The notes under the pieces are model-generated. The model was not told where the DNA came from. It saw only the letters and a program-made list of their open reading frames with translations, and did no database searches. A DNA stretch of 64,000 nucleotides from Nitrosomonas sp. Lineage in GTDB: Bacteria; Pseudomonadota; Gammaproteobacteria; Burkholderiales; Nitrosomonadaceae. This document shows, piece after piece, positions 1 through 64,000 of this stretch. Position numbers and translations under genes: made by a program. The stretch's first letter is position 1. Each line of letters opens with the position of its first letter. The stretch is taken from NCBI GenBank assembly GCA_020852475.1, contig JADZAR010000184.1, forward strand, positions 1 to 64,000, read 5' to 3'.

Positions 1-1654
1 AATCCTGTATCGATTTGTAATAACCATTGGCATGAAATGAAACTGGATTGCCTGCAAAACGTAATCCCAGCTCGTAGTGGTTTGTCTGTTCTTCGTCAAG
101 ATTCAAGCGACCGACCTCAAAGCTGCGCGTGGCAAAATGCGGGCCGGACGCAAACAGTTCCTGTACATCCGGCGCGCGTTGTGCACGCTGCCAGCTCAGA
201 TACAAGGCTGTTTGCGGCAGGATTTCATAATTTAAACTCGCAGCCAGTGAATAAGTCAGATAATTCAACGTATCCGGCAAGGGCAGTGGCGCCGAGATGC
301 CTGTCAGTTTGATTTCATGCTGCCTGGGCGCGGTGGTTTGATGATCGATACGCGCGCCCATTTCAAAATTGAGCTGATCGGTTAGAAAAACTGTTTCGGT
401 AAGAAAAAATCCCAGTGAATTGATATCTGCGGCCGGTGTAAATGTCTCGATTCCTGACGCGGTAAAATCGCGGCTTTGCCATTGCAGGCCGAACGTGCCA
501 TCAAGCCTTCCACCATAGCGATGATCGATCTCCAGGCGTGATTCCCAGACGGTATTCTTGAACTGGGTCAGTGATGCGCTTCTATTCGTAATACGCTTAT
601 CAAAATCCTTATGACTGTAGTCAATGTAACTGAGTTTTGCCTTTATCGTCGGCAGCGATCGCCAGTATGTTTTCCAGAGGCCGTCCAACTCATAACGGCG
701 TTGAGACATATCAATTCTGATGGCTTCCTGTGCAGTACTTCCCGCATCGGCATGACCCGGGACGCCGGGAGGGATGCCATAATTTCGCACCATTTCATGA
801 TAACTGCCGCCAAGATGACCGTGTCTGCCAATCAGCGATACACCCGCTGATCCACCCTGGCTGCTGGCATTGCTATTTTGAATGACGTTAAAGCTATTGG
901 CGCCGGGGTCAACCTGGAATTGCTGCCGGATGGCTGCTTCGTCCAAAGCTGCACCGGGGATATGCGTATTGTTTGAGGCGCGTTGGAAATAATCCAGATG
1001 AATCGCAAGCATTCCCTTGCCTATATCCAGGCCGATCATTCCGGCTTTATCCGCGGAATTGTGATCATAACGAAAATCCATACGACCTGCGGCGCCATTC
1101 AGGGGAATCTTTTGGGGTATCCGTTGATGCTGAATATCAACCATGCCGCCGATAGCATTGCCACCGTAACGCAGGGTTGCGGGCCCTCTTAACACCGTAA
1201 TGCTATCCGCCAGCATTGTCTCAAATGCAATCGCGAGATCGGGACTCAACGCGGAAAGATCATGCGCGCCGATCCCGTTCTGCATGACTCTGACGCGTGG
1301 ACCGCTCATGCCGCGTATTACGGGTTGGCCGACACCGGGCCCATAGGACAAATTATTGATGCCGACTTCGCGTTCCAGTGTTTTGCCAAGTGTCTCACCC
1401 GTATGAATACGCAATTCACGAGCCTGCAACTGCTGGCGAGGATTGGCAACGATTTCTTCTGTAGCCTGAATCGTTATTGCTTCAAGCATGACGGGTTCTT
1501 GCTCAATCTGCGCAGTGGAATGCTGAGTGTTCCCGGATGGAGTGGTTTGGGTTGGTTTTTTGATGATTTCCAGTTCACTGGCAAGCACCGAATTGAATAA
1601 AAGCAATAAAACTGGCCAGACAATATACCGGAGGAATATCTGTAAGCGACGCAT
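1..1654 (-). CDS. TonB-dependent outer membrane receptor (3' end runs off the window)
   Basis: Reverse-strand reading from ATG at 1654 gives a signal peptide, then a TonB plug with QARELRIHTGETLGKTLEREVGINNLSYGPGVGQPVIRGMSGPRVRVMQNG...ITVLRGPATLRYGGNAIGGMVDI. Not in the ORF track because it is open at the window edge. Confidence 0.9.
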   Translation of the reverse strand, partial: MRRLQIFLRYIVWPVLLLLFNSVLASELEIIKKPTQTTPSGNTQHSTAQIEQEPVMLEAITIQATEEIVANPRQQLQARELRIHTGETLGKTLEREVGINNLSYGPGVGQPVIRGMSGPRVRVMQNGIGAHDLSALSPDLAIAFETMLADSITVLRGPATLRYGGNAIGGMVDIQHQRIPQKIPLNGAAGRMDFRYDHNSADKAGMIGLDIGKGMLAIHLDYFQRASNNTHIPGAALDEAAIRQQFQVDPGANSFNVIQNSNASSQGGSAGVSLIGRHGHLGGSYHEMVRNYGIPPGVPGHADAGSTAQEAIRIDMSQRRYELDGLWKTYWRSLPTIKAKLSYIDYSHKDFDKRITNRSASLTQFKNTVWESRLEIDHRYGGRLDGTFGLQWQSRDFTASGIETFTPAADINSLGFFLTETVFLTDQLNFEMGARIDHQTTAPRQHEIKLTGISAPLPLPDTLNYLTYSLAASLNYEILPQTALYLSWQRAQRAPDVQELFASGPHFATRSFEVGRLNLDEEQTNHYELGLRFAGNPVSFHANGYYKSIQD

Positions 1655-2532
1655 CAGAGCCCTGCTGCGTCATAAAACATCTCGATCGGGCCGTGCTCGG
1701 TTAACGCACCGGAAATACCGTCAGCCGTATAGATATGTCCATCTTTGCTGCCGACGCAAATGGCATTGTCATAGCAGCGTGCATAATAGCCCGAGATCAA
1801 CCGGCTGGCTGCGGCATGCGGAAATAGTTCACTGTGTTGCGATTCCGCCCAAGCGAATAGCGCATCCATTCGATCATAATCATTCAATACAACTTGCGGT
1901 TCGGTTTGCAGAGCTTGCACCAGCGCCTGATTAGTGAAGTTTTGTTGTGCATTGAGATGAAAGATCAGCGCGAAAGGTTCGGAAGGCTTGTAGAGAATAT
2001 GCTCGCCCGAATCATCCACACCTAGAATAGTCATGAACACTAGATAGGCGCCGTCTTCCGGTGGCGTTCCATCCGGTTTTTGTATGCGAAAAACAGAGTG
2101 CGCTTCGAAGCTGCTACTGCGTAAATTTGCAATATAGCCTAGCGATCCGTTGCCCTCTGTAGTTGTCACTAGCGTGTCGCCTCCGAGTCGGCTGATCACC
2201 AGTTGTTCCGGAAAGCCTTCTCGCAACCATTGCGATTGTTCCTCCGACCATTTCAATAACGTGCTTTCCGTATGAAAGCTTGCAATGCCGCCCTGATCAA
2301 AATTTACTCCGGTGAATCCGGAGTCGCCGTTGAAATAAGGTCGGAATGTGTCGGTGAATGGAATGACGAAAGCAGTATGGTCGCCGAGCGGTCTTCCCTG
2401 ACGCTGGATGTCAATCTCAATTTGGCCATCGCGCCAGGCAAACGCCATATTCGGTTCGCCTTCGTGCGCTGCGGTCATGGCGCTATAAAAAAGCAAAATC
2501 ATTCCCACAAAAGATAAACTGTACTTATTCAT
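1654..2532 (-). CDS. secreted hypothetical protein, 1-nt overlap with the TonB receptor start; C-terminal LFxWAE...LFP domain
   Basis: ORF 1654..2613; likely start MNKYSLSFVGMILLFYSAMTAAHE (signal peptide). Translationally coupled to the receptor. Confidence 0.75.
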   Translation of the reverse strand: MNKYSLSFVGMILLFYSAMTAAHEGEPNMAFAWRDGQIEIDIQRQGRPLGDHTAFVIPFTDTFRPYFNGDSGFTGVNFDQGGIASFHTESTLLKWSEEQSQWLREGFPEQLVISRLGGDTLVTTTEGNGSLGYIANLRSSSFEAHSVFRIQKPDGTPPEDGAYLVFMTILGVDDSGEHILYKPSEPFALIFHLNAQQNFTNQALVQALQTEPQVVLNDYDRMDALFAWAESQHSELFPHAAASRLISGYYARCYDNAICVGSKDGHIYTADGISGALTEHGPIEMFYDAAGL

Positions 2533-3076
2533 TTCTATGCTCCAAGAATTTAATCCGGCGAAATCGGTGAACACTAAAAAAGCCGTCGGTTGAAAGAGTA
2601 TGTGTTCTTTCATGGCGAGGTATGTGCGGATGTAACGTTTACAGAAAACCGTTTAAAAAAACGATTCGAAATGGCTCATATGATTTCTATACAAGCCAGC
2701 GAATGCTAGTTGAGTAATTGGTGATTATCAATGCGACAAATTGTCGCACCATCTCGGTCTCATCAATTCCATGCCACTCCACGCGGTGGCCTCTTTGCCG
2801 GTCAATCGAAGTTCAAAATCTATGAATTTCTCCTGTAAGAAAACTATGCTCAATTCAAGCAATGATGATTTGGCAGAATGATCCTGTTTTTAATAAATTA
2901 TTCGAATGACTTCCATTAATGAATTTTCCTAATAAAAAATCTGGGGTAAATCCGCTTAGCGAGAGGACAAGATGTTTTTCCTCAAACAGCAACAAAGAAT
3001 ACCCGGCTACGGATTAAAGTTTCGTGCCTCCAGGTCGATGGAACAGCTTTATCACTTAACAGCAAGTATTGGTATT

Positions 3077-3271
3077 ATGAAAATAACAGTGAACTATCAA
3101 TCCGGGCATCGGCAATCATTTATTGTTCCCAAGAATATGCTGGCTCTGGATTTTCGTAAGCGGGCCGAAGAAATCGGCGGAAAGATCGATAATATAGAAT
3201 TTTCATTATCCAAAAACCAAGTCGGCTTTTATAACTCAGAAATCAAAGAATCCATACTCCATCCAGACTAA
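3077..3271 (+). CDS. small conserved hypothetical protein
   Basis: ORF 2972..3271; MKITVNYQSGHRQSFIVPKNMLALDFRKRAEEIGGKIDNIEFSLSK looks like a real compact protein; start uncertain. Confidence 0.45.
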   Translation: MKITVNYQSGHRQSFIVPKNMLALDFRKRAEEIGGKIDNIEFSLSKNQVGFYNSEIKESILHPD

Positions 3272-3554
3272 TTCCTTGCGTTTTATAGAAAAAACCAGAA
3301 AGTGTGGTGATTTCTTATCAAATTTCGTATTTTCCCGCAGAAAACCATAAGAAACTGAGGAAGCCCGATTGAAATCGTCAATTTTTTCGTGCAAAGCGTT
3401 TGGTTGTTGAAAATTGTGTCAGCGCAAATCGAAAGAGGCGGAAAGAGGATTCCTATCAATTCGTTATAACAGTGTATTGTTAAATGGTGTTTTGTTTTTC
3501 CATGTGATTTGTTATCATTAGCATTCATTTTGGCAAATAAATCCAGTGTAGGCT

Positions 3555-4064
3555 ATGCGACAAACAAAAACTGTTTACATTGTTTTAACTTGTGTTTTAT
3601 ATGCTTTCCTGATTGTCGGTTGCGGTTCTTTACCAGATAAAAGTGCAAACAATTATCAGCTGAAATCTAAACCGATTACAAAAAAAACCGCGCCGCGTGA
3701 AGCGGTTGTCAGTGAGTTATATCGACAGCATCGTGAATGGCAGGGGGTTCGTTATCGACTTGGCGGCACAAGCAGGTCAGGTATAGACTGTTCGGCATTT
3801 GTTCAATTGACGTACAAAACAAGACTCGGTATTCACTTGCCCAGGACTGCGCGCCAGCAATCCAGACTGGGTGCTGAAATTCGCAGACATCAATTGGCGC
3901 CGGGTGATTTGGTTTTTTTTAGAACCGGACCTACATCCAAGCATGTTGGTATTTATCTGGAGAAAAATAAATTCCTCCATGCATCGCAACGTAAAGGCGT
4001 GACAATATCGCGTTTAGATAACGCTTACTGGCAATCCAAGTACTGGAAATCTGTTCGTTTATAA
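3555..4064 (+). CDS. NlpC/P60 (C40) family lipoprotein peptidase
   Basis: Lipobox LIVGCG; GVRYRLGGTSRSGIDCSAFVQ, LPRTARQQ, PGDLVFFRTGPTSKHVGIYL motifs. Confidence 0.9.
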   Translation: MRQTKTVYIVLTCVLYAFLIVGCGSLPDKSANNYQLKSKPITKKTAPREAVVSELYRQHREWQGVRYRLGGTSRSGIDCSAFVQLTYKTRLGIHLPRTARQQSRLGAEIRRHQLAPGDLVFFRTGPTSKHVGIYLEKNKFLHASQRKGVTISRLDNAYWQSKYWKSVRL

Positions 4065-4079
4065 AATAAGCAAAGCCAG

Positions 4080-4541
4080 ATGAATCGGCTTGTACTGCAA
4101 ATACCGCCCATAGTTGTGTTAGCCGTATTCGTGACCCTAATGTGGTATGCAGAATTGTTTTTTCCATTTCTTACACTGGAATTCGGTTTTCATTTTTCTA
4201 TGTCAGTGCTGATCGCTTTTCTGGGGCTTTTTCTGATTCTCATAAGCAGTATTACTTTTTATCGATACGGTACAACCCTGAATCCGTTGAGGCCGGAATT
4301 AACCTCGGCGCTGGTTACATCGGGGCCTTATCGCTATAGTCGTAATCCGATTTACGTAGGCCTGGCATTGATGCTTTTGGGCTGGGGTGTTTATTTGCAA
4401 AATCTTGCATCATTATTCTGTGTGCTGGTATTTGTGCTTTATATCAATCGATTTCAGATCTTTCCCGAGGAAGAATCGCTTGCACAGAAATTCGGTGTTG
4501 AATTTGAAATTTATAAATCCAGAGTAAATCGCTGGCTGTAA
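4080..4541 (+). CDS. isoprenylcysteine carboxyl methyltransferase (ICMT/PEMT) family membrane protein
   Basis: LVTSGPYRYSRNPIYVGLALMLLGWGVY and EEESLAQKFGVEFEIYKSRVNRWL motifs; transmembrane helices. Confidence 0.85.
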   Translation: MNRLVLQIPPIVVLAVFVTLMWYAELFFPFLTLEFGFHFSMSVLIAFLGLFLILISSITFYRYGTTLNPLRPELTSALVTSGPYRYSRNPIYVGLALMLLGWGVYLQNLASLFCVLVFVLYINRFQIFPEEESLAQKFGVEFEIYKSRVNRWL

Positions 4542-4579
4542 GATAGCGTGTATGGATTTTTAAACGGTGAAACCAATCA

Positions 4580-4912
4580 GTGGAAAAAGAAATGAATGAA
4601 CTTAACCAGAAGTTGCAAAAAAACAAGCTGTTAACGCGGGCACTGTTTATGGTTTTTTTTATTATTGTTTACAGTATTTCCAAGTTTCTTGTTATTGGGT
4701 TTGCAATATTTCAATTTGTTACCCTTCTGATGACAGAAAAGCTAAATACCCAAGTACTTAAATTCACGCAAGGCTTGAGTTTTTATATCTTTCAAATTAC
4801 GCAGTTTGTGACATTTAACAGTGAAACAAAGCCTTTTCCATTTAGTGCATGGCCCAATGATAAAGACGCATTAAATAACGACCAGGAAGCGGGTAATAAT
4901 AAATTGGATTAG
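4580..4912 (+). CDS. DUF4389-like small membrane protein
   Basis: ALFMVFFIIVYSISKFLVIGFAIFQFVTLLMTEKLNTQVLKFTQGLSFYIFQITQFVTFNSETKPFPFSAWP. Confidence 0.7.
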   Translation: MEKEMNELNQKLQKNKLLTRALFMVFFIIVYSISKFLVIGFAIFQFVTLLMTEKLNTQVLKFTQGLSFYIFQITQFVTFNSETKPFPFSAWPNDKDALNNDQEAGNNKLD

Positions 4913-4921
4913 CGGTTTTTT

Positions 4922-5878
4922 TCAGTGATCAAGCCAGTGTTCCAGACCCAGTGTATTCAAACGAATATCCGAATACAATAAATTGGTAATATCCTCCTCA
5001 GGCATGGTACAGCCATGTGATCTGATGTGCTGTAACAGCAGTGCCTGCAATGCCGCGCGGATTGCATCGAATCTGCTGGTTTTGATTGAATCAGCGTAAT
5101 TCTGCACATTTCGTGCAATGTCAACATGAGCGTTTATCAGTTCGTGCATCGATTCCGCGTGTTGTTCCAGATGGCAGATGCGGCTGTAGTGTGTCAGAAA
5201 AGCATGTTCCGGATTAAAACGCATGATGCGATCAATGGACGCATGCGCTGCGTCGGGATCAAACTGAACTGGGGTGGTGGTGGGAAATACAAATTCCATG
5301 CTATTGACATCCAGTTCGCGATATGAAACGCCAAACGTATCGCCGGTAAAAAACGAATTGCTCTTTTCGTCATAGATGCAGTTGTGATGGCGCGCATGAC
5401 CGGGAGTATCAAGAAAAAGCAGTGAGCGGCCATTCAGATCAATTCTGCTTTCATCCGGTGCTTCGATGATGCGTTTTCTGTCTATGGGGTATATTTCACC
5501 GTAAACACGTTTAAATTCAGTTTCGCCATAAACAGCGATTGCGCCGGAAATTAATTTGTCGGGATTCGCCATGTGACGGGCGCCACGCGGATGCACGACG
5601 AGTCTGGCATTGGGGAAGACGCGCATGCAATGGCTCGCGCCGCCTGCGTGATCCAGATGAATGTGGGTAAGGATAATATAGTCTACATTCTCAACCGCCA
5701 GATTCTTTTCCTGAAGAACGCCGAGAACACCGGGGATGGAGGAGGCCGTGCCGGTGTCGATCAGTGCTATTTTCCCATGTTCGACAATCAGGTGAATGGC
5801 GGCGCGTTTGGGGCGGTGAAATTGCGCATCTATTGCGCTGATGCCATCGGAATAATCAGTAACGAGCGAAAGTGTCAT
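4922..5878 (-). CDS. MBL-fold metallo-hydrolase
   Basis: ILTHIHLDHAGGASH, DTPGHARHHNCIYD, TGDTFG motifs. Confidence 0.9.
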   Translation of the reverse strand: MTLSLVTDYSDGISAIDAQFHRPKRAAIHLIVEHGKIALIDTGTASSIPGVLGVLQEKNLAVENVDYIILTHIHLDHAGGASHCMRVFPNARLVVHPRGARHMANPDKLISGAIAVYGETEFKRVYGEIYPIDRKRIIEAPDESRIDLNGRSLLFLDTPGHARHHNCIYDEKSNSFFTGDTFGVSYRELDVNSMEFVFPTTTPVQFDPDAAHASIDRIMRFNPEHAFLTHYSRICHLEQHAESMHELINAHVDIARNVQNYADSIKTSRFDAIRAALQALLLQHIRSHGCTMPEEDITNLLYSDIRLNTLGLEHWLDH

Positions 5879-5911
5879 AAATGGAGCAATAATTTTGTTT
5901 TATGTGATGAG

Positions 5912-7879
5912 TCAATTTGTCTGTTTTAACTGATCCAGGATCGCCGGATTTTCAAGCGTGGAGACATCCTGGGTTATTTCTTCGCCTTTCGCGAGCGCAC
6001 GCAAAAGACGCCGCATAATTTTTCCGGATCGTGTTTTCGGTAAATTTTCACCGAAGCGTATTTCTTCCGGTTTTGCAATCGGGCCAATTTCACGGGCTAC
6101 CCAATCACGCAACTGCTGAGTAATACGGTTTACTTCGTCGCCTTCGGGATAATCACCTTTCAGCACAACAAAGGCGACAACAGCCTCGCCTTTGACCTCG
6201 TGCGGCTTACCGACAACGGCTGCTTCTGCGACTAGAGGATTGGCGACCAGCGCGGATTCAATTTCCATGGTGCCCAGACGGTGTCCGGAAACATTGAGTA
6301 CGTCGTCAATACGCCCCATAATCCAGAAATAACCGTCTTCATCGCAATGGGCCGAATCTCCGGCCAGATAATATTTACCGCCGCCAACATCCTCCGGGAA
6401 ATAGGCTTTCTTGAAACGTTCCGGATCGCGCCACAATGTGCGGATTTGTGATGGAAATGGCTTCTTGATAACCAGGAATCCGCCTTTCCCTTTTTCAACA
6501 TCATGACCGGCTTCGTCGACGATTGCCGCAAAAATGCCCGGCAGCGGCAATGTGCATGAACCGGGTTTGAGCGGCGCGACACCCGGGAGTGGTGCAATCA
6601 TATGGCAGCCGGTTTCCGTCTGCCACCATGTATCCACAATCGGGCAGCGTGAATGGCCTATTTTTTCATAAAACCACATCCATGCTTCGGGATTGATCGG
6701 TTCGCCCACTGAACCCAGCAGCCGCAGCGAGGATAAATCGTAATTGTCAGGCAAATCCGCGCCCAATTTGATCAGTGAACGAATTGCCGTAGGCGCTGTG
6801 TAGAATGTGGTGACCTTATGTTTGTCGATGATTTCCCAGAATCTTCCGGCGTGCGGATGGGTGGGTACGCCTTCAAAGATAATTTGTGTTGCACCCATCG
6901 CCAGCGGTCCATAGGTCACATAGCTGTGACCGGTAATCCAGCCAACATCCGCGGTGCACCAGAAAATATCAGATGGTTTGTAGTCGAAAACCCAATGCAT
7001 GCTGACCATCGTGCCAAGCAGATAACCGGCGCTTGAATGCTGTACGCCTTTCGGTTTGCCCGTGGATCCGGAGGTATACAGTGTAAACAGTGGATGCTCG
7101 GCATTGATCCATTCAGGCTCGCATTGCGTATCTGCGTTTTCGGTAATTTCATGCCACCAGACATCGCGCTGAGGATTGAAAGGCACTTTTGCGCCCGACC
7201 GCTGAAAAACAACGACGGTTTTAACCGACTCGGTATTACCCATGCCGATAGCTTCGTCCACGGTTGCTTTAAGCGCATGACACTTGCCGCCGCGCACCTG
7301 TTCGTCCGCTGTGATTACGGCTTTGGCGCCCGCGTCAACAATGCGTTCGTGCAGGCTTTTCGATGAAAATCCGCCGAATACAACGGAGTGAATTGCGCCA
7401 ATTCGTGCGCAGGCTTGCATTGCGACGACAGCTTCAATACGCATCGGCATATAAATAATAACGCAATCGCCTTTTTGGATATTCTGTGCCTTCAGTGCAT
7501 TGGCCAGTTTGCATACTTGCTGATGAAGGTTCTGGTAAGTGATATGTGTCACTTTGCCGTCGTCGGCTTCAAAAATAATAGCGACTTTATCGGGCTGGGT
7601 TGTTAAATGGCGATCGAGGCAGTTGTATGAAATATTCAGCTCGCCATCGCTAAACCACTTGAAAAATGGCGCGTTGCTGTCATCCAGTATCTGTGTAAAC
7701 GGTTTGTGCCAGATTAAATACGTTTTAGCCTGCTGTGCCCAGAATAATTGATAATCCTCTCGAGCCTGGCGGCAAAGCACCGCATAGGATTCCATGCCGG
7801 ATACATTGGCTTGCTGAACAAAATCCCTGGCGGGTGGGAAAATGCGTGATTCATTTAAAACGGATTCAATGGTTGACAT
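5912..7879 (-). CDS. acs: acetyl-CoA synthetase
   Basis: 655 aa; [85 protein letters not shown]. Confidence 0.95.
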
Positions 7880-8116
7880 AGTTAACTACTCCAGTAAATC
7901 GCAAATTTACAGTCTTTTTTTGCTCTGTTTCGCGTTTGAGATAGCTTGATAAAATACTACAGTTTCTTGACAGGGATTCCTAAAGTTTCCTCGCCATGAC
8001 CCGACAATAAGTCGGAACAGCGTATTTCTAGATACGCCGTTGCGTTGAGTATGATTGTACCATTCACCTTCAGTCTCGCCACTGAAATCTAATTTCGCGA
8101 AGGATTTTCTGAATTA

Positions 8117-9307
8117 ATGATAAAAAAGATCTTGATCGGTGAAGTACGTTTAGGTATGTACATCCATAAGGTAAGTGACAATTGGATGGATCATCCATTT
8201 TGGAAGAACGCTTTCCTGCTCACCGAGCAAGCGGAACTGGAAAAATTGCAAGGCTGTGATTTAAAAGAATTATGGATTGATACATCCAAAGGGCTGGATG
8301 TGCAGCACGGGAATTCCATAGAAACCGATAGGCCAGTGGATTCGAAGCCCATTCAGCCGTTGCCGGTGGAGCAAAAAGTTGAAAAAGTAGCACTGGCCGA
8401 TGAATTGGTCGTGGCCAGGAAAGTGCATGCTAAAACCAAAGCTGTGGTCGTTTCGATGTTCAGTGATGTGCGCATGGGTAAGTCGGTTCAGGTAAAAGAG
8501 GCGCTTACCTTGGTGGATGAAATCCATCTATCCATGGAACGAAATTCAAATGCCTTGATGAGCCTGATACGGCTAAAAACCGCCGATGAATATACTTATC
8601 TGCATTCCGTAGCGGTATGCGTGTTGATGGTGGCGCTTGGCAAACAGCTTGGATTGCGCGGAGAAGAATTAAAACAGGTTGGTGTTGCCGGACTGTTGCA
8701 CGACATCGGTAAGATGGCCGTGCCGCATGAAATCCTGAACAAGCCGGATAAGCTGACAGACGAAGAATTTGATATTGTCAAAAATCATCCGCGCAGAGGC
8801 TGGGAAATTCTGCAGGCTGTATATCAGGTTGATGTACCGGCACTCGATGTTTGTTTGCACCATCATGAACGCATGGATGGAAAAGGTTATCCGGAAAGGC
8901 TCTCGGCCGATGCGCTGACATTGCATGCGCGCATGGGGGCTGTTTGTGATGTGTATGACGCCCTTACTTCAGATCGGTGCTATAAAAAAGGCTGGGAACC
9001 GGCTGAAGCCATAAGAAAAATGGCCGCGTGGAAAGATGGCCATTTTGATGAAACCGTTTTTCGTGCGTTCGTTAAAACGGTTGGTATTTATCCCGTTGGG
9101 ACATTGCTCAGGCTCAAGTCAGGACGTTTGGGCGTGGTTATCGAGCAGTCTGAAAGAAGTCTCTTGATGCCAGTGGTTAAAGTCTTTTTTTCTATGCGCA
9201 CGAATGGGCATATTCCTGTGGAAATAATCGATATGTCAAAATCAGAGGACAGCATTGTGAGTGTGGAGAATCCTGGACAATGGGGGCTTGATACAGGAAA
9301 AATCTAA
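8117..9307 (+). CDS. HD-GYP domain phosphodiesterase with N-terminal DUF3391-type domain
   Basis: LLHDIGKMAVPHEIL and HHERMDGKGYPERL both intact. Confidence 0.92.
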   Translation: MIKKILIGEVRLGMYIHKVSDNWMDHPFWKNAFLLTEQAELEKLQGCDLKELWIDTSKGLDVQHGNSIETDRPVDSKPIQPLPVEQKVEKVALADELVVARKVHAKTKAVVVSMFSDVRMGKSVQVKEALTLVDEIHLSMERNSNALMSLIRLKTADEYTYLHSVAVCVLMVALGKQLGLRGEELKQVGVAGLLHDIGKMAVPHEILNKPDKLTDEEFDIVKNHPRRGWEILQAVYQVDVPALDVCLHHHERMDGKGYPERLSADALTLHARMGAVCDVYDALTSDRCYKKGWEPAEAIRKMAAWKDGHFDETVFRAFVKTVGIYPVGTLLRLKSGRLGVVIEQSERSLLMPVVKVFFSMRTNGHIPVEIIDMSKSEDSIVSVENPGQWGLDTGKI

Positions 9308-9308
9308 C

Positions 9309-9460
9309 GGACATCTCTAAAAATCCAGATTTCGTTACAATACGTCGTTGTTCACAAAAAATATCTCCTTACCTGTTTATTATATGCCGCGTCAATATTT
9401 TTTGTTCTTGCCTCGTCTTGCTCAGTTTTTATTAAAAACTCTGGATTTTTAGAGACGCCT
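9309..9460. repeat. intergenic repeat with terminal inverted repeats, copy A
   Basis: GGACATCTCTAAAAATCCAGATTT ... ATATGCCGCGTCAATATTTTTTGTTC ... CTCTGGATTTTTAGAGACGCCT; shares ends and core with 24376-24482 and 58991-59146. Confidence 0.8.
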
Positions 9461-9492
9461 CAACGCGTATTCCGGTTTTGAGATTCTTGAGA

Positions 9493-10953
9493 TTATAGCT
9501 GGGCGAGCAGTTCGATCGCCCAGTTGACGCCAAAGCCGGTAACCTCGCTGCCGACCGCGCCAAGTCCATCCTTGTGGTTGCTGGCTGAAAGATCCATATG
9601 TATCCATGGGGTGTCTTGAACAAATCGGTTTAAAAAGCGGGCAGCAAGAATGTGATCAAAATCGCCGCCGATCGTGCACTGCTTGAGATCGGCAATTTTG
9701 CTTTCCAGACTTTCGTCATAATCCGAGTCCATTGGAAAAACGCATACGCGTTCACCACTTTTCTTACCTGCATTGACAGCCTTCTGGGCCAGATGCTCCT
9801 CATTGGCGAAAATGCCGCAGTATCTTGAGCCCAGTGCAGTATGCATACTGCCAGTTAAGGTTGCGAAGTCAATGATAAGGTCGGGTTTTTGTTTTTCCGC
9901 GAGTGTCAGTGTGTCCGCCAGAACCATGCGCCCTTCCGCATCGGTATGCACAATTTCTATGGTCAATCCATTCAGCGCGGTGATTACGTCGTTTTGTTTG
10001 TAAGCTTGTGGGCTGATATGGTTTTGTGCAATGGCCAGCCAGCAGTCGATTTCTATGGGTAATCCGGCGCGCGTTATCGCCAGCAGAATGCCCAATGCCA
10101 CGGCTGATCCGTTCATGTCTTCATGCATGCCCTGCATGTAGCGTGCCGGTTTTAGATTGTGTCCGCCGGTATCAAAGCAAATCCCTTTCCCGACAAGCGC
10201 GATATGCCGGGATGCTTTCTGTTTGCCGGAGTAATGCAGGTGAACAATTGCAGCATCGTCGGTGCCACTACCCTGAGCAACTGCCGCAAAAGCACCTGCG
10301 CCCATTTGCCGGAGTTTGCTCAGTGGATATTCCTGATAAATCCATCCTTCGTTGCTTGACAATTTCTGGATTTGCTCGCGATAGGTTGCTGGTGTCAATT
10401 CGTTAGGTGGTAATGCCGTCAGGCCGCGCGCTAACAAATTGCCTTCGGCGATAGCGCGTTGAGGTGTGAAATTGTCATCACTGTGATAGCCATATAAATG
10501 AATATGCTCCAACGGGGTTCTTTCGGGTTTTTGTTTGCGAACGGGCAAAGCGGCGCCGTTAACCCATGCAATATAAACAGCTGCTTCGGCAAACAGGCGC
10601 TTCTGATTATTATTGCCAAAAACAGCCAGATGTATTTCCGTGGGATTTTCCGAAAGCAGGTGCTGGATCGCTTTGCGCACGGCGGTGTGCTGATCAAACA
10701 CGGATTTATGACTATCGACCATTACCCATGTACATAATGCGCCATTCTCAAGATTGGCGCTGACGGGCGTGTCACTGATTTTTTCCAGCGACATGCTGCG
10801 TCTCTTCAATGTTTTGATCAGCGCGTCTTCTCCGGGAAGCGGGTTTTTCTGGGGCAATTTTTCCTGTTTTGGAAGTACAACGAGTATATGGCTTGCGTTA
10901 ACGTGAGTGGTCGCGTCAAATGAAGAAGAATTCTGGGTAAGTGTAGCCAGCAT
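9493..10953 (-). CDS. leucyl aminopeptidase family protein (M17)
   Basis: LVGKGICFDTGGHNLKP, NTDAEGR-like HTDAEGRMVLADTL, DFATLTGSMHTALG. Confidence 0.92.
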   Translation of the reverse strand: MLATLTQNSSSFDATTHVNASHILVVLPKQEKLPQKNPLPGEDALIKTLKRRSMSLEKISDTPVSANLENGALCTWVMVDSHKSVFDQHTAVRKAIQHLLSENPTEIHLAVFGNNNQKRLFAEAAVYIAWVNGAALPVRKQKPERTPLEHIHLYGYHSDDNFTPQRAIAEGNLLARGLTALPPNELTPATYREQIQKLSSNEGWIYQEYPLSKLRQMGAGAFAAVAQGSGTDDAAIVHLHYSGKQKASRHIALVGKGICFDTGGHNLKPARYMQGMHEDMNGSAVALGILLAITRAGLPIEIDCWLAIAQNHISPQAYKQNDVITALNGLTIEIVHTDAEGRMVLADTLTLAEKQKPDLIIDFATLTGSMHTALGSRYCGIFANEEHLAQKAVNAGKKSGERVCVFPMDSDYDESLESKIADLKQCTIGGDFDHILAARFLNRFVQDTPWIHMDLSASNHKDGLGAVGSEVTGFGVNWAIELLAQL

Positions 10954-11272
10954 TGATTGCTTTTCCTGTTGAATATGGGAACTTGAGGGGCGCGTATGGT
11001 TGCATCACAGTGCGTCAGGCATTGTTCTAGGTCGTGATAATTCAGTGTGTGCTGTTAGCGCTGTCCTGTTAGAAAATTCTACAGACAGATAGAGATCGCG
11101 CATCTCAAGCCTTTTGAGTCGTTCGAGCCGGGCGGCCAGCCTGATTCGCATAGTAAAAGCTGGTATTATATTACGGTTGGCTTGGTCATGTAGTGCATTT
11201 GTCAGTTTTCATCGATCAGTTTCGTCGTTGATTGATCAGCGGTCATTTTTTAAAGAATCTAATTATTAACGC

Positions 11273-12067
11273 GTGCAACAATACCTTCAATTAATGCGCC
11301 ATGTTCTGACGCATGGCTGTCAAAAATCAGATCGCACGGGAACGGGTACGCTCTCTGTTTTTGGCTATCAGATGCGCTTTAATCTGGCCGATGGTTTTCC
11401 GCTGGTCACAACCAAGAAATGCCATTTGAAATCGATCATCCATGAATTGCTGTGGTTTCTGCGCGGCGATACCAATATCCGCTATTTAAAAGCAAATGGC
11501 GTTTCGATCTGGGATGAATGGGCGGATGAGCATGGCGATCTCGGGCCGGTTTATGGCCATCAGTGGCGCGCCTGGCCGACCCCGGACGGGCAGGCCATTG
11601 ATCAGATCAGGCAGGTGATTGAACAGATAAAAAGCACGCCGGATTCCAGGCGCATGATCGTGTCCGCCTGGAATGTCGGCGAACTGGATAAAATGAAACT
11701 GCAACCCTGTCATGTTTTGTTTCAGTTCTATGTATCAGAAGGCAAGTTGTCCTGTCAGCTGTATCAAAGGAGCGCCGATATTTTCCTGGGCGTGCCGTTT
11801 AATATCGCCTCTTATGCCTTGCTGACCATGATGATCGCACAGGTCTGCCGTCTGGAGGCCGGTGAGTTTATCCATACTGTCGGGGATGCGCATCTGTATC
11901 TGAATCATCTGGAACAAGCCCGGGAGCAATTAAGCCGTGAACCACGACAGCTGCCGGCAATGCAGCTTAATCCGGCGATTTCAGATATATTCGAGTTTAC
12001 CTACGAAGATTTTACTTTGAAGAACTATCATCCCTATCCGGCGATTGCCGCATCGGTGGCTGTATGA
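11273..12067 (+). CDS. thyA: thymidylate synthase
   Basis: 264 aa; [52 protein letters not shown]. Confidence 0.97.
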
Positions 12068-12609
12068 TGAAGCCGGTGCATTTGTCGATTTTGGCGGCTG
12101 TAGCCCGCAACGGCGTGATCGGCAGGCGCAATGCGCTGCCGTGGCATTTGCCTGAAGATTTGAGGCATTTCAAGGCATTGACCATGGGGCATACCATCAT
12201 CATGGGACGCAAAACCTACGCGTCCATAGGGCGGGTATTGCCGGGACGCATCAATGTGATCGTAACCCGCCAATTGGATTTTCGTGCGCCGGACGCCATT
12301 GTTGTTCATACGCTGGAAGATGCGTTGCACTGGCAGGGCGAACAGCAGGATGACGCGCTGTTTATCATCGGCGGTGCCCGGTTATACGAACAAACGCTCG
12401 GGTTGGTGCAACGCTTGTATTTGACGGAAATACAGCAGGATTTTGAAGGTGATACTTTTTTTCCGGCGTTTGATCGCAGCGACTGGATCGAAGTGTCACG
12501 CGAACGGCATGTGTCGGATGGAAAAGCAGGTATGGCAGATATGCCGTTGGAATATCACTTTGTCGTTTTCGATCGGAAACAGACCGGTGAAGAATTGAAT
12601 CGGTTATGA
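12064..12609 (+). CDS. folA: dihydrofolate reductase, 4-nt overlap with thyA
   Basis: [59 protein letters not shown]. Confidence 0.96.
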
Positions 12610-12624
12610 ATATCAGACTGACAA

Positions 12625-12651
12625 ACGGATCAAGCGCAATGTCTGATCCGT
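12625..12651. terminator. hairpin between convergent folA and ornithine decarboxylase genes
   Basis: ACGGATCA ... TGATCCGT, 8-bp perfect stem, 11-nt loop; no strong T-tract. Confidence 0.4.
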
Positions 12652-12697
12652 CTGCCAGCCTGTTGTGACTGCGGCAGGACAAATACCTGGTTATCGC

Positions 12698-13888
12698 CTA
12701 AATTACATAAACATCCGGTAATGGAAATCCGTTGAAATTGCTCGCATAGGCGGTTGTGTATGCACCCGTGTTCGGAATATAGATCAGATCACCTTCCTGA
12801 ATATCAGCCGGTAGCATGACATCGTGCATCAGGATATCCACTGAATCGCAGGTCGGGCCTGCGACAGACCATGGCACGTGATTGCCGGCGCGATCGGTTA
12901 ATATCTCGTAGGCCAATCCTTCTGTGACCTCAATGATGCCGCCAAACATGCCGGCGTCCCAGTACATCCAGCGCTTGCCGTTGCGCGTTGCGGTGCCGGC
13001 GACCTGACAAACGAAGTAAGCGGAGTCGGAGACCAGATAACGCCCAGGTTCCGCGATAATCTGGATTTCTTCAGGCAGTTTAGCGATCGCGGCATTAATG
13101 ACTTCCGCGATGACCTCAATGGCAGGGATAGGTTTAGCGTGGCGCACCGGATAGCCGCCGCCTATATTGAGCAGGCGCGGATTCAAGCCTATTGCCCGCA
13201 TGTCGCTGAAAACCTTGATGGCGCGTTCGATGCCTACACGCCAGTTTTGCGGATTGCGGCATTGGGAGCCTACATGAAAGGTGACGCCGGCCAGATCTGC
13301 GCCAAGCCTCGAAGCTTCTTCAATGATGCGGCTGATATCGGCCAGATGGGTGCCGAATTTGCCCGCCAGTGGCCAGTCACTGCCGATATTCGGCGTATCG
13401 ATGCGCAAATACATTTTGGCATCCGGTTTTACGCTGACAATTTTGCGCAACTCTTCGACACTGTCAAGCACATACCATTCAACGCCTTTAGCGGCGGCAT
13501 ACTCGAGGTAGGCACGCGATTTTATGGGGTTGCTGTAAAAAATCTCCGCAGCCGGCACACCCAGTTCAAGCAAGAGGTCCAGTTCTGCGATGGAAGCGAT
13601 TTCGAAACCGGCGCCTTCTTCGATCAGCGTCTTAAGCACACGGCGATCCGGATTGGCTTTGACGGCATAATGCGGGCGTACGCGCGGCATGGCATTCATG
13701 AACCGACGGGTTTTTTGGCGAATGATGTTGCTGTCAACAAGCAAAAACGGTTTGTCATAACCATGTAACAATTTTTCTTTAACATGGCTGAAGTCGAGAC
13801 TGGTCTCCAGGTGAGTATCAAACAGAACGTCAGGAACTTCGGATTCGGATGGCGCTTGGAAAGCGGTGGAAGAGATAGGTACGAGCAT
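12698..13888 (-). CDS. type III PLP-dependent ornithine decarboxylase family
   Basis: HYAVKANPDRRVLKTLIEEGAGFEIASIAELDLLLELGV; IIAEPGRYLVSDSAY; AGPTCDSVDIL. Confidence 0.88.
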   Translation of the reverse strand: MLVPISSTAFQAPSESEVPDVLFDTHLETSLDFSHVKEKLLHGYDKPFLLVDSNIIRQKTRRFMNAMPRVRPHYAVKANPDRRVLKTLIEEGAGFEIASIAELDLLLELGVPAAEIFYSNPIKSRAYLEYAAAKGVEWYVLDSVEELRKIVSVKPDAKMYLRIDTPNIGSDWPLAGKFGTHLADISRIIEEASRLGADLAGVTFHVGSQCRNPQNWRVGIERAIKVFSDMRAIGLNPRLLNIGGGYPVRHAKPIPAIEVIAEVINAAIAKLPEEIQIIAEPGRYLVSDSAYFVCQVAGTATRNGKRWMYWDAGMFGGIIEVTEGLAYEILTDRAGNHVPWSVAGPTCDSVDILMHDVMLPADIQEGDLIYIPNTGAYTTAYASNFNGFPLPDVYVI

Positions 13889-14541
13889 GCGAGTAGTCCT
13901 TTTAAAAAGCTATGTGACAGGAATGTGAACGCTGGTTAATTCAGTGGATAAATAAGTTTTACTGATCGAAGTCATAATATTCCTCGTGGTTGCCAAAAAT
14001 AAAATAGCCCGCATTATAGTCTGCATGATTCTGAAATCAAGCATTTTCTGCAAAAAACAATTTCCATTTTAATCTGCACGTCAGTCAAAAAAACACAGCA
14101 GGATTATCGCGATTCTGTTTCTGATTTTATTCAATTCCTTATCAATAGCATGTCATAGCGGCGTTGTGTGAGGTTTAACACATACAGCCAGGTCAACGAC
14201 GATTAAGATCGTCACCATACCTGAAAGTTTTTCAATAAAGCAAAAAACGTTCGCTACGTTGCAACTCGTATTCGAAATAATCATTTCACTCAAAGATTTC
14301 TGTTTTCTGCAAATTTTAAGTGAATTTATGTCATGTAATTATCTTAAGTAAAACTATAAAGCCACCGTATACATTTCGGCTTGTGTCGGTTGTGCGTATA
14401 TGCAAGTAAGTACTTTTATAGCAGCCGTTCTGCATGATCTTTTTTGCAGGTGGTTGTTTATAAAAATGAATCATGGCTGTGTTCCTGTCATGATTTTTGA
14501 CGATGCTTTCCGGAGGGAAAGTTTTTAGAGTGGAGGAAAAA

Positions 14542-16413
14542 GTGAAAAGACGCGAATTTTTAAAACTGGGAGTGGCGGGCACGCTCGGTGCTGCAGCCAC
14601 TTCCGCTCATAGCAGAGCAAATTTTCCGCAAAGCGGACTGGTGTTTCCGGATGGGTTTACACCCAGCCACGTTGGCAGACCCAGTCCGCCGGCGACACCT
14701 TTTAAGGATCCATTGTTTCGCATGCCGGTTGCGAAACCCGTGCCTGAAGCGTTGTTAAATCGCCCGTTGCCGCCCGATCCAATGGCGCATCAGCGTTACA
14801 ATGAATTGCTACCGCAGAAATACTATATTGAAAAAATAAAGCAGTTCAAGTGGCGATACCATTCCGATGGCCCTTATAAAAACGGATCGTGGTCCTGGGG
14901 GTTTACCAACGGTATTGGCGGAAAAGCGACAACACCCGGACCGACTTACCATGCAAAATACGGAGAGCCGATCTTGGTGCGTCGCTTCAACGAATTGCCG
15001 CCGGTTGGTGCGGGCTATGTGCCGTTTGCGCTGCCGTCCGTCAGTATTCACTTGCATAACGCGCATACGGCTTCGGAAAGCGATGGTATTCCGACCAATT
15101 TCTTTAATCCTGGGGAATTCTGGGATTACCATTATGGTAACTTCCCCGCCGGTTTTGATTATGCGCATGAGATCATGAGTACGTTGTGGTACCACGATCA
15201 CCGGCTTGATTTTACCGCACCTAATGTTTACGCGGGTTTGAGCGGATTCTATTTATTGTTCGATGAACTGGACTCGAACAATGAGCAGGATAAGAATCCG
15301 CAAGCGTTCCGGTTGCCCAGCGGAGACTATGATATTCCGCTGATTCTGCATGATGTTCAATTCGATGAAAACGGTCAGGCGGTATTTGATTTCTTTACCA
15401 ACCGGGCGCCGGAGCCGACACTCGGCACGTTTCCGCAGGGCACCGACCCCATAGATAATCCGGGTCATCAATCCGAGTCGCCCTTACATCGTATCTATAA
15501 GGGTTCACCCAATTTCACGGTATTTGGCATGCTGGGTGACAAAATTACAGTCAACCGGACTATACAACCATATCTCAAAGTTGAGCCGCGCAAATATCGT
15601 TTCCGCATTCTCAATGGCGGACCGTCGAGACTTTACCGCTTATCGCTCAGAGCAGAAGGACGCAACGGCGACAGTCATCCGGGGTGTAAGTTTTATGTGC
15701 TGAGTAATGACGGCAACATGCTGGAATTTCCACTGGAAAAACGATCATTTGATTTATGGGTTGCTAACCGGGTGGATGTGGTTGTCGATTTTTCAGCCTT
15801 CAGACCGGGCGATAAGGTGTACCTGGTTAATCGTCTGGAAATGCGGGAAGATGGCGCGGGGCCAAGTGGCCGTGAGCTGGATGAAGGCGATCTGGTGATG
15901 CGTTTTGATGTTCAACATGGCAGTCGTCATGCCAGCGATCCCAGCCGTATTCCTGATTTCATGCGGCCATTGCCACCGATCAATCTGGCCGAGGCGCGTG
16001 TAAAACGCACCTGGGTATTTGATTACGATAACGGTCTGTGGACAGTCAACGGACGTCTGTTTAATCCCAATCGCATTGACGCAAAAATCGAAAGCGGTTC
16101 CGCTGAAATCTGGACCATTCGTAATGGCGGTACTTCCTGGGCACATCCGGTGCATACACACTTTGAAGAATTCAGAATACTTGAGGTGAATGGAAAACCG
16201 GTGAAACCGGGAGATTTTCTCAATTCAAGAAAGGATATTGTTGAGTTGGGGCCCAATACCGAGGTCACGTTCTTCGGCCGCTGGCGCGATTTCCAGGGCA
16301 TTCATGTCATGCATTGCCACAATGTCGTGCATGAGGATCATGAGATGATGATTCAATGGCAAATGGTGCCGCCCGGCATGGGCGACGGGGAGGAAATCGA
16401 TCATGAAACCTGA
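14542..16413 (+). CDS. Tat-exported multicopper oxidase (laccase/CotA-like)
   Basis: GTG start preceded by GGAGG; Tat signal KRREFLKLGVAGTLGAAA; copper ligands SIHLHNAH, LWYHDH, WAHPVHTHFEEF, IHVMHCHNVVHEDHEMM. Confidence 0.92.
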   Translation: MKRREFLKLGVAGTLGAAATSAHSRANFPQSGLVFPDGFTPSHVGRPSPPATPFKDPLFRMPVAKPVPEALLNRPLPPDPMAHQRYNELLPQKYYIEKIKQFKWRYHSDGPYKNGSWSWGFTNGIGGKATTPGPTYHAKYGEPILVRRFNELPPVGAGYVPFALPSVSIHLHNAHTASESDGIPTNFFNPGEFWDYHYGNFPAGFDYAHEIMSTLWYHDHRLDFTAPNVYAGLSGFYLLFDELDSNNEQDKNPQAFRLPSGDYDIPLILHDVQFDENGQAVFDFFTNRAPEPTLGTFPQGTDPIDNPGHQSESPLHRIYKGSPNFTVFGMLGDKITVNRTIQPYLKVEPRKYRFRILNGGPSRLYRLSLRAEGRNGDSHPGCKFYVLSNDGNMLEFPLEKRSFDLWVANRVDVVVDFSAFRPGDKVYLVNRLEMREDGAGPSGRELDEGDLVMRFDVQHGSRHASDPSRIPDFMRPLPPINLAEARVKRTWVFDYDNGLWTVNGRLFNPNRIDAKIESGSAEIWTIRNGGTSWAHPVHTHFEEFRILEVNGKPVKPGDFLNSRKDIVELGPNTEVTFFGRWRDFQGIHVMHCHNVVHEDHEMMIQWQMVPPGMGDGEEIDHET

Positions 16414-17176
16414 AAGTGAAGCGTTAGACGCTGCTGGCGTTGAGGGAAAATCAACCCGTTCAGCTACGCCCGAGTCTCAGCGGCGCAGATTGTTGTCCGC
16501 ATTGCCTGCGCTCGTTGCTACTTCGATACCGGCGCTGGCGCTCGGTCTGCATGATGCGGATGAACTGCACAGCCGTACACGGAAAATCACGGATAGTGTG
16601 GTGCATGGTGGTTTCCCGGGTGTCATGGTGACGGCACATACCGGGGAGCAATTCAATTTCTATCAGGATTTGCTGAAAGACAGATTGGTACTGATGAATT
16701 TCATGTCGGTTGACTCGGAAAATGAGCTGCCAATGACTGCAAATATGGCAAGCCTGATCAAGGGATTGGGAGAACAGTTTGGTCGTGAAGTCTTTGCTTT
16801 TTCGATCAGCTACGACCACGCCAATGACACGCCTGCGCGGCTGGCAGAATTCGCCCGCCGTTTCGATGCGCCTGAAGGGTGGTATTTTCTTAGCGCCAAA
16901 CCAGAAGATATTGTTGCGCTGGGTTACCGTTTGTACCGCACTGCAGGCCGTCCTCGTCAACGCATGAATGCGGATCTGATTCATTATGGCAATGTAAAAA
17001 TCGGTTTGTGGGGTGCGATACCCGCACATATCACCGATGTCGAACTGGCCGTCAGCAGGGTTACATCAGTATTTCCTGGAAAACCGCCGAGCTCCGAAAT
17101 GCGCCGGGCAGGTCCACGCCGCTTGAATGGGGATGGACCTGTATACGACAGCCGGGATCATTGCAGAGTGACCTGA
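16403..17176 (+). CDS. SCO1/SenC-like protein lacking the CxxxC copper motif, Tat-like signal
   Basis: SQRRRLLSALPALVATSIPALAL signal; LVLMNFMSVDSENELPMTANMASLI aligns with SCO site; FAFSISYDHANDTPARLAEFARRF typical of SCO. Confidence 0.82.
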   Translation: MKPESEALDAAGVEGKSTRSATPESQRRRLLSALPALVATSIPALALGLHDADELHSRTRKITDSVVHGGFPGVMVTAHTGEQFNFYQDLLKDRLVLMNFMSVDSENELPMTANMASLIKGLGEQFGREVFAFSISYDHANDTPARLAEFARRFDAPEGWYFLSAKPEDIVALGYRLYRTAGRPRQRMNADLIHYGNVKIGLWGAIPAHITDVELAVSRVTSVFPGKPPSSEMRRAGPRRLNGDGPVYDSRDHCRVT

Positions 17177-17232
17177 ATGGATTGAGCTAGCAGAGTTTTC
17201 CAAGCGAATCAATTATTGAAGAGGTAAGAATC

Positions 17233-19257
17233 ATGAAAAAGAAACACGTTTCACTATTATCGGTCGGGTTGTGTGTTGCGCTGGCAAACATACCGGTCAT
17301 GCTGGCATCCGCAGCGGATGATCCGTACGGTGTGCTACCGGAGCCACCATCCGCGGATGCTTGTCCGAGTTTGCCCGTCATGCCGGGCTGGCCAACGCCG
17401 AATCCACTGGAGTTCAAGGATGATAATCTGACTGTGGTCGTCAATACCGGAAACAGTTTGCATCCGCCATCCGATGTGCGAGATCCCCTACCGTCCAATT
17501 TATGTCCGACGGTGTATGAAGAAGTACGTTCGCGCAGGATTGATGGATCAGAGGGGCCGCCAATTCCTAATTCCCTGTCTTCCACTCCTGAAAATCCATA
17601 TAACCTGCATCCTGATCCGGTTGTGGAAGCCGGCATTAATCCATTGTCACCGACGGATGATCTGCGGACAGTAATCGCAACACTGCGTAAAGCGTTGAAT
17701 GATGGCGCGTCGCCGCTGGAAGCCGTCCAGTTCGGGCTCGATATACTGGAAGGCAATCCGCTGGATCGTGAATATTCAGGTATGCCGTTGCTGCATTACA
17801 ATGGGCCGGAGAAAGTCGTTCATGTAGAACCCGAGTTCAATGATCCCAATGACCCAACCCGGGTAACAGGTGGAAACGCGGTTGTTCATCAGGTCTACTT
17901 TGATCAGAGAATCATGTCCGATGCCTCTTTGATTGTACCTTCTGCGGTGCTCGATGTGCCGTGGACGATCACTTACAAAATCTCCGTACTCAATCGCGGC
18001 CGGGAAGATTTTGCGCCATTTGGTATGTTCTTTAACGGACCGGTCATGGGGCCGGATGGCGTGATTATTCCGGACATTGAGAAGAAACCGGGGTTCGCAA
18101 TTGACCAGACTTTTTTTCCGGTAGAAGAAGGAACGCGTACGACGTTTAAAATTGCGATGCCGCCTGCGCGTCAGTATAAGCTGACGTATCACTGGGGGTG
18201 GCGCAAGCATCCACCCCGAATTCAGGCGCTCGAAAATGGTCTGGCCAAGGAGCTGGGCGTTAGTCTGATTGACTGGGAACGCTGCGTATTCGGTTCCAGC
18301 CCGATGGCAAATGAGGCCAATAAGCTTTACGCCATCGCCATGATCGGTGATCTTGCCCCCGCCAAACGCATGTGGAATATGATGCGACAGCTTAAATTTA
18401 ACCCGTCCGCGTTTAATGCGGGAATCGTTGACCAGATAGAGCTTGCCTTCTTTGACTGGCAGGATAGAACCAAATTACCGTCCGGTGTTGCACGTGACGA
18501 TAATTTTGACATCACGTTGTTCTATGCCAACAACACGTTATATGGTGATGCTAAAGGATATGTCGATCAATCGCAGCGTGTGTTGCAGAATTTCAATAAG
18601 CGCGGTGATACAACCCGTATCAAGGTCATGAACGGTGACTATTTTGAACGTGCGCATATGATCGTGGATTTCGGTGGATTGCGCGGCTGGGAAAACACTT
18701 TCCAGAATACGATTCCTGAATTCGGTGCGGGTCCCTGGTTTACATTTGGACGCGCGTATTGGTGGCCAACACTTCAAGCGCCAAACGGCGGCCCTCAACC
18801 GATTGCCGCTGCGATACCACCATCAGGCATGGCGCCGCGAACCATTGAGCAATGCCAGACGGAATTCGGCGCTAATCTGGTGGCAACCAGCAATCAAACA
18901 CCCGTTGACGCCAATGACCTCAACGCTTCCACGACGTCAGCTGTCAGTGATTCCGGATACGGTTTAAGTATGACGCCGGATGCCGTGCAACAGGCTATCG
19001 CGCAAAAATTACAGCACAAGAGAGCGCAATTGCGGGCAAGGCAGGCTGGTGACGGCGAAGTGCTGACTTCGGTCAGCGAGGAAAGTGCTGAAGAGTTGCA
19101 TCCGGTGCCGACACGCGAAACCATGGAGGCTGCGGGCGCTAACGGTTTGGGATTGCGTCACTTTGAAATTCACTGGAATCACGAACCCAGCAAACGTCTG
19201 CGCATTTATCAATTTGACCAGCTGCATCACGATGTCGCGATCTGGTCGATTCACTGA
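17233..19257 (+). CDS. large secreted protein of unknown family
   Basis: 674 aa, signal MKKKHVSLLSVGLCVALANIPVMLASAADD; RBS GAAGAGG; His-rich C-terminus HFEIHWNHEPSKRLRIYQFDQLHHDVAIWSIH. Confidence 0.85.
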   Translation: MKKKHVSLLSVGLCVALANIPVMLASAADDPYGVLPEPPSADACPSLPVMPGWPTPNPLEFKDDNLTVVVNTGNSLHPPSDVRDPLPSNLCPTVYEEVRSRRIDGSEGPPIPNSLSSTPENPYNLHPDPVVEAGINPLSPTDDLRTVIATLRKALNDGASPLEAVQFGLDILEGNPLDREYSGMPLLHYNGPEKVVHVEPEFNDPNDPTRVTGGNAVVHQVYFDQRIMSDASLIVPSAVLDVPWTITYKISVLNRGREDFAPFGMFFNGPVMGPDGVIIPDIEKKPGFAIDQTFFPVEEGTRTTFKIAMPPARQYKLTYHWGWRKHPPRIQALENGLAKELGVSLIDWERCVFGSSPMANEANKLYAIAMIGDLAPAKRMWNMMRQLKFNPSAFNAGIVDQIELAFFDWQDRTKLPSGVARDDNFDITLFYANNTLYGDAKGYVDQSQRVLQNFNKRGDTTRIKVMNGDYFERAHMIVDFGGLRGWENTFQNTIPEFGAGPWFTFGRAYWWPTLQAPNGGPQPIAAAIPPSGMAPRTIEQCQTEFGANLVATSNQTPVDANDLNASTTSAVSDSGYGLSMTPDAVQQAIAQKLQHKRAQLRARQAGDGEVLTSVSEESAEELHPVPTRETMEAAGANGLGLRHFEIHWNHEPSKRLRIYQFDQLHHDVAIWSIH

Positions 19258-19286
19258 CAAATGACAGGTCAATGATGATCTGTTGA

Positions 19287-19337
19287 CTTGCTTGGTTTCA
19301 GGATGTCCGGCAAGCCGGACATCCTGAAATGCAAGCA
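19287..19337. promoter_or_regulatory. long intra-cluster hairpin
   Basis: TTTCAGGATGTCCGGC-AA-GCCGGACATCCTGAAA (19296-19329), with TGCTTG/CAAGCA flanks. Confidence 0.75.
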
Positions 19338-19378
19338 TTGCGGCAAGATCAGAGATTATTTTTTGAAAGGTATTAACC

Positions 19379-19999
19379 ATGATCGGAAAAAGTCTCATTA
19401 TTTCAGGATTAATGCTGGTTTTGGCGCTGGATTTCGTTTGTTTCCAAGCGGACGGACATGCCGGCCAGCTTGAATATGCCCGTTCGGAGCGGGATTACCG
19501 CACGCCAGCGGTACAGTTGATCGATGTACAGGGGAAGAAAATTGATTTTGCAGAAGCAATCTCGCAGGAAGATGCGGTAATTATCAGTTTTGCCTTCACC
19601 AGTTGCACGGGAACCTGTCCTGTGATTACCGCCAATCTTGTACAAGCTTTGCCGGAATTGCAGAAAGCGGGCGGACGTTACCGGATTTTTCTTGTCTCGC
19701 TCGATCCGGAACATGATACGCCCGCACGGTTGCGGGAGTACCGGGAGCGTTTTAATACGGGCGACGATATTACGTTGCTGACCGGCAGCCGCAATGCCAT
19801 ACATGATTTGCTGCGTGCCTATAACGCGGTTTATCCGGGAGGCAACAAAATGAACCATCAGCCATTGACATTAATACGCGCCGGACAGCATCCATGGATC
19901 AGACTGGAAGGCCTGGTCAGTGGAAGAAGCCTTGCACGGGAGGTACGTCAAGCAGTTGAGCAGTCCGGCATGGTTTCTCCGCTATCCACGGTTTATTGA
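19379..19999 (+). CDS. SCO family copper chaperone with intact CxxxC
   Basis: ISFAFTSCTGTCPVITANLVQAL, FLVSLDPEHDTPARLREYRERF, KMNHQPLTLI. Confidence 0.9.
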   Translation: MIGKSLIISGLMLVLALDFVCFQADGHAGQLEYARSERDYRTPAVQLIDVQGKKIDFAEAISQEDAVIISFAFTSCTGTCPVITANLVQALPELQKAGGRYRIFLVSLDPEHDTPARLREYRERFNTGDDITLLTGSRNAIHDLLRAYNAVYPGGNKMNHQPLTLIRAGQHPWIRLEGLVSGRSLAREVRQAVEQSGMVSPLSTVY

Positions 20000-20061
20000 G
20001 CGCTGTTATCCCGCAATGAAATGAAAACCGAATCGCAAAAATGAATGATCTGGAGATCACT

Positions 20062-21786
20062 ATGGAAAGAATTTCCGTGTTTATTGTGAAAAAAATGTTT
20101 ATAGGGCTGCTTCTCGGTCTGTTGTCGATTTTAAGTCTGCCGGTACAGGCATTTCCTGAAGGTGATGCGGAAAAAGGCAAGCGATTGTATGAACAGGGTG
20201 TCAGTCATAACGGCCAGCCGGTAAAGGCGTTGGCTCAGGATGGAATTATTTTTCAGGGTGAAGATGCAAGCTGTTTGCGGTGTCATCGCCGCAGCGGTTT
20301 TGGCGGGAGCGAAGGGGGATTTTATGTTCCGCCCGTTTCGGCCAACTTCGTTTATGAACCAAGCCGGAAAGACCGTAACGACCGTTTTCGCGCGGCGTTT
20401 CTTGAAGCCCAGAATATCCAGCACTGGGTGCGTGTGAGAATGCCGCGGATGCGCCCGGCTTATACCCCTTCAACACTGGCGGTTGCGCTTCGGGAAGGAC
20501 ATAATCCCTCAGGCACTGAATTCGATCAATTGATGCCGCGCTATCAGCTTGACGATCAGGATGCCGCAAATCTGTCCGCCTATCTGGCAATACTGTCGAA
20601 GACAATTTCTCCGGGCGTGGATGATCATTATCTGCATGTCGCAACGGTTGTCGGGCCGAACGTGAACCCCGTCGAACGGGACGCCATGCTTGAAACAATG
20701 CAGGCTTACGCGCGTTGGTATAACGAGCGGTTGTACAGCGATATTGCCCACGAATCTTCCGCACGCGCCTATGGCATGGATGTGCGGAATTCCACACGTT
20801 TGTGGAAACTGCATATCTGGGAGCTGGTTGGTCCACCGGAAACATGGCGTGCGCAACTCGAACATTTTCAGCATCAGCAACCGGTTTTTGCGATGGTGAA
20901 CGGATTGGTGAATAATGCATGGTCGCCGATAGCCACATTCTGTGATGACATGCGCATGCCCTGTCTGCTGCCGCTGACCGAATTGCCGCCGGATCGGCGG
21001 GAGGATCAAGGCGGCTATAGTTTTTACTACACACGCGGTTTGCAGCTCGAAGCCGATATTCTGAGCATTTATCTGGAGAATATGCCGGATCGCCTGGAAA
21101 ATTTAGTGCAATTGCATGATGCCAGCCGTTTCGGCGCGGAGCCGGCGTTACGTCTGGCCGGTCAACTGTCCGCTCGCCTGCCGGATTTAGCGATTCAGAC
21201 AATCCCGTATGAGAATCCACGGGCGTTGGAAGCTATTTTGAAGAATCTGCGCGGTAAAGTTGGAAAAGACCAGGGTATTGTTGTATGGAGTCATCCTGAC
21301 GATGATTCGATACTGGAAATATTGCAACGTTCTGGCGTACAGGAACAGCCGGTGTTTATTCCGGCGCATATGTTGAGAAAACAGATGGCGCATGGGCGGA
21401 GCGAGTTTTCCAGCCCGTTGCCGGATAATCTGTATATCACCTGGCCGTTTTCGTTACCGCAAACCTATCAGGCTGATGCATTCAGAGTGCGTGGCTGGAT
21501 GCGGTCAAGAGGTCTGCCGGTTAAGGATGAAAGAATCCAGATGCTCAGTTATTACGGCATGAACATTCTGCGTGACAGCACGCGTCATTTGTTTGAGCAT
21601 TTTTACCGGGATTATCTGGTGGAACGTATCGAGCACGAAGTCGAAGGCAGTCCCCATCCCGGAATTTATCCGGCGTTTTCTCTGGGGCCGGAGCAGCGGG
21701 TCATGTCCAAAGGTGGGTATATACTGAAACCAGACGAGGCTCGGAAAAGCACACTGAGCGTTGTGGCGGACTGGATTGTGCCTTAG
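20062..21786 (+). CDS. cytochrome c / periplasmic substrate-binding-protein-like fusion
   Basis: Signal peptide; one heme motif CLRCH; candidate axial Met in FDQLMPRYQLDDQDAANLSAYLAILS; C-terminal ~370 aa resembles type 1 periplasmic-binding fold (ATVVGPNVNPVERDAMLETMQAYARWYNE..., FAMVNGLVNNAW, GYSFYYTRGLQLEADIL). Confidence 0.85.
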   Translation: MERISVFIVKKMFIGLLLGLLSILSLPVQAFPEGDAEKGKRLYEQGVSHNGQPVKALAQDGIIFQGEDASCLRCHRRSGFGGSEGGFYVPPVSANFVYEPSRKDRNDRFRAAFLEAQNIQHWVRVRMPRMRPAYTPSTLAVALREGHNPSGTEFDQLMPRYQLDDQDAANLSAYLAILSKTISPGVDDHYLHVATVVGPNVNPVERDAMLETMQAYARWYNERLYSDIAHESSARAYGMDVRNSTRLWKLHIWELVGPPETWRAQLEHFQHQQPVFAMVNGLVNNAWSPIATFCDDMRMPCLLPLTELPPDRREDQGGYSFYYTRGLQLEADILSIYLENMPDRLENLVQLHDASRFGAEPALRLAGQLSARLPDLAIQTIPYENPRALEAILKNLRGKVGKDQGIVVWSHPDDDSILEILQRSGVQEQPVFIPAHMLRKQMAHGRSEFSSPLPDNLYITWPFSLPQTYQADAFRVRGWMRSRGLPVKDERIQMLSYYGMNILRDSTRHLFEHFYRDYLVERIEHEVEGSPHPGIYPAFSLGPEQRVMSKGGYILKPDEARKSTLSVVADWIVP

Positions 21787-21812
21787 GCCTGTTATCTTAT
21801 TCGATCATTGTT

Positions 21813-24203
21813 TTATGGTGCAAGTATCAGTGTATGTTTCGTTTTGCCCGGCATGAAGGGTGTCGGGCGGCCTGATACCCAACCGGCATGTCCGCTGCCG
21901 TAATAGGGTGATAGCGGGTGACCGCTCTGACCGCCCGGCATGTCGAAATAACCGGCTTCTTCCTTGCCGGGTGCTACGACTGAACGCTGTGATGCGCCGA
22001 AATCCGGCGTCTGGATGCGCGGCATATGCACATCGCCGGGCAGCGGATCGGCTGGCATGTCCAGATAGTGTGCGAGCCATTTGGGTAGATGCCGGCTCAG
22101 TGGATGGCGGATATGCGCCGCGTTGTCTTCTCCCCAGGTGCGTGCGGTGATATCGCCGGGTTGCTGTTGCAGCGCTTCAATGGCCTGGGTGACGCAATGT
22201 GAAAGAAAATCATCCCAATTGTCGTAGTTTGCCGGCAGCAGGTGTGCGGGGCGTTCTTCCAATATTCGCCAGACGGCATGCTCGGCCTGATTCAACCGTG
22301 GCAGCTGATACGCCGGATGGGCTTGCCTGACATCAACGGTTAGTGCGGTGAGAATGGCGCGGATGACTTCATGACGAAAGCCGCGCACAATCCGGTAAGC
22401 CACCGAATCCGCCGCCGCGCGGCCATCCCAGTCTTTCAATACCTGTTCCAGGCGTTCGGTTGTTTCAGTTCGCTTTGACTGTTTGAGTAGGTCAAGCAGC
22501 AAAGTATGCCAGTGCGTAAAAAAGATGGCGCGATGATCGAGTTGAATGGCGAATAAATCGTCAGCGGTGAATCGTTCGAGCGCAAACAGATTGTCGCGAA
22601 TCTGTTTTGAGCGCGCGCCGAGATCGTAGCCGCCGTCGCCAATGATGGGCAACGCATCCGCATTTACAGTGCGCGTGTTCGCGGTCCATAAACGACCGCT
22701 GTCCGGATTGCGGATCAGCGGATATTCGGTTGGGTTCAGCCAACCCAGCCACCCGGTGCCGGGTGTGCTCCAATCCGCGGGCAGTTGCGGATCAAAATCG
22801 TCTGAGCGCACCGGAATGCGTCCGGCGATCGTCCAGAGAATATTGCCCTGTTTATCGCCGGCGATAAAATTTTGCGCGGGCATGCCGGTTTGCTGCGCAA
22901 TAATGGCGGCTTCATCAGTCGTTCGCGCGTGCTCCAGTTCGATCAAATTCAGGTTGATACCGCCCGATTGAAACGCTGTCCAGGCGATGGCCAGCGGCGC
23001 GCCATCGTGATCGCGTGCAACGATCGGTCCCCACTCGGTTTCGCGCACGGTAATCACTTTGGCGGGAGCGTTGCGCACATGAATGGTTTCCGGGAATGTC
23101 CGAACCGATTGCCAGCCGGATGTGCCAAGGTAGCGCGACCGGTTATCCGGATCCAACGTGACGCGCACCCAGTCGGTAAAATCGCCGTAACTGTTGGTGA
23201 AACTCCAGGCGATATGCCGGTTGGAGCCGATGACCATGGCGGGTACACCCGGCAGCGTGATGCCGGTAATATCAGCTTGCCGTGCAAGGCGCTGGCTTCC
23301 CGGAAGCGTGATCAGCCGTGTGCGGAACCACAGATTCGGCACGCGCAGCGTCAAATGCATGTCGTTGGCGACCAGCGCCGCGCCATCCGTAAAGGCAGTC
23401 AGATCGCCGGCAACCGCAAAATTGTTACTGCCCGGCATCGATTCCTCAAAGACCTGCGCGCCGGCAAGCAACGGCACGTCTCTTGTGCTGAGATCAAAAT
23501 CACTGGCGGGCGGCAGCGGCGGCCATTCGAGCGGCTCGCCGGTCAGCGGCGCGTCCCACGGCCCGCCGCTGGCAGTTAAAAAGCGGAACAGCGTGTCCGG
23601 TAATTCCGCGCGCAGGAACGACAATCCCAATTCACGCCGGCTGCTCGATTCATTGAGTGTGACAAACATCGAAAAAATCACCAGCAATGTATCTTCCTCA
23701 AGCCATTCGACGGGGTGCGTGCGGGTGAGCAGATAAGGATAAGGACGTACCGTCAGCGCATCGAGCCCTGCATTCACTCCCGCGCGATAAATTGTCAGTA
23801 ATTGCCGCTGCTCTTCCGGCAATTGTTCGAGAATCTGTCGGGCGCGGGCGCGCATGCGGTATTGGCGCGATTCCATATCCAGCGTCAGCGCACCTTCGCC
23901 GAAAATGGCGGCCAGCTCGCCAGCCGCCTGGCGGCGCATCAGATCCATTTCGAAAAAACGCTCCTGCGCATGCACAAACCCGAGCGCGCGGGTGACATCC
24001 AGCCGACTGTGGCCGGTAATCGTCACGCTGCCCAGCGTATCGCGCTCAACAGTAACCGCTGCTCCGAGGCCGGATAAATGTGATTCGCCGGTGTATTGCG
24101 GCAGGCTGCCGCGAATCAGCAGCCATGCCAGGAACGTGAGCAGCAGGCAGCACCCGAAAAGTGTTGCGAAGCAATATTTGAAAAATTTTAAAAATCGTAA
24201 CAT
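21813..24203 (-). CDS. penicillin acylase family protein (Ntn hydrolase)
   Basis: 796 aa; ERDTLGSVTITGHSRLDVTRALGFVHAQERFFEMDLMRRQAAGELAAIFG; catalytic Ser in ESMPGSNNFAVAG. Confidence 0.92.
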   Translation of the reverse strand: MLRFLKFFKYCFATLFGCCLLLTFLAWLLIRGSLPQYTGESHLSGLGAAVTVERDTLGSVTITGHSRLDVTRALGFVHAQERFFEMDLMRRQAAGELAAIFGEGALTLDMESRQYRMRARARQILEQLPEEQRQLLTIYRAGVNAGLDALTVRPYPYLLTRTHPVEWLEEDTLLVIFSMFVTLNESSSRRELGLSFLRAELPDTLFRFLTASGGPWDAPLTGEPLEWPPLPPASDFDLSTRDVPLLAGAQVFEESMPGSNNFAVAGDLTAFTDGAALVANDMHLTLRVPNLWFRTRLITLPGSQRLARQADITGITLPGVPAMVIGSNRHIAWSFTNSYGDFTDWVRVTLDPDNRSRYLGTSGWQSVRTFPETIHVRNAPAKVITVRETEWGPIVARDHDGAPLAIAWTAFQSGGINLNLIELEHARTTDEAAIIAQQTGMPAQNFIAGDKQGNILWTIAGRIPVRSDDFDPQLPADWSTPGTGWLGWLNPTEYPLIRNPDSGRLWTANTRTVNADALPIIGDGGYDLGARSKQIRDNLFALERFTADDLFAIQLDHRAIFFTHWHTLLLDLLKQSKRTETTERLEQVLKDWDGRAAADSVAYRIVRGFRHEVIRAILTALTVDVRQAHPAYQLPRLNQAEHAVWRILEERPAHLLPANYDNWDDFLSHCVTQAIEALQQQPGDITARTWGEDNAAHIRHPLSRHLPKWLAHYLDMPADPLPGDVHMPRIQTPDFGASQRSVVAPGKEEAGYFDMPGGQSGHPLSPYYGSGHAGWVSGRPTPFMPGKTKHTLILAP

Positions 24204-24375
24204 GCGCCGTAAGTATTAAATTCGCCAGAATTGGCTGGATGACAGGGTTCGGAAACCGGGAATTTTAACAACCTGTTAACGCGATAAAAGGATGTAATCC
24301 GGCCTGTTATTCCGATTATCGAACCTGTCAGTCTGACATATTATTGTAAGACATTTAGATCGGGAAATATTCTCA

Positions 24376-24482
24376 AGCGCTTTTCTAAAAATCCATGACT
24401 TATGACATGGTCATCCGATGTTGCGTCAATATTTTTTGTTCCCAATTCATTTTTTAACACGCTGAATTTTTAGAAACGCCCT
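24376..24482. repeat. intergenic repeat with terminal inverted repeats, copy B (shorter)
   Basis: GCGCTTTTCTAAAAATCCA ... TTGCGTCAATATTTTTTGTTC ... TGAATTTTTAGAAACGCC. Confidence 0.7.
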
Positions 24483-24523
24483 CCAGCTTATTTCACAACA
24501 CATACTCGGATTGATTTATAAAA

Positions 24524-25063
24524 TTGTCTTCGCTATCGCTATCGCTATCGCTATCGTCCCGTGTCCGGCAATCTGCATTTACTTTAATCGAGCTTCTGGT
24601 CGTCGTGGCGATTATCGGTATTCTCGCCACGATCGCCGGGCCGATCTACAGCGACTATATCGATCGTGTAAGGACTGTGCAGGCAGTCCGGGATATCAGC
24701 ACGATTTCAAAAAGCATTGCGGTTTATGCCGCGAGCAATGGGGACCGTTACCCGGATTCGTTAGTGGAAATCAACATGGATACGATGCTGGATCCCTGGG
24801 GTAACCCTTATCAATATTTGAATCTGTCCAAATCCAAAAATGGAAATGAAAACGAAAATGGAAATGGCAAAGGCAAAGGTCAGGATACAAATGTGGGTAA
24901 GGCCCGGAAAGATCGTAATCTGGTGCCCATCAATTCGGATTACGATCTTTACAGTATGGGAAAAGATGGTGCGAGTGTATCGCCGCTAACCGCGAAAGCC
25001 AGCCGCGACGATATCATCCGGGCGAATAACGGCCGTTTTATCGGTCGTGCATCGGATTACTAG
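24524..25063 (+). CDS. type II secretion GspG-like / type IV pseudopilin, probable TTG start
   Basis: SAFTLIELLVVVAIIGILATIAGPIYSDYIDRVRTVQAVRDISTI...DPWGNPYQYLN. Confidence 0.8.
   Translation: MSSLSLSLSLSSRVRQSAFTLIELLVVVAIIGILATIAGPIYSDYIDRVRTVQAVRDISTISKSIAVYAASNGDRYPDSLVEINMDTMLDPWGNPYQYLNLSKSKNGNENENGNGKGKGQDTNVGKARKDRNLVPINSDYDLYSMGKDGASVSPLTAKASRDDIIRANNGRFIGRASDY
24531..24556. repeat. hexanucleotide tandem repeat (CGCTAT)x4.3
   Basis: cgctatcgctatcgctatcgctatcg, encodes SLSLSLSL in the pseudopilin leader. Confidence 0.95.
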
Positions 25064-25070
25064 GCGCGTC

Positions 25071-27887
25071 ATGCAGTTCCGGCAAAAAATCTTCCGCAGC
25101 AGGGTTGCCCGGCGGATGTTGATGTTTTTTATTTTGTCGACGTTCATTCCCGTATCTTTTCTGGCGTACCTGTCTTATTCGGAATCCAATGATATGCTGC
25201 TGAAAAAAGCGCATCATCAACTCGATGCCGCTGCCAATAGCTACAACAAAGTGACATACGACCGGTTGTTGCTGGCTGAACAGGTGTTGCAGGATGCTGC
25301 GTTGAAACTTGTCCAGGGCGCTGGCGCGTTTAACACGGATAATCAGCTGATCCAGAGAATTCGCAGCTTGACGCTTTTTCAACCCGGCGGCGGTTCAAAA
25401 AAACTGCTGGGCGGAATGCCGGCTATTGAATCGTTGAATTCAGCCGAATTGAAACACCTGGCGTCCGGCAAAACTGTACTGAAAACCCGATTCGATGGTA
25501 CTGAGCGCGCTATATTGTTTTTGACTGCACTGAATCAGGGTATGCCGGAAAAGGGTATTCTGATCGCGGATATCCGGCCTGATTATCTCTGGGGCGATCC
25601 CGAATCACTGCCGCTCGATATGGGACTGTGCATTACCGATGAGCACTATGTGACGCTGTATTGCGCAAACCAGCCGGAAACCGTCAATGTCGCGCCGCCG
25701 TTAAAACAGGCCGCACATCAGACGAAAGGCGCGTTTCATTGGAATGAGGGTGGAATGACGTATGTCGCCAATTATCATGAGATATTTCTGGAGCCGCATT
25801 TTCTGCTGCCGCGCTGGCTGGTTGTCGCCATCCAGCCGGAAGCGGATGCACTGGGCAATATGACGCGTTTCAGCACCCTATTCTGGGGCAGCGTTATCCT
25901 TTCCGTGCTCGTCATTCTGTTGTTCAGTATGGTACAAATCAGGCGGGTTCTTGTGCCGCTGGAAAAATTGATCGAAGGCACGCGCAGACTCGGTAATCGT
26001 GATTTCGCGACACAGGTGGATGTTGTCAGCACCGATGAATTCGGCGAACTGGCGGTCTCGTTTAACCGGATGACGGCACAATTGGGGGTGCAATTCAGAA
26101 CGATGACAGCGTTGTCGCGTATCGACCGGGAAATTTTATCGGGGCTGGATACCGGCAAAATTGTCAGGTATGTATTGACGCATTTACGTAGCATGATCAA
26201 GGCGGATTTTGCGGCGGTTTCTGTCTTTAATCAGGATATGCCTGAGAAGGCCGTGTTGCATCTGCTGGACGATAAACAGATCAGTACGCTGGTTTATGAT
26301 CTTTCCAGTGCACTGCAGGAATTGCTGCAAACCGGTTCCGAAGGCGTCTGGTTAGACCGGCAGGCTATCGGCAAGCTGAGTTTGGTTCAGGAAACAGAAT
26401 CCGCTTTACAACGTCTGAGCCGTATATTCATTTTGCCATTGAGCTGGAAAGATCAAATGGTCGGCTATATTTCTCTGGGATTCGACGCGCCGCCCGGCTG
26501 GGACCACGAAGATACGCGACGCATTCATGATTTTGCCGACAGAGTGGCTGTTGCGCTATTCACCAAAAACCGGGAAGAATTATTGCTTCGGCAGGCGCGT
26601 ATCGATGCGCTGACGGAATTACCGAACCGGTTTCTTTTCATGGAGCAGTTGCAGAAGGAAATCGCCCAGAATCAGCGGAGCGAGCGCAGGCTGGCTGTGT
26701 TATACATCGATCTGGACCGCTTTAAAATGGTCAATGACAGTTACGGGCACTCGACTGGCGACGAACTGCTCCGTGAAGCCGGAAAACGGCTGCGCGACTG
26801 TATTTATAAAGGCGACACCGTGGCCCGTCTGGGTGGTGACGAATTTGCCGTCATCATCAGCGAGCTGGATTCAGAGCAAATGGCAAAGTCTGTGGCGGAA
26901 AAGATTATTGCTGTTTTGAGTCAGCCCTTTATTTTTAATAATGAAAAGAATGTTCTGGCTGCCAGCATCGGTATAGCTATCCATCCGCAGGATGGCGAGG
27001 AGATTGCCAACTTGATGAAGAACGCCGATATCGCCATGTATCGCGCCAAGGAAAAGGGCGGCAATCGGTATATCTTCTTTGAAGAAAACATGAATACGGA
27101 AGTCAGTAAGCGCGCGGCCATCGAACGCGGATTGCGCGATGCCATTACTGAACGTCAGTTTGTTCTGTATTACCAACCGCAGGTCGAGCCAAAATCCGGA
27201 TTGGTGCGCGGCGTTGAGACGCTGGTGCGCTGGAATCACCCTGAATCAGGATTTGTCTCTCCCGGTACTTTTATACCCATTGCAGAGAATACCGGCTTGA
27301 TCGTCGATATCGGGCGTATCATTTTGTATGACGCCTGCGCGCAGTTCCGTCAATGGCTTAACGCCGGTATTCAACTGGAATATATCGCGGTAAACGTTTC
27401 TGTTAAACAATTTCAGCAACCTGATTTTTTTCAGATGATCGAACATGTGCTTGAAACCTATCGTTTACCGCCACACTGTCTGGAGCTTGAAATTACTGAA
27501 AGTACTTTAATGGATGATACCCAGGTTGTGCTGGCGGTGCTTGAAAAACTCAAAAATCTGGGCGTGCAGTTGTCCATTGACGATTTTGGAACGGGTTACT
27601 CGTCGATGTCCTATCTGGAGCAGTTGCCTTTCGATACCATCAAGATCGATATGTCGTTCGTGCGGAAAATTCGGGAAAACGGTGAAGGCGGCGTTGTTGC
27701 TGCGACGATTGCCGCTATGGCGCATGCGCTGAACAAGAAAATCGTTGCTGAAGGCGTGGAAATCCAGGCGCAACTTGATTTTTTGATCCAATGCGACTGC
27801 GAATTGATTCAGGGCTATTATTACAGCCGCCCCTTGGCGGCGGATGAACTGGCAATTTACGTGAAAAATAATCACCCCGCGATTTAA
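25071..27887 (+). CDS. membrane diguanylate cyclase/phosphodiesterase (HAMP-GAF-like-GGDEF-EAL)
   Basis: TM segments, HAMP, ARLGGDEFAVII, ETLVRWNHPESGFVSPGTFIPIAENTGLI, SIDDFGTGYSSMSYL, AEGVE. Confidence 0.92.
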   Translation: MQFRQKIFRSRVARRMLMFFILSTFIPVSFLAYLSYSESNDMLLKKAHHQLDAAANSYNKVTYDRLLLAEQVLQDAALKLVQGAGAFNTDNQLIQRIRSLTLFQPGGGSKKLLGGMPAIESLNSAELKHLASGKTVLKTRFDGTERAILFLTALNQGMPEKGILIADIRPDYLWGDPESLPLDMGLCITDEHYVTLYCANQPETVNVAPPLKQAAHQTKGAFHWNEGGMTYVANYHEIFLEPHFLLPRWLVVAIQPEADALGNMTRFSTLFWGSVILSVLVILLFSMVQIRRVLVPLEKLIEGTRRLGNRDFATQVDVVSTDEFGELAVSFNRMTAQLGVQFRTMTALSRIDREILSGLDTGKIVRYVLTHLRSMIKADFAAVSVFNQDMPEKAVLHLLDDKQISTLVYDLSSALQELLQTGSEGVWLDRQAIGKLSLVQETESALQRLSRIFILPLSWKDQMVGYISLGFDAPPGWDHEDTRRIHDFADRVAVALFTKNREELLLRQARIDALTELPNRFLFMEQLQKEIAQNQRSERRLAVLYIDLDRFKMVNDSYGHSTGDELLREAGKRLRDCIYKGDTVARLGGDEFAVIISELDSEQMAKSVAEKIIAVLSQPFIFNNEKNVLAASIGIAIHPQDGEEIANLMKNADIAMYRAKEKGGNRYIFFEENMNTEVSKRAAIERGLRDAITERQFVLYYQPQVEPKSGLVRGVETLVRWNHPESGFVSPGTFIPIAENTGLIVDIGRIILYDACAQFRQWLNAGIQLEYIAVNVSVKQFQQPDFFQMIEHVLETYRLPPHCLELEITESTLMDDTQVVLAVLEKLKNLGVQLSIDDFGTGYSSMSYLEQLPFDTIKIDMSFVRKIRENGEGGVVAATIAAMAHALNKKIVAEGVEIQAQLDFLIQCDCELIQGYYYSRPLAADELAIYVKNNHPAI

Positions 27888-27920
27888 CAGGTTGTTGAAA
27901 AACGTATCGAGGCAGTCAAT

Positions 27921-28018
27921 GTAAAGCAAAACCAGTCTTCGTATCTTCAGCGCGTGCTGTGATAATGAGGTTCCCCTCTGTACTTTGCCGGGAATGAAAG
28001 GTTTTTCCCTTGCTTTAC
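27921..28018. repeat. intergenic element bounded by 9-bp inverted repeats
   Basis: GTAAAGCAA (27921-27929) ... TTGCTTTAC (28010-28018). Confidence 0.5.
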
Positions 28019-28096
28019 TATGCATCAATGATTTTCATGTTTCGTTAAGATGGCGTTGTTTTTTGTATGAAGACAATTTTCCTTGTGAGCCTGTGA

Positions 28097-29389
28097 ATGG
28101 AAATCAGCAGTTCTGAATCTGTCTATAAAATAAGAGTCCGTGATTTGCGATTCGGCATGTACGTCAGTCAACTCGACCGGCCCTGGCTGGAAACACCTTA
28201 TGCCTTGCAAGGCATCTTGATTAGAGATGTGGAAGATATACTGGAACTCGAACGCTATTGTACGTACGTCTACGTCGACTTCAACAAAAGTGAACAACAT
28301 ATTGTCCGGAAATATCAGCCGGCGCCGCAGAAGCAAACCGTTTCCGATCAGCCTGCCCGGACTGTTCCAAAGGTTTATCTCACACCCAGACTGGATACTG
28401 AAAGAACCCCCTTTCATGGTAATCAGAATTATGTTGATCAAAGCTCTGTTACTGAAGAGCTGACTGTTGCAAGCAAAGTGCATGGTCTTGCGCTGGAAGT
28501 TATCAAGGAAATAAAAACAACTATCGAGCGCAGCGATACATTTGAGGTTCGCGACGCCCGTAATGCCGTCTACGCCATGAGTGAAAGTATCGTGAGAAAT
28601 CCGGATGCGATGCTTCTTCTCGCAAAACTCAGGTCGTCCGGAGATGTACTGTATGACTGTTCGATAAACTATTCGATTCTTCTGCTTGCATTTGGGCGCC
28701 ATCTATGTCTTCCACGCGCGGAGCTGTCCATGCTTGGACTGGGTGGTTTGCTGATGGATATCGGCAAACTGCGTATTGCACCGGAAATCGTACAGAACCG
28801 GAGCCTGCTCAAAATGGAAGAAAGAAACATAATGAAAAATCATGTCGCCTACGGCGAAGAACTTATTCGGCAGTCCGAAAACATTCCTCAGGCAGTGTAC
28901 GATATTGTGGCGCAACATCATGAACGGGAAGATGGTAGCGGCTACCCGAGAGGATTGTTTGCCAATCAACTGAATACATTTGCGCGCATGGCTGCCATAG
29001 TCGATTGTTACCAGGAACTCGTTCAAGCACAAACCGATTCCGCGACAACCAGTACGCTGCAAATATTCAACCAGCTTAAAGCATTGTCACAGAGTGGTCT
29101 TAATGCCACGCTGGTCGAGCAATTTGCACATTGCATTGGCGTTTTTCCTGTTGGTGGTCTTGTGGAGCTTAATACGGGTGAGGTGGCCATTGTTTTGACC
29201 CATTGCCGGTCTAAAAGGACTCTGCCGTTGGTAATGGTGATATTGGACGCAGCTAAAAAACCCTATGTGGAGCCGGAGAAAAGAGATTTGCGACTACTCA
29301 AACCTGGTCCGGATGGCATTCCCTGTACAATTGCACGGGATTTGCCGATCGCGGCATATGGCATCGATGTAAAAAAATATTATTTATAA
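28097..29389 (+). CDS. degenerate HD-GYP domain protein with DUF3391-type N-terminus
   Basis: IRVRDLRFGMYVSQLDRPWLETPY; GGLLMDIGKLRIAPEIV (His of HD replaced by Met); HHEREDGSGYPRGL retained. Confidence 0.85.
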   Translation: MEISSSESVYKIRVRDLRFGMYVSQLDRPWLETPYALQGILIRDVEDILELERYCTYVYVDFNKSEQHIVRKYQPAPQKQTVSDQPARTVPKVYLTPRLDTERTPFHGNQNYVDQSSVTEELTVASKVHGLALEVIKEIKTTIERSDTFEVRDARNAVYAMSESIVRNPDAMLLLAKLRSSGDVLYDCSINYSILLLAFGRHLCLPRAELSMLGLGGLLMDIGKLRIAPEIVQNRSLLKMEERNIMKNHVAYGEELIRQSENIPQAVYDIVAQHHEREDGSGYPRGLFANQLNTFARMAAIVDCYQELVQAQTDSATTSTLQIFNQLKALSQSGLNATLVEQFAHCIGVFPVGGLVELNTGEVAIVLTHCRSKRTLPLVMVILDAAKKPYVEPEKRDLRLLKPGPDGIPCTIARDLPIAAYGIDVKKYYL

Positions 29390-29437
29390 GGCGACGCAAC
29401 ACACCACTGGTTGAATTCCTGTACAGTCAGTTTCTTC

Positions 29438-30763
29438 ATGGCTATGGACGCATACAAAAATTTTGTCATAACCGCTGCCCGAGTGCTTCATGATGCTAAT
29501 GTCGCGCGTGCCATTAGCGCAGTGATCGTAATCAATTTCGAGGGTCTACCCGAGCTTGACGGTATGCTCGGCTATAACGAGGTTGATGATATCCTGGCAA
29601 AACTGGTGTCAAAAGTAAGTAATGCATTGGACTCCACCGATGTCGTAGGGGCTGGTGGTCGCTATCAAATATGTTGCCTGCTTCCGGATTTGCTGACGCA
29701 GGCCCACGTGGAACTGGCTGCGCACAAGCTGCTGCGCCTGCTGACACCTGCCATTTCAGTCAAGGATCGGCGTGTTTCCTTGCGACCTCGTATCGGATTT
29801 GCACTAAACACGAACCAAAAAAACAATCTCGGCCAACTGATGCGCAATGCCAGCGCAGGGCTTCACCAGGCAGGGCGCAGAAAAAAATATATTGGCGCTT
29901 TTGAAGAAACAGAAAGAAATAAACTATTGTCCGGCATGGATATCTGGTCGGAACTTGATCGGGCAACCGGAACAGGCGAGCTGGAGCTGGTTTATCAGCC
30001 GCAGTTATGGGCGGATTCCGGGACAATCAGATCAACGGAAGCGCTGTTGCGCTGGAACCATCCAACCCGCGGCACGATTCCTCCCGACAGGTTTTTGCAG
30101 CTTGTGGAAGGTACCGAATTGATGTTCAAGCTAACACTGTGGGTTATCAATACAGCCTTCCGGCAGTGTGCCGAATATCGCAGGGCAGGTCTGGAAGCCG
30201 GTGTTGCGATTAACTTGTCTGCCGGTGATATAAGTGAACCAGAGCTGGTTGAGATGACCGAACAAATGCTCGATATCTGGGGTGTTTGCCCTGAGCACGT
30301 CATCATGGAATTGACGGAAACAGCCATCATGGAAGATAACCCGGTTTCGCTGGAATCATTGGATGGGTTGAAAAAAATTGGATTCAAACTGGCCATGGAC
30401 GATTTTGGAACAGGCTATTCTTCAATGGAGCGCTTGCTGACACTTCCTTTGAATGAAATTAAAATCGACAAATTGTTCGTTGAAAATATGACGAAGCAAT
30501 CCGCGCATGAGCGTATCGTCAATTCAGTGATCAACATGGGCCATCATCTGGGCCTGGAAGTGGTCGCGGAAGGTGTGGAGGACGCAGCTACCTATGATCG
30601 TTTGCAGGAGCTGGGTTGCGATGTTATACAAGGTTTTTATATCGGCGGCGGCTTGTCATTCGGCGAGCTAATTTCGAATCCAAAGGCGTTCGGGCGAATT
30701 CCAACCTTCTTAAAAGAAAAAAGCATCCCCCCGGAAGGAGATGCTTTAAAAAAACAATCATAA
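29438..30763 (+). CDS. EAL domain phosphodiesterase with degenerate GGDEF domain
   Basis: TEALLRWNHPTRGTIPPDRFLQLVEGTELM, INLSAGD, MELTETAIMED, MDDFGTGYSSMERL, EIKIDKLFV, AEGVED; GGDEF position reads AGGRYQI. Confidence 0.9.
   Translation: MAMDAYKNFVITAARVLHDANVARAISAVIVINFEGLPELDGMLGYNEVDDILAKLVSKVSNALDSTDVVGAGGRYQICCLLPDLLTQAHVELAAHKLLRLLTPAISVKDRRVSLRPRIGFALNTNQKNNLGQLMRNASAGLHQAGRRKKYIGAFEETERNKLLSGMDIWSELDRATGTGELELVYQPQLWADSGTIRSTEALLRWNHPTRGTIPPDRFLQLVEGTELMFKLTLWVINTAFRQCAEYRRAGLEAGVAINLSAGDISEPELVEMTEQMLDIWGVCPEHVIMELTETAIMEDNPVSLESLDGLKKIGFKLAMDDFGTGYSSMERLLTLPLNEIKIDKLFVENMTKQSAHERIVNSVINMGHHLGLEVVAEGVEDAATYDRLQELGCDVIQGFYIGGGLSFGELISNPKAFGRIPTFLKEKSIPPEGDALKKQS
30715..30752 (-). 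terminator. intrinsic terminator on the minus strand, inside the 3' end of the EAL gene
   Basis: AAGCATC (30721-30727) / GATGCTT (30740-30746); on the minus strand the stem is followed by a run of T. Confidence 0.6.
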
Positions 30764-31031
30764 GGAAAATATACAAGCATTTTGCTAATGGATATATTAG
30801 CGTGACGCTTGAATACGCGCCCACTATAACTGGTGTTTCCGGCGGGCTATCTTGTAAATAACCGATGTTTTACCCGCTTGTTTTACCTATTGGGTTCGGT
30901 TGATAGTCTCAAGCTTGTACTGTATCTGTTGCGTCTGCATGCCTTTACATGGCCCATCAATGCTTTGAACAGTGTTGTGTTAATTTCCCCTTTGGGAAAA
31001 GTGAAATTTCTTTTTCATTCCCGGATAAATT

Positions 31032-31319
31032 TCAATGTCGATGGGAAGTATGTTGTCCGGTATTTTTTTTGGTTGGAAATTTTTTTTCATGAATTTCGTA
31101 TAAATCAGAGATCTCCTGCATCACTTCGATGGGCAGCCCTGCCCGACTGCCGTTTCGGGTATCCAGAAGCAGTTTCTCCATAAATGGATAAAACTCATCA
31201 TAGCCCCAGTGTAATTCAATCTTTTGCGCTAAATGCCGGAAATTTTTATCCAGCAGCGATTCTTTATCGCCCAGCAGCGCGGAAAATTCTTTTATTGACG
31301 TTTTCAAAGCCATGGTCAT
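31032..31319 (-). CDS. small conserved hypothetical protein
   Basis: MTMALKTSIKEFSALLGDKESLLDKNFRHLAQKIELHWGYDEFYPFMEKLLLDTRNGSRAGLPIEVMQEISDLYEIHEKKFP; coherent composition. Confidence 0.65.
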   Translation of the reverse strand: MTMALKTSIKEFSALLGDKESLLDKNFRHLAQKIELHWGYDEFYPFMEKLLLDTRNGSRAGLPIEVMQEISDLYEIHEKKFPTKKNTGQHTSHRH

Positions 31320-31589
31320 TCCTTGTTTCTGTAACGCGATAATGGAGGCACTATTTTAATCATTGTGCTCCTGCGTTAATTTCGTTATTAGCGGGCATTA
31401 ATCCGCGTAAATTTTGAATTTCGGTCTGTCCCGGCGTCGATTGGCGTTGATTTTTTAACGGTATTTTTGCAACAACACGCCATAACGCCATCAGTAACTG
31501 CGCGTATACCCGAACATGTGTCCGGCTTTCAGGTAATATATTGCGGTTCCCGAATTCCTGCCGCTTGCACTAGGAGATTGTCCGCAAAT

Positions 31590-31697
31590 AGACTGATCTA
31601 CTGTGGAAGATTCTGGGTGACGGGATTTTTCGATCCTTTTCGTTGAATAGAACGACTATTCGCCTCAAATGATCGCAAAATCCCGCTCAATCAGTCT
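31590..31697. repeat. nested inverted-repeat intergenic element
   Basis: AGACTGAT...GGGATTTT...GAATAG-aacga-CTATTC...AAAATCCC...ATCAGTCT. Confidence 0.55.
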
Positions 31698-31767
31698 TGC
31701 CCTCGCTACGATCGCTATTCTCGGGCAGTTTTCTGGTCGACCGGCTTATCTTCTGAAATTGTAAATA

Positions 31768-33471
31768 ATGCGAACCCTTATTACCTATATTATGGTTTTT
31801 CCACGCCGCAGCGCATTTGTGTTGTTGGCGTTGCTTGTTGCCGGTGTGGCGGAAGGACTGAGCCTGACCGCATTATTGCCCTTATTATCAATCGCGGTAG
31901 GTGAATCGACTGATGAATCGAGTATCGGCAAATTCATGGAGGGCGCTTTGCAGAAGATAGGCATTGAACCGACGCTGGATATGATTCTGATCATTATCGT
32001 TGGCGGCATGCTGACCAAGGGCGTGATATTGCTGGTGGCGAACCAGCAGGTTGGATACACCGTTGCGCACGTGGCAACGGCTTTGCGCCTGAACCTGATC
32101 GAGGCGTTGCTGGCCAGTCGCTGGTCGTATTATTTGCGTCAGCCGGTCGGTGCGCTGGCGAATTCCGTGGCAACCGAGGCGTACCGGGCGGCGAACGGTT
32201 TCGAGCATAGCGTGATTGTACTGGCACTGGCCATACAGGTGCTTGTTTATGCCGTGGTCGCCGTGTTTATCTCATGGCAGGCGACACTGGCGTCATTGTT
32301 TATCGGCCTGTTCCTGCTGGTAGTTTTGCATCGCCTGGTGCGTGCAACGCGTCGGGCGGGTGCGAGTCAGACCCAGTTGCTGCGCTATTTGCTGACTTAT
32401 CTTTCGGATGTGTTGAATTCCGTCAAATCGCTCAAAGCCATGTCGCGCGATAATGTTGCCGATGCGATATTGCGTGATCAGACTACGCAACTGGAAAAAG
32501 CCACGCGTCACGAAGTCATGAGCCGGGCGGCGCTTATGGCATTGCAGGAACCGATTCTGGCAGCAATAACGGCGGCGGGATTGTATCTTGCGCTGGTGGT
32601 CTGGGAATTGTCGCTGCCTGAAGTGATGGTGATGGTCTTTTTGCTAACGCGCATACTGGGCTTGCTCAACAAAACACAGCGTAAATACCAGCAACTGGCC
32701 GTGCAGGAAAGCGCCTACTGGGCGTTGCGTAAAGCGGCAGAAGATGCTGCTGCCGCCGCTGAACGAAATTCCGGAACCGCGGAGCCGACATTGCAGCAGG
32801 GCATTGCATTGCAGCATGTCCAATTCAGCTATGGCGAGAAAGTGATTTTTAAACAACTCGACCTCGATATCCCGGTTAAGACATTTACCGCAATTACCGG
32901 ACCTTCAGGCGTGGGCAAGAGTACGCTGATCGATCTGTTGTGCGGATTGACTGAACCTAATGCGGGAAAGATTCTGATTGATGGCAAATCATTGCATGAT
33001 ATCGATCTGAGAAAGTGGCGGCATATGATTGGTTATGTTTCCCAGGATACCATCCTGCTGCACGATACTATTATGAATAACATTCTGGTTGGCGAACCGG
33101 CGCTGACGGCGGCAGACGCCGAGCGCGCGCTGCGTCAGGCGGGCGCATGGGATTTTGTCAGTGCGTTGCCAGATGGTATGCATACCGTTGTCGGCGAACG
33201 CGGCGGATTGCTGTCCGGCGGGCAGCGGCAGCGTATTGCCATTGCACGCGCGCTTGCGCATGGACCGGTATTTTTAATCATGGACGAACCCACCAGCGCG
33301 CTGGATCCGGAAAGTGAAAAAATGATTTGCGAAACACTGCAACATTTGTCCAGGCAGCTGACAATCATCGCGGTATCGCATCAGCCCGCCGTGATTAATG
33401 CGGCAGATCGGGTGTTTATCTTATCTGAGGGGGAAGCGAAGGCTTTGTCGCATGGTGTCGAATCGCTTTAA
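31768..33471 (+). CDS. ABC transporter, fused permease/ATPase (MsbA-like exporter)
   Basis: TM domain; Walker A ITGPSGVGKSTLIDLLCGL; signature LLSGGQRQRIAIARAL; Walker B VFLIMDEPTSALD. Confidence 0.93.
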   Translation: MRTLITYIMVFPRRSAFVLLALLVAGVAEGLSLTALLPLLSIAVGESTDESSIGKFMEGALQKIGIEPTLDMILIIIVGGMLTKGVILLVANQQVGYTVAHVATALRLNLIEALLASRWSYYLRQPVGALANSVATEAYRAANGFEHSVIVLALAIQVLVYAVVAVFISWQATLASLFIGLFLLVVLHRLVRATRRAGASQTQLLRYLLTYLSDVLNSVKSLKAMSRDNVADAILRDQTTQLEKATRHEVMSRAALMALQEPILAAITAAGLYLALVVWELSLPEVMVMVFLLTRILGLLNKTQRKYQQLAVQESAYWALRKAAEDAAAAAERNSGTAEPTLQQGIALQHVQFSYGEKVIFKQLDLDIPVKTFTAITGPSGVGKSTLIDLLCGLTEPNAGKILIDGKSLHDIDLRKWRHMIGYVSQDTILLHDTIMNNILVGEPALTAADAERALRQAGAWDFVSALPDGMHTVVGERGGLLSGGQRQRIAIARALAHGPVFLIMDEPTSALDPESEKMICETLQHLSRQLTIIAVSHQPAVINAADRVFILSEGEAKALSHGVESL

Positions 33472-33670
33472 TTCGATGCTATAGTGCGACATAATCCGGT
33501 CTACAGACACAAAGCAAAGACGTCATGATGGTCATTTGTATGCAGCAGTGATAACCGTCCAGGTTGTGACCGGCGGCCCGTCGCTCGCCGGCCGCATCAG
33601 GTGCTGATAAACGGATTACCTTGCCGGCGTTGTCAATGATGTTTTGTCGTGTTGATTAACGCCATCCAAT

Positions 33671-33692
33671 CTACCGGCATCAAAGCCGGTAG
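33671..33692 (-). terminator. hairpin downstream of the beta-propeller gene
   Basis: CTACCGGC-atcaaa-GCCGGTAG, extendable to ~13 bp; no strong T-tract. Confidence 0.4.
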
Positions 33693-33704
33693 GATCGGAT
33701 TTTC

Positions 33705-34763
33705 TTATTGCCGATAAGTCGATTTGAGCAGATTGGGTGGCGGACCGATGGGTTCGAAGTTCTTGAGCAAAGGGACATCGTCCTTGTTGACCCAGCGGAT
33801 ATCCATATCGTAGGTGCCGTGAGGGCCCCAGCTGCCGGTGAATTTCTTGCCATCCGGCGTAAAAGTCCAGCACATATCCTCTCCACCGGTATTGATCGCA
33901 TCGCCGAGATTCAACGGTTCCTGCCATTCGCCATTTTCATTCTGGTGCGAAATCCATTCGTCATGCCCGCCCCGCGAACCTAGATCAGGCCGCGTGCTGG
34001 TTATGATCAGACTTTTGCCGTCTTTCGACAGTCCGGTCCAGTGCATGTGGTCGCGATGCGGTGAGTTAATTTTCGGTCCCAGGCTTACCGGTTCCTGCCA
34101 GACGCCGTCTTTCTTTTCCACTTTCCAGATATCACTGTCTTGCGTGACACCCGGCTGATTGTAGCTGAAATAAATCAAGCTATCGGATGCAATGATCGGA
34201 CAATGCTCTTCGCCAGTCGGCGTGTTGATGTTCGGCAGTTCCGGCACATCGTTCCAGTTTTTGGCGGACTGCCAGACGCCATCGATTTTCTGAACCACGT
34301 AGAGATCGCCGGATAGCATATCTCCCGGTTCATAGCGCGTGAAATAAATGACATTGCCGTCATCGGAAAAACTGGGTTCCAGTTCCCAGGCGGACGTGTT
34401 AATGTTTGGCCCTGTTGCGGGATCGATGTCCGGTCCCAAATGAACAGGTGGCTGCCAGACGCCATCGACGTTGTGAGACATCCAGATATCAAAGTTGTAG
34501 GGGTTTCCGGGCGATTCAATGCTGCCCGCGCGGGTGGATACAAAGATCGCGGTTTTGCCATCGGCGCTGTAGGTAATCTCCATCTCCGCGCCCGATGAAT
34601 TGATTGGTTTACCCATATCTTTTGATACGCGTGGCGCCTCGTCTGCGCTCCCGCCATCGGAACCGTGCATGCCCGGCATCGCGTGGGAAACGGTGGGTAA
34701 CAGCATCAACACGAGCGGCACAGCACTTAGGGTTGAAATAACGTGCTTCATTTTCATATACAA
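33705..34763 (-). CDS. secreted PD40/WD40-like beta-propeller protein
   Basis: Signal peptide; repeated blades: EMEITYSADGKTAIFVSTR, EPSFSDDGNVIYFTR, HWTGLSKDGKSLIITSTR, CWTFTPDGKKFTGS. Confidence 0.85.
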   Translation of the reverse strand: MYMKMKHVISTLSAVPLVLMLLPTVSHAMPGMHGSDGGSADEAPRVSKDMGKPINSSGAEMEITYSADGKTAIFVSTRAGSIESPGNPYNFDIWMSHNVDGVWQPPVHLGPDIDPATGPNINTSAWELEPSFSDDGNVIYFTRYEPGDMLSGDLYVVQKIDGVWQSAKNWNDVPELPNINTPTGEEHCPIIASDSLIYFSYNQPGVTQDSDIWKVEKKDGVWQEPVSLGPKINSPHRDHMHWTGLSKDGKSLIITSTRPDLGSRGGHDEWISHQNENGEWQEPLNLGDAINTGGEDMCWTFTPDGKKFTGSWGPHGTYDMDIRWVNKDDVPLLKNFEPIGPPPNLLKSTYRQ

Positions 34764-34993
34764 GACCTCCTTTTTAATACAGACAGAATTTTATGCTATT
34801 TTTTGCAGCCGGGGCTGATCTGAATCAATTGCCTCGGAAAACAGCTGCTAGCTTACTGCAGACGGCAATGAATCGGGAAATCAGGATTCGCAAATACACT
34901 GCTTCGCATTAAAAGCGCAGCTTTCAGCAATACGGTAAAGCGTGACGTACTATAATCAAGGTTTAAAGAAAACAATAAAGGAAACCGGATATC

Positions 34994-35839
34994 TTGCGCG
35001 AAGAAATCAAGAAAAACGTCAGTCAGGCATTGGCGGAGGATATTGGGGCGGGCGATCTGACCGTGTTGCTGATTCCTGAACGCCAGACGCTCGTGGCGGA
35101 TGTTGTTATTCGTGAAAATGCGGTGTTGTGCGGTGTGCAGTGGTTTGAGTTATGTTTCCAGATGCTTTGTCCAGATGTCAGTATCGAATGGTTTGCCGGC
35201 GACGGCGATCGTCTTGCGGCACAGCAGAATATCTGTCGGATTTCCGGTAACGCGCGGGCTCTATTAACAGCTGAACGTTCGGCATTGAATTTTCTGCAAT
35301 TGCTCTCCGCTGTGGCGACGCAGACGCGGCGGTATGTGGAAGCCATTGCCGGCACGCAGGCGGCGATTGTAGATACCCGTAAAACGCTACCCGGCCTGCG
35401 GCTGGCGCAGAAATACGCTGTCCGCTGCGGGGGCGGTGCTAACCATCGCCTGGGCTTGTACGACGGCCTCCTGATCAAGGAAAATCATATTGCCGCAGCC
35501 GGCGGCATACGCCGGGCGCTTGAAACAGCGCGGGCGATCGCGCCGCGGAATGTTTTTATTCAGATCGAAGTGGAATCCCTGCAGGAACTGCAAGTAGCGC
35601 TCGATGCAGGCGCCATGATGGTGCTGCTCGATAATTTCACGCTGCCGCAATTAACCGAGGCGGTTGCGCTGCGCGCACATCATGCGGTGAAAACGGGGCA
35701 GGTTATCAGCCTGGAAGCATCCGGTAATATCGGGTTTGATGCGGTGCGCAGCGTGGCCGAAACCGGAGTGGACCGGATTTCCATCGGCAGTCTGACGAAA
35801 AACATACAGGCGGTGGATTTGTCGATGCGATTTGTGTGA
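34994..35839 (+). CDS. nadC: nicotinate-nucleotide pyrophosphorylase (carboxylating), TTG start
   Basis: ALAEDIGAGDLT, ERSALNFLQLLSAVATQT, DTRKTLPGLRLAQKYAVRCGGGANHRLGLYDGLLIKENH, EASGNIGFDAVRSVAETGVDRISIG. Confidence 0.95.
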   Translation: MREEIKKNVSQALAEDIGAGDLTVLLIPERQTLVADVVIRENAVLCGVQWFELCFQMLCPDVSIEWFAGDGDRLAAQQNICRISGNARALLTAERSALNFLQLLSAVATQTRRYVEAIAGTQAAIVDTRKTLPGLRLAQKYAVRCGGGANHRLGLYDGLLIKENHIAAAGGIRRALETARAIAPRNVFIQIEVESLQELQVALDAGAMMVLLDNFTLPQLTEAVALRAHHAVKTGQVISLEASGNIGFDAVRSVAETGVDRISIGSLTKNIQAVDLSMRFV

Positions 35840-35952
35840 GCAGGTGTTCGTGCGCGGCAATATTGCCATCGCCAACTGCGGCGGGCGTTGTGCATATTGT
35901 TTTTGAAAAAATACAACTATAGTTCCGGCGAACTGTGCTGGATTCCTAATCT

Positions 35953-36774
35953 ATGTCTGAATTGCTGTTGATCTATCGGGATGACTATCAGCTGGTGCGA
36001 AGCGGCGCATTAATTGCGGTGATGCTCTCGCTGCGGATTTTTCTGGTCTATCTGATCAAACGCAACCGGGCGATCCTCACGGAGGGGCGCAGACACTGGA
36101 TTACCAGCGTGAAAAACTTCAGCTGGCTGATTATTGTGTTCGGGTTACTGGCCATCTGGTGGCCGGAACTGAAGAATTTCGCTTTTTCGATTGCCGCGGT
36201 GACGCTGGCGCTGGTGATCGCGACCAAGGAGCTGATTCTGTGTTTCAGCGGCGCCATGTTGCGCGCCGGTACGGGCGCTTTTACCATCGGCGACTGGATC
36301 GAAGTAGGCGCGAACCGGGGGGAGGTGATCGATTTCAACATGTTTTCCACTACGCTGCAGGAACTCGACAGACCGCCCAATGATTACAGTTTTACCGGCA
36401 AGGTTATCGTGATTCCCAATAGTCTTTTTTTATCGGAACCGATTAAAAACCTGAATTTTTCCAAGCGTTACGCTTTTCATCGCTTCAATATCGCGATTGA
36501 TACGTGCTTCAATATCGCTGATATTCGCGAATGGGTCGTAGCTGAAATCGATCACTGTTCAGCTGATTTCGCTGAGGTCGCGCGGCGCTATAACGCGTTT
36601 ATTGAAAAAAGAACCGGTATCGATATTCCCGGCCCCGAGCCACGTATTATGATCAGTACGAGTGAGCTCGCTAAATGCATCATCACCGTCATCATCTTCT
36701 GTCCCACCGAGAAAGCCACCGAACTCGAGCGGCATATCACACAGGGCGTGCTGGAGCGGATTTATCAGCAGTGA
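35953..36774 (+). CDS. MscS-family mechanosensitive channel
   Basis: TM helices then GTGAFTIGDWIEVGANRGEVIDFNMFSTTLQEL...GKVIVIPNSLFLSEPIKNL. Confidence 0.88.
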   Translation: MSELLLIYRDDYQLVRSGALIAVMLSLRIFLVYLIKRNRAILTEGRRHWITSVKNFSWLIIVFGLLAIWWPELKNFAFSIAAVTLALVIATKELILCFSGAMLRAGTGAFTIGDWIEVGANRGEVIDFNMFSTTLQELDRPPNDYSFTGKVIVIPNSLFLSEPIKNLNFSKRYAFHRFNIAIDTCFNIADIREWVVAEIDHCSADFAEVARRYNAFIEKRTGIDIPGPEPRIMISTSELAKCIITVIIFCPTEKATELERHITQGVLERIYQQ

Positions 36775-36822
36775 AAGAAGTGACGATGGACAAGTTAAAT
36801 ACTTTTCCGGCTGATAATAGGT

Positions 36823-36854
36823 TACGCCGAGGGTTCGCTTACCCCCTCGGCGTA
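36823..36854. terminator. bidirectional hairpin between convergent genes
   Basis: TACGCCGAGGG ... CCCTCGGCGTA, perfect 11-bp stem. Confidence 0.6.
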
Positions 36855-36899
36855 TTACTCTGTCAAATTGCTGTTTTTGTTACGTTCGATCCGCTGGTA

Positions 36900-37784
36900 T
36901 CAAAAACCGGAACCCGCGCCCGAGGCGGGTATGAAGCCGCCATTGACGTTCACCCACGATTCGCCGGTAAATATATCGGTGATAAATGCCGCGCTGGTGG
37001 CGAAACAATCCGCTACGCGCTGATTGGTGCTCGACGTGACGGTTGTAACGGTAACCGGTGGATTGATAGTTACGCCCGGAAAGCCGGACAGCTGCGAGAG
37101 CTGATCAGTAATATCGAGACAGATATTGCTGTTCACCACCTGATTGGTCAACTCTTCCTGGGCATTGATGATGCAGGTCGATGTGTTTTGTGAGAAGAAA
37201 TCCACTGGATTGGGAATATTTGGCGGCAGATTGAGCGTAATACCGGTAGCCTGGAATGAATTGACATTATTGGTGCTCAGAATGGAAATGCCGGTTGCTT
37301 GCAGCGGTGCGGGCGGTTCACAGAAATTGGTGTTTTCGGGATTGTCGACCACAATGCATTGGCCATTCGTGGTGATGTTGACTACATTGCCGCTTTGGGT
37401 GATGACCATGCCTTCGGGAATTGTTGCTGTATCGCTGCATGCCGGGACGCTGCCGTTGCCGCCGCTACCCTGTATCTGTGCGAGCAGACTGGGCAGTGTG
37501 TCGATGAGCGTTGGGTTTTCCGTTCCCCATGGCCCACCCAGTACGTAGACTTCGTCATTTCTGACGCCTGCATAAATGCCAGTGGACGGATAAAAGCGAA
37601 ATACCCAGGGATCGACCGTCTGGGTAATCTGATGGTCTGGAAACAGATCAGGAAAAGTATTTTCCGCCCAGTTGAACAGCGTTTCAATCTGAGCGGTTGT
37701 TGCTGCTGTGGTTACCGGATTGAAGCCGAACAATAGAACCAGCAGGCATGCTGTCGAGATGATGGATTTGATGCTTTGTTTCAT
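36900..37784 (-). CDS. secreted hypothetical protein with LFxWAE...LFP domain
   Basis: Signal peptide; IETLFNWAENTFPDLFPDHQITQTVDPWVFRFYPSTGIYAGVRNDEVYVLGGPWG. Confidence 0.8.
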   Translation of the reverse strand: MKQSIKSIISTACLLVLLFGFNPVTTAATTAQIETLFNWAENTFPDLFPDHQITQTVDPWVFRFYPSTGIYAGVRNDEVYVLGGPWGTENPTLIDTLPSLLAQIQGSGGNGSVPACSDTATIPEGMVITQSGNVVNITTNGQCIVVDNPENTNFCEPPAPLQATGISILSTNNVNSFQATGITLNLPPNIPNPVDFFSQNTSTCIINAQEELTNQVVNSNICLDITDQLSQLSGFPGVTINPPVTVTTVTSSTNQRVADCFATSAAFITDIFTGESWVNVNGGFIPASGAGSGF

Positions 37785-38143
37785 GGTGCCCTCCCTGTTA
37801 CGTGGCGTGGATTAAAAATCGGCTGCTTTTGTGCCATGGTGTCATACAATTGACGACCGGCCACTCGATGTGCTTTGTCTGTAGCATCCGCATTCATCGA
37901 AATCCGATGATGTTTGCATCAGCAGCACTATTGGAACATTCCGTTTGAACCGGTGTCAAGTTGATGAAAAACGGTTTATATAGTGGTATTTATCCGGCAA
38001 TAAAGCTGTATTTCAAAGTTGAATCCGTCATTCAAAAGATATCCGTTCATTATTTGTGCTGCTTGCCGCCCATCATGGAGATAATCATTTCGCGACTGTT
38101 CAAAAAAATAAACAGATTTTCTTTTTTTAACTAATTGAATATT

Positions 38144-38200
38144 AATTGTTAACAAATTGTTAACATAGATTTCACAATTTTATAACATTGGCTATGTTAT
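38144..38200. promoter_or_regulatory. candidate operator region upstream of the SulP gene
   Basis: AATTGTTAACA x2 in tandem (38144-38165), then ATAACAT-N5-ATGTTAT (38182-38200). Confidence 0.5.
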
Positions 38201-38274
38201 CAATCTGACAAGTATTCACCGTGGATTCGGTTGTATGCGGCTATTGATATTAACTAAATGGAGAATTAAATATT

Positions 38275-39585
38275 ATGGGAACGCAAACTCAGGATGCAAA
38301 ACCGGTTGTTCAGACAGGTTCGGCAGCTTTCCAATCACAGTATTTTTTGCGCGACACTGCTGCCGGATTAATCACTGGCGCCATGGCGATACCGCTGTCG
38401 ATCGGTATTGCCATCATGTCCGATTATCCGATCAAGGTCGGTCTTGCGACCGTGGCTTTTGCCTGCCTTGTCGGCTGGATCAACGCCTGGTTCAAGCCCG
38501 GCAACTTTATCGGTGCGCCGGGCATCGCTGCGGGGCTCGCGCCTGTGCTGGCGCTGGGCGTGGCCACTTTCGGCATTCAGAACATGGCATTCTGTATCTT
38601 CCTGACCGCAACCATGCAGGCGATCATCTGGTACTTTAACTGGCAGAAGTTTTTATTGATTGCCGTTCCGGCTTATCTGGTCGAGGGCCTGTTGGCGGGG
38701 GTGGGATTGAAGATTTTTCTGAAATTTTCTGAATTCACCTACGAAATAGCTGACGACGTGGCGACAGAAGAGTTCTGGAATGGCGCGCGTATTCAGATGG
38801 TTATTATTTCCGCGGCTGGTTTGGGAGTATTCTTATATCTGTTTTCCAAATTCAAGGATACACAACCGGCTATTCCCTATTTTGCACTGATTCTTGGTGG
38901 CGCGCTGTTGGCTCAAGTTGTTGCTGTACCGATGATTCATGTTGAGGATGTGCCGCTTTATCTGCGATTGCCATTGCCTGAGCCTGATGTTACGGCAACG
39001 ATCATGATTTATATGGTGCTTTTTTGCGCAATGCTGGCGGTTATTGACGTAATCGAACAGGTGATGAGTAACGCAGCGATTGAAAAAATCGATCCTTTGA
39101 AACGTAAAACAAACAGCAACAACAGTCTGCTGGCGATATGGATCGCGAATATGGGATCAAGCTTCTTCGGCGGCATGACTAATCTGGATGGACTGGCGAA
39201 AAGTACGACGAACAAACTGGCTGGCGCGTATACGAAATTTTCGGTGCTGGTAATCGGTTTCTTCATTACTTTTTTCATTTTCAATACGGAATATCTGGAT
39301 TATCTGCCGAAATTCGCGCTGGCGGCGATCATGATGTTTACCGGCTACAAGATGATTGCAGGGCTGGTTCATGTGACGCATTATGGCCCTTATGCATTGA
39401 TGCTGGCGTTCATGTGCGGCGGTCTGGTCTTTATGGTCGGCATTTTTGAGGGCCTGTTGATCGCGATGGCGATACATGGTTTTATTCATTATATGGTGTA
39501 TACCAATCATGATAAAACGCCGGGAAGAGCGGTTATCAAGCGGTATTTTGAGAATCTCAAGAAAGACAGCTCCAACTTGCAGTAA
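38275..39585 (+). CDS. SulP family inorganic anion transporter without a C-terminal STAS domain
   Basis: DTAAGLITGAMAIPLSIGIAIMSDYPIKVGLATVAFACLVGWINAWF; multi-TM; ends shortly after the last TM. Confidence 0.85.
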   Translation: MGTQTQDAKPVVQTGSAAFQSQYFLRDTAAGLITGAMAIPLSIGIAIMSDYPIKVGLATVAFACLVGWINAWFKPGNFIGAPGIAAGLAPVLALGVATFGIQNMAFCIFLTATMQAIIWYFNWQKFLLIAVPAYLVEGLLAGVGLKIFLKFSEFTYEIADDVATEEFWNGARIQMVIISAAGLGVFLYLFSKFKDTQPAIPYFALILGGALLAQVVAVPMIHVEDVPLYLRLPLPEPDVTATIMIYMVLFCAMLAVIDVIEQVMSNAAIEKIDPLKRKTNSNNSLLAIWIANMGSSFFGGMTNLDGLAKSTTNKLAGAYTKFSVLVIGFFITFFIFNTEYLDYLPKFALAAIMMFTGYKMIAGLVHVTHYGPYALMLAFMCGGLVFMVGIFEGLLIAMAIHGFIHYMVYTNHDKTPGRAVIKRYFENLKKDSSNLQ

Positions 39586-39693
39586 TCATTTCCATTGCCG
39601 AGGCTAGTTTGCGGGCCGCAGTGAAAGATCGAGCAGGGTGAAAGAATAGTCACCCTGTCCGAGTTAACAAACATTTTTTAAGGGTATAGCGCA

Positions 39694-40104
39694 ATGTATA
39701 AAAAAATAATGGTTGCTGTTGATGGCGGCGAAACGGCTAATCAAGCTTTGGCGGAGGCGCAGAATATCGCCAATATCTATAACGCGGCAATCTGTATTGT
39801 TCACGCAGTGCAGGGAGATAACGCAGCGGATGCGAGCGCTGGTAATGAGATACTGGCGCAGGCTGAGTCATCTGTTGACGCACTGAATATTGAAACCCGC
39901 CTTGTGCGCGCAAATATCGAATATGGATTGAATGGCGTTGTTGAGGCTATCGCTGATGCGGTTGTCGACTGGGAGGCCGATTTGCTGGTGGTGGGAACCG
40001 CCAATCGCCGCGGGCTGGAGCGCTTTTTTATCGGATCCGTTGCCGAACAGCTTGTTTCCCATGTCAGCGCATCGATATTGCTGGTGCGCCCGCGAACAAC
40101 CTGA
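39694..40104 (+). CDS. universal stress protein
   Basis: MYKKIMVAVDGGETANQALAEA ... ADLLVVGTANRRGLERFFIGSVAEQLVSHVSASILLVRPR. Confidence 0.93.
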   Translation: MYKKIMVAVDGGETANQALAEAQNIANIYNAAICIVHAVQGDNAADASAGNEILAQAESSVDALNIETRLVRANIEYGLNGVVEAIADAVVDWEADLLVVGTANRRGLERFFIGSVAEQLVSHVSASILLVRPRTT

Positions 40105-40191
40105 AAAAGGCTGACAGGCATACTGCTCGCACACGGTATTAAGGCAAGGGGTTTTATCAGGAAATTCCTGTTGCGGTGTGCGGTGAAAGGA

Positions 40192-41475
40192 TCACGAGTG
40201 CGGATTAAACAGCACGGTAAATCGGGATCCTTGGCCTTTTTCACTTTCAAAAAATACTTTCCAGCCATAACGCTCGCAGATTCGCTGAACAATGGTCAAA
40301 CCCAATCCAATTCTGTTGCTGTCGCCCGATTTGTGCGTAATATATTCCTTGAATAATTGCGTCTGTATGGTCTGATCAATACCGGCCCCGGTATCGCTGA
40401 CGGACAAACGATCGGGTAACAGCGATATGGTAATGGCGCCTTTATCCGTGTGACGGAATGCATTGCGCACCAGATTCGCCACCAGTACGCTGAGTATTCC
40501 CGCGTGTGCGGCGACTTCCAGTTGTCCGTTGACCGCAACGCTGACATTGACCGGTTTATCGCCCAGCCATACGCGTTGTTGCTCAATCACTTTACGTACG
40601 ATTGGCTCCATAGCGCAGGCTGCGGTGTTATGCGTGGACGCATGGTTAATTTGCGCCAGTATCAGAAAAGTTTCGATCAATTCAGACATTTCATCCGCAG
40701 CGCGCTGAATGCGCTGAATTCTGGCGTATTCCGGCGTGGATGGATCGGCTTTCGCCGCCAGCACTTCAGCCGCCATGCTGATACTGGTCACGGGTGTGCG
40801 CAATTCATGGCTCACGTTGCTGGCGAATTCCTTTTCGCGAATCAACAAGTATTGCAGTTGTTCGTGATAGTGTTTCAATTTTCGCGCCAGTACGCCTATT
40901 TCATCGTCACCGAACTCGGACAGGTCGAGCGCCTCGCCGGGCTGATTTTTGAACGCCATAACCTGATAGGCCAGACGCTTTATCGGACTAATGACATGCT
41001 CGGCTACCGCCCAGCCGATGACCAATGCGATGAGTAAGGTCAGAATGGCGCATAACCAGACAAGGCGGATAAAATCATCTTCACGCTTATGAATGCTGGT
41101 GTCATCGAATTGCACGACATATCTTATGTCGTTGACATGCTGAACCAGAACGCGATAATCCCGGCCATTGAATACGATGTCGTAGGTTCCCTGAGGGAGG
41201 TTGCGCACGTGCTCCGGCAATTGATGTTGCTCCGAAAGCGGGGCGGTATAAATAATGATGGTTGAGCGTGATCGTGAAGTGGCGGGGATTTGCGCTGTAC
41301 TTTCAGCTTGTTTTTGCAGTGTTGTCAGCTCGGTTTTAAGAATGTCATCGAGTATTTCCGCCTCTATCGATTTTAATGCCGCAACAAGACTGATGCCGAG
41401 TGTGAATGTGAGAAAAACACCAAACAGTAGGAACGCCAGTGTGATACGTTTTCGCAGGCGCTTAGTCTTCTGCAT
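40192..41475 (-). CDS. sensor histidine kinase
   Basis: HAMP, FASNVSHELRTPVTSI, NAFRHTDKGAI, SDTGAGID, GLGLTIVQRI. Confidence 0.93.
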   Translation of the reverse strand: MQKTKRLRKRITLAFLLFGVFLTFTLGISLVAALKSIEAEILDDILKTELTTLQKQAESTAQIPATSRSRSTIIIYTAPLSEQHQLPEHVRNLPQGTYDIVFNGRDYRVLVQHVNDIRYVVQFDDTSIHKREDDFIRLVWLCAILTLLIALVIGWAVAEHVISPIKRLAYQVMAFKNQPGEALDLSEFGDDEIGVLARKLKHYHEQLQYLLIREKEFASNVSHELRTPVTSISMAAEVLAAKADPSTPEYARIQRIQRAADEMSELIETFLILAQINHASTHNTAACAMEPIVRKVIEQQRVWLGDKPVNVSVAVNGQLEVAAHAGILSVLVANLVRNAFRHTDKGAITISLLPDRLSVSDTGAGIDQTIQTQLFKEYITHKSGDSNRIGLGLTIVQRICERYGWKVFFESEKGQGSRFTVLFNPHS

Positions 41476-42145
41476 TGTTGTCTGTTAATTTATAACCGAA
41501 GCCGCGTACAGTGTGAATTAAAGGACGTTCAAAAGGTTTGTCAACGGCCTGGCGGAGGTTGGACAGATGGGTGCGCAATGCATCGCTGTCGGGGCGATTG
41601 TCCTGCCAGACGGCGTATTCGAGTTCTTCCCGTTTGATCACGCGATGTGGATTCTGCATTAGAAAGGTCAGCAAGCGGAAAAGGATTGGGTTGAGATTGA
41701 TGTGTTTTCCCGCGCGATGCACGTCATGCGTCTCCATATTGAGCGCGAGATCGCCAATTTGCAATTGTGACGGTGGTATGCGCCTGATGCGCTCTGACAG
41801 TGCCTTAACCCGCGCCGCCAGTTCTTTTAGCGCGAATGGTTTGATGAGGTAGTCATCGGCACCGGATTGAAAGCCTTCCAGTTTGTTTTCGAGAGAATCC
41901 CGGGCAGTCAGCATGATCACCGGAATGAGCCGTTTCGCATCCTGACGAAGCCTGCGACAGAGTTCCGTGCCGTCGATGCCCGGCAATCCCAAATCGAGGA
42001 TGATCACGTCATAGTCTTTGGTAAGGGCCAGGTGTAATCCTGTCAAACCATCGCGTGCAGCATCAATCGTGTAGCCGAGGGTTTCAAGATAGTCATAAAT
42101 ACTGGCGGCAATATCCTGATTATCTTCCACGATCAATATATTCAT
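41462..42145 (-). CDS. OmpR-family response regulator, overlaps the kinase gene by 14 nt
   Basis: MNILIVEDNQDIAASI, DVIILDLGLPGIDG, C-terminal winged helix ...LIHTVRGFGYKL. Confidence 0.94.
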   Translation of the reverse strand: MNILIVEDNQDIAASIYDYLETLGYTIDAARDGLTGLHLALTKDYDVIILDLGLPGIDGTELCRRLRQDAKRLIPVIMLTARDSLENKLEGFQSGADDYLIKPFALKELAARVKALSERIRRIPPSQLQIGDLALNMETHDVHRAGKHINLNPILFRLLTFLMQNPHRVIKREELEYAVWQDNRPDSDALRTHLSNLRQAVDKPFERPLIHTVRGFGYKLTDNNAED

Positions 42146-42583
42146 GGGCGCGATCCTGATAAACCCTGTGGAGTTGGGCGTCGCCGCTGGGAACCGTGAG
42201 CGGATTGACAAAGTGTGGTGGTAAACATGAAGTCACTTTTCAATATAGGTAAATTAATGGCTGGAAAACATACTCGCTTAATCGAGTAGATTTTTCTGGG
42301 CAATGTGTCAGATATTGTTTATACCGCAATATTGCTCCCGAACAGTGAAATTCCAGCGTAGGTTATTATAGTCAAAGCAATGTAAAATTAATGTTAAGGA
42401 CAGCTTAAAATTTTGCAAAGTAAGTGATTGTATGATGAATCATTTTCTGATTTGCTGAACAACTTGAATAAGGTGCGTGTTATCTTTGATTTGCGCAATG
42501 GAGCGCATTCTCCAGAGAAACTCGGAATAAGGTAGAATCAACAGTTTGCCAGTCCGGTTGGTTATGTTTAAAGTGAACTGTAT

Positions 42584-43030
42584 ATGAATAATTATAAGAA
42601 AATTCTTGCTGCTATTGATTTCTCGGATTACGACGGTATTGTTGTTAAGCAGGCCAAGCACCTGGCCAACCAATTAAATGCCGAGCTTGGTGTGATTCAT
42701 GTTCTGGATAATATTCCCATGCCGGATACGCCGTACGGTGTCATTGTTGCATTGCGTGATGAATCCGGTGATCCGCTTCTGGAAGATGAAAAAAACAGAT
42801 TCAATCAGGTATGCGATAGTGTGGGTATTGCGCCGGCTAACCGCTGGCTGATCTGGGGAAAACCGCAGGAAGAAATTATTCAGCTTGCGCTGAAGGAGCG
42901 GATCGATCTGATTGTCGTCGGATCGCACGGCCATCATGGATTGGCGGCGTTGATGGGATCAACCGCAAAAGGTGTTATTTTTAATGCCGAGTGTGACGTT
43001 CTGACCGTGCATTTAAAAGATAATCAGTAG
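42584..43030 (+). CDS. universal stress protein
   Basis: MNNYKKILAAIDFSDYDGIVVKQAKHLANQL...RIDLIVVGSHGHHGLAALMGSTAKGVIFNAECDVLTVHL. Confidence 0.95.
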   Translation: MNNYKKILAAIDFSDYDGIVVKQAKHLANQLNAELGVIHVLDNIPMPDTPYGVIVALRDESGDPLLEDEKNRFNQVCDSVGIAPANRWLIWGKPQEEIIQLALKERIDLIVVGSHGHHGLAALMGSTAKGVIFNAECDVLTVHLKDNQ

Positions 43031-43037
43031 GCTTCAG

Positions 43038-43850
43038 TTACCAGAATTTCCACCACGATGGATTTTCGGAATCCTGTATATCATCGAGGAACTTGCTGTC
43101 GGGAAAATTTCTTTTCAGTACGCGTTCGGCGTCATCGCTTAATTCGGGCATGCCCAGCGCATTGTAGGCCTGGGACATGATATAAAGCGCTTCCTCGGCG
43201 GCGGGTGTAAGCGGGTATTCCTTGATTGCGTACTGCGCTCGATTGGCCGCGGCGACATAGGCGTGTCGTTTCATATAATAACGCGCAACATGGACTTCGT
43301 TCATGGCGATGACATTCAGCAAATGCGCCATGCGTTGCCTGGAATCGGGCGCGTATTTACTGTTCGGGAAACGTGTCACCAGTTCCTTGAAGTTTTCAAA
43401 CGATTCGCGTGATGCTTTCGAGTCGCGCTCGCTCATGTCCTGTTTCAGAAAGCCGCGCATCAGGAAGTTCATGATGCCCCAGTTATCATGATAATTAACC
43501 AGGCCCTTGATATAATAGGCATAATCAACATTGGGGTGATTGGGATGCAGTTTAATGAAGCGATCGGCTGCGGCAATAGCCGAAGCCTGTTCCTGATTTT
43601 TATAATGCGCGTAGGCCGTTTCAAGCTGGGCCTGCTGTGCATAGCGACCGTAAGGATATCGAGCTTCCAGTCCTTCAAACAGTTTAATTGAAGCTTCATA
43701 ATTTCCACTGTTTAGTTTTTCTTTTGCTTCTTCGTAAAACTTGCTTGCCGACCAGTTATGCGTATCTTCTTTCTGATCGGGCAGTAAACCGCATGCGGAT
43801 AGTGTAGTCGCCAGAATTAAAAACAACGCAATGTTTTTGAACATCATCAT
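43038..43850 (-). CDS. bamD: outer membrane protein assembly factor BamD
   Basis: Lipobox TLSACG; ASKFYEEAKEKLNSGNYEASIKLFEGLEARYPYGRYAQQAQLETAYAHYK; divergent from rluD. Confidence 0.93.
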   Translation of the reverse strand: MMMFKNIALFLILATTLSACGLLPDQKEDTHNWSASKFYEEAKEKLNSGNYEASIKLFEGLEARYPYGRYAQQAQLETAYAHYKNQEQASAIAAADRFIKLHPNHPNVDYAYYIKGLVNYHDNWGIMNFLMRGFLKQDMSERDSKASRESFENFKELVTRFPNSKYAPDSRQRMAHLLNVIAMNEVHVARYYMKRHAYVAAANRAQYAIKEYPLTPAAEEALYIMSQAYNALGMPELSDDAERVLKRNFPDSKFLDDIQDSENPSWWKFW

Positions 43851-43864
43851 AAAGTCAAAAAAGC

Positions 43865-44890
43865 ATGGAATCAAAAAAAGATTATAACGTAAAGTCGCCA
43901 TCGCCAGCACGGCTTGAGACGGATGCCTCGGTCGTACATGTTGTGATTTCTGTGGACAATGCGGGCCAGCGCCTTGATCAGGCGCTGGCAAAATTGTTGC
44001 CGGACTGGTCGCGCAATCGCATTCAGTCCTGGATACTCAATGGGCGTGTTAAGCTGGATGAGCAGAGCTGTACGACTAAGCAGAAAGTCTGGGGTGGGGA
44101 GCATATTTCAATTTACCCCGATGTTCCCGTCGTCGAGCAACAGCATGTGCCTGAAGCTATCCTGCTGGACATTGTTTTCGAGGATGAGACGCTGCTGATT
44201 ATCAATAAACCGGCTGGTCTGGTGGTGCATCCTGGAAATGGCAATTGGCAAGGTACCTTATTGAATGCGTTGTTGCATCATTTGCCGCAACTTCAATGCG
44301 TTCCGCGCGCGGGCATCGTTCATCGGCTGGATAAAGATACCAGCGGATTGCTGGTCGTAGCAAAGACGATTGAGGCGCAAACGAGTCTGGTGCGCCAATT
44401 GCAGCAGCGTACAGTCAAACGTGATTATTTGGCGCTGGTGCTGGGTAGGGTTGCCGGTAGCGGTAGTATTGACGCGCCTGTTGGCCGCCATCCGGTGCAT
44501 CGCACAAAAATGGCTGTTAACATGCGCGGGAAGCCGGCGCGAACACATTATCGCGTTCTCGAACATTTGACGGGGTGCTCATTATTGCAGTGCAGTCTGG
44601 AAACGGGGCGTACACATCAGATTCGTGTTCATATGCATTCCATAGGACATGCATTGGTCGGTGATTCTGTTTATGGCGGCAAGCCAGGAAAGATGGCTGC
44701 GGAAATTGGAATGCTTTTGAGTGTATTCCCCCGACAGGCGCTGCATGCATGGAAGCTGGCGCTTTGTCACCCTGGAAATACGCAGTTAATGGAGTGGCGT
44801 TCTGAAATACCTGATGATCTGGCAGTATTGCTTGAGCAGCTCCGGCTTTGTGGTCAGCAAGATGCTCGGAATGCTTTTTATAAGTCCTGA
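43865..44890 (+). CDS. rluD: 23S rRNA pseudouridine synthase RluD
   Basis: GQRLDQALAKLLPDWSRNRIQSWI, INKPAGLVVHPGNGNWQGTLLNALLHH, GIVHRLDKDTSGLLVVAKT, LETGRTHQIRVHM. Confidence 0.95.
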   Translation: MESKKDYNVKSPSPARLETDASVVHVVISVDNAGQRLDQALAKLLPDWSRNRIQSWILNGRVKLDEQSCTTKQKVWGGEHISIYPDVPVVEQQHVPEAILLDIVFEDETLLIINKPAGLVVHPGNGNWQGTLLNALLHHLPQLQCVPRAGIVHRLDKDTSGLLVVAKTIEAQTSLVRQLQQRTVKRDYLALVLGRVAGSGSIDAPVGRHPVHRTKMAVNMRGKPARTHYRVLEHLTGCSLLQCSLETGRTHQIRVHMHSIGHALVGDSVYGGKPGKMAAEIGMLLSVFPRQALHAWKLALCHPGNTQLMEWRSEIPDDLAVLLEQLRLCGQQDARNAFYKS

Positions 44891-45786
44891 TCCCAGTATG
44901 GTATTTTGCCGATGCGCGTGGCAAGAAAATCGATAAACGAACGTACCTTGGCGGGTACATGGCGGCTGGGCAAATGGCAAGCATAAACGTAACGCTCCAC
45001 CGCGATGTATTCGGATAGTACTGCTTGCAGTTTTCCGCTTTGCAATTCCTTGCCGACAGTAAATGTTGGCAGTAGCGCGATACCCAGGCCGCCCAATACC
45101 GCCTGAGACAGCGCGTCATCATCATTGATGCGCAAATTGCCTGAAACAGGCACGGTAATGATGCCCTCGGGACCGGTAAAATTCCAGTGCCCCTGTTCTC
45201 CAGAGAGTGTGTAGTCCAGGCAATTATGTTTGATCAGATCTTCTGGTGTCCGCGGTATGCCGTTTTTCTCAAAATACCGAGGGGTTGCGCATAATCTGCG
45301 CCGTGCAGGCGCCAGTCTGCGGGCGACAAGATTCAGATCCGGTTCATTAGTAACCCGAATGATGACATCCTGGCCTTCCTCGACCAAATCGACCGGACGA
45401 TCGGTGATGGTTAAGTCAATCCGGATTTCCGGATAGCGCGCAAGAAAATCAGCTAGTGCGGGTGCTACATGCAGCGTGCCAAAGGCGACGGATGCGCTGA
45501 CTTTAAGCATGCCGCGCGGCTCGGCCTGTAGGCTGTTTACAAACCGTTCTGCCTGCTCTGCTTCATCTAGAATGTGCGCCGAGTGTTCTGCGAGTACGGC
45601 GCCCGCCTCGGTCAGGCTGAGATGCCGTGTGCTGCGGTTTAATAATTGCGCGCCAAGATTCTTTTCCAGTTTGGAAATTGCCTTGCTGACGGCGGCGCGC
45701 GAAATACCCATGCGTCTTGCAGCCTCAGCAAAGCTTCCAGCTTCAACTACGCGCGCGTAGATGCCTAATAAATTAAGATCTTGCAT
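44878..45786 (-). CDS. LysR family transcriptional regulator
   Basis: GSFAEAARRMGISRAAVSKAISKLEKNLGAQLLNRSTRHLSLTEAG. Confidence 0.95.
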   Translation of the reverse strand: MQDLNLLGIYARVVEAGSFAEAARRMGISRAAVSKAISKLEKNLGAQLLNRSTRHLSLTEAGAVLAEHSAHILDEAEQAERFVNSLQAEPRGMLKVSASVAFGTLHVAPALADFLARYPEIRIDLTITDRPVDLVEEGQDVIIRVTNEPDLNLVARRLAPARRRLCATPRYFEKNGIPRTPEDLIKHNCLDYTLSGEQGHWNFTGPEGIITVPVSGNLRINDDDALSQAVLGGLGIALLPTFTVGKELQSGKLQAVLSEYIAVERYVYACHLPSRHVPAKVRSFIDFLATRIGKIPYWDQDL

Positions 45787-46197
45787 TATTTAAGCTATTG
45801 TCAACCTTATGGAAACAATATAATTCAGTATACAGCACTTATCGGGAATTATTTATGCCTGTATGATCAGCTTTAATTTGAACAGGAAGGTTCTTGAATT
45901 ATCGTGACAGTATGAGTTTTGCGTAGAGTCGGAAAATTTTTTTTTGCAATAATATTTTGTGAATATTTCGATATTATGAATAAACCAAAGCCACTATTGT
46001 CAACCAATATAATCAGACTTGCTGGTAAATCGTTTGATAGTACGATGAATGGATAAGCTGTTGGGTTTTCTGGTTTTGCGGAGTTAATCACGATGGCGAA
46101 TAAAGAAATATTTATGGCTGATCTCCGTCTATTGCTTTTCTTGGATGCTAACTAACTCAATACATTGAAAACAGCTCTTCAATAGTAAGTGAAATGG

Positions 46198-46233
46198 CCA
46201 TTGGTGGATTATTCAAGAATAATCCACCAATGG
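46198..46233. repeat. perfect 16-bp-stem palindrome
   Basis: CCATTGGTGGATTATT-CAAG-AATAATCCACCAATGG. Confidence 0.9.
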
Positions 46234-46251
46234 TTGGTTAGACAGCAAGGC

Positions 46252-46287
46252 GAAGAGAGGGGAGTTTTTTCTCTCTCTTCTTTTTTT
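46252..46287 (+). terminator. candidate intrinsic terminator on the plus strand
   Basis: GAAGAGAG...CTCTCTTC followed by TTTTTTT. Confidence 0.55.
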
Positions 46288-46304
46288 GCAATCAGATATA
46301 GCGA

Positions 46305-47669
46305 TTAAAAGCGGAAAATACCGCTTACAGACAATAGAATCTGATCATTGTCTTTTCCGTTATCGAATGCTCTACCTGTTTTTCTGTCTGAAGTTGAGCG
46401 ATCATAGCGAACTTCCGGGCGAATGGTAAATCCCGCGATCGGCGAATAGTTTAATCCCCCTGTTACAGCAATATAGTTGTCAGTGAATCCGTTAACCCGG
46501 ACACCGTCGTCATCGCGAAACCATTCCATGCGTAAACCGGCTGCAAGGTTGTGAAGGATATCGTAGAAAACATACTGATTTACACCATACCATTGTGCGG
46601 CGCGGCCAAATGCGGTTTTTTCCTGATTGCCGTGATCATGTTGCAATACGTAATGCAATCTGTCCGTGAAACTATGTTCCAGTACCAGACTATATAACGT
46701 ACGGTTATGGTCGACCTTGGCGGTGCCTGTGCCTGCTGCAAATGCTGTTTCCGTGCTGCCGCTGATCAACGATCCGGTTAAAGTCGTGCGCTCATCGTCT
46801 GTGGTGTAGCTGATGCTGCCAAGAAAATTTGCCGGTTGATTGAAATGCGCATCCCATCCGCTCACAACCCCGCCTTTGACTGTGATGTTATTGTTTACAG
46901 GATATATCGCCAGTGCACCGGTATGCGTGAACGGTTCGCCATATTGCATGGTGTAGGCGTGCGAGAAGAAGAAGTTGCCGACAGAAGGTACAACTTCATA
47001 CCCGATCAGCGTATAAAAATGCCCGACCTGGAATGTCAGGCCGTTGCCAACCGGAACATAAATATTGGCATATGCCTGCGGGAATGCCAGTTGATGCTGG
47101 TTGTTGGGATCCAGAACCCGGCCAACGAAGTTTTCATCGGCGTCGAAATTCGATGCAAACGTATAGCGTGCGTCAGAACCATATAATAAATCTGCACGGA
47201 AACCAACACTGAACGTACTCGTGTTTGTATTGACTTCGCGTTCTATGAAACCATAGACCTGATGCAGTCTGAATTCGTTCGGGCCCCTGTTGAAAGTGAC
47301 CGGACCATTCGAGCCGCTTGGGTTGTCGGGGTTTCCGGTGAATCCAATATCAACCCAGCCGCCGACTTTTACACCCAGTGACTGTAGAAAAGGTGTTTCG
47401 TTGTATTTGAACCCGGTCAGGCTTTCTATCAAACCTTTATCGCCGTCAGCCGGTTCCGCGTAAGCTTCATGTCCGTAAGGTGCGGTGGTTGTATCGGATG
47501 AAGCCGCGGCAATTTTGAGTGATGACGTGGCAATGGTTGAGTTGGATGAAGCATGTGATGTCGAATTGACAATAAATACGCTGCAAACAGCAAGCATTGT
47601 CCCGGTTATTTTTAGTTTATTCTGAGCAATCAAAGCGCAACCCTCCGTAATGTGAAATTTGTGATTCAT
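46305..47669 (-). CDS. outer membrane porin-like beta-barrel protein
   Basis: Signal peptide; FKYNETPFLQSLGVKVGGWVDIGFTGNPDNPSG; alternating strand pattern; C-terminal aromatic ILLSVSGIFRF. Confidence 0.82.
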   Translation of the reverse strand: MNHKFHITEGCALIAQNKLKITGTMLAVCSVFIVNSTSHASSNSTIATSSLKIAAASSDTTTAPYGHEAYAEPADGDKGLIESLTGFKYNETPFLQSLGVKVGGWVDIGFTGNPDNPSGSNGPVTFNRGPNEFRLHQVYGFIEREVNTNTSTFSVGFRADLLYGSDARYTFASNFDADENFVGRVLDPNNQHQLAFPQAYANIYVPVGNGLTFQVGHFYTLIGYEVVPSVGNFFFSHAYTMQYGEPFTHTGALAIYPVNNNITVKGGVVSGWDAHFNQPANFLGSISYTTDDERTTLTGSLISGSTETAFAAGTGTAKVDHNRTLYSLVLEHSFTDRLHYVLQHDHGNQEKTAFGRAAQWYGVNQYVFYDILHNLAAGLRMEWFRDDDGVRVNGFTDNYIAVTGGLNYSPIAGFTIRPEVRYDRSTSDRKTGRAFDNGKDNDQILLSVSGIFRF

Positions 47670-48022
47670 TAAAATTATAGGGCGAAACATGACGCCATTC
47701 CGTGATGATCCGGTGTGCAAGGAAAAACCTTACCTGGCACGAGGTCAAGCATACTGAACGGATACTGAACACGCAAACCTTTTCTTTATTTTTCATAAAA
47801 ATTACAACATATTGTTGCAGAATATTCTCATTTCAGGTTTGATTTGTCGTGGTTGTTTTTTTAAGAAATATCTGACCATGCTGTCTGTGTCGTGATCAGG
47901 TTGCCGTGTTTTGTAGTAAAACTGAAGGAATAAATCATTACAGTCTTGGTTGAAAACAGACAATTCCTGATTGCCGGGGCGGTTTCTGTCGTCATGCGCA
48001 TAGATTCTGATTCGGACCGGGT

Positions 48023-49303
48023 TCAATCCTGATTTCTAAGCCGGATTTGAATGTCAGGCGCTGCGCGTTCGGTAACCGGAGCGAGCGCCGTAATACGGTT
48101 TAGTCCCAGAACGCTGACGCGATGCACGGCGTTAAAGCCCGGCGCGCCGTTTCGATCACGAAGGATGGATGAGATTTTGTATTCCAACGCATGGGATCTT
48201 GCATCAAAACGGATGTCATGTATCCAGGTGCCAGCGCGCTGCACGCGTTGGTCATCGCACTCATAGTTCAGATCCCATCCGGTCAGCATAGGGACGGCAT
48301 AATCATACGGCAAGTCATTGATGCGGAATGTTTCTGTGCGCACAACGCCCTCAACACCACTGCGGCAGGTATTATTTTTACCGGAACGTGGATTCAGTGC
48401 GAGAAAGTCGGCGCTGAGCTTGACGCTGTTGCCGCCAATCAGTGCTGCACGTGTTTTAATCCAGTGCGGGCGGGTATTGTTATCTTTAAAGAGCGTCTGT
48501 GTCACCCAGTGCGGCTTGCCATCGGGATTGGGTGATGCGCCCATCTGATAAAGGCTGTAAGCAATCTGGCGCAGATGATAATCGGACGGATCTCCCCAGC
48601 GGCAGGGTGGAAAGCGCCATTCGCATTCAAATGCATTGTCGAACCGGAAATCAAATCCGCGCGGCAGAACGACGATAGCGTCGCTTTTTTTTAACAGACC
48701 TTCATTCCACGAGCTTTCCAGTGTGGCAACAGGGCCTCTGGCGACAGTCTGTAGAACCTGGGCGTCAATGCCATTATAATCACCTTCAATGCGTGCATCG
48801 ATCCATGTGCTGTTAAAACCGAAGCCAGTGTAATGCACGCAAAATTCATAGGCGTCATCCCAGTTCTGGTCGCTGATTTCACCGGTTGCCTCAAAAACAA
48901 GTGTAGGAGAACCCGCGCCGGTTAGCAGTTTGCTATGCTTAATATCTGCGCGTAATGCACGGATCTCCTGATCCTTGTTTAAATAGCGTAAATCCCAGCC
49001 ATTCAGGATCGCTGTAGCTTGATTGACGTAAGGCGGCATATCAATAGTGATTAGCATCGTTGCCGGCTCCGGTCCTCTGTCGCGCATAGTGCATTGATTT
49101 CCTTCGATCATGATGAATTTGCCAGGATCTTCGTGGCTGGTTCTGCGGTTGGTTTTGAAAAAAGGAAGATTTGTTGGCGTAGCGCTTTGTGATTCGGGAG
49201 GGAGAACCATGTTTTGTTCTTTTTTGCTTGTCATGCAACCGGACAGAATGGTTGCTGAAATCAGTACAACCAGAATTAACGCGATACGATAATTACAATA
49301 CAT
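48023..49303 (-). CDS. hypothetical lipoprotein
   Basis: MYCNYRIALILVVLISATILSGCMTSKK lipobox; no family recognised. Confidence 0.75.
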   Translation of the reverse strand: MYCNYRIALILVVLISATILSGCMTSKKEQNMVLPPESQSATPTNLPFFKTNRRTSHEDPGKFIMIEGNQCTMRDRGPEPATMLITIDMPPYVNQATAILNGWDLRYLNKDQEIRALRADIKHSKLLTGAGSPTLVFEATGEISDQNWDDAYEFCVHYTGFGFNSTWIDARIEGDYNGIDAQVLQTVARGPVATLESSWNEGLLKKSDAIVVLPRGFDFRFDNAFECEWRFPPCRWGDPSDYHLRQIAYSLYQMGASPNPDGKPHWVTQTLFKDNNTRPHWIKTRAALIGGNSVKLSADFLALNPRSGKNNTCRSGVEGVVRTETFRINDLPYDYAVPMLTGWDLNYECDDQRVQRAGTWIHDIRFDARSHALEYKISSILRDRNGAPGFNAVHRVSVLGLNRITALAPVTERAAPDIQIRLRNQD

Positions 49304-49716
49304 TTAACAGCTCTTATGACGAATAGAAGTGATTCGTGAATGAGTCACTTGTTATGGTTATGATTCATATATGTCAGTCTAACGTCTAATTGACGCGAAG
49401 AGAAGGGCTATGCAAAATGTGAATGCAGGTTTGTATCGCTCAAAAACGCGGTTGCCGTGGCGCAAAAGAATTCCGGAGACCGGTTGAAAAGTATGTTACG
49501 GTCTGTCTTTCATTGCAGTTGTATAATGATGATGTAAGAATCGGTCGGGTGGTAATACAACAAAATGCTGTAAAGTAAAGTGATACGGTTTATTTTTTCA
49601 GGCATTGAATCACAGAAACCATGAGTCGAATTTGACCGAGTATTAAATATCCTTTTTCAGACTGTTGTTTATTTTTTAAAACTTGTTTTTTGATAATCAG
49701 GATTGAAACGTTAACG

Positions 49717-50115
49717 ATGAAAAAATTTATATCTGCTTTAATGCTGCTGTTTTTCATGATTCCGGAGGTAATGGCTGAGTGGACTTCAGTCGGTGAAAGC
49801 GATGAAGACGGTGGCTATACGGCTTATGTGGATCTGGTTTCTGCGCGTAAGGCCGCCGGTAAAGCCAAAATGTGGATTTTGATTGACTATAAAACTGAAC
49901 AGAGGGCGTCGGGAACAAGTTTTTTGTCTAAAACAATCCGTCGTGATTATGATTGCAAAGAGGAATTGGTGAGAGATCTGGCATTTAAGTTATTCAGCCT
50001 GAATATGGGAAAAGGTGAGCTTCTGAGAGCTTATAATCAACCGCAGCAATGGCGGGCGGTGCCACCCGAAAGTCTGGATGAAGCTGAATGGAAAGCAGTC
50101 TGTGAACAGAAGTAG
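49717..50115 (+). CDS. surface-adhesin E-like small secreted protein
   Basis: MKKFISALMLLFFMIPEVMAEWTSVGESDEDGGYTAYVDLVSARKAAGKAKMWILIDYKTEQ. Confidence 0.65.
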   Translation: MKKFISALMLLFFMIPEVMAEWTSVGESDEDGGYTAYVDLVSARKAAGKAKMWILIDYKTEQRASGTSFLSKTIRRDYDCKEELVRDLAFKLFSLNMGKGELLRAYNQPQQWRAVPPESLDEAEWKAVCEQK

Positions 50116-50214
50116 CAAGAAACGGAGCGAAGCAATAATCGTTTGGGGTAAGAAGCCGGTCTTGCATGACATATTATTTTGCAATGCGGCAGAAAGAAAT
50201 AAGCAGGTTTCTAC

Positions 50215-50889
50215 TTGAAATTCAGTGAAAAATTCATAAAAGCAATAGATGCAGTGTTACCGCAGACGCAGTGCGGCCAGTGCGGTTACCCGGGTTGCGA
50301 GCCCTATGCTGTGGCTATTGTGAAAGGAGATGCGGATATTAATCAATGTCCGCCGGGTGATGCCGAAGGCATACGCAAAATTGCTGCGTTGCTGGGTGTT
50401 GAACCGAAACCGTTGAATACGCGACATGGAATGCCCAAGCCGCGCGCCGTAGCAATCATTGATGAAAATCTGTGTATCGGTTGCACCTTTTGCGTGCGTG
50501 CCTGTCCGGTGGATGCAATCGTGGGTGCGGCTAAGCAAATGCATACCGTTTTGACCGATGAATGTACGGGATGCGAGTTGTGTATAGCGCCTTGTCCGAT
50601 GGATTGCATTGCAATGGTTCCGACGGAAGCATTTCAGGGCACAGATGCGCAAATTGCGGATGCGTTAAAGACAAAAGCGGATCGTGCCCGTTTGCGCTAT
50701 CAGTTCAGGCTGCAACGTCTGTTGCTAGAAAAAACAAAACGTAAGGAAGCGGTTGCTTCACAGTCATCCGCTAACATCCATCCGTTGGATAATTTATCCG
50801 AACGGCTTCCCGAAGATAACCGAAAACAAGACATTGTGCGGGCAGCGCTCAGACGGGCTGCGGCAATGCGCGCGCAAATCGAGAAATAA
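50215..50889 (+). CDS. rnfB: RnfB-like ferredoxin subunit, TTG start
   Basis: [18 protein letters not shown]; two 4Fe-4S motifs [14 protein letters not shown] and [14 protein letters not shown]. Confidence 0.88.
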
Positions 50890-50903
50890 GCAGAGCTTAC
50901 GGT

Positions 50904-51536
50904 ATGAATTCAGCGAAACGCCGTGAAATGTTTACCTGTCTGCAGGCGTTCAATCCCCATCCGACAACCGAACTTGAATATCAATCACCTTTTGAGTTGC
51001 TGATCGCAGTAATTTTGTCTGCGCAGGCAACGGACAAAAGTGTCAATCAGGCAACCCGGAAACTTTTTCCAAGAGCCAGCACGCCGCAGGGAATCCTTGC
51101 TTTGGGTGAAACCGGTTTGCTCGAATATATCAAAAGCATCGGTTTGTATAAATCAAAAGCCAGAAATATTCTGGCCACCTGTCAGCTGTTGATTGAAAAA
51201 TCTGCGGGTGAGGTGCCTCGTACACGGGAAGCGCTGGAAGCATTGCCCGGCGTGGGGCGCAAGACGGCAAATGTCATATTGAATACGGCTTTTGGCGAAC
51301 CGACCATTGCTGTTGATACGCATATTTTTCGAGTGGCTAACCGCACCGGGCTAGCGCGGGGTAAGAACGTGCTGGAGGTTGAATTAAAGCTGCTCAAGGT
51401 GGTTCCCGGGGAATTCAAGCATGACGCGCATCACTGGCTGATTTTGCATGGACGGTATGTGTGCAAGGCCAGAAAACCTGAATGCGCTAAATGCATTATT
51501 CGGCATCTGTGCGAATTTAAGGAAAAAGCCATTTAA
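50904..51536 (+). CDS. nth: endonuclease III
   Basis: FELLIAVILSAQATDKSVNQAT, LPGVGRKTANVILNTAFG, VDTHIFRVANRTGLA, CKARKPECAKCIIRHLC. Confidence 0.97.
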   Translation: MNSAKRREMFTCLQAFNPHPTTELEYQSPFELLIAVILSAQATDKSVNQATRKLFPRASTPQGILALGETGLLEYIKSIGLYKSKARNILATCQLLIEKSAGEVPRTREALEALPGVGRKTANVILNTAFGEPTIAVDTHIFRVANRTGLARGKNVLEVELKLLKVVPGEFKHDAHHWLILHGRYVCKARKPECAKCIIRHLCEFKEKAI

Positions 51537-51555
51537 AACTAAATGACATAAAGTT

Positions 51556-52008
51556 ATGTTCAAACCAACGAGAGATCAGGCGCGCCATCTGTTTTTTGAC
51601 AGCTGGGCGAAATACCGGCGTCAGGAAGTGCTGACAGGCATTGAGCAGCTCGCGCTGGAGGTGATTCTGCAGCACCCGGAATACCACATAATCCTGGAAG
51701 ATGCCGAATCCCATCGTGATAGGGATTACCTGCCGGAGATGGGAGATACGAATCCTTTTTTGCATATGAGTATGCATCTTGCTATCAAAGAGCAGCTTTC
51801 AATTAACCAGCCTGCTGGCATCTGTGACCGTTTTATCCGGTTGCGGCAACAGACCGGCGATGAACATGAAGCCACACACCGTATCATGGAATGTCTGGCC
51901 GAAATGCTGTGGCAGTCACAGCGCAGTCAAACCGCACCTGATGCGACCATCTACTTTGATTGCCTGGACAGGCAAGGTGCGCAGAAAGGAACACAGCATG
52001 GTGCATAA
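51556..52008 (+). CDS. DUF1841 family protein
   Basis: MFKPTRDQARHLFFDSWAKYRRQEVLTGIEQLALEVILQHPEYH...NPFLHMSMHLAIKEQLSINQPAGI. Confidence 0.85.
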   Translation: MFKPTRDQARHLFFDSWAKYRRQEVLTGIEQLALEVILQHPEYHIILEDAESHRDRDYLPEMGDTNPFLHMSMHLAIKEQLSINQPAGICDRFIRLRQQTGDEHEATHRIMECLAEMLWQSQRSQTAPDATIYFDCLDRQGAQKGTQHGA

Positions 52009-52117
52009 ATAAAGCAGCATAGCTTTTTTGTGGAAATTTGCTGCTTGTCTGCGCATACAGCAAAAAACCGATCAACCTTCTCAAGTAACCCAATTAATAC
52101 AAGCTTCAACGTTGGAC

Positions 52118-55100
52118 ATGCATAAAAAATATTATCCTGATTCGATCATGGCGTATACGCTGATTGCGCTGATTTTATGGGCTATTCTCCCGCAGCCGGT
52201 AGTAGCGTCATCCGGCGACGACGTGGTTTTTCATGACATGGATATTGTGTTGTTTCCCGATCGCAATGAAATCCAGGTTAAAGATCAAATCCGCTTGCCG
52301 CGGCTTAAGCAGTTGAAATTTAGTTTGCATGCGCATTTGACGATTGACCGTGTTGAAGGCGGGCAGGTTGTGTCATCGCCGTCGGGTGCGATGGTGCGTG
52401 CTCCCGCGCCACTAAAGCATTACGTATTGACTGTTGCGCCTCCAGCTGAATCCGTAACGTTGCATTACAGCGGCAAAATCAATCATGCAGTAATGGAGCC
52501 GGGGCAGGAATATGCGCGCAGTTTCAGCTATACGCCGGGCGTGATTTCAGAAGAAGGTGTTTTTCTGGCGAATTCAACGGCTTGGTATCCGCAATTCGAA
52601 AACCCAATGGTGTCTTTTCGATTGAATGTCAGCTTGCCTGCGGGCTGGGATGCGATCAGTCAGGGGCGTTTGCTTAATGATCGGCAGGACGGGCAGCAGC
52701 GTATTGTAGTTTGGGAAGAGCAGCACCCGCAGGATGATATCTATCTTGTTGCCGGACGCTATCATCGCTATGTCCAGTCAGTCGCCGCCGTTGAAGCGCT
52801 GGTTTATTTGCGCGAAGCAGACGTGGCGCTGGCAAAAAAATATCTGGATGTCACCGCGCAATATATCGGTATGTACAACAAGCTGCTTGGAATATATCCG
52901 TATGCCAAATTTGCCTTGGTCGAGAATTTCTGGGAAACCGGATATGGCATGCCATCATTTACTTTATTGGGCCCCAAAGTTATTCGTTTTCCGTTTATTC
53001 TGCATTCGTCCTATCCGCATGAGATTCTGCACAACTATTGGGGCAATGGCGTGTTTGTCGATTATGCCGAAGGTAATTGGGCGGAAGGATTGACGGCCTA
53101 TCTTGCCGATCACCTGGTCAATGAACAACGCGGCAAGGGTGAGGAATACCGGCGTGATGTCCTGCAGAAATACGCGGATTTTGTCGGCAAAGAGCGTGAT
53201 TTTCCGGTTGCCCGCTTTGTTTCGCGGCACAGTTCCAGTTCCGAGGCGGTGGGTTACGGCAAGACGATGATGTTTTTCCATATGCTGCGACAGGAGATTG
53301 GTGATGCGGATTTTATTCGTGCATTGCGGCGGTTTTACAGTCAATTCAAATTCAAGCAGGCAACTTTTAAAGACCTGGAAAAAATATTTAGTGAAGTCGC
53401 GGAGCGGGATTTCTCCGCGTTTTTTGCACAATGGATTGACCGCAGCGGTGCGCCGGATTTGGTGATTGAGTCCGCTGTCGCAACTCGGACAGCCCAGGGT
53501 TATAAGCTTGAAGCCGCATTGAAACAAGTCCAGCAAGGCGAGTTATATCAATTGCTGGTGCCTTTAACTGTCCATCTGGAAGGTAGAGATCAGGCGTACC
53601 ATTCCCGAATCGTCCTGCAGCAGCGCACCCAGAAGATTGAACTGGATTTCCCGGCGCGTCCTTTACGCATCGAAATTGATCCGCAGTTTGATGTTTTCCG
53701 GCGTCTCGATTATCGTGAAATACCCGCGGCACTGTCACAGGGATTCGGTGCGCAAGACCCGTTGCTGATTCTGCCGGCGGATGCTGATCCCCGGATACTT
53801 CAGGCCTATAAGGATTTGGCGGACAATTGGCAAAGAACGCAGCCGGGGCGGCTTGAAGTGAGACTGGATAATGAACTGCATGTGCCGCCGACGGATCGGG
53901 CTGTCTGGATTATGGGGTGGCGAAACCGGTTTGCGGAACATGTGATAGAAGCACTGTCCGGACGACCGGTGCATTATGCTGACGAAATACTTACGCTGAA
54001 TGGTCAGCGTTTTACAGCGGATAAGCATGCAATCGTATTGACCGCCAGACAATCGGAAAATCCGGATAAAACACTGCTTTGGGTGGCTGGAAATATGCCG
54101 CAGGCAATAGCCGAGTTGGCGCGGAAACTGCCACATTACCGTAAATACAGTTATCTTGCTTTTCAAGACGACGAATTGACCAATGTACTCAAAGGTCAGT
54201 GGCCGATAGTCAGCTCGCCGTTATCGCTGGCGGTAGAACAAGCCGATGGCGGGGCCGTTGATCATTGGCAAACCGGCAAATTGGCCCCGCGTCAGGCGCT
54301 GGCGCAGTTGCCGCCGGTTTTTTCGGAAGAGCGCATGATGACTGATATCGCCTTTCTGGCCGGTGAAGCGTTGAAGGGGCGCGAATTGGGGACAGCCGAG
54401 CTGGATAAAGCCGCCGACTATATTGCGCAGCAGTTCCGTCTTGCCGGTCTGCAACCTGGCGGAGATGGTCATAACTTCATGCAATCCTGGCGGCAGGATG
54501 TGGGTGCGCCGAAAGGGGAAGTTACCTTACGCAATGTGGTCGGGATTTTGCCCGGAAAGAATCCTGAGCTGGCGATGGAGAGCCTTGTCATTGGCGCGCA
54601 TTACGATCACCTCGGCATGGGTTGGCCGGATGTCAGGGCTGGAAATGAAGGGAAAATTCATTATGGTGCGGATGATAACGCCAGCGGCGTCGCTGTCATG
54701 CTGGAACTTGCCCGGCAAGTGGCGGAAAAATGGCAACCTGAGCGCAGCATTGTTTTTGTCGCGTTCACTGGTGAAGAATCGGGTCTGCTGGGCGCCCGAT
54801 ATTATTTGAATAATACAAAGCGATATCCCGCTGAAAAGATCACAGCAATGCTGAATCTTGATACTGTGGGGCGACTTGGCGAGCATCCGGTGACTGTGTT
54901 GGGAACCGGTAGTGCGCGTGAATGGATGCATATTTTTCGTGGCACAGGATTTGTCACCGGGATTCCGGTGAATGCAGTGGCGAATGACTTCGGCTCCAGC
55001 GATCAGACTGCTTTTATTGATGCGGGTATTCCGGCGGTGCAGTTTTTTGCCAGCGCGCATGAAGATTATCACGCACCCGGCGATACGACCGATAAAATTG

Positions 55101-55516
55101 ATGCCGCCGGACTCACCAAAGTGGCTGCCGTGCTTAAGGAAGCCGCTGAATATTTGTCAAATCGCATTGAGCCGTTGACCGTTACACTGCAATCAAGTGA
55201 AACGGGAAGTGAGGCGAATGCATCGCCTGTCGGCCATGCTTCGCGCACCCGGCGCAACGCAAGCTTGGGTACAGTGCCCGATTTCTCCTATCAGGGCGAA
55301 GGCGTACGTGTCGACAGCGTGATGCCGGATTCTCCTGCTGAGCGGGCGCAATTAAGGGCGGGTGATGTTCTGCTTCGGCTCGACGGTCAGCCGGTTGTCG
55401 ATTTGAAATCGTACGCCAACATTCTGAAATCGCTTCAGGTTGGACAGAAAGTGGAACTGGAATATCGGAGGGAAAATAAGATAAGTGCCGTTGATGTGAT
55501 GCTTGGCGCGCGCTAG
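52118..55516 (+). CDS. secreted/membrane multidomain peptidase: M1-like + M28 + PDZ
   Basis: [10 protein letters not shown]...[61 protein letters not shown]-terminal [34 protein letters not shown]. Confidence 0.9.
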
Positions 55517-55837
55517 TGGTTATGTTCATATCCATTCAAACGTATCCGAAATAGAATGGGCGATTGGTCGCTGTTTTTGCGGTTAACACTGTGAACTTTA
55601 ATGAAATAATACTGCTCTGAGGAAATGAGAAAGCGGACGGGTAATAAGCATTGTTCTTGTAGTATTCGGGATGTGGCGTGTTGAGAAGTCTATTGCATTT
55701 TAGTCAGGCCTGTGTGTAAATTATTTTTACACTTTGTCGAACGTAAAAAAGTAAAATAGTATTCGTCAGCAAAAAGTCATGAGCAACATCTTTTGCATGC
55801 TGGTTTTGTAGTTTTTTAATATCATTTTGGATTTTTC

Positions 55838-57631
55838 ATGAACCTAAGAACCTTAGCCTCATTGTTGATACTCGGTCTAACGGCATGTGCGCAGCTTCCC
55901 ACGCATGAAGGTGGAGAGAAAAATGGAAAATCCCTAGAAGCCGAGGAAAAAGCGCAGTCTGAAATTGTCGAAGAGGCCGAAATTGCGGACACGGATTCAG
56001 ACTCGGATTTCGATTATGCCATTGATGAGTCCAAGCTTCCCAGACAAGAATTGACTGCGGCGATCCTTTTTGATTTTTTGCTCGGTGAAACTGCGCTGCA
56101 GCGGGGTAATCTGGATGTGGCTGTCAGTCGCTATCTGAAACTTGCGCAGACAACACGTGACCCACGTATTGCCAGACGCGCCAGTGAGATAGCCTTGCAC
56201 GCACGCCATCCTTTTGCCGCTGAGCGGGCGGCTGACATGTGGGTGGAGTATGATCCTGATTCACTGGATGCGCGGCAGACACTGGCGGCAATGCTGGTCA
56301 ATCTGGGTAGGCTGGATGCAGCATTTCCGCATCTGGAAAAATTGATAGCTGCTGAATCTGAAAATACCGCCAGTGCTTTTATGCAGCTTAACCAGATGTT
56401 GTCACGCAATCCGAATAAAGGCGAAATATTCCGCTTGATACAAAAACTGGCGACGGCCTATCCCAAATTACCTGAAGCACATTTTGCCGTTTCTCAGGCG
56501 GCATGGTTCGGTGGTGAATACGAGACTGCCGAGGCGGAGATGAGCAGTGCGCTTGCGTTGCGTCCGGAATGGGAGCTGGCGGCAGCCCAGCTGGGTAGAA
56601 TTCTGCAGCGTAGATCAGGTGCGCAGGCAATTGATTTCTATCGCGCTTATCTTGACAAATATCCTGATAGTACTGAGGTCAGGATAGCGTATGGCAAGCT
56701 GCTTATCGATCAGGGCGAAAAAGATTACGCGGGTGAACAGTTGCGATTGTTGTTTGAAAAAAACCCGGAAGACGCGGAAGTGATGGTGGCTATTGGTTTG
56801 ATGGCCACTGAGCTTTATGATTTTGATTTGACAGAGAAAAGTCTGAAGAGAGCGCTTGAGCTGGAATATCCTGATGCCAGCGCTATACATTTTCATCTCG
56901 CCAGAGTGTATGAAGAAACGCAACAAACAGATCTGGCCATGGCCTCCTATCGTCAGGTCAGAAGAGGCGGGCGCTTCTTGCCTGCGCAGATCCGTTACGC
57001 CGATCTGCTGGCTCAAAGGGGGCAGCTGGAAGATGCGCGTCAGCTGATACGGCAATTGCCCGCGGTAAATGATCAGCAAAAAGCACACCTGGTGCTGGCG
57101 GAGGCCCAGATTCTGAGGCGCGCGGGTTCGTATCAGGAAGTATTTGAAGTGCTTGATCAGGGATTGGAAAGTCTTCCAGATTATCCCGAATTACTTTATG
57201 ACCGTGCTTTGGTGGCTGACAAGATTGGCCGGTTTGAAGTCCTTGAGAAAGATTTGCGCCGCTTGATTGAACTCCGTCCGGATAATGCACACGCGTATAA
57301 CGCGTTGGGCTACAGCTTCGCCGAACGGGGGCTACGGTTGCCGGAAGCTTTGAAGCTGATTAAAAAAGCCGTGGAATTGTCGCCCGATGATCCCTATATT
57401 ATGGACAGCCTGGGGTGGGTTTATTACCGTATGGGAAATCTCACGGAGGGATTGAATTATCTGAATCGCGCCTTTGCTATCAGCCAGGATTCCGAAATAG
57501 CAGCTCATTTAGGCGAGGTGTTATGGACTCAGGGCGCGCGGGAAGACGCCGAGAATATCTGGCGCTCCGCGCTGGAAAGAGATCCCGATAATGAAATTCT
57601 GCTCGAAACCATCAGACGTTTGAAAGAATAG
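55838..57631 (+). CDS. tetratricopeptide-repeat lipoprotein
   Basis: Lipobox LTACAQ; repeated TPR, e.g. AHAYNALGYSFAERGLRLPEALKLIKKAVELSPDDPYIMDSLGWVYYRMGNLTEGLNYLNRAF. Confidence 0.9.
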   Translation: MNLRTLASLLILGLTACAQLPTHEGGEKNGKSLEAEEKAQSEIVEEAEIADTDSDSDFDYAIDESKLPRQELTAAILFDFLLGETALQRGNLDVAVSRYLKLAQTTRDPRIARRASEIALHARHPFAAERAADMWVEYDPDSLDARQTLAAMLVNLGRLDAAFPHLEKLIAAESENTASAFMQLNQMLSRNPNKGEIFRLIQKLATAYPKLPEAHFAVSQAAWFGGEYETAEAEMSSALALRPEWELAAAQLGRILQRRSGAQAIDFYRAYLDKYPDSTEVRIAYGKLLIDQGEKDYAGEQLRLLFEKNPEDAEVMVAIGLMATELYDFDLTEKSLKRALELEYPDASAIHFHLARVYEETQQTDLAMASYRQVRRGGRFLPAQIRYADLLAQRGQLEDARQLIRQLPAVNDQQKAHLVLAEAQILRRAGSYQEVFEVLDQGLESLPDYPELLYDRALVADKIGRFEVLEKDLRRLIELRPDNAHAYNALGYSFAERGLRLPEALKLIKKAVELSPDDPYIMDSLGWVYYRMGNLTEGLNYLNRAFAISQDSEIAAHLGEVLWTQGAREDAENIWRSALERDPDNEILLETIRRLKE

Positions 57632-57677
57632 CGCATACAGGATCGATCAAAAACCGTAAGTGTGAAAAGTCGCCGTA

Positions 57678-58961
57678 CTACTTTAAAAAAGGCAGCTCGG
57701 TCACACGTTGTTCGATTTTTTTCATCATCTGATCATAAGCCGGTGTATCCATATTGCCATACTGTTGCCTGAATGTTGATTTAGGCAGGTGTTCCGGCAA
57801 GTCAGTCCAGTCCGGCATCAGATCCTTATCGGTTATGCCGCGAGCGGCCCACTGTTGAAGTTTTGACGCTGTGGTCTGACTCGCTGTGGCAAGTTCGCCG
57901 AACATCGTTCCTGCGCGATCCGCAGCGATATCGTTAAATGAAAAACCACTGCCGCTACGGGCATCTTCTATCTCTTTATAAAGTCCAATGGCATCGGCCA
58001 GGAATGTGTCTGCATACGCGGTGATTGCGGCCGACACGATAAAATGCTGGGCAAAATCCTGCCGGCCGTCCAACGTAATAATCTGGTGTTTCGGGTGCGG
58101 CCAGTCGACTGCTTCGGGTATCAGATATGCAAGTGGCAGTTTTAATATATGGAATGTGGCTGCGAGAATGGCGGCGCGATTTTCGATTGACGCCTGGTTC
58201 TTTCCGGAATGTTCTGCCGCCATCTGCATCAATGGCTGTAAAATTTGAGCGAGTGTCAGGCTAGGTTGCGCGGATTTCTCCGAAGACGTCTGGTGGCTAT
58301 TTTGTACTAGAAAGAGGTGATAACGATAGATTTTATCCTGTTCGAATTTGCTGAGCACCGGAAAATTGTAGTTATTCGATTCGAAGAGTTTGTCGGGTAA
58401 GTTGTAGGCTATCTTTAGCGATTCTGCGGAAAACTGCACACTTTGAATGACATTTAATCCATTGCCGTAATGAGGATGCCTTTTGAGTTCGTGAATAAGT
58501 CGAGTACTCAGGAATTGACCGACAGCATCCGGAATTGCCAACCTGCCAATACGTATGGATTGCAGTTGCGGCAATGCGGTGGTTTCGGTCAGTGTTGCCT
58601 GAAAATTAATATACCCTTTCATCGATTGCAGAGGTAAAGGCAGGCTGGCGTGAATTTCGGCCTGCTGATGTGATAATGTTACGCGCGCTTTTCCATTGGT
58701 AAACAGTTTTGTCAGATAATTGATTGCTATGTCAATATCTTCCGGAAGAATCTTGATTGTTGCCGGAGCATGTCCGGCATGACGCTGTCGATGTTGGTCG
58801 AGCAGGGATCGGGCGCGTTCTATGTGTTCCGGTGCAACAATTGTCAGTCTATCCACACTGGGTCTTGTCTCAATGGACATAAAAAACAGGACGCTCAGCG
58901 CGACAGAAATCAAAAGTGCTAAAGTGATAATTGATAGAAGCAGTGTGCGAATCAGTTTCAT
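57678..58961 (-). CDS. hypothetical exported/membrane-anchored protein
   Basis: MKLIRTLLLSIITLALLISVALSVLFFMSIETRPSVDRLTIVAPEHIERARSLLDQHRQRHAG; N-terminal TM. Confidence 0.75.
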   Translation of the reverse strand: MKLIRTLLLSIITLALLISVALSVLFFMSIETRPSVDRLTIVAPEHIERARSLLDQHRQRHAGHAPATIKILPEDIDIAINYLTKLFTNGKARVTLSHQQAEIHASLPLPLQSMKGYINFQATLTETTALPQLQSIRIGRLAIPDAVGQFLSTRLIHELKRHPHYGNGLNVIQSVQFSAESLKIAYNLPDKLFESNNYNFPVLSKFEQDKIYRYHLFLVQNSHQTSSEKSAQPSLTLAQILQPLMQMAAEHSGKNQASIENRAAILAATFHILKLPLAYLIPEAVDWPHPKHQIITLDGRQDFAQHFIVSAAITAYADTFLADAIGLYKEIEDARSGSGFSFNDIAADRAGTMFGELATASQTTASKLQQWAARGITDKDLMPDWTDLPEHLPKSTFRQQYGNMDTPAYDQMMKKIEQRVTELPFLK

Positions 58962-58990
58962 AATACGTTGTATACGGCAGTTTTCATTTA

Positions 58991-59146
58991 TGAACACCTC
59001 TAAAAATCCAGATTTTGTCACAACACTTTGTTGCCTAAAAAGAATGTTTCCTTATATATCAATTATATGCCGCATCTGCATTTTTTGCTCGTGCCGCGAT
59101 TTACTCATTTCTTTGTTTAAAACTTTGAATTTTTGGAGATGCCTTA
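58991..59146. repeat. intergenic repeat with terminal inverted repeats, copy C
   Basis: GAACACCTCTAAAAATCCAGATTTTGTCACAA ... ATATGCCGCATCTGCATTTTTTGCTCGTGCC ... TTGAATTTTTGGAGATGCC. Confidence 0.78.
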
Positions 59147-59482
59147 TGCAGTTGCTGCGCTACTAGACAGATATTCCAGTTATAATTGGGCTTTTATCGC
59201 TCAGGGTGTATGAGTTTGTATGCTATAACAGTTTGGGTTGGCAATTTGAACTTACTGGACCGAAAAATCGGTTCAGCCAATGTGATCAAAGCGGCATACA
59301 CATTCGAAATCAATTGACCATGATTAAAAACTTGTAATGCATTGGGTGTCATGAGCAATCATGAGAAAGCGTCATAATATTTCAAGCGGGCGGCTGATAA
59401 TGTGCTGCCAGTCAGTGCTGAATACTATCAATACGCATCTGACTGTGCCAGCTGTGTAATAACTACAACCATTGATCAACGG

Positions 59483-60298
59483 ATGTCGAAAAACCCCCAG
59501 AAAATGACAACATCATCGTCAGTTCTTGAATTCAAGAGCAGTACTTTTTTTTCGCCAATTTTGATTCTGTACAGCAATGATCTTGCAGCAATCGAGCAGT
59601 CTTTGCAGGATAAAATAAACCGGGCGCCAGATTTCTTTAAAAATTCGCCGTTGATCATCGATCTGCGCGAATTGAATAAATCGGGACTGGATGTCAGTGT
59701 TATTGAAGTTGCCGGGATGTTGCGCAAGATTGGTATGTTTCCAATCGGCGTGCGGGGCGGAAACGAGCAGCAGGACAAGCAAGCGCATAAGTTATCGATT
59801 CCCGTCGATGCTGGCCGGGAAAATGATAGCACTTCCGCAACTTCCGCTGCTTCGTCACGGAAAGAGACTGAAACCCAGGTGCTGGAGCGCGATTCCGCAG
59901 AGAATAACCAATTCAGGAATCCAGCGTCATCGGTGGGGCGCATGGAATCAGTCAGTGCACCGCCTGAACCGGTCAAATCCATGCTGATTACGCAACCGGT
60001 GCGTTCCGGGCAGCGCATCTACGCGCGCGGTGATCTGATTGTCATGTCGCAGGTCAGCGCAGGTGCGGAGATCATGGCTGAAGGAAATATTCATGTCTAT
60101 AACACGTTACGTGGCCGTGCGCTGGCGGGTGTGCAGGGAAACACCGCCGCGCGTATTTTCTGTTTGGATCTGCAGGCCGAACTGATTTCAATTTCGGGGG
60201 ATTATAAAACGAGTGAGCATTTGACCGAACAGATACAAAAGCGGCCTGTTCAGGTTTATTTGCAGGATCATGCATTGATCATTAAGGAAATTGCCTAG
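59483..60298 (+). CDS. minC: septum site-determining protein MinC
   Basis: [69 protein letters not shown]; directly upstream of minD. Confidence 0.95.
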
Positions 60299-60321
60299 AA
60301 ACTTTAACTAAGGAGGCTCAA

Positions 60322-61134
60322 TTGGCAAGGATTATTGTCGTGACATCGGGAAAAGGTGGTGTCGGTAAAACAACAACAAGTGCTGCGATTGCCATGGGGC
60401 TTGCAAAAAGAGGTCACAAAACGGCTGTGATTGACTTTGATGTAGGCCTGCGTAATTTGGATCTGATTATGGGGTGCGAGCGACGGGTGGTGTATGATTT
60501 CGTTAATGTAATCAATGGTGAAGCCAGTCTCAATCAGGCGCTGATCCGGGATAAAAACTGCAATCAACTCTACATTCTGCCTGCTTCTCAGACCCGTGAC
60601 AAAGATGCGCTCACGCTTGAGGGTGTCGGCAGAGTCCTGGAAGAGCTGTCCAGGGATTTCCAGTTTATCGTCTGTGATTCTCCCGCCGGTATCGAGAAAG
60701 GTGCCTATCTCGCTCTGTATTATGCCGATGATGCGTTTGTGGTTACTAATCCCGAAGTTTCATCGGTGAGGGATTCCGATCGCATGCTGGGCATTTTGGC
60801 GAGTAAATCCCGCCGGGCTGAACGAAACGAGGAACCAGTCAAGGAGTATTTGTTATTGACGCGCTATGATCCAGGTCGGGTGAAATCCGGTGAAATGCTC
60901 GGACTGGATGATGTGCAGGACATACTTTCACTGCAACTACTCGGTATAATTCCAGAATCCAAGTCAGTTTTATCTGCGTCCAATGCGGGTATTCCGGTTA
61001 TTCTGGATGAAAAAAGCGAGGCAGGCCAGGCGTATGAGGATGTTGTCGCGCGTTATCTCGGAGAAGACCGGCCGCTTCGATTCATTGATGACAAGCGAGG
61101 CTTCTTCAGGAAACTTTTTGGAGGTAGATCATGA
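60322..61134 (+). CDS. minD: septum site-determining protein MinD
   Basis: ARIIVVTSGKGGVGKTTTSAAIAMGLAKRGHKTAVIDFDVGLRNLDLIMGCERRVVYDFVNVI. Confidence 0.98.
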   Translation: MARIIVVTSGKGGVGKTTTSAAIAMGLAKRGHKTAVIDFDVGLRNLDLIMGCERRVVYDFVNVINGEASLNQALIRDKNCNQLYILPASQTRDKDALTLEGVGRVLEELSRDFQFIVCDSPAGIEKGAYLALYYADDAFVVTNPEVSSVRDSDRMLGILASKSRRAERNEEPVKEYLLLTRYDPGRVKSGEMLGLDDVQDILSLQLLGIIPESKSVLSASNAGIPVILDEKSEAGQAYEDVVARYLGEDRPLRFIDDKRGFFRKLFGGRS

Positions 61135-61412
61135 GTTTACTGGACTATTTCAGAAAATCCAAACCCAAAACTGCAACCATTGCCAAAGAAAGATTGCAGA
61201 TTTTGGTGGCTCATGAGCGCACACTGCGCAATCGACGGCCGTCTTACCTTCCGCAGCTGCAAAAAGAGCTTCTTGATGTCATACGCAAATACGTAAATGT
61301 CGATCAGGATGCAATTTCCGTTAATTTTGAACAGGACGAGAATCAGGAAACGTTGGAGCTAAATATTGTTCTGCCGGATTATCAGCAGGAAAACAAAAGC
61401 GTCAACATGTAA
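61131..61412 (+). CDS. minE: cell division topological specificity factor MinE
   Basis: MSLLDYFRKSKPKTATIAKERLQILVAHER; overlaps minD stop. Confidence 0.97.
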   Translation: MSLLDYFRKSKPKTATIAKERLQILVAHERTLRNRRPSYLPQLQKELLDVIRKYVNVDQDAISVNFEQDENQETLELNIVLPDYQQENKSVNM

Positions 61413-61415
61413 AAG

Positions 61416-62135
61416 TTGTGCGCGCGAGTTATTCGTAATGTTACCGTCGATTATTTAAGCAGCTCAATGTTCTTATGCGGATGTTGCCGTAAAGGCGTCG
61501 GACGGTTGTCAATCTGGTGTTTTATAGTCTTGAAAACCGGTCGACTGACCATTGTTCCATTTTTTCTCCTCCTTGCGGGTTGCGCGGCATTTGCGCCGCC
61601 AATGGTTCCTGCGACAGTCAGAACGCTGGTCATCGAACCGACAAAAGATTTGCAGGATGTTCCGGTTGCTGATTTTAACGTCATGGGCAGAGTGTCTGTG
61701 CGGAGTACCGAGCAAAGTTTCTCGGGTAACGTGCATTGGCAGCATACGCAGTTTGACGATACTATTTTGTTGCTTTCTCCTCTCGGTCAGGCGGTTGCCG
61801 AAATCAGAAAAAACGATGATGTGGTGAGCTTGATAACCGCCAAGGAGGAAGCATTTTACGCGCGCGATGTCGAGGAACTGACCAACGAAGTACTGGGCTG
61901 GCGTTTACCGCTGAGCGGATTGCAATACTGGATACAGGGGACGTATTCTCCGGCCAGCGCCGCTGTTGTGGAACTGGATGAAAAAGATCGTATCGTGGCT
62001 ATCCGGCAGGATGGATGGCAGATCATTTATGTGCGTTATTTTGCAGATCAGGGGGATATAGTTGTGCGTCCGCGTATCATTGAGTTGCAATTTGATGCGT
62101 TAAAGATCCGTATGGTTGTTGATAACTGGATTTAG
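61416..62135 (+). CDS. lolB: outer membrane lipoprotein LolB (start uncertain)
   Basis: LLLAGCA lipobox; FNVMGRVSVRSTEQSFSGNVHWQHTQFDDTILLLSPLGQAVAEI; adjacent to ispE. Confidence 0.85.
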   Translation: MCARVIRNVTVDYLSSSMFLCGCCRKGVGRLSIWCFIVLKTGRLTIVPFFLLLAGCAAFAPPMVPATVRTLVIEPTKDLQDVPVADFNVMGRVSVRSTEQSFSGNVHWQHTQFDDTILLLSPLGQAVAEIRKNDDVVSLITAKEEAFYARDVEELTNEVLGWRLPLSGLQYWIQGTYSPASAAVVELDEKDRIVAIRQDGWQIIYVRYFADQGDIVVRPRIIELQFDALKIRMVVDNWI

Positions 62136-62179
62136 CGCGAAACGATAAAAAGATTGATGAATATTTGATCATTAAGCCG

Positions 62180-63019
62180 ATGCAGACTTTTCCAGCTCCC
62201 GCAAAACTGAATCTTTTTCTGCATGTCGTCGGGCGAAGACCGGATGGGTATCATTTGCTACAGACAGTTTTTCGTTTACTGGATTTTTATGATCAAATCG
62301 ATCTTAAGGTGCGTGACGACGGCGTGATCAGATTAATTACGCCTTTGGAAAACGTTCCGGTCGAACAGGATTTGTGTGTTCGTGCGGCTAGGTTGTTGCA
62401 AGGCGAGAGTGGTACTCGGCTGGGTGTCGACATTGCTTTGCATAAGCACATTCCAATGGGCGGCGGCCTGGGGGGCGGCAGCTCCGATGCGGCGACGATG
62501 CTGATGGCGCTGAATGATTTGTGGCATCTGAACTGGGAGAACTCGCGACTTCGGGCGCTGGGCCTGAAACTGGGCGCCGATGTGCCGATTTTTATTTTCG
62601 GAGAAAATGCATTTGCCGAAGGTGTCGGCGAGCAATTAACCGCTTTATCACTACCGAAAGCTTGGTATCTGGTCATCGTACCGCCCGTACATGTTTCCAC
62701 GGCAGAAATTTTTTCAAATAAGGAATTGACACGAAACACGATTCCAATCACAATACCGCCCTTTTCCATTCGGGATGGCCATAACGATCTTGAACCGGTG
62801 GTTTGTAGTCTTTATCCGGAGGTTTCTCGAAGTTTGGAGTGGCTAAAACGTCTGGAAAATACTAAAATAACAGCAATGAGCGGATCAGGGGCTTGCGTGT
62901 TTGCCGAATTTGCGACGGAATCCGGAGCAAATGCAGCATTTTCAAGGTTGCCCGCGGATATGCGGGGGTTTGTTGCGCGCGGTCTTGACAGGCATCCGAT
63001 GTGCGAAAACATGAAATAG
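62180..63019 (+). CDS. ispE: 4-diphosphocytidyl-2-C-methyl-D-erythritol kinase
   Basis: PAPAKLNLFLHVVGRRPDGYHLLQTVFRLLDFYD; IPMGGGLGGGSSDAATMLMALN; MSGSGACVFAEF. Confidence 0.96.
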   Translation: MQTFPAPAKLNLFLHVVGRRPDGYHLLQTVFRLLDFYDQIDLKVRDDGVIRLITPLENVPVEQDLCVRAARLLQGESGTRLGVDIALHKHIPMGGGLGGGSSDAATMLMALNDLWHLNWENSRLRALGLKLGADVPIFIFGENAFAEGVGEQLTALSLPKAWYLVIVPPVHVSTAEIFSNKELTRNTIPITIPPFSIRDGHNDLEPVVCSLYPEVSRSLEWLKRLENTKITAMSGSGACVFAEFATESGANAAFSRLPADMRGFVARGLDRHPMCENMK

Positions 63020-63022
63020 AAT

Positions 63023-63097
63023 TGGGGAGTCGCCAAGTGGTAAGGCACCGGATTTTGATTCCGGCATTCGTAGGTTCGATCCCTACCTCCCCAGCCA
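63023..63097 (+). tRNA. tRNA-Gln (anticodon TTG), CCA encoded
   Basis: Acceptor TGGGGAG/CTCCCCA; anticodon loop ATTTTGATT; T-loop GGTTCGATCC; ends GCCA. Confidence 0.95.
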
Positions 63098-63274
63098 GCA
63101 ATCTTAGTAGTTCCGGCAGTCTGTCTTTTAACGGGACTTTTCAATAAAACACCGGAATTGAATTATATTCAGCCTATTGCAATCAGTGAAAAGCGATATT
63201 GAAATGGTGTCATTCGTCATATCAGGATCGGCGCGTATTCCTGATTTCAAGTCAACCAATTAATATAAATAACA

Positions 63275-64000
63275 ATGTCTTACGACAGTTTGATGGTTTT
63301 TACCGGTACGGCCAACCCGAGGCTGGCGCATGATGTTGTCAGGCATCTGAATATTCATCTTGGACGTGCTACAGTCGGGCGTTTCAGCGATGGCGAAGTG
63401 ATGGTGGAAATCCTGGAGAACGTACGCGGAAAAGATGTTTTTGTGTTGCAGTCGACGTGTGCGCCAACAAACGACAGTCTGATGGAAATCCTGGTTATGG
63501 TGGACGCGCTTAAACGTGCTTCCGCCGGAAGAATTACGGCGGCTATACCGTATTTTGGTTATGCGCGGCAGGACAGAAGGCCGCGTTCGGTGCGCGTGCC
63601 TATCTCCGCCAAGGTTGTGGCGAATATGTTGACGACCGTGGGGGTTGACCGCGTATTGACCATGGATTTGCATTCCGACCAGATCCAGGGGTTTTTTGAT
63701 ATTCCTGTTGATAATATCTACGGCACGCCAATACTGCTTGGCGATGTCTGGAAGCATGACTACCAGGATCTGGTTGTGGTGTCACCGGATGTTGGCGGCG
63801 TCGTGCGTGCAAGGCATATGGCCAAGCGGCTGGAGTGCGAACTGGCGATTATCGACAAGCGCCGCCCTAGGCCCAATGAAGCTAAAGTGATGAATATCAT
63901 CGGTGAAGTGAAAGAGCGTACCTGCGTTATCATTGACGATCTGGTAGATACTGCCAACACACTGTGTAAAGCTGCCGATGCCTTAAAGGAAGAAGGCGCC
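63275..64000 (+). CDS. prs: ribose-phosphate pyrophosphokinase (3' end runs off the window)
   Basis: Reading from ATG 63275: [113 protein letters not shown]; ispE-tRNA-Gln-prs order. Confidence 0.97.

Follow-up and report, generated by a model that had tools for sequence, protein, structure and literature searches.

What would a multicopper oxidase, two SCO-like proteins, an uncharacterized protein of 674 residues, and a cytochrome c fusion do side by side outside the cytoplasm of a Nitrosomonas species? In the window, that is, the whole stretch of 64,000 nucleotides analyzed, five ORFs were confirmed, all on the plus strand, between positions 14542 and 21786. As the preliminary description had noted, the first two genes overlap (11 nt), and the remaining gaps are short (56, 121, and 41 nt). 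The features are listed below, with positions relative to the iodide oxidase (IOX) cluster that is compared later.

13889..14541, no strand: noncoding upstream stretch, presumed promoter region, no sigma-70 sites above chance
14542..16413, plus strand: MCO, three-domain multicopper oxidase, 623 aa, 70.7 kDa precursor, Tat motif RREFL, IoxA-like position
16403..17176, plus strand: SCOa, putative SCO-fold protein, copper-binding CxxxC lost, Tat-type motif RRRLL, IoxB-like position
17233..19257, plus strand: U674, uncharacterized, 674 aa, 74.4 kDa, predicted to be exported and to have cupredoxin-type beta domains, IoxC-like position
19379..19999, plus strand: SCOb, intact SCO1/SenC copper chaperone, CTGTC plus His, IoxD-like position
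20041..21786, plus strand: cytPBP, fusion of a monoheme cytochrome c and a type-1 periplasmic-binding-protein domain, possibly the IoxE position

Organization and conservation of the cluster

The MCO gene starts with GTG, preceded by GGAGGAAA, and a TTG lies in frame at 14497. The twin-arginine motifs of MCO and SCOa, together with the N termini of U674, SCOb, and cytPBP, hydrophobic as judged by inspection, agree with the Tat- or Sec-type signals previously assigned to the five proteins. Promoter and terminator scans of the cluster gave chance-level numbers only; cotranscription of the five genes is inferred from their spacing and conservation. At the odc-side end of the upstream region (~13897-14047), the sequence aligns with Nm51, G076, and the emptied G010 site, and the gene after cytPBP, on the opposite strand, is penicillin-acylase-like.

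The five genes are a conserved unit. The order MCO, SCOa, U674 is kept in 20 of the 20 loci with enough contig to be testable, which span Nitrosomonas, the order of Methyloglobulus, other Gammaproteobacteria, and one Acidobacteria MAG, and because it recurs across such distant lineages, the arrangement is more than chance. The search for co-occurring homologues, rather than refuting the dedicated extracytoplasmic oxidase module proposed in the preliminary description, supports it. The same order followed by SCOb is also present in Nm51, Methyloglobulus, G971, G959, G993, G844, and G289. Moreover, the trees of MCO, SCOa, and U674 are mutually congruent and in conflict with species relationships, and the pairwise distances among the three proteins correlate (r 0.86-0.93), which fits proteins that belong to a single complex. 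In the loci examined, U674 always came with one MCO and one copper-dead SCO. A plasmid search with U674 and two relatives gave no match; also, a test of whether the 618-aa third gene on a Skermanella plasmid is related to U674 came out negative.

The oxidase, the SCO proteins, and the cytochrome fusion

Multicopper oxidases are four-copper enzymes, and the window MCO carries the copper motifs HLH, HDH, HPVHTH, and HCHNVVHEDHEM, with the His/Cys ligands and the axial Met602 invariant in 19 loci. It matches PF07731 at 3.4e-15, and its best solved relatives are bilirubin oxidase and CotA (profile E ~1e-73). It lies below the NCBIfam equivalog/subfamily cut-offs for cuprous oxidases (123.2 versus 525 bits for CueO and 21.5 versus 478.95 bits for CopA) and has no Met-rich segment, no 45-residue stretch holding more than five Met.

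SCO proteins act as copper chaperones, a role for which only SCOb retains the ligands. It scores 71.4 bits against PF02630 (cut-off 22.8), and CxxxC and His are present in all eight orthologues (CTGTC in the window). SCOa, which probably has an SCO fold judging from its sequence, scores 19.1 bits against the same profile, below the cut-off; CxxxC is absent in 19 of 19 orthologues, the His position is not conserved, and the sole Cys is residue 254, near the C terminus. The earlier label "Cys-less SCO" therefore holds for the lost CxxxC, whereas the proposal that the SCO pair metallates the MCO is not supported for SCOa, because this protein has lost the copper ligands.

The reading of the fifth protein as a cytochrome c-PBP fusion is borne out by a CxxCH heme motif at residues 78-82, an invariant Met165, and the detection of PF13458 (Peripla_BP_6) in 15 of the 25 family members (best 1.7e-33), although the domain is not detectable in the window protein by itself. 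Its PDB profile match is the Leu/Ile/Val-binding protein 4n0q (1.5e-6), and a CxxxC SCO adjoins cytPBP in most family loci.

U674, a predicted cupredoxin-type protein

No sequence match for U674 was obtained in Pfam, NCBIfam, or the PDB. Its complete orthologues have masses of 59-80 kDa and share six invariant His (126, 188, 326, 665, 666, and 674) and no invariant cysteine. The structure was modeled for the Methyloglobulus orthologue with a 22-sequence alignment (pLDDT 80.8, pTM 0.84); an earlier model from 14 sequences reached a pLDDT of 51.7, and its Foldseek search was not significant. With the later model, all Foldseek matches were copper-oxidase or cupredoxin folds (E from 2.2e-5), but the TM-scores were low (≤0.16 of the query), and the fold is therefore claimed at the domain level only. 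Also, hhalign of U674 against MCOs detected no sequence similarity, so the likeness claimed is one of fold. The domains of U674 are thus predicted to be cupredoxin-type and copper-oxidase-like, and the protein would represent a family, absent from Pfam and NCBIfam, that combines this type of fold with the lack of MCO copper motifs.

Two versions of the cluster

Type A, found in the window, Nm51, and Methyloglobulus, consists of the core three genes, the intact SCO, and the cytochrome c-PBP fusion. In type B, the core three genes are followed by CusB and CusA, and both types occur at one common chromosomal site in different Nitrosomonas. Type-B CusA scores 1190-1242 bits against TIGR00914 (cut-off 701), and in seven of seven loci it has Met573, Met623, and Met672 together with the rest of the path known from E. 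coli CusA, that is, a complete Cu(I) methionine path, where Czc-type pumps from that genus carry H/V/E. Moreover, type-B CusB carries HMBD or poly-His tails, and type-B U674 has His-rich inserts.

In two loci, those of Methyloglobulus and G959, type A adjoins a bufferin-type operon, a kind recognized by MNIO, DUF2063, and DoxX genes with a signal-bearing Cys precursor. MNIO (PF05114), DUF2063 (PF09836), and DoxX (PF07681) were seen in loci L019 and L131 only. The small precursor genes have no Pfam match, and the L019 precursor contains EGKCG repeats matching the published description (PMC12452194).

A probable iodide oxidase-type complex

The preliminary description knew of no pathway combining these parts, which is incomplete in two respects. 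The mnxG operon of Pseudomonas putida GB-1 includes an SCO along with a cytochrome-domain substrate-binding protein (PMC11409713). Moreover, the ioxABCDEF genes of Iodidimonas sp. Q-1 and Roseovarius sp. A-2 encode an MCO of 62 kDa (ioxA), an SCO (ioxB), an uncharacterized 71 kDa protein (ioxC), a second SCO (ioxD), another uncharacterized protein (ioxE), and a third SCO (ioxF); IoxC copurifies with IoxA, both forming the active enzyme, and Gammaproteobacteria have IoxA relatives (PMC9415286). Likened by this published description, the two clusters agree in gene kinds and order for A to D and possibly E, each runs all in one direction, and IoxC (71 kDa) compares with U674 (74.4 kDa). However, no third SCO follows cytPBP in the window, the fifth gene there encodes a cytochrome c-PBP fusion (which could be IoxE), the SCO in the IoxB-like position is copper-dead, and no secretion (gsp) genes were seen adjoining the cluster. 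From this comparison, the inseparable core of three genes, their congruent trees, the fold matches of the U674 model, and the invariant MCO ligands, we consider it probable, at roughly 0.6, that the cluster encodes an IOX-type two-protein extracytoplasmic multicopper oxidase complex.

In such a complex, MCO and SCOa would be exported folded via Tat, and SCOa, unable to bind copper in the SCO manner, may help to assemble MCO or serve as its scaffold. U674, presumably exported via Sec, would correspond to IoxC as the noncatalytic partner subunit, its cupredoxin fold carrying a His site in place of the MCO copper centers. SCOb, whose ligands are present, would load the copper. By known MCO chemistry, single electrons would enter MCO at the type-1 copper and O2 would be reduced to water; in the weakest step of the scheme, cytPBP might dock on the complex and pass or accept electrons. 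The cluster would then offer a clean case for the roles of a non-copper SCO and a noncatalytic cupredoxin partner in oxidase assembly.

Regarding the substrate of type A in Nitrosomonas, iodide appears the most likely one, although tentatively so, with Cu(I) a possible second; Mn(II)/Fe(II) would be rather unlikely, and any other substrate more so. Nitrosomonas sp. Nm51, where the type-A cluster is complete, reportedly oxidizes iodide to iodate. Iodide was absent from the substrates listed earlier (Mn(II), Cu(I), phenolic, and nitrogen-oxide compounds). If the IOX reading is true, these would be candidate genes for iodide oxidation by nitrifiers, which is still to be explained in the marine iodine cycle. 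A more speculative version is that type A is the iodide oxidase of marine ammonia oxidizers, in which MCO pairs with a partner of copper-oxidase fold that lacks the MCO copper motifs, and type B a sister system for Cu(I) oxidation/export; type A would then be the enzyme, so far missing, that joins marine nitrification and iodide oxidation. Some observations run against IOX: freshwater methanotrophs carry the cluster with no obvious need for iodide oxidation, and the Cu(I) pump beside type B and the bufferin-type operon beside type A in two loci favor a copper theme. Nonetheless, IOX production is enhanced by Cu2+ (PMC5928188), and therefore copper-related neighbors are compatible with the IOX reading.

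Alternative functions

A possible alternative, though a doubtful one, is copper detoxification, with MCO as a periplasmic cuprous oxidase and U674 as a His-rich copper-binding partner, to which type B would add Cu(I) export by CusBA and type A SCOb and cytPBP instead. The methionine path of CusA, the His-rich features of type-B CusB and U674, the bufferin-type operon, and the chromosomal site common to both types all argue for it, and an exported MCO with CusB and CusA recalls CueO/CusCBA of E. coli. However, that system has no counterpart of U674 or of the Cys-less SCO, and CusC and CusF were not identified here; the window MCO, unlike E. coli CueO, is far under the CueO and CopA cut-offs and lacks a Met-rich segment. 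Also, type A has no pump and has a cytochrome that would be superfluous for a Cu(I) oxidase, and the adjacency of copper genes may mean copper supply to a four-copper enzyme. Because of the iox cluster description (PMC9415286), pure copper detoxification is ranked below the IOX reading.

An Mn(II)- or Fe(II)-oxidizing module of the Mnx/Mof kind, with cytPBP as electron carrier, seems unlikely. In its favor, the mnxG operon of P. putida GB-1 contains two SCO genes and a gene for a "substrate-binding protein, cytochrome c domain" (PMC11409713), the OmpB cluster has a MofC-type cytochrome beside an SCO (PMC5566968), and in Slit_1812-1818 of Sideroxydans lithotrophicus ES-1, a cupredoxin/SCO/cytochrome cluster upregulated on magnetite, an SCO adjoins a predicted cytochrome near MCO/cupredoxin genes (PMC12016527). 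In Cupriavidus and Ralstonia, giant adhesin-like genes and MCO genes neighbor the relatives of cytPBP; in Paraburkholderia, the neighbor is a giant gene. Clusters of the Slit_1812-1818 type are reported in Paraburkholderia and Ralstonia (PMC12016527), two genera where cytPBP relatives were found. However, by their literature description, the mnxG and mof/ompB systems lack U674, have beta-propeller and SurA genes instead, and use a different MCO (PMC11409713, PMC5566968), and Slit_1812-1818 has a giant adhesin-like cupredoxin protein where the window has U674 (PMC12016527). Wherever its presence could be judged, U674 is absent from these systems, the window MCO is a three-domain enzyme of the CotA/bilirubin oxidase type, and type B has U674 and the Cys-less SCO without cytPBP.

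Copper delivery to, or maturation of, ammonia or methane monooxygenase would suit the copper chaperone role of SCOs and the majority of ammonia or methane oxidizers among the carriers found, but it is very improbable and was rejected, since no AMO/pMMO match was obtained in four carriers of the cluster (G289, G210, G453, and the Acidobacteria MAG) and only 8 of 127 Nitrosomonadaceae have it, which shows that AMO can do without it.

Finally, returning to the IOX reading and its copper rival, the exchange of types A and B at one site makes the choice between iodide and copper directly testable in two Nitrosomonas.

Gene layout and co-inheritance of the cluster

The preliminary description had proposed a five-gene periplasmic copper/redox cluster, and all five genes are present in the window:

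14542-21786, forward strand: genes for a multicopper oxidase (MCO), a first SCO protein with a Cys-less site (SCOa), a 674-aa protein (U674), an intact SCO protein (SCOb) and a cytochrome c-PBP fusion (cytPBP)

The MCO start codon is GTG at 14542, with GGAGGAAA ahead of it, and SCOa overlaps MCO by 11 nt, the remaining genes being separated by gaps of 56, 121, and 41 nt. Among named relatives, those in Nitrosomonas sp. Nm51 and in a Nitrosomonas MAG come nearest to the cluster, and the window itself belongs to a Nitrosomonas genome. As for the assembly itself (G000, completeness given as 99.5%), no PF02461 AMO match was found in it, and just the final 26 AmoB residues are seen outside the window, at a contig edge (G000:C91:2-79); amo operons, being near-identical, probably dropped out during assembly.

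U674 is present in 8/127 Nitrosomonadaceae, in 5/387 sampled members of the class, in 11/161 genomes from the order of Methyloglobulus (some copies being fragments or decayed), and also in an Acidobacteria MAG. A check of the proposed co-occurrence was favorable, the gene order MCO-SCOa-U674 recurring in 20/20 loci whose contig extends far enough. Moreover, the three proteins agree in their pairwise distances (correlations of r 0.86-0.93), and each of their trees separates type A, where this core is followed by SCOb and cytPBP, from type B, where CusB and CusA follow, with Nitrosomonas on both sides. This indicates that the core was inherited or transferred as one, against species relationships.

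Copper and heme sites

The MCO has three domains, and among solved structures bilirubin oxidase and CotA are its nearest relatives; it scores under the family cut-offs of both CueO and CopA. Across 19 loci its copper ligands do not vary, axial Met602 among them. Judged by its sequence, SCOa is an SCO-type thioredoxin-fold protein; none of the 19 orthologues retains CxxxC, and conservation is also missing at the His position. In SCOb, the CxxxC Cys pair and the His are retained in 8/8 orthologues. Finally, CxxCH is found in cytPBP, where Met165 is invariant; a Peripla_BP_6 match is seen for 15 of 25 relatives.

U674 may contain cupredoxin-type domains

No Pfam, NCBIfam, or PDB sequence match was obtained for U674, even with family members or the family profile as query. 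For a model of the Methyloglobulus orthologue (22 sequences; pLDDT 80.8, pTM 0.84), the 50 PDB matches listed are all cupredoxin-fold proteins, among them laccases, CueO, Fet3p, NirK, and, at rank 48, coagulation factor V; 28 of these 50 have E ≤ 0.001, the best being 2.2e-5. Also, the sole match below 0.001 in a viral library is a 'Copper oxidase'. Since the TM-scores are low (0.11-0.16 of query), what the model supports is the presence of cupredoxin-type domains rather than an MCO architecture. His 126, 188, 326, 665, 666, and 674 (the last residue) are invariant in 18/18 full-length sequences, and no Cys is invariant among them. Thus, an ordinary type-1 copper site seems unlikely, and a His-based metal site would be plausible.

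Comparison with iodide oxidase

Iodidimonas and Roseovarius have an iodide oxidase that comprises IoxA (MCO, 62 kDa) and IoxC (71 kDa, unknown), encoded in the order ioxA (MCO), ioxB (SCO), ioxC, ioxD (SCO), ioxE (unknown), and ioxF (SCO); Gammaproteobacteria are reported to have relatives of IoxA (PMC9415286). Compared by gene kinds, order, and size rather than by sequence, the cluster in the window agrees at positions A to D, and possibly E, but lacks position F. This likeness fits with MCO and U674 never being apart in any complete locus. By analogy, the cluster probably encodes a two-protein oxidase of this type (probability of about 0.6). Observed were the five genes, how they are conserved, the state of their ligands, and, in relatives, neighboring CusA and bufferin genes; the complex is inferred, as are its substrate and the parts played by SCOa, U674, and cytPBP. 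The type-A cluster is complete in Nm51, a strain that reportedly oxidizes iodide to iodate. As substrate, iodide would be the slight favorite, with Cu(I) almost level and Mn/Fe less likely; none of them reaches even odds.

Type A and type B loci

Type A was found in the window, Nm51, Methyloglobulus, and the genomes G971, G959, G993, G844, and G289. In two loci (L019 and L131), a bufferin-type MNIO operon adjoins it. Response-regulator-like genes lie upstream of type A in the order of Methyloglobulus (L019:6027-6701, L128:13379-14086, L129:4842-5522, and L131:4342-5025), those of L019 and L131 being LuxR-type (Pfam); near the cluster in the window no such gene was found.

In most type-B loci, CusB and CusA are followed by a DsbA-like protein, a small protein, and a cytochrome c; G210 and G453 have a glutamine cyclotransferase gene ahead of CusB. 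Genes of this kind (PF05096) come after U674 at three loci (L126:10443-11327, L037:11229-12224, and L038:7806-8759). The Cu(I) methionine path of Escherichia coli CusA is complete in 7/7 type-B CusA proteins, unlike in Czc-type pumps of the same genus, which lack it. In G056, another MCO gene begins after U674 (L014, G056:C63) and two U674 copies occur, which suggests that the type-B core was duplicated in tandem.

The type-B cluster of G076 lies between thyA-folA-odc and penicillin acylase, as type A does in the window. In G010, only C-terminal cytPBP remnants lie between penicillin acylase and odc (L136:8679-9300); the type-A cluster has been lost from this site.

Sub-modules found elsewhere

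MCO genes paired with a Tat-exported SCO occur without U674 on a Skermanella plasmid and as tandem arrays in other Nitrosomonas (L151, L152, and L153; G064:C13, G084:C8, and G079:C92), an SCO-type gene following most MCO genes of these arrays. The SCO of these pairs retains CxxxC, so the missing copper site of SCOa and the presence of U674 go together. L153 has a fusion of the SCO with a cytochrome c domain.

A CxxxC SCO and cytPBP overlap or lie ≤150 nt apart in 23 of the 27 cytPBP loci examined, including pairs next to other MCO/cupredoxin clusters, and this pair is a module in its own right. By published description, it resembles the SCO genes and the 'substrate-binding protein, cytochrome c domain' gene of the Pseudomonas putida mnxG operon (PMC11409713). 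Relatives of cytPBP on the Cupriavidus metallidurans CH34 megaplasmid (L068), in Paraburkholderia (L069), and in Ralstonia (L070) are neighbors of a 2700-aa protein that, as profiled in L068, gives Ig/cadherin-like and beta-helix matches. MCO domains are found at L068 and L070, and GspG/F/E-type secretion genes at the Paraburkholderia locus.
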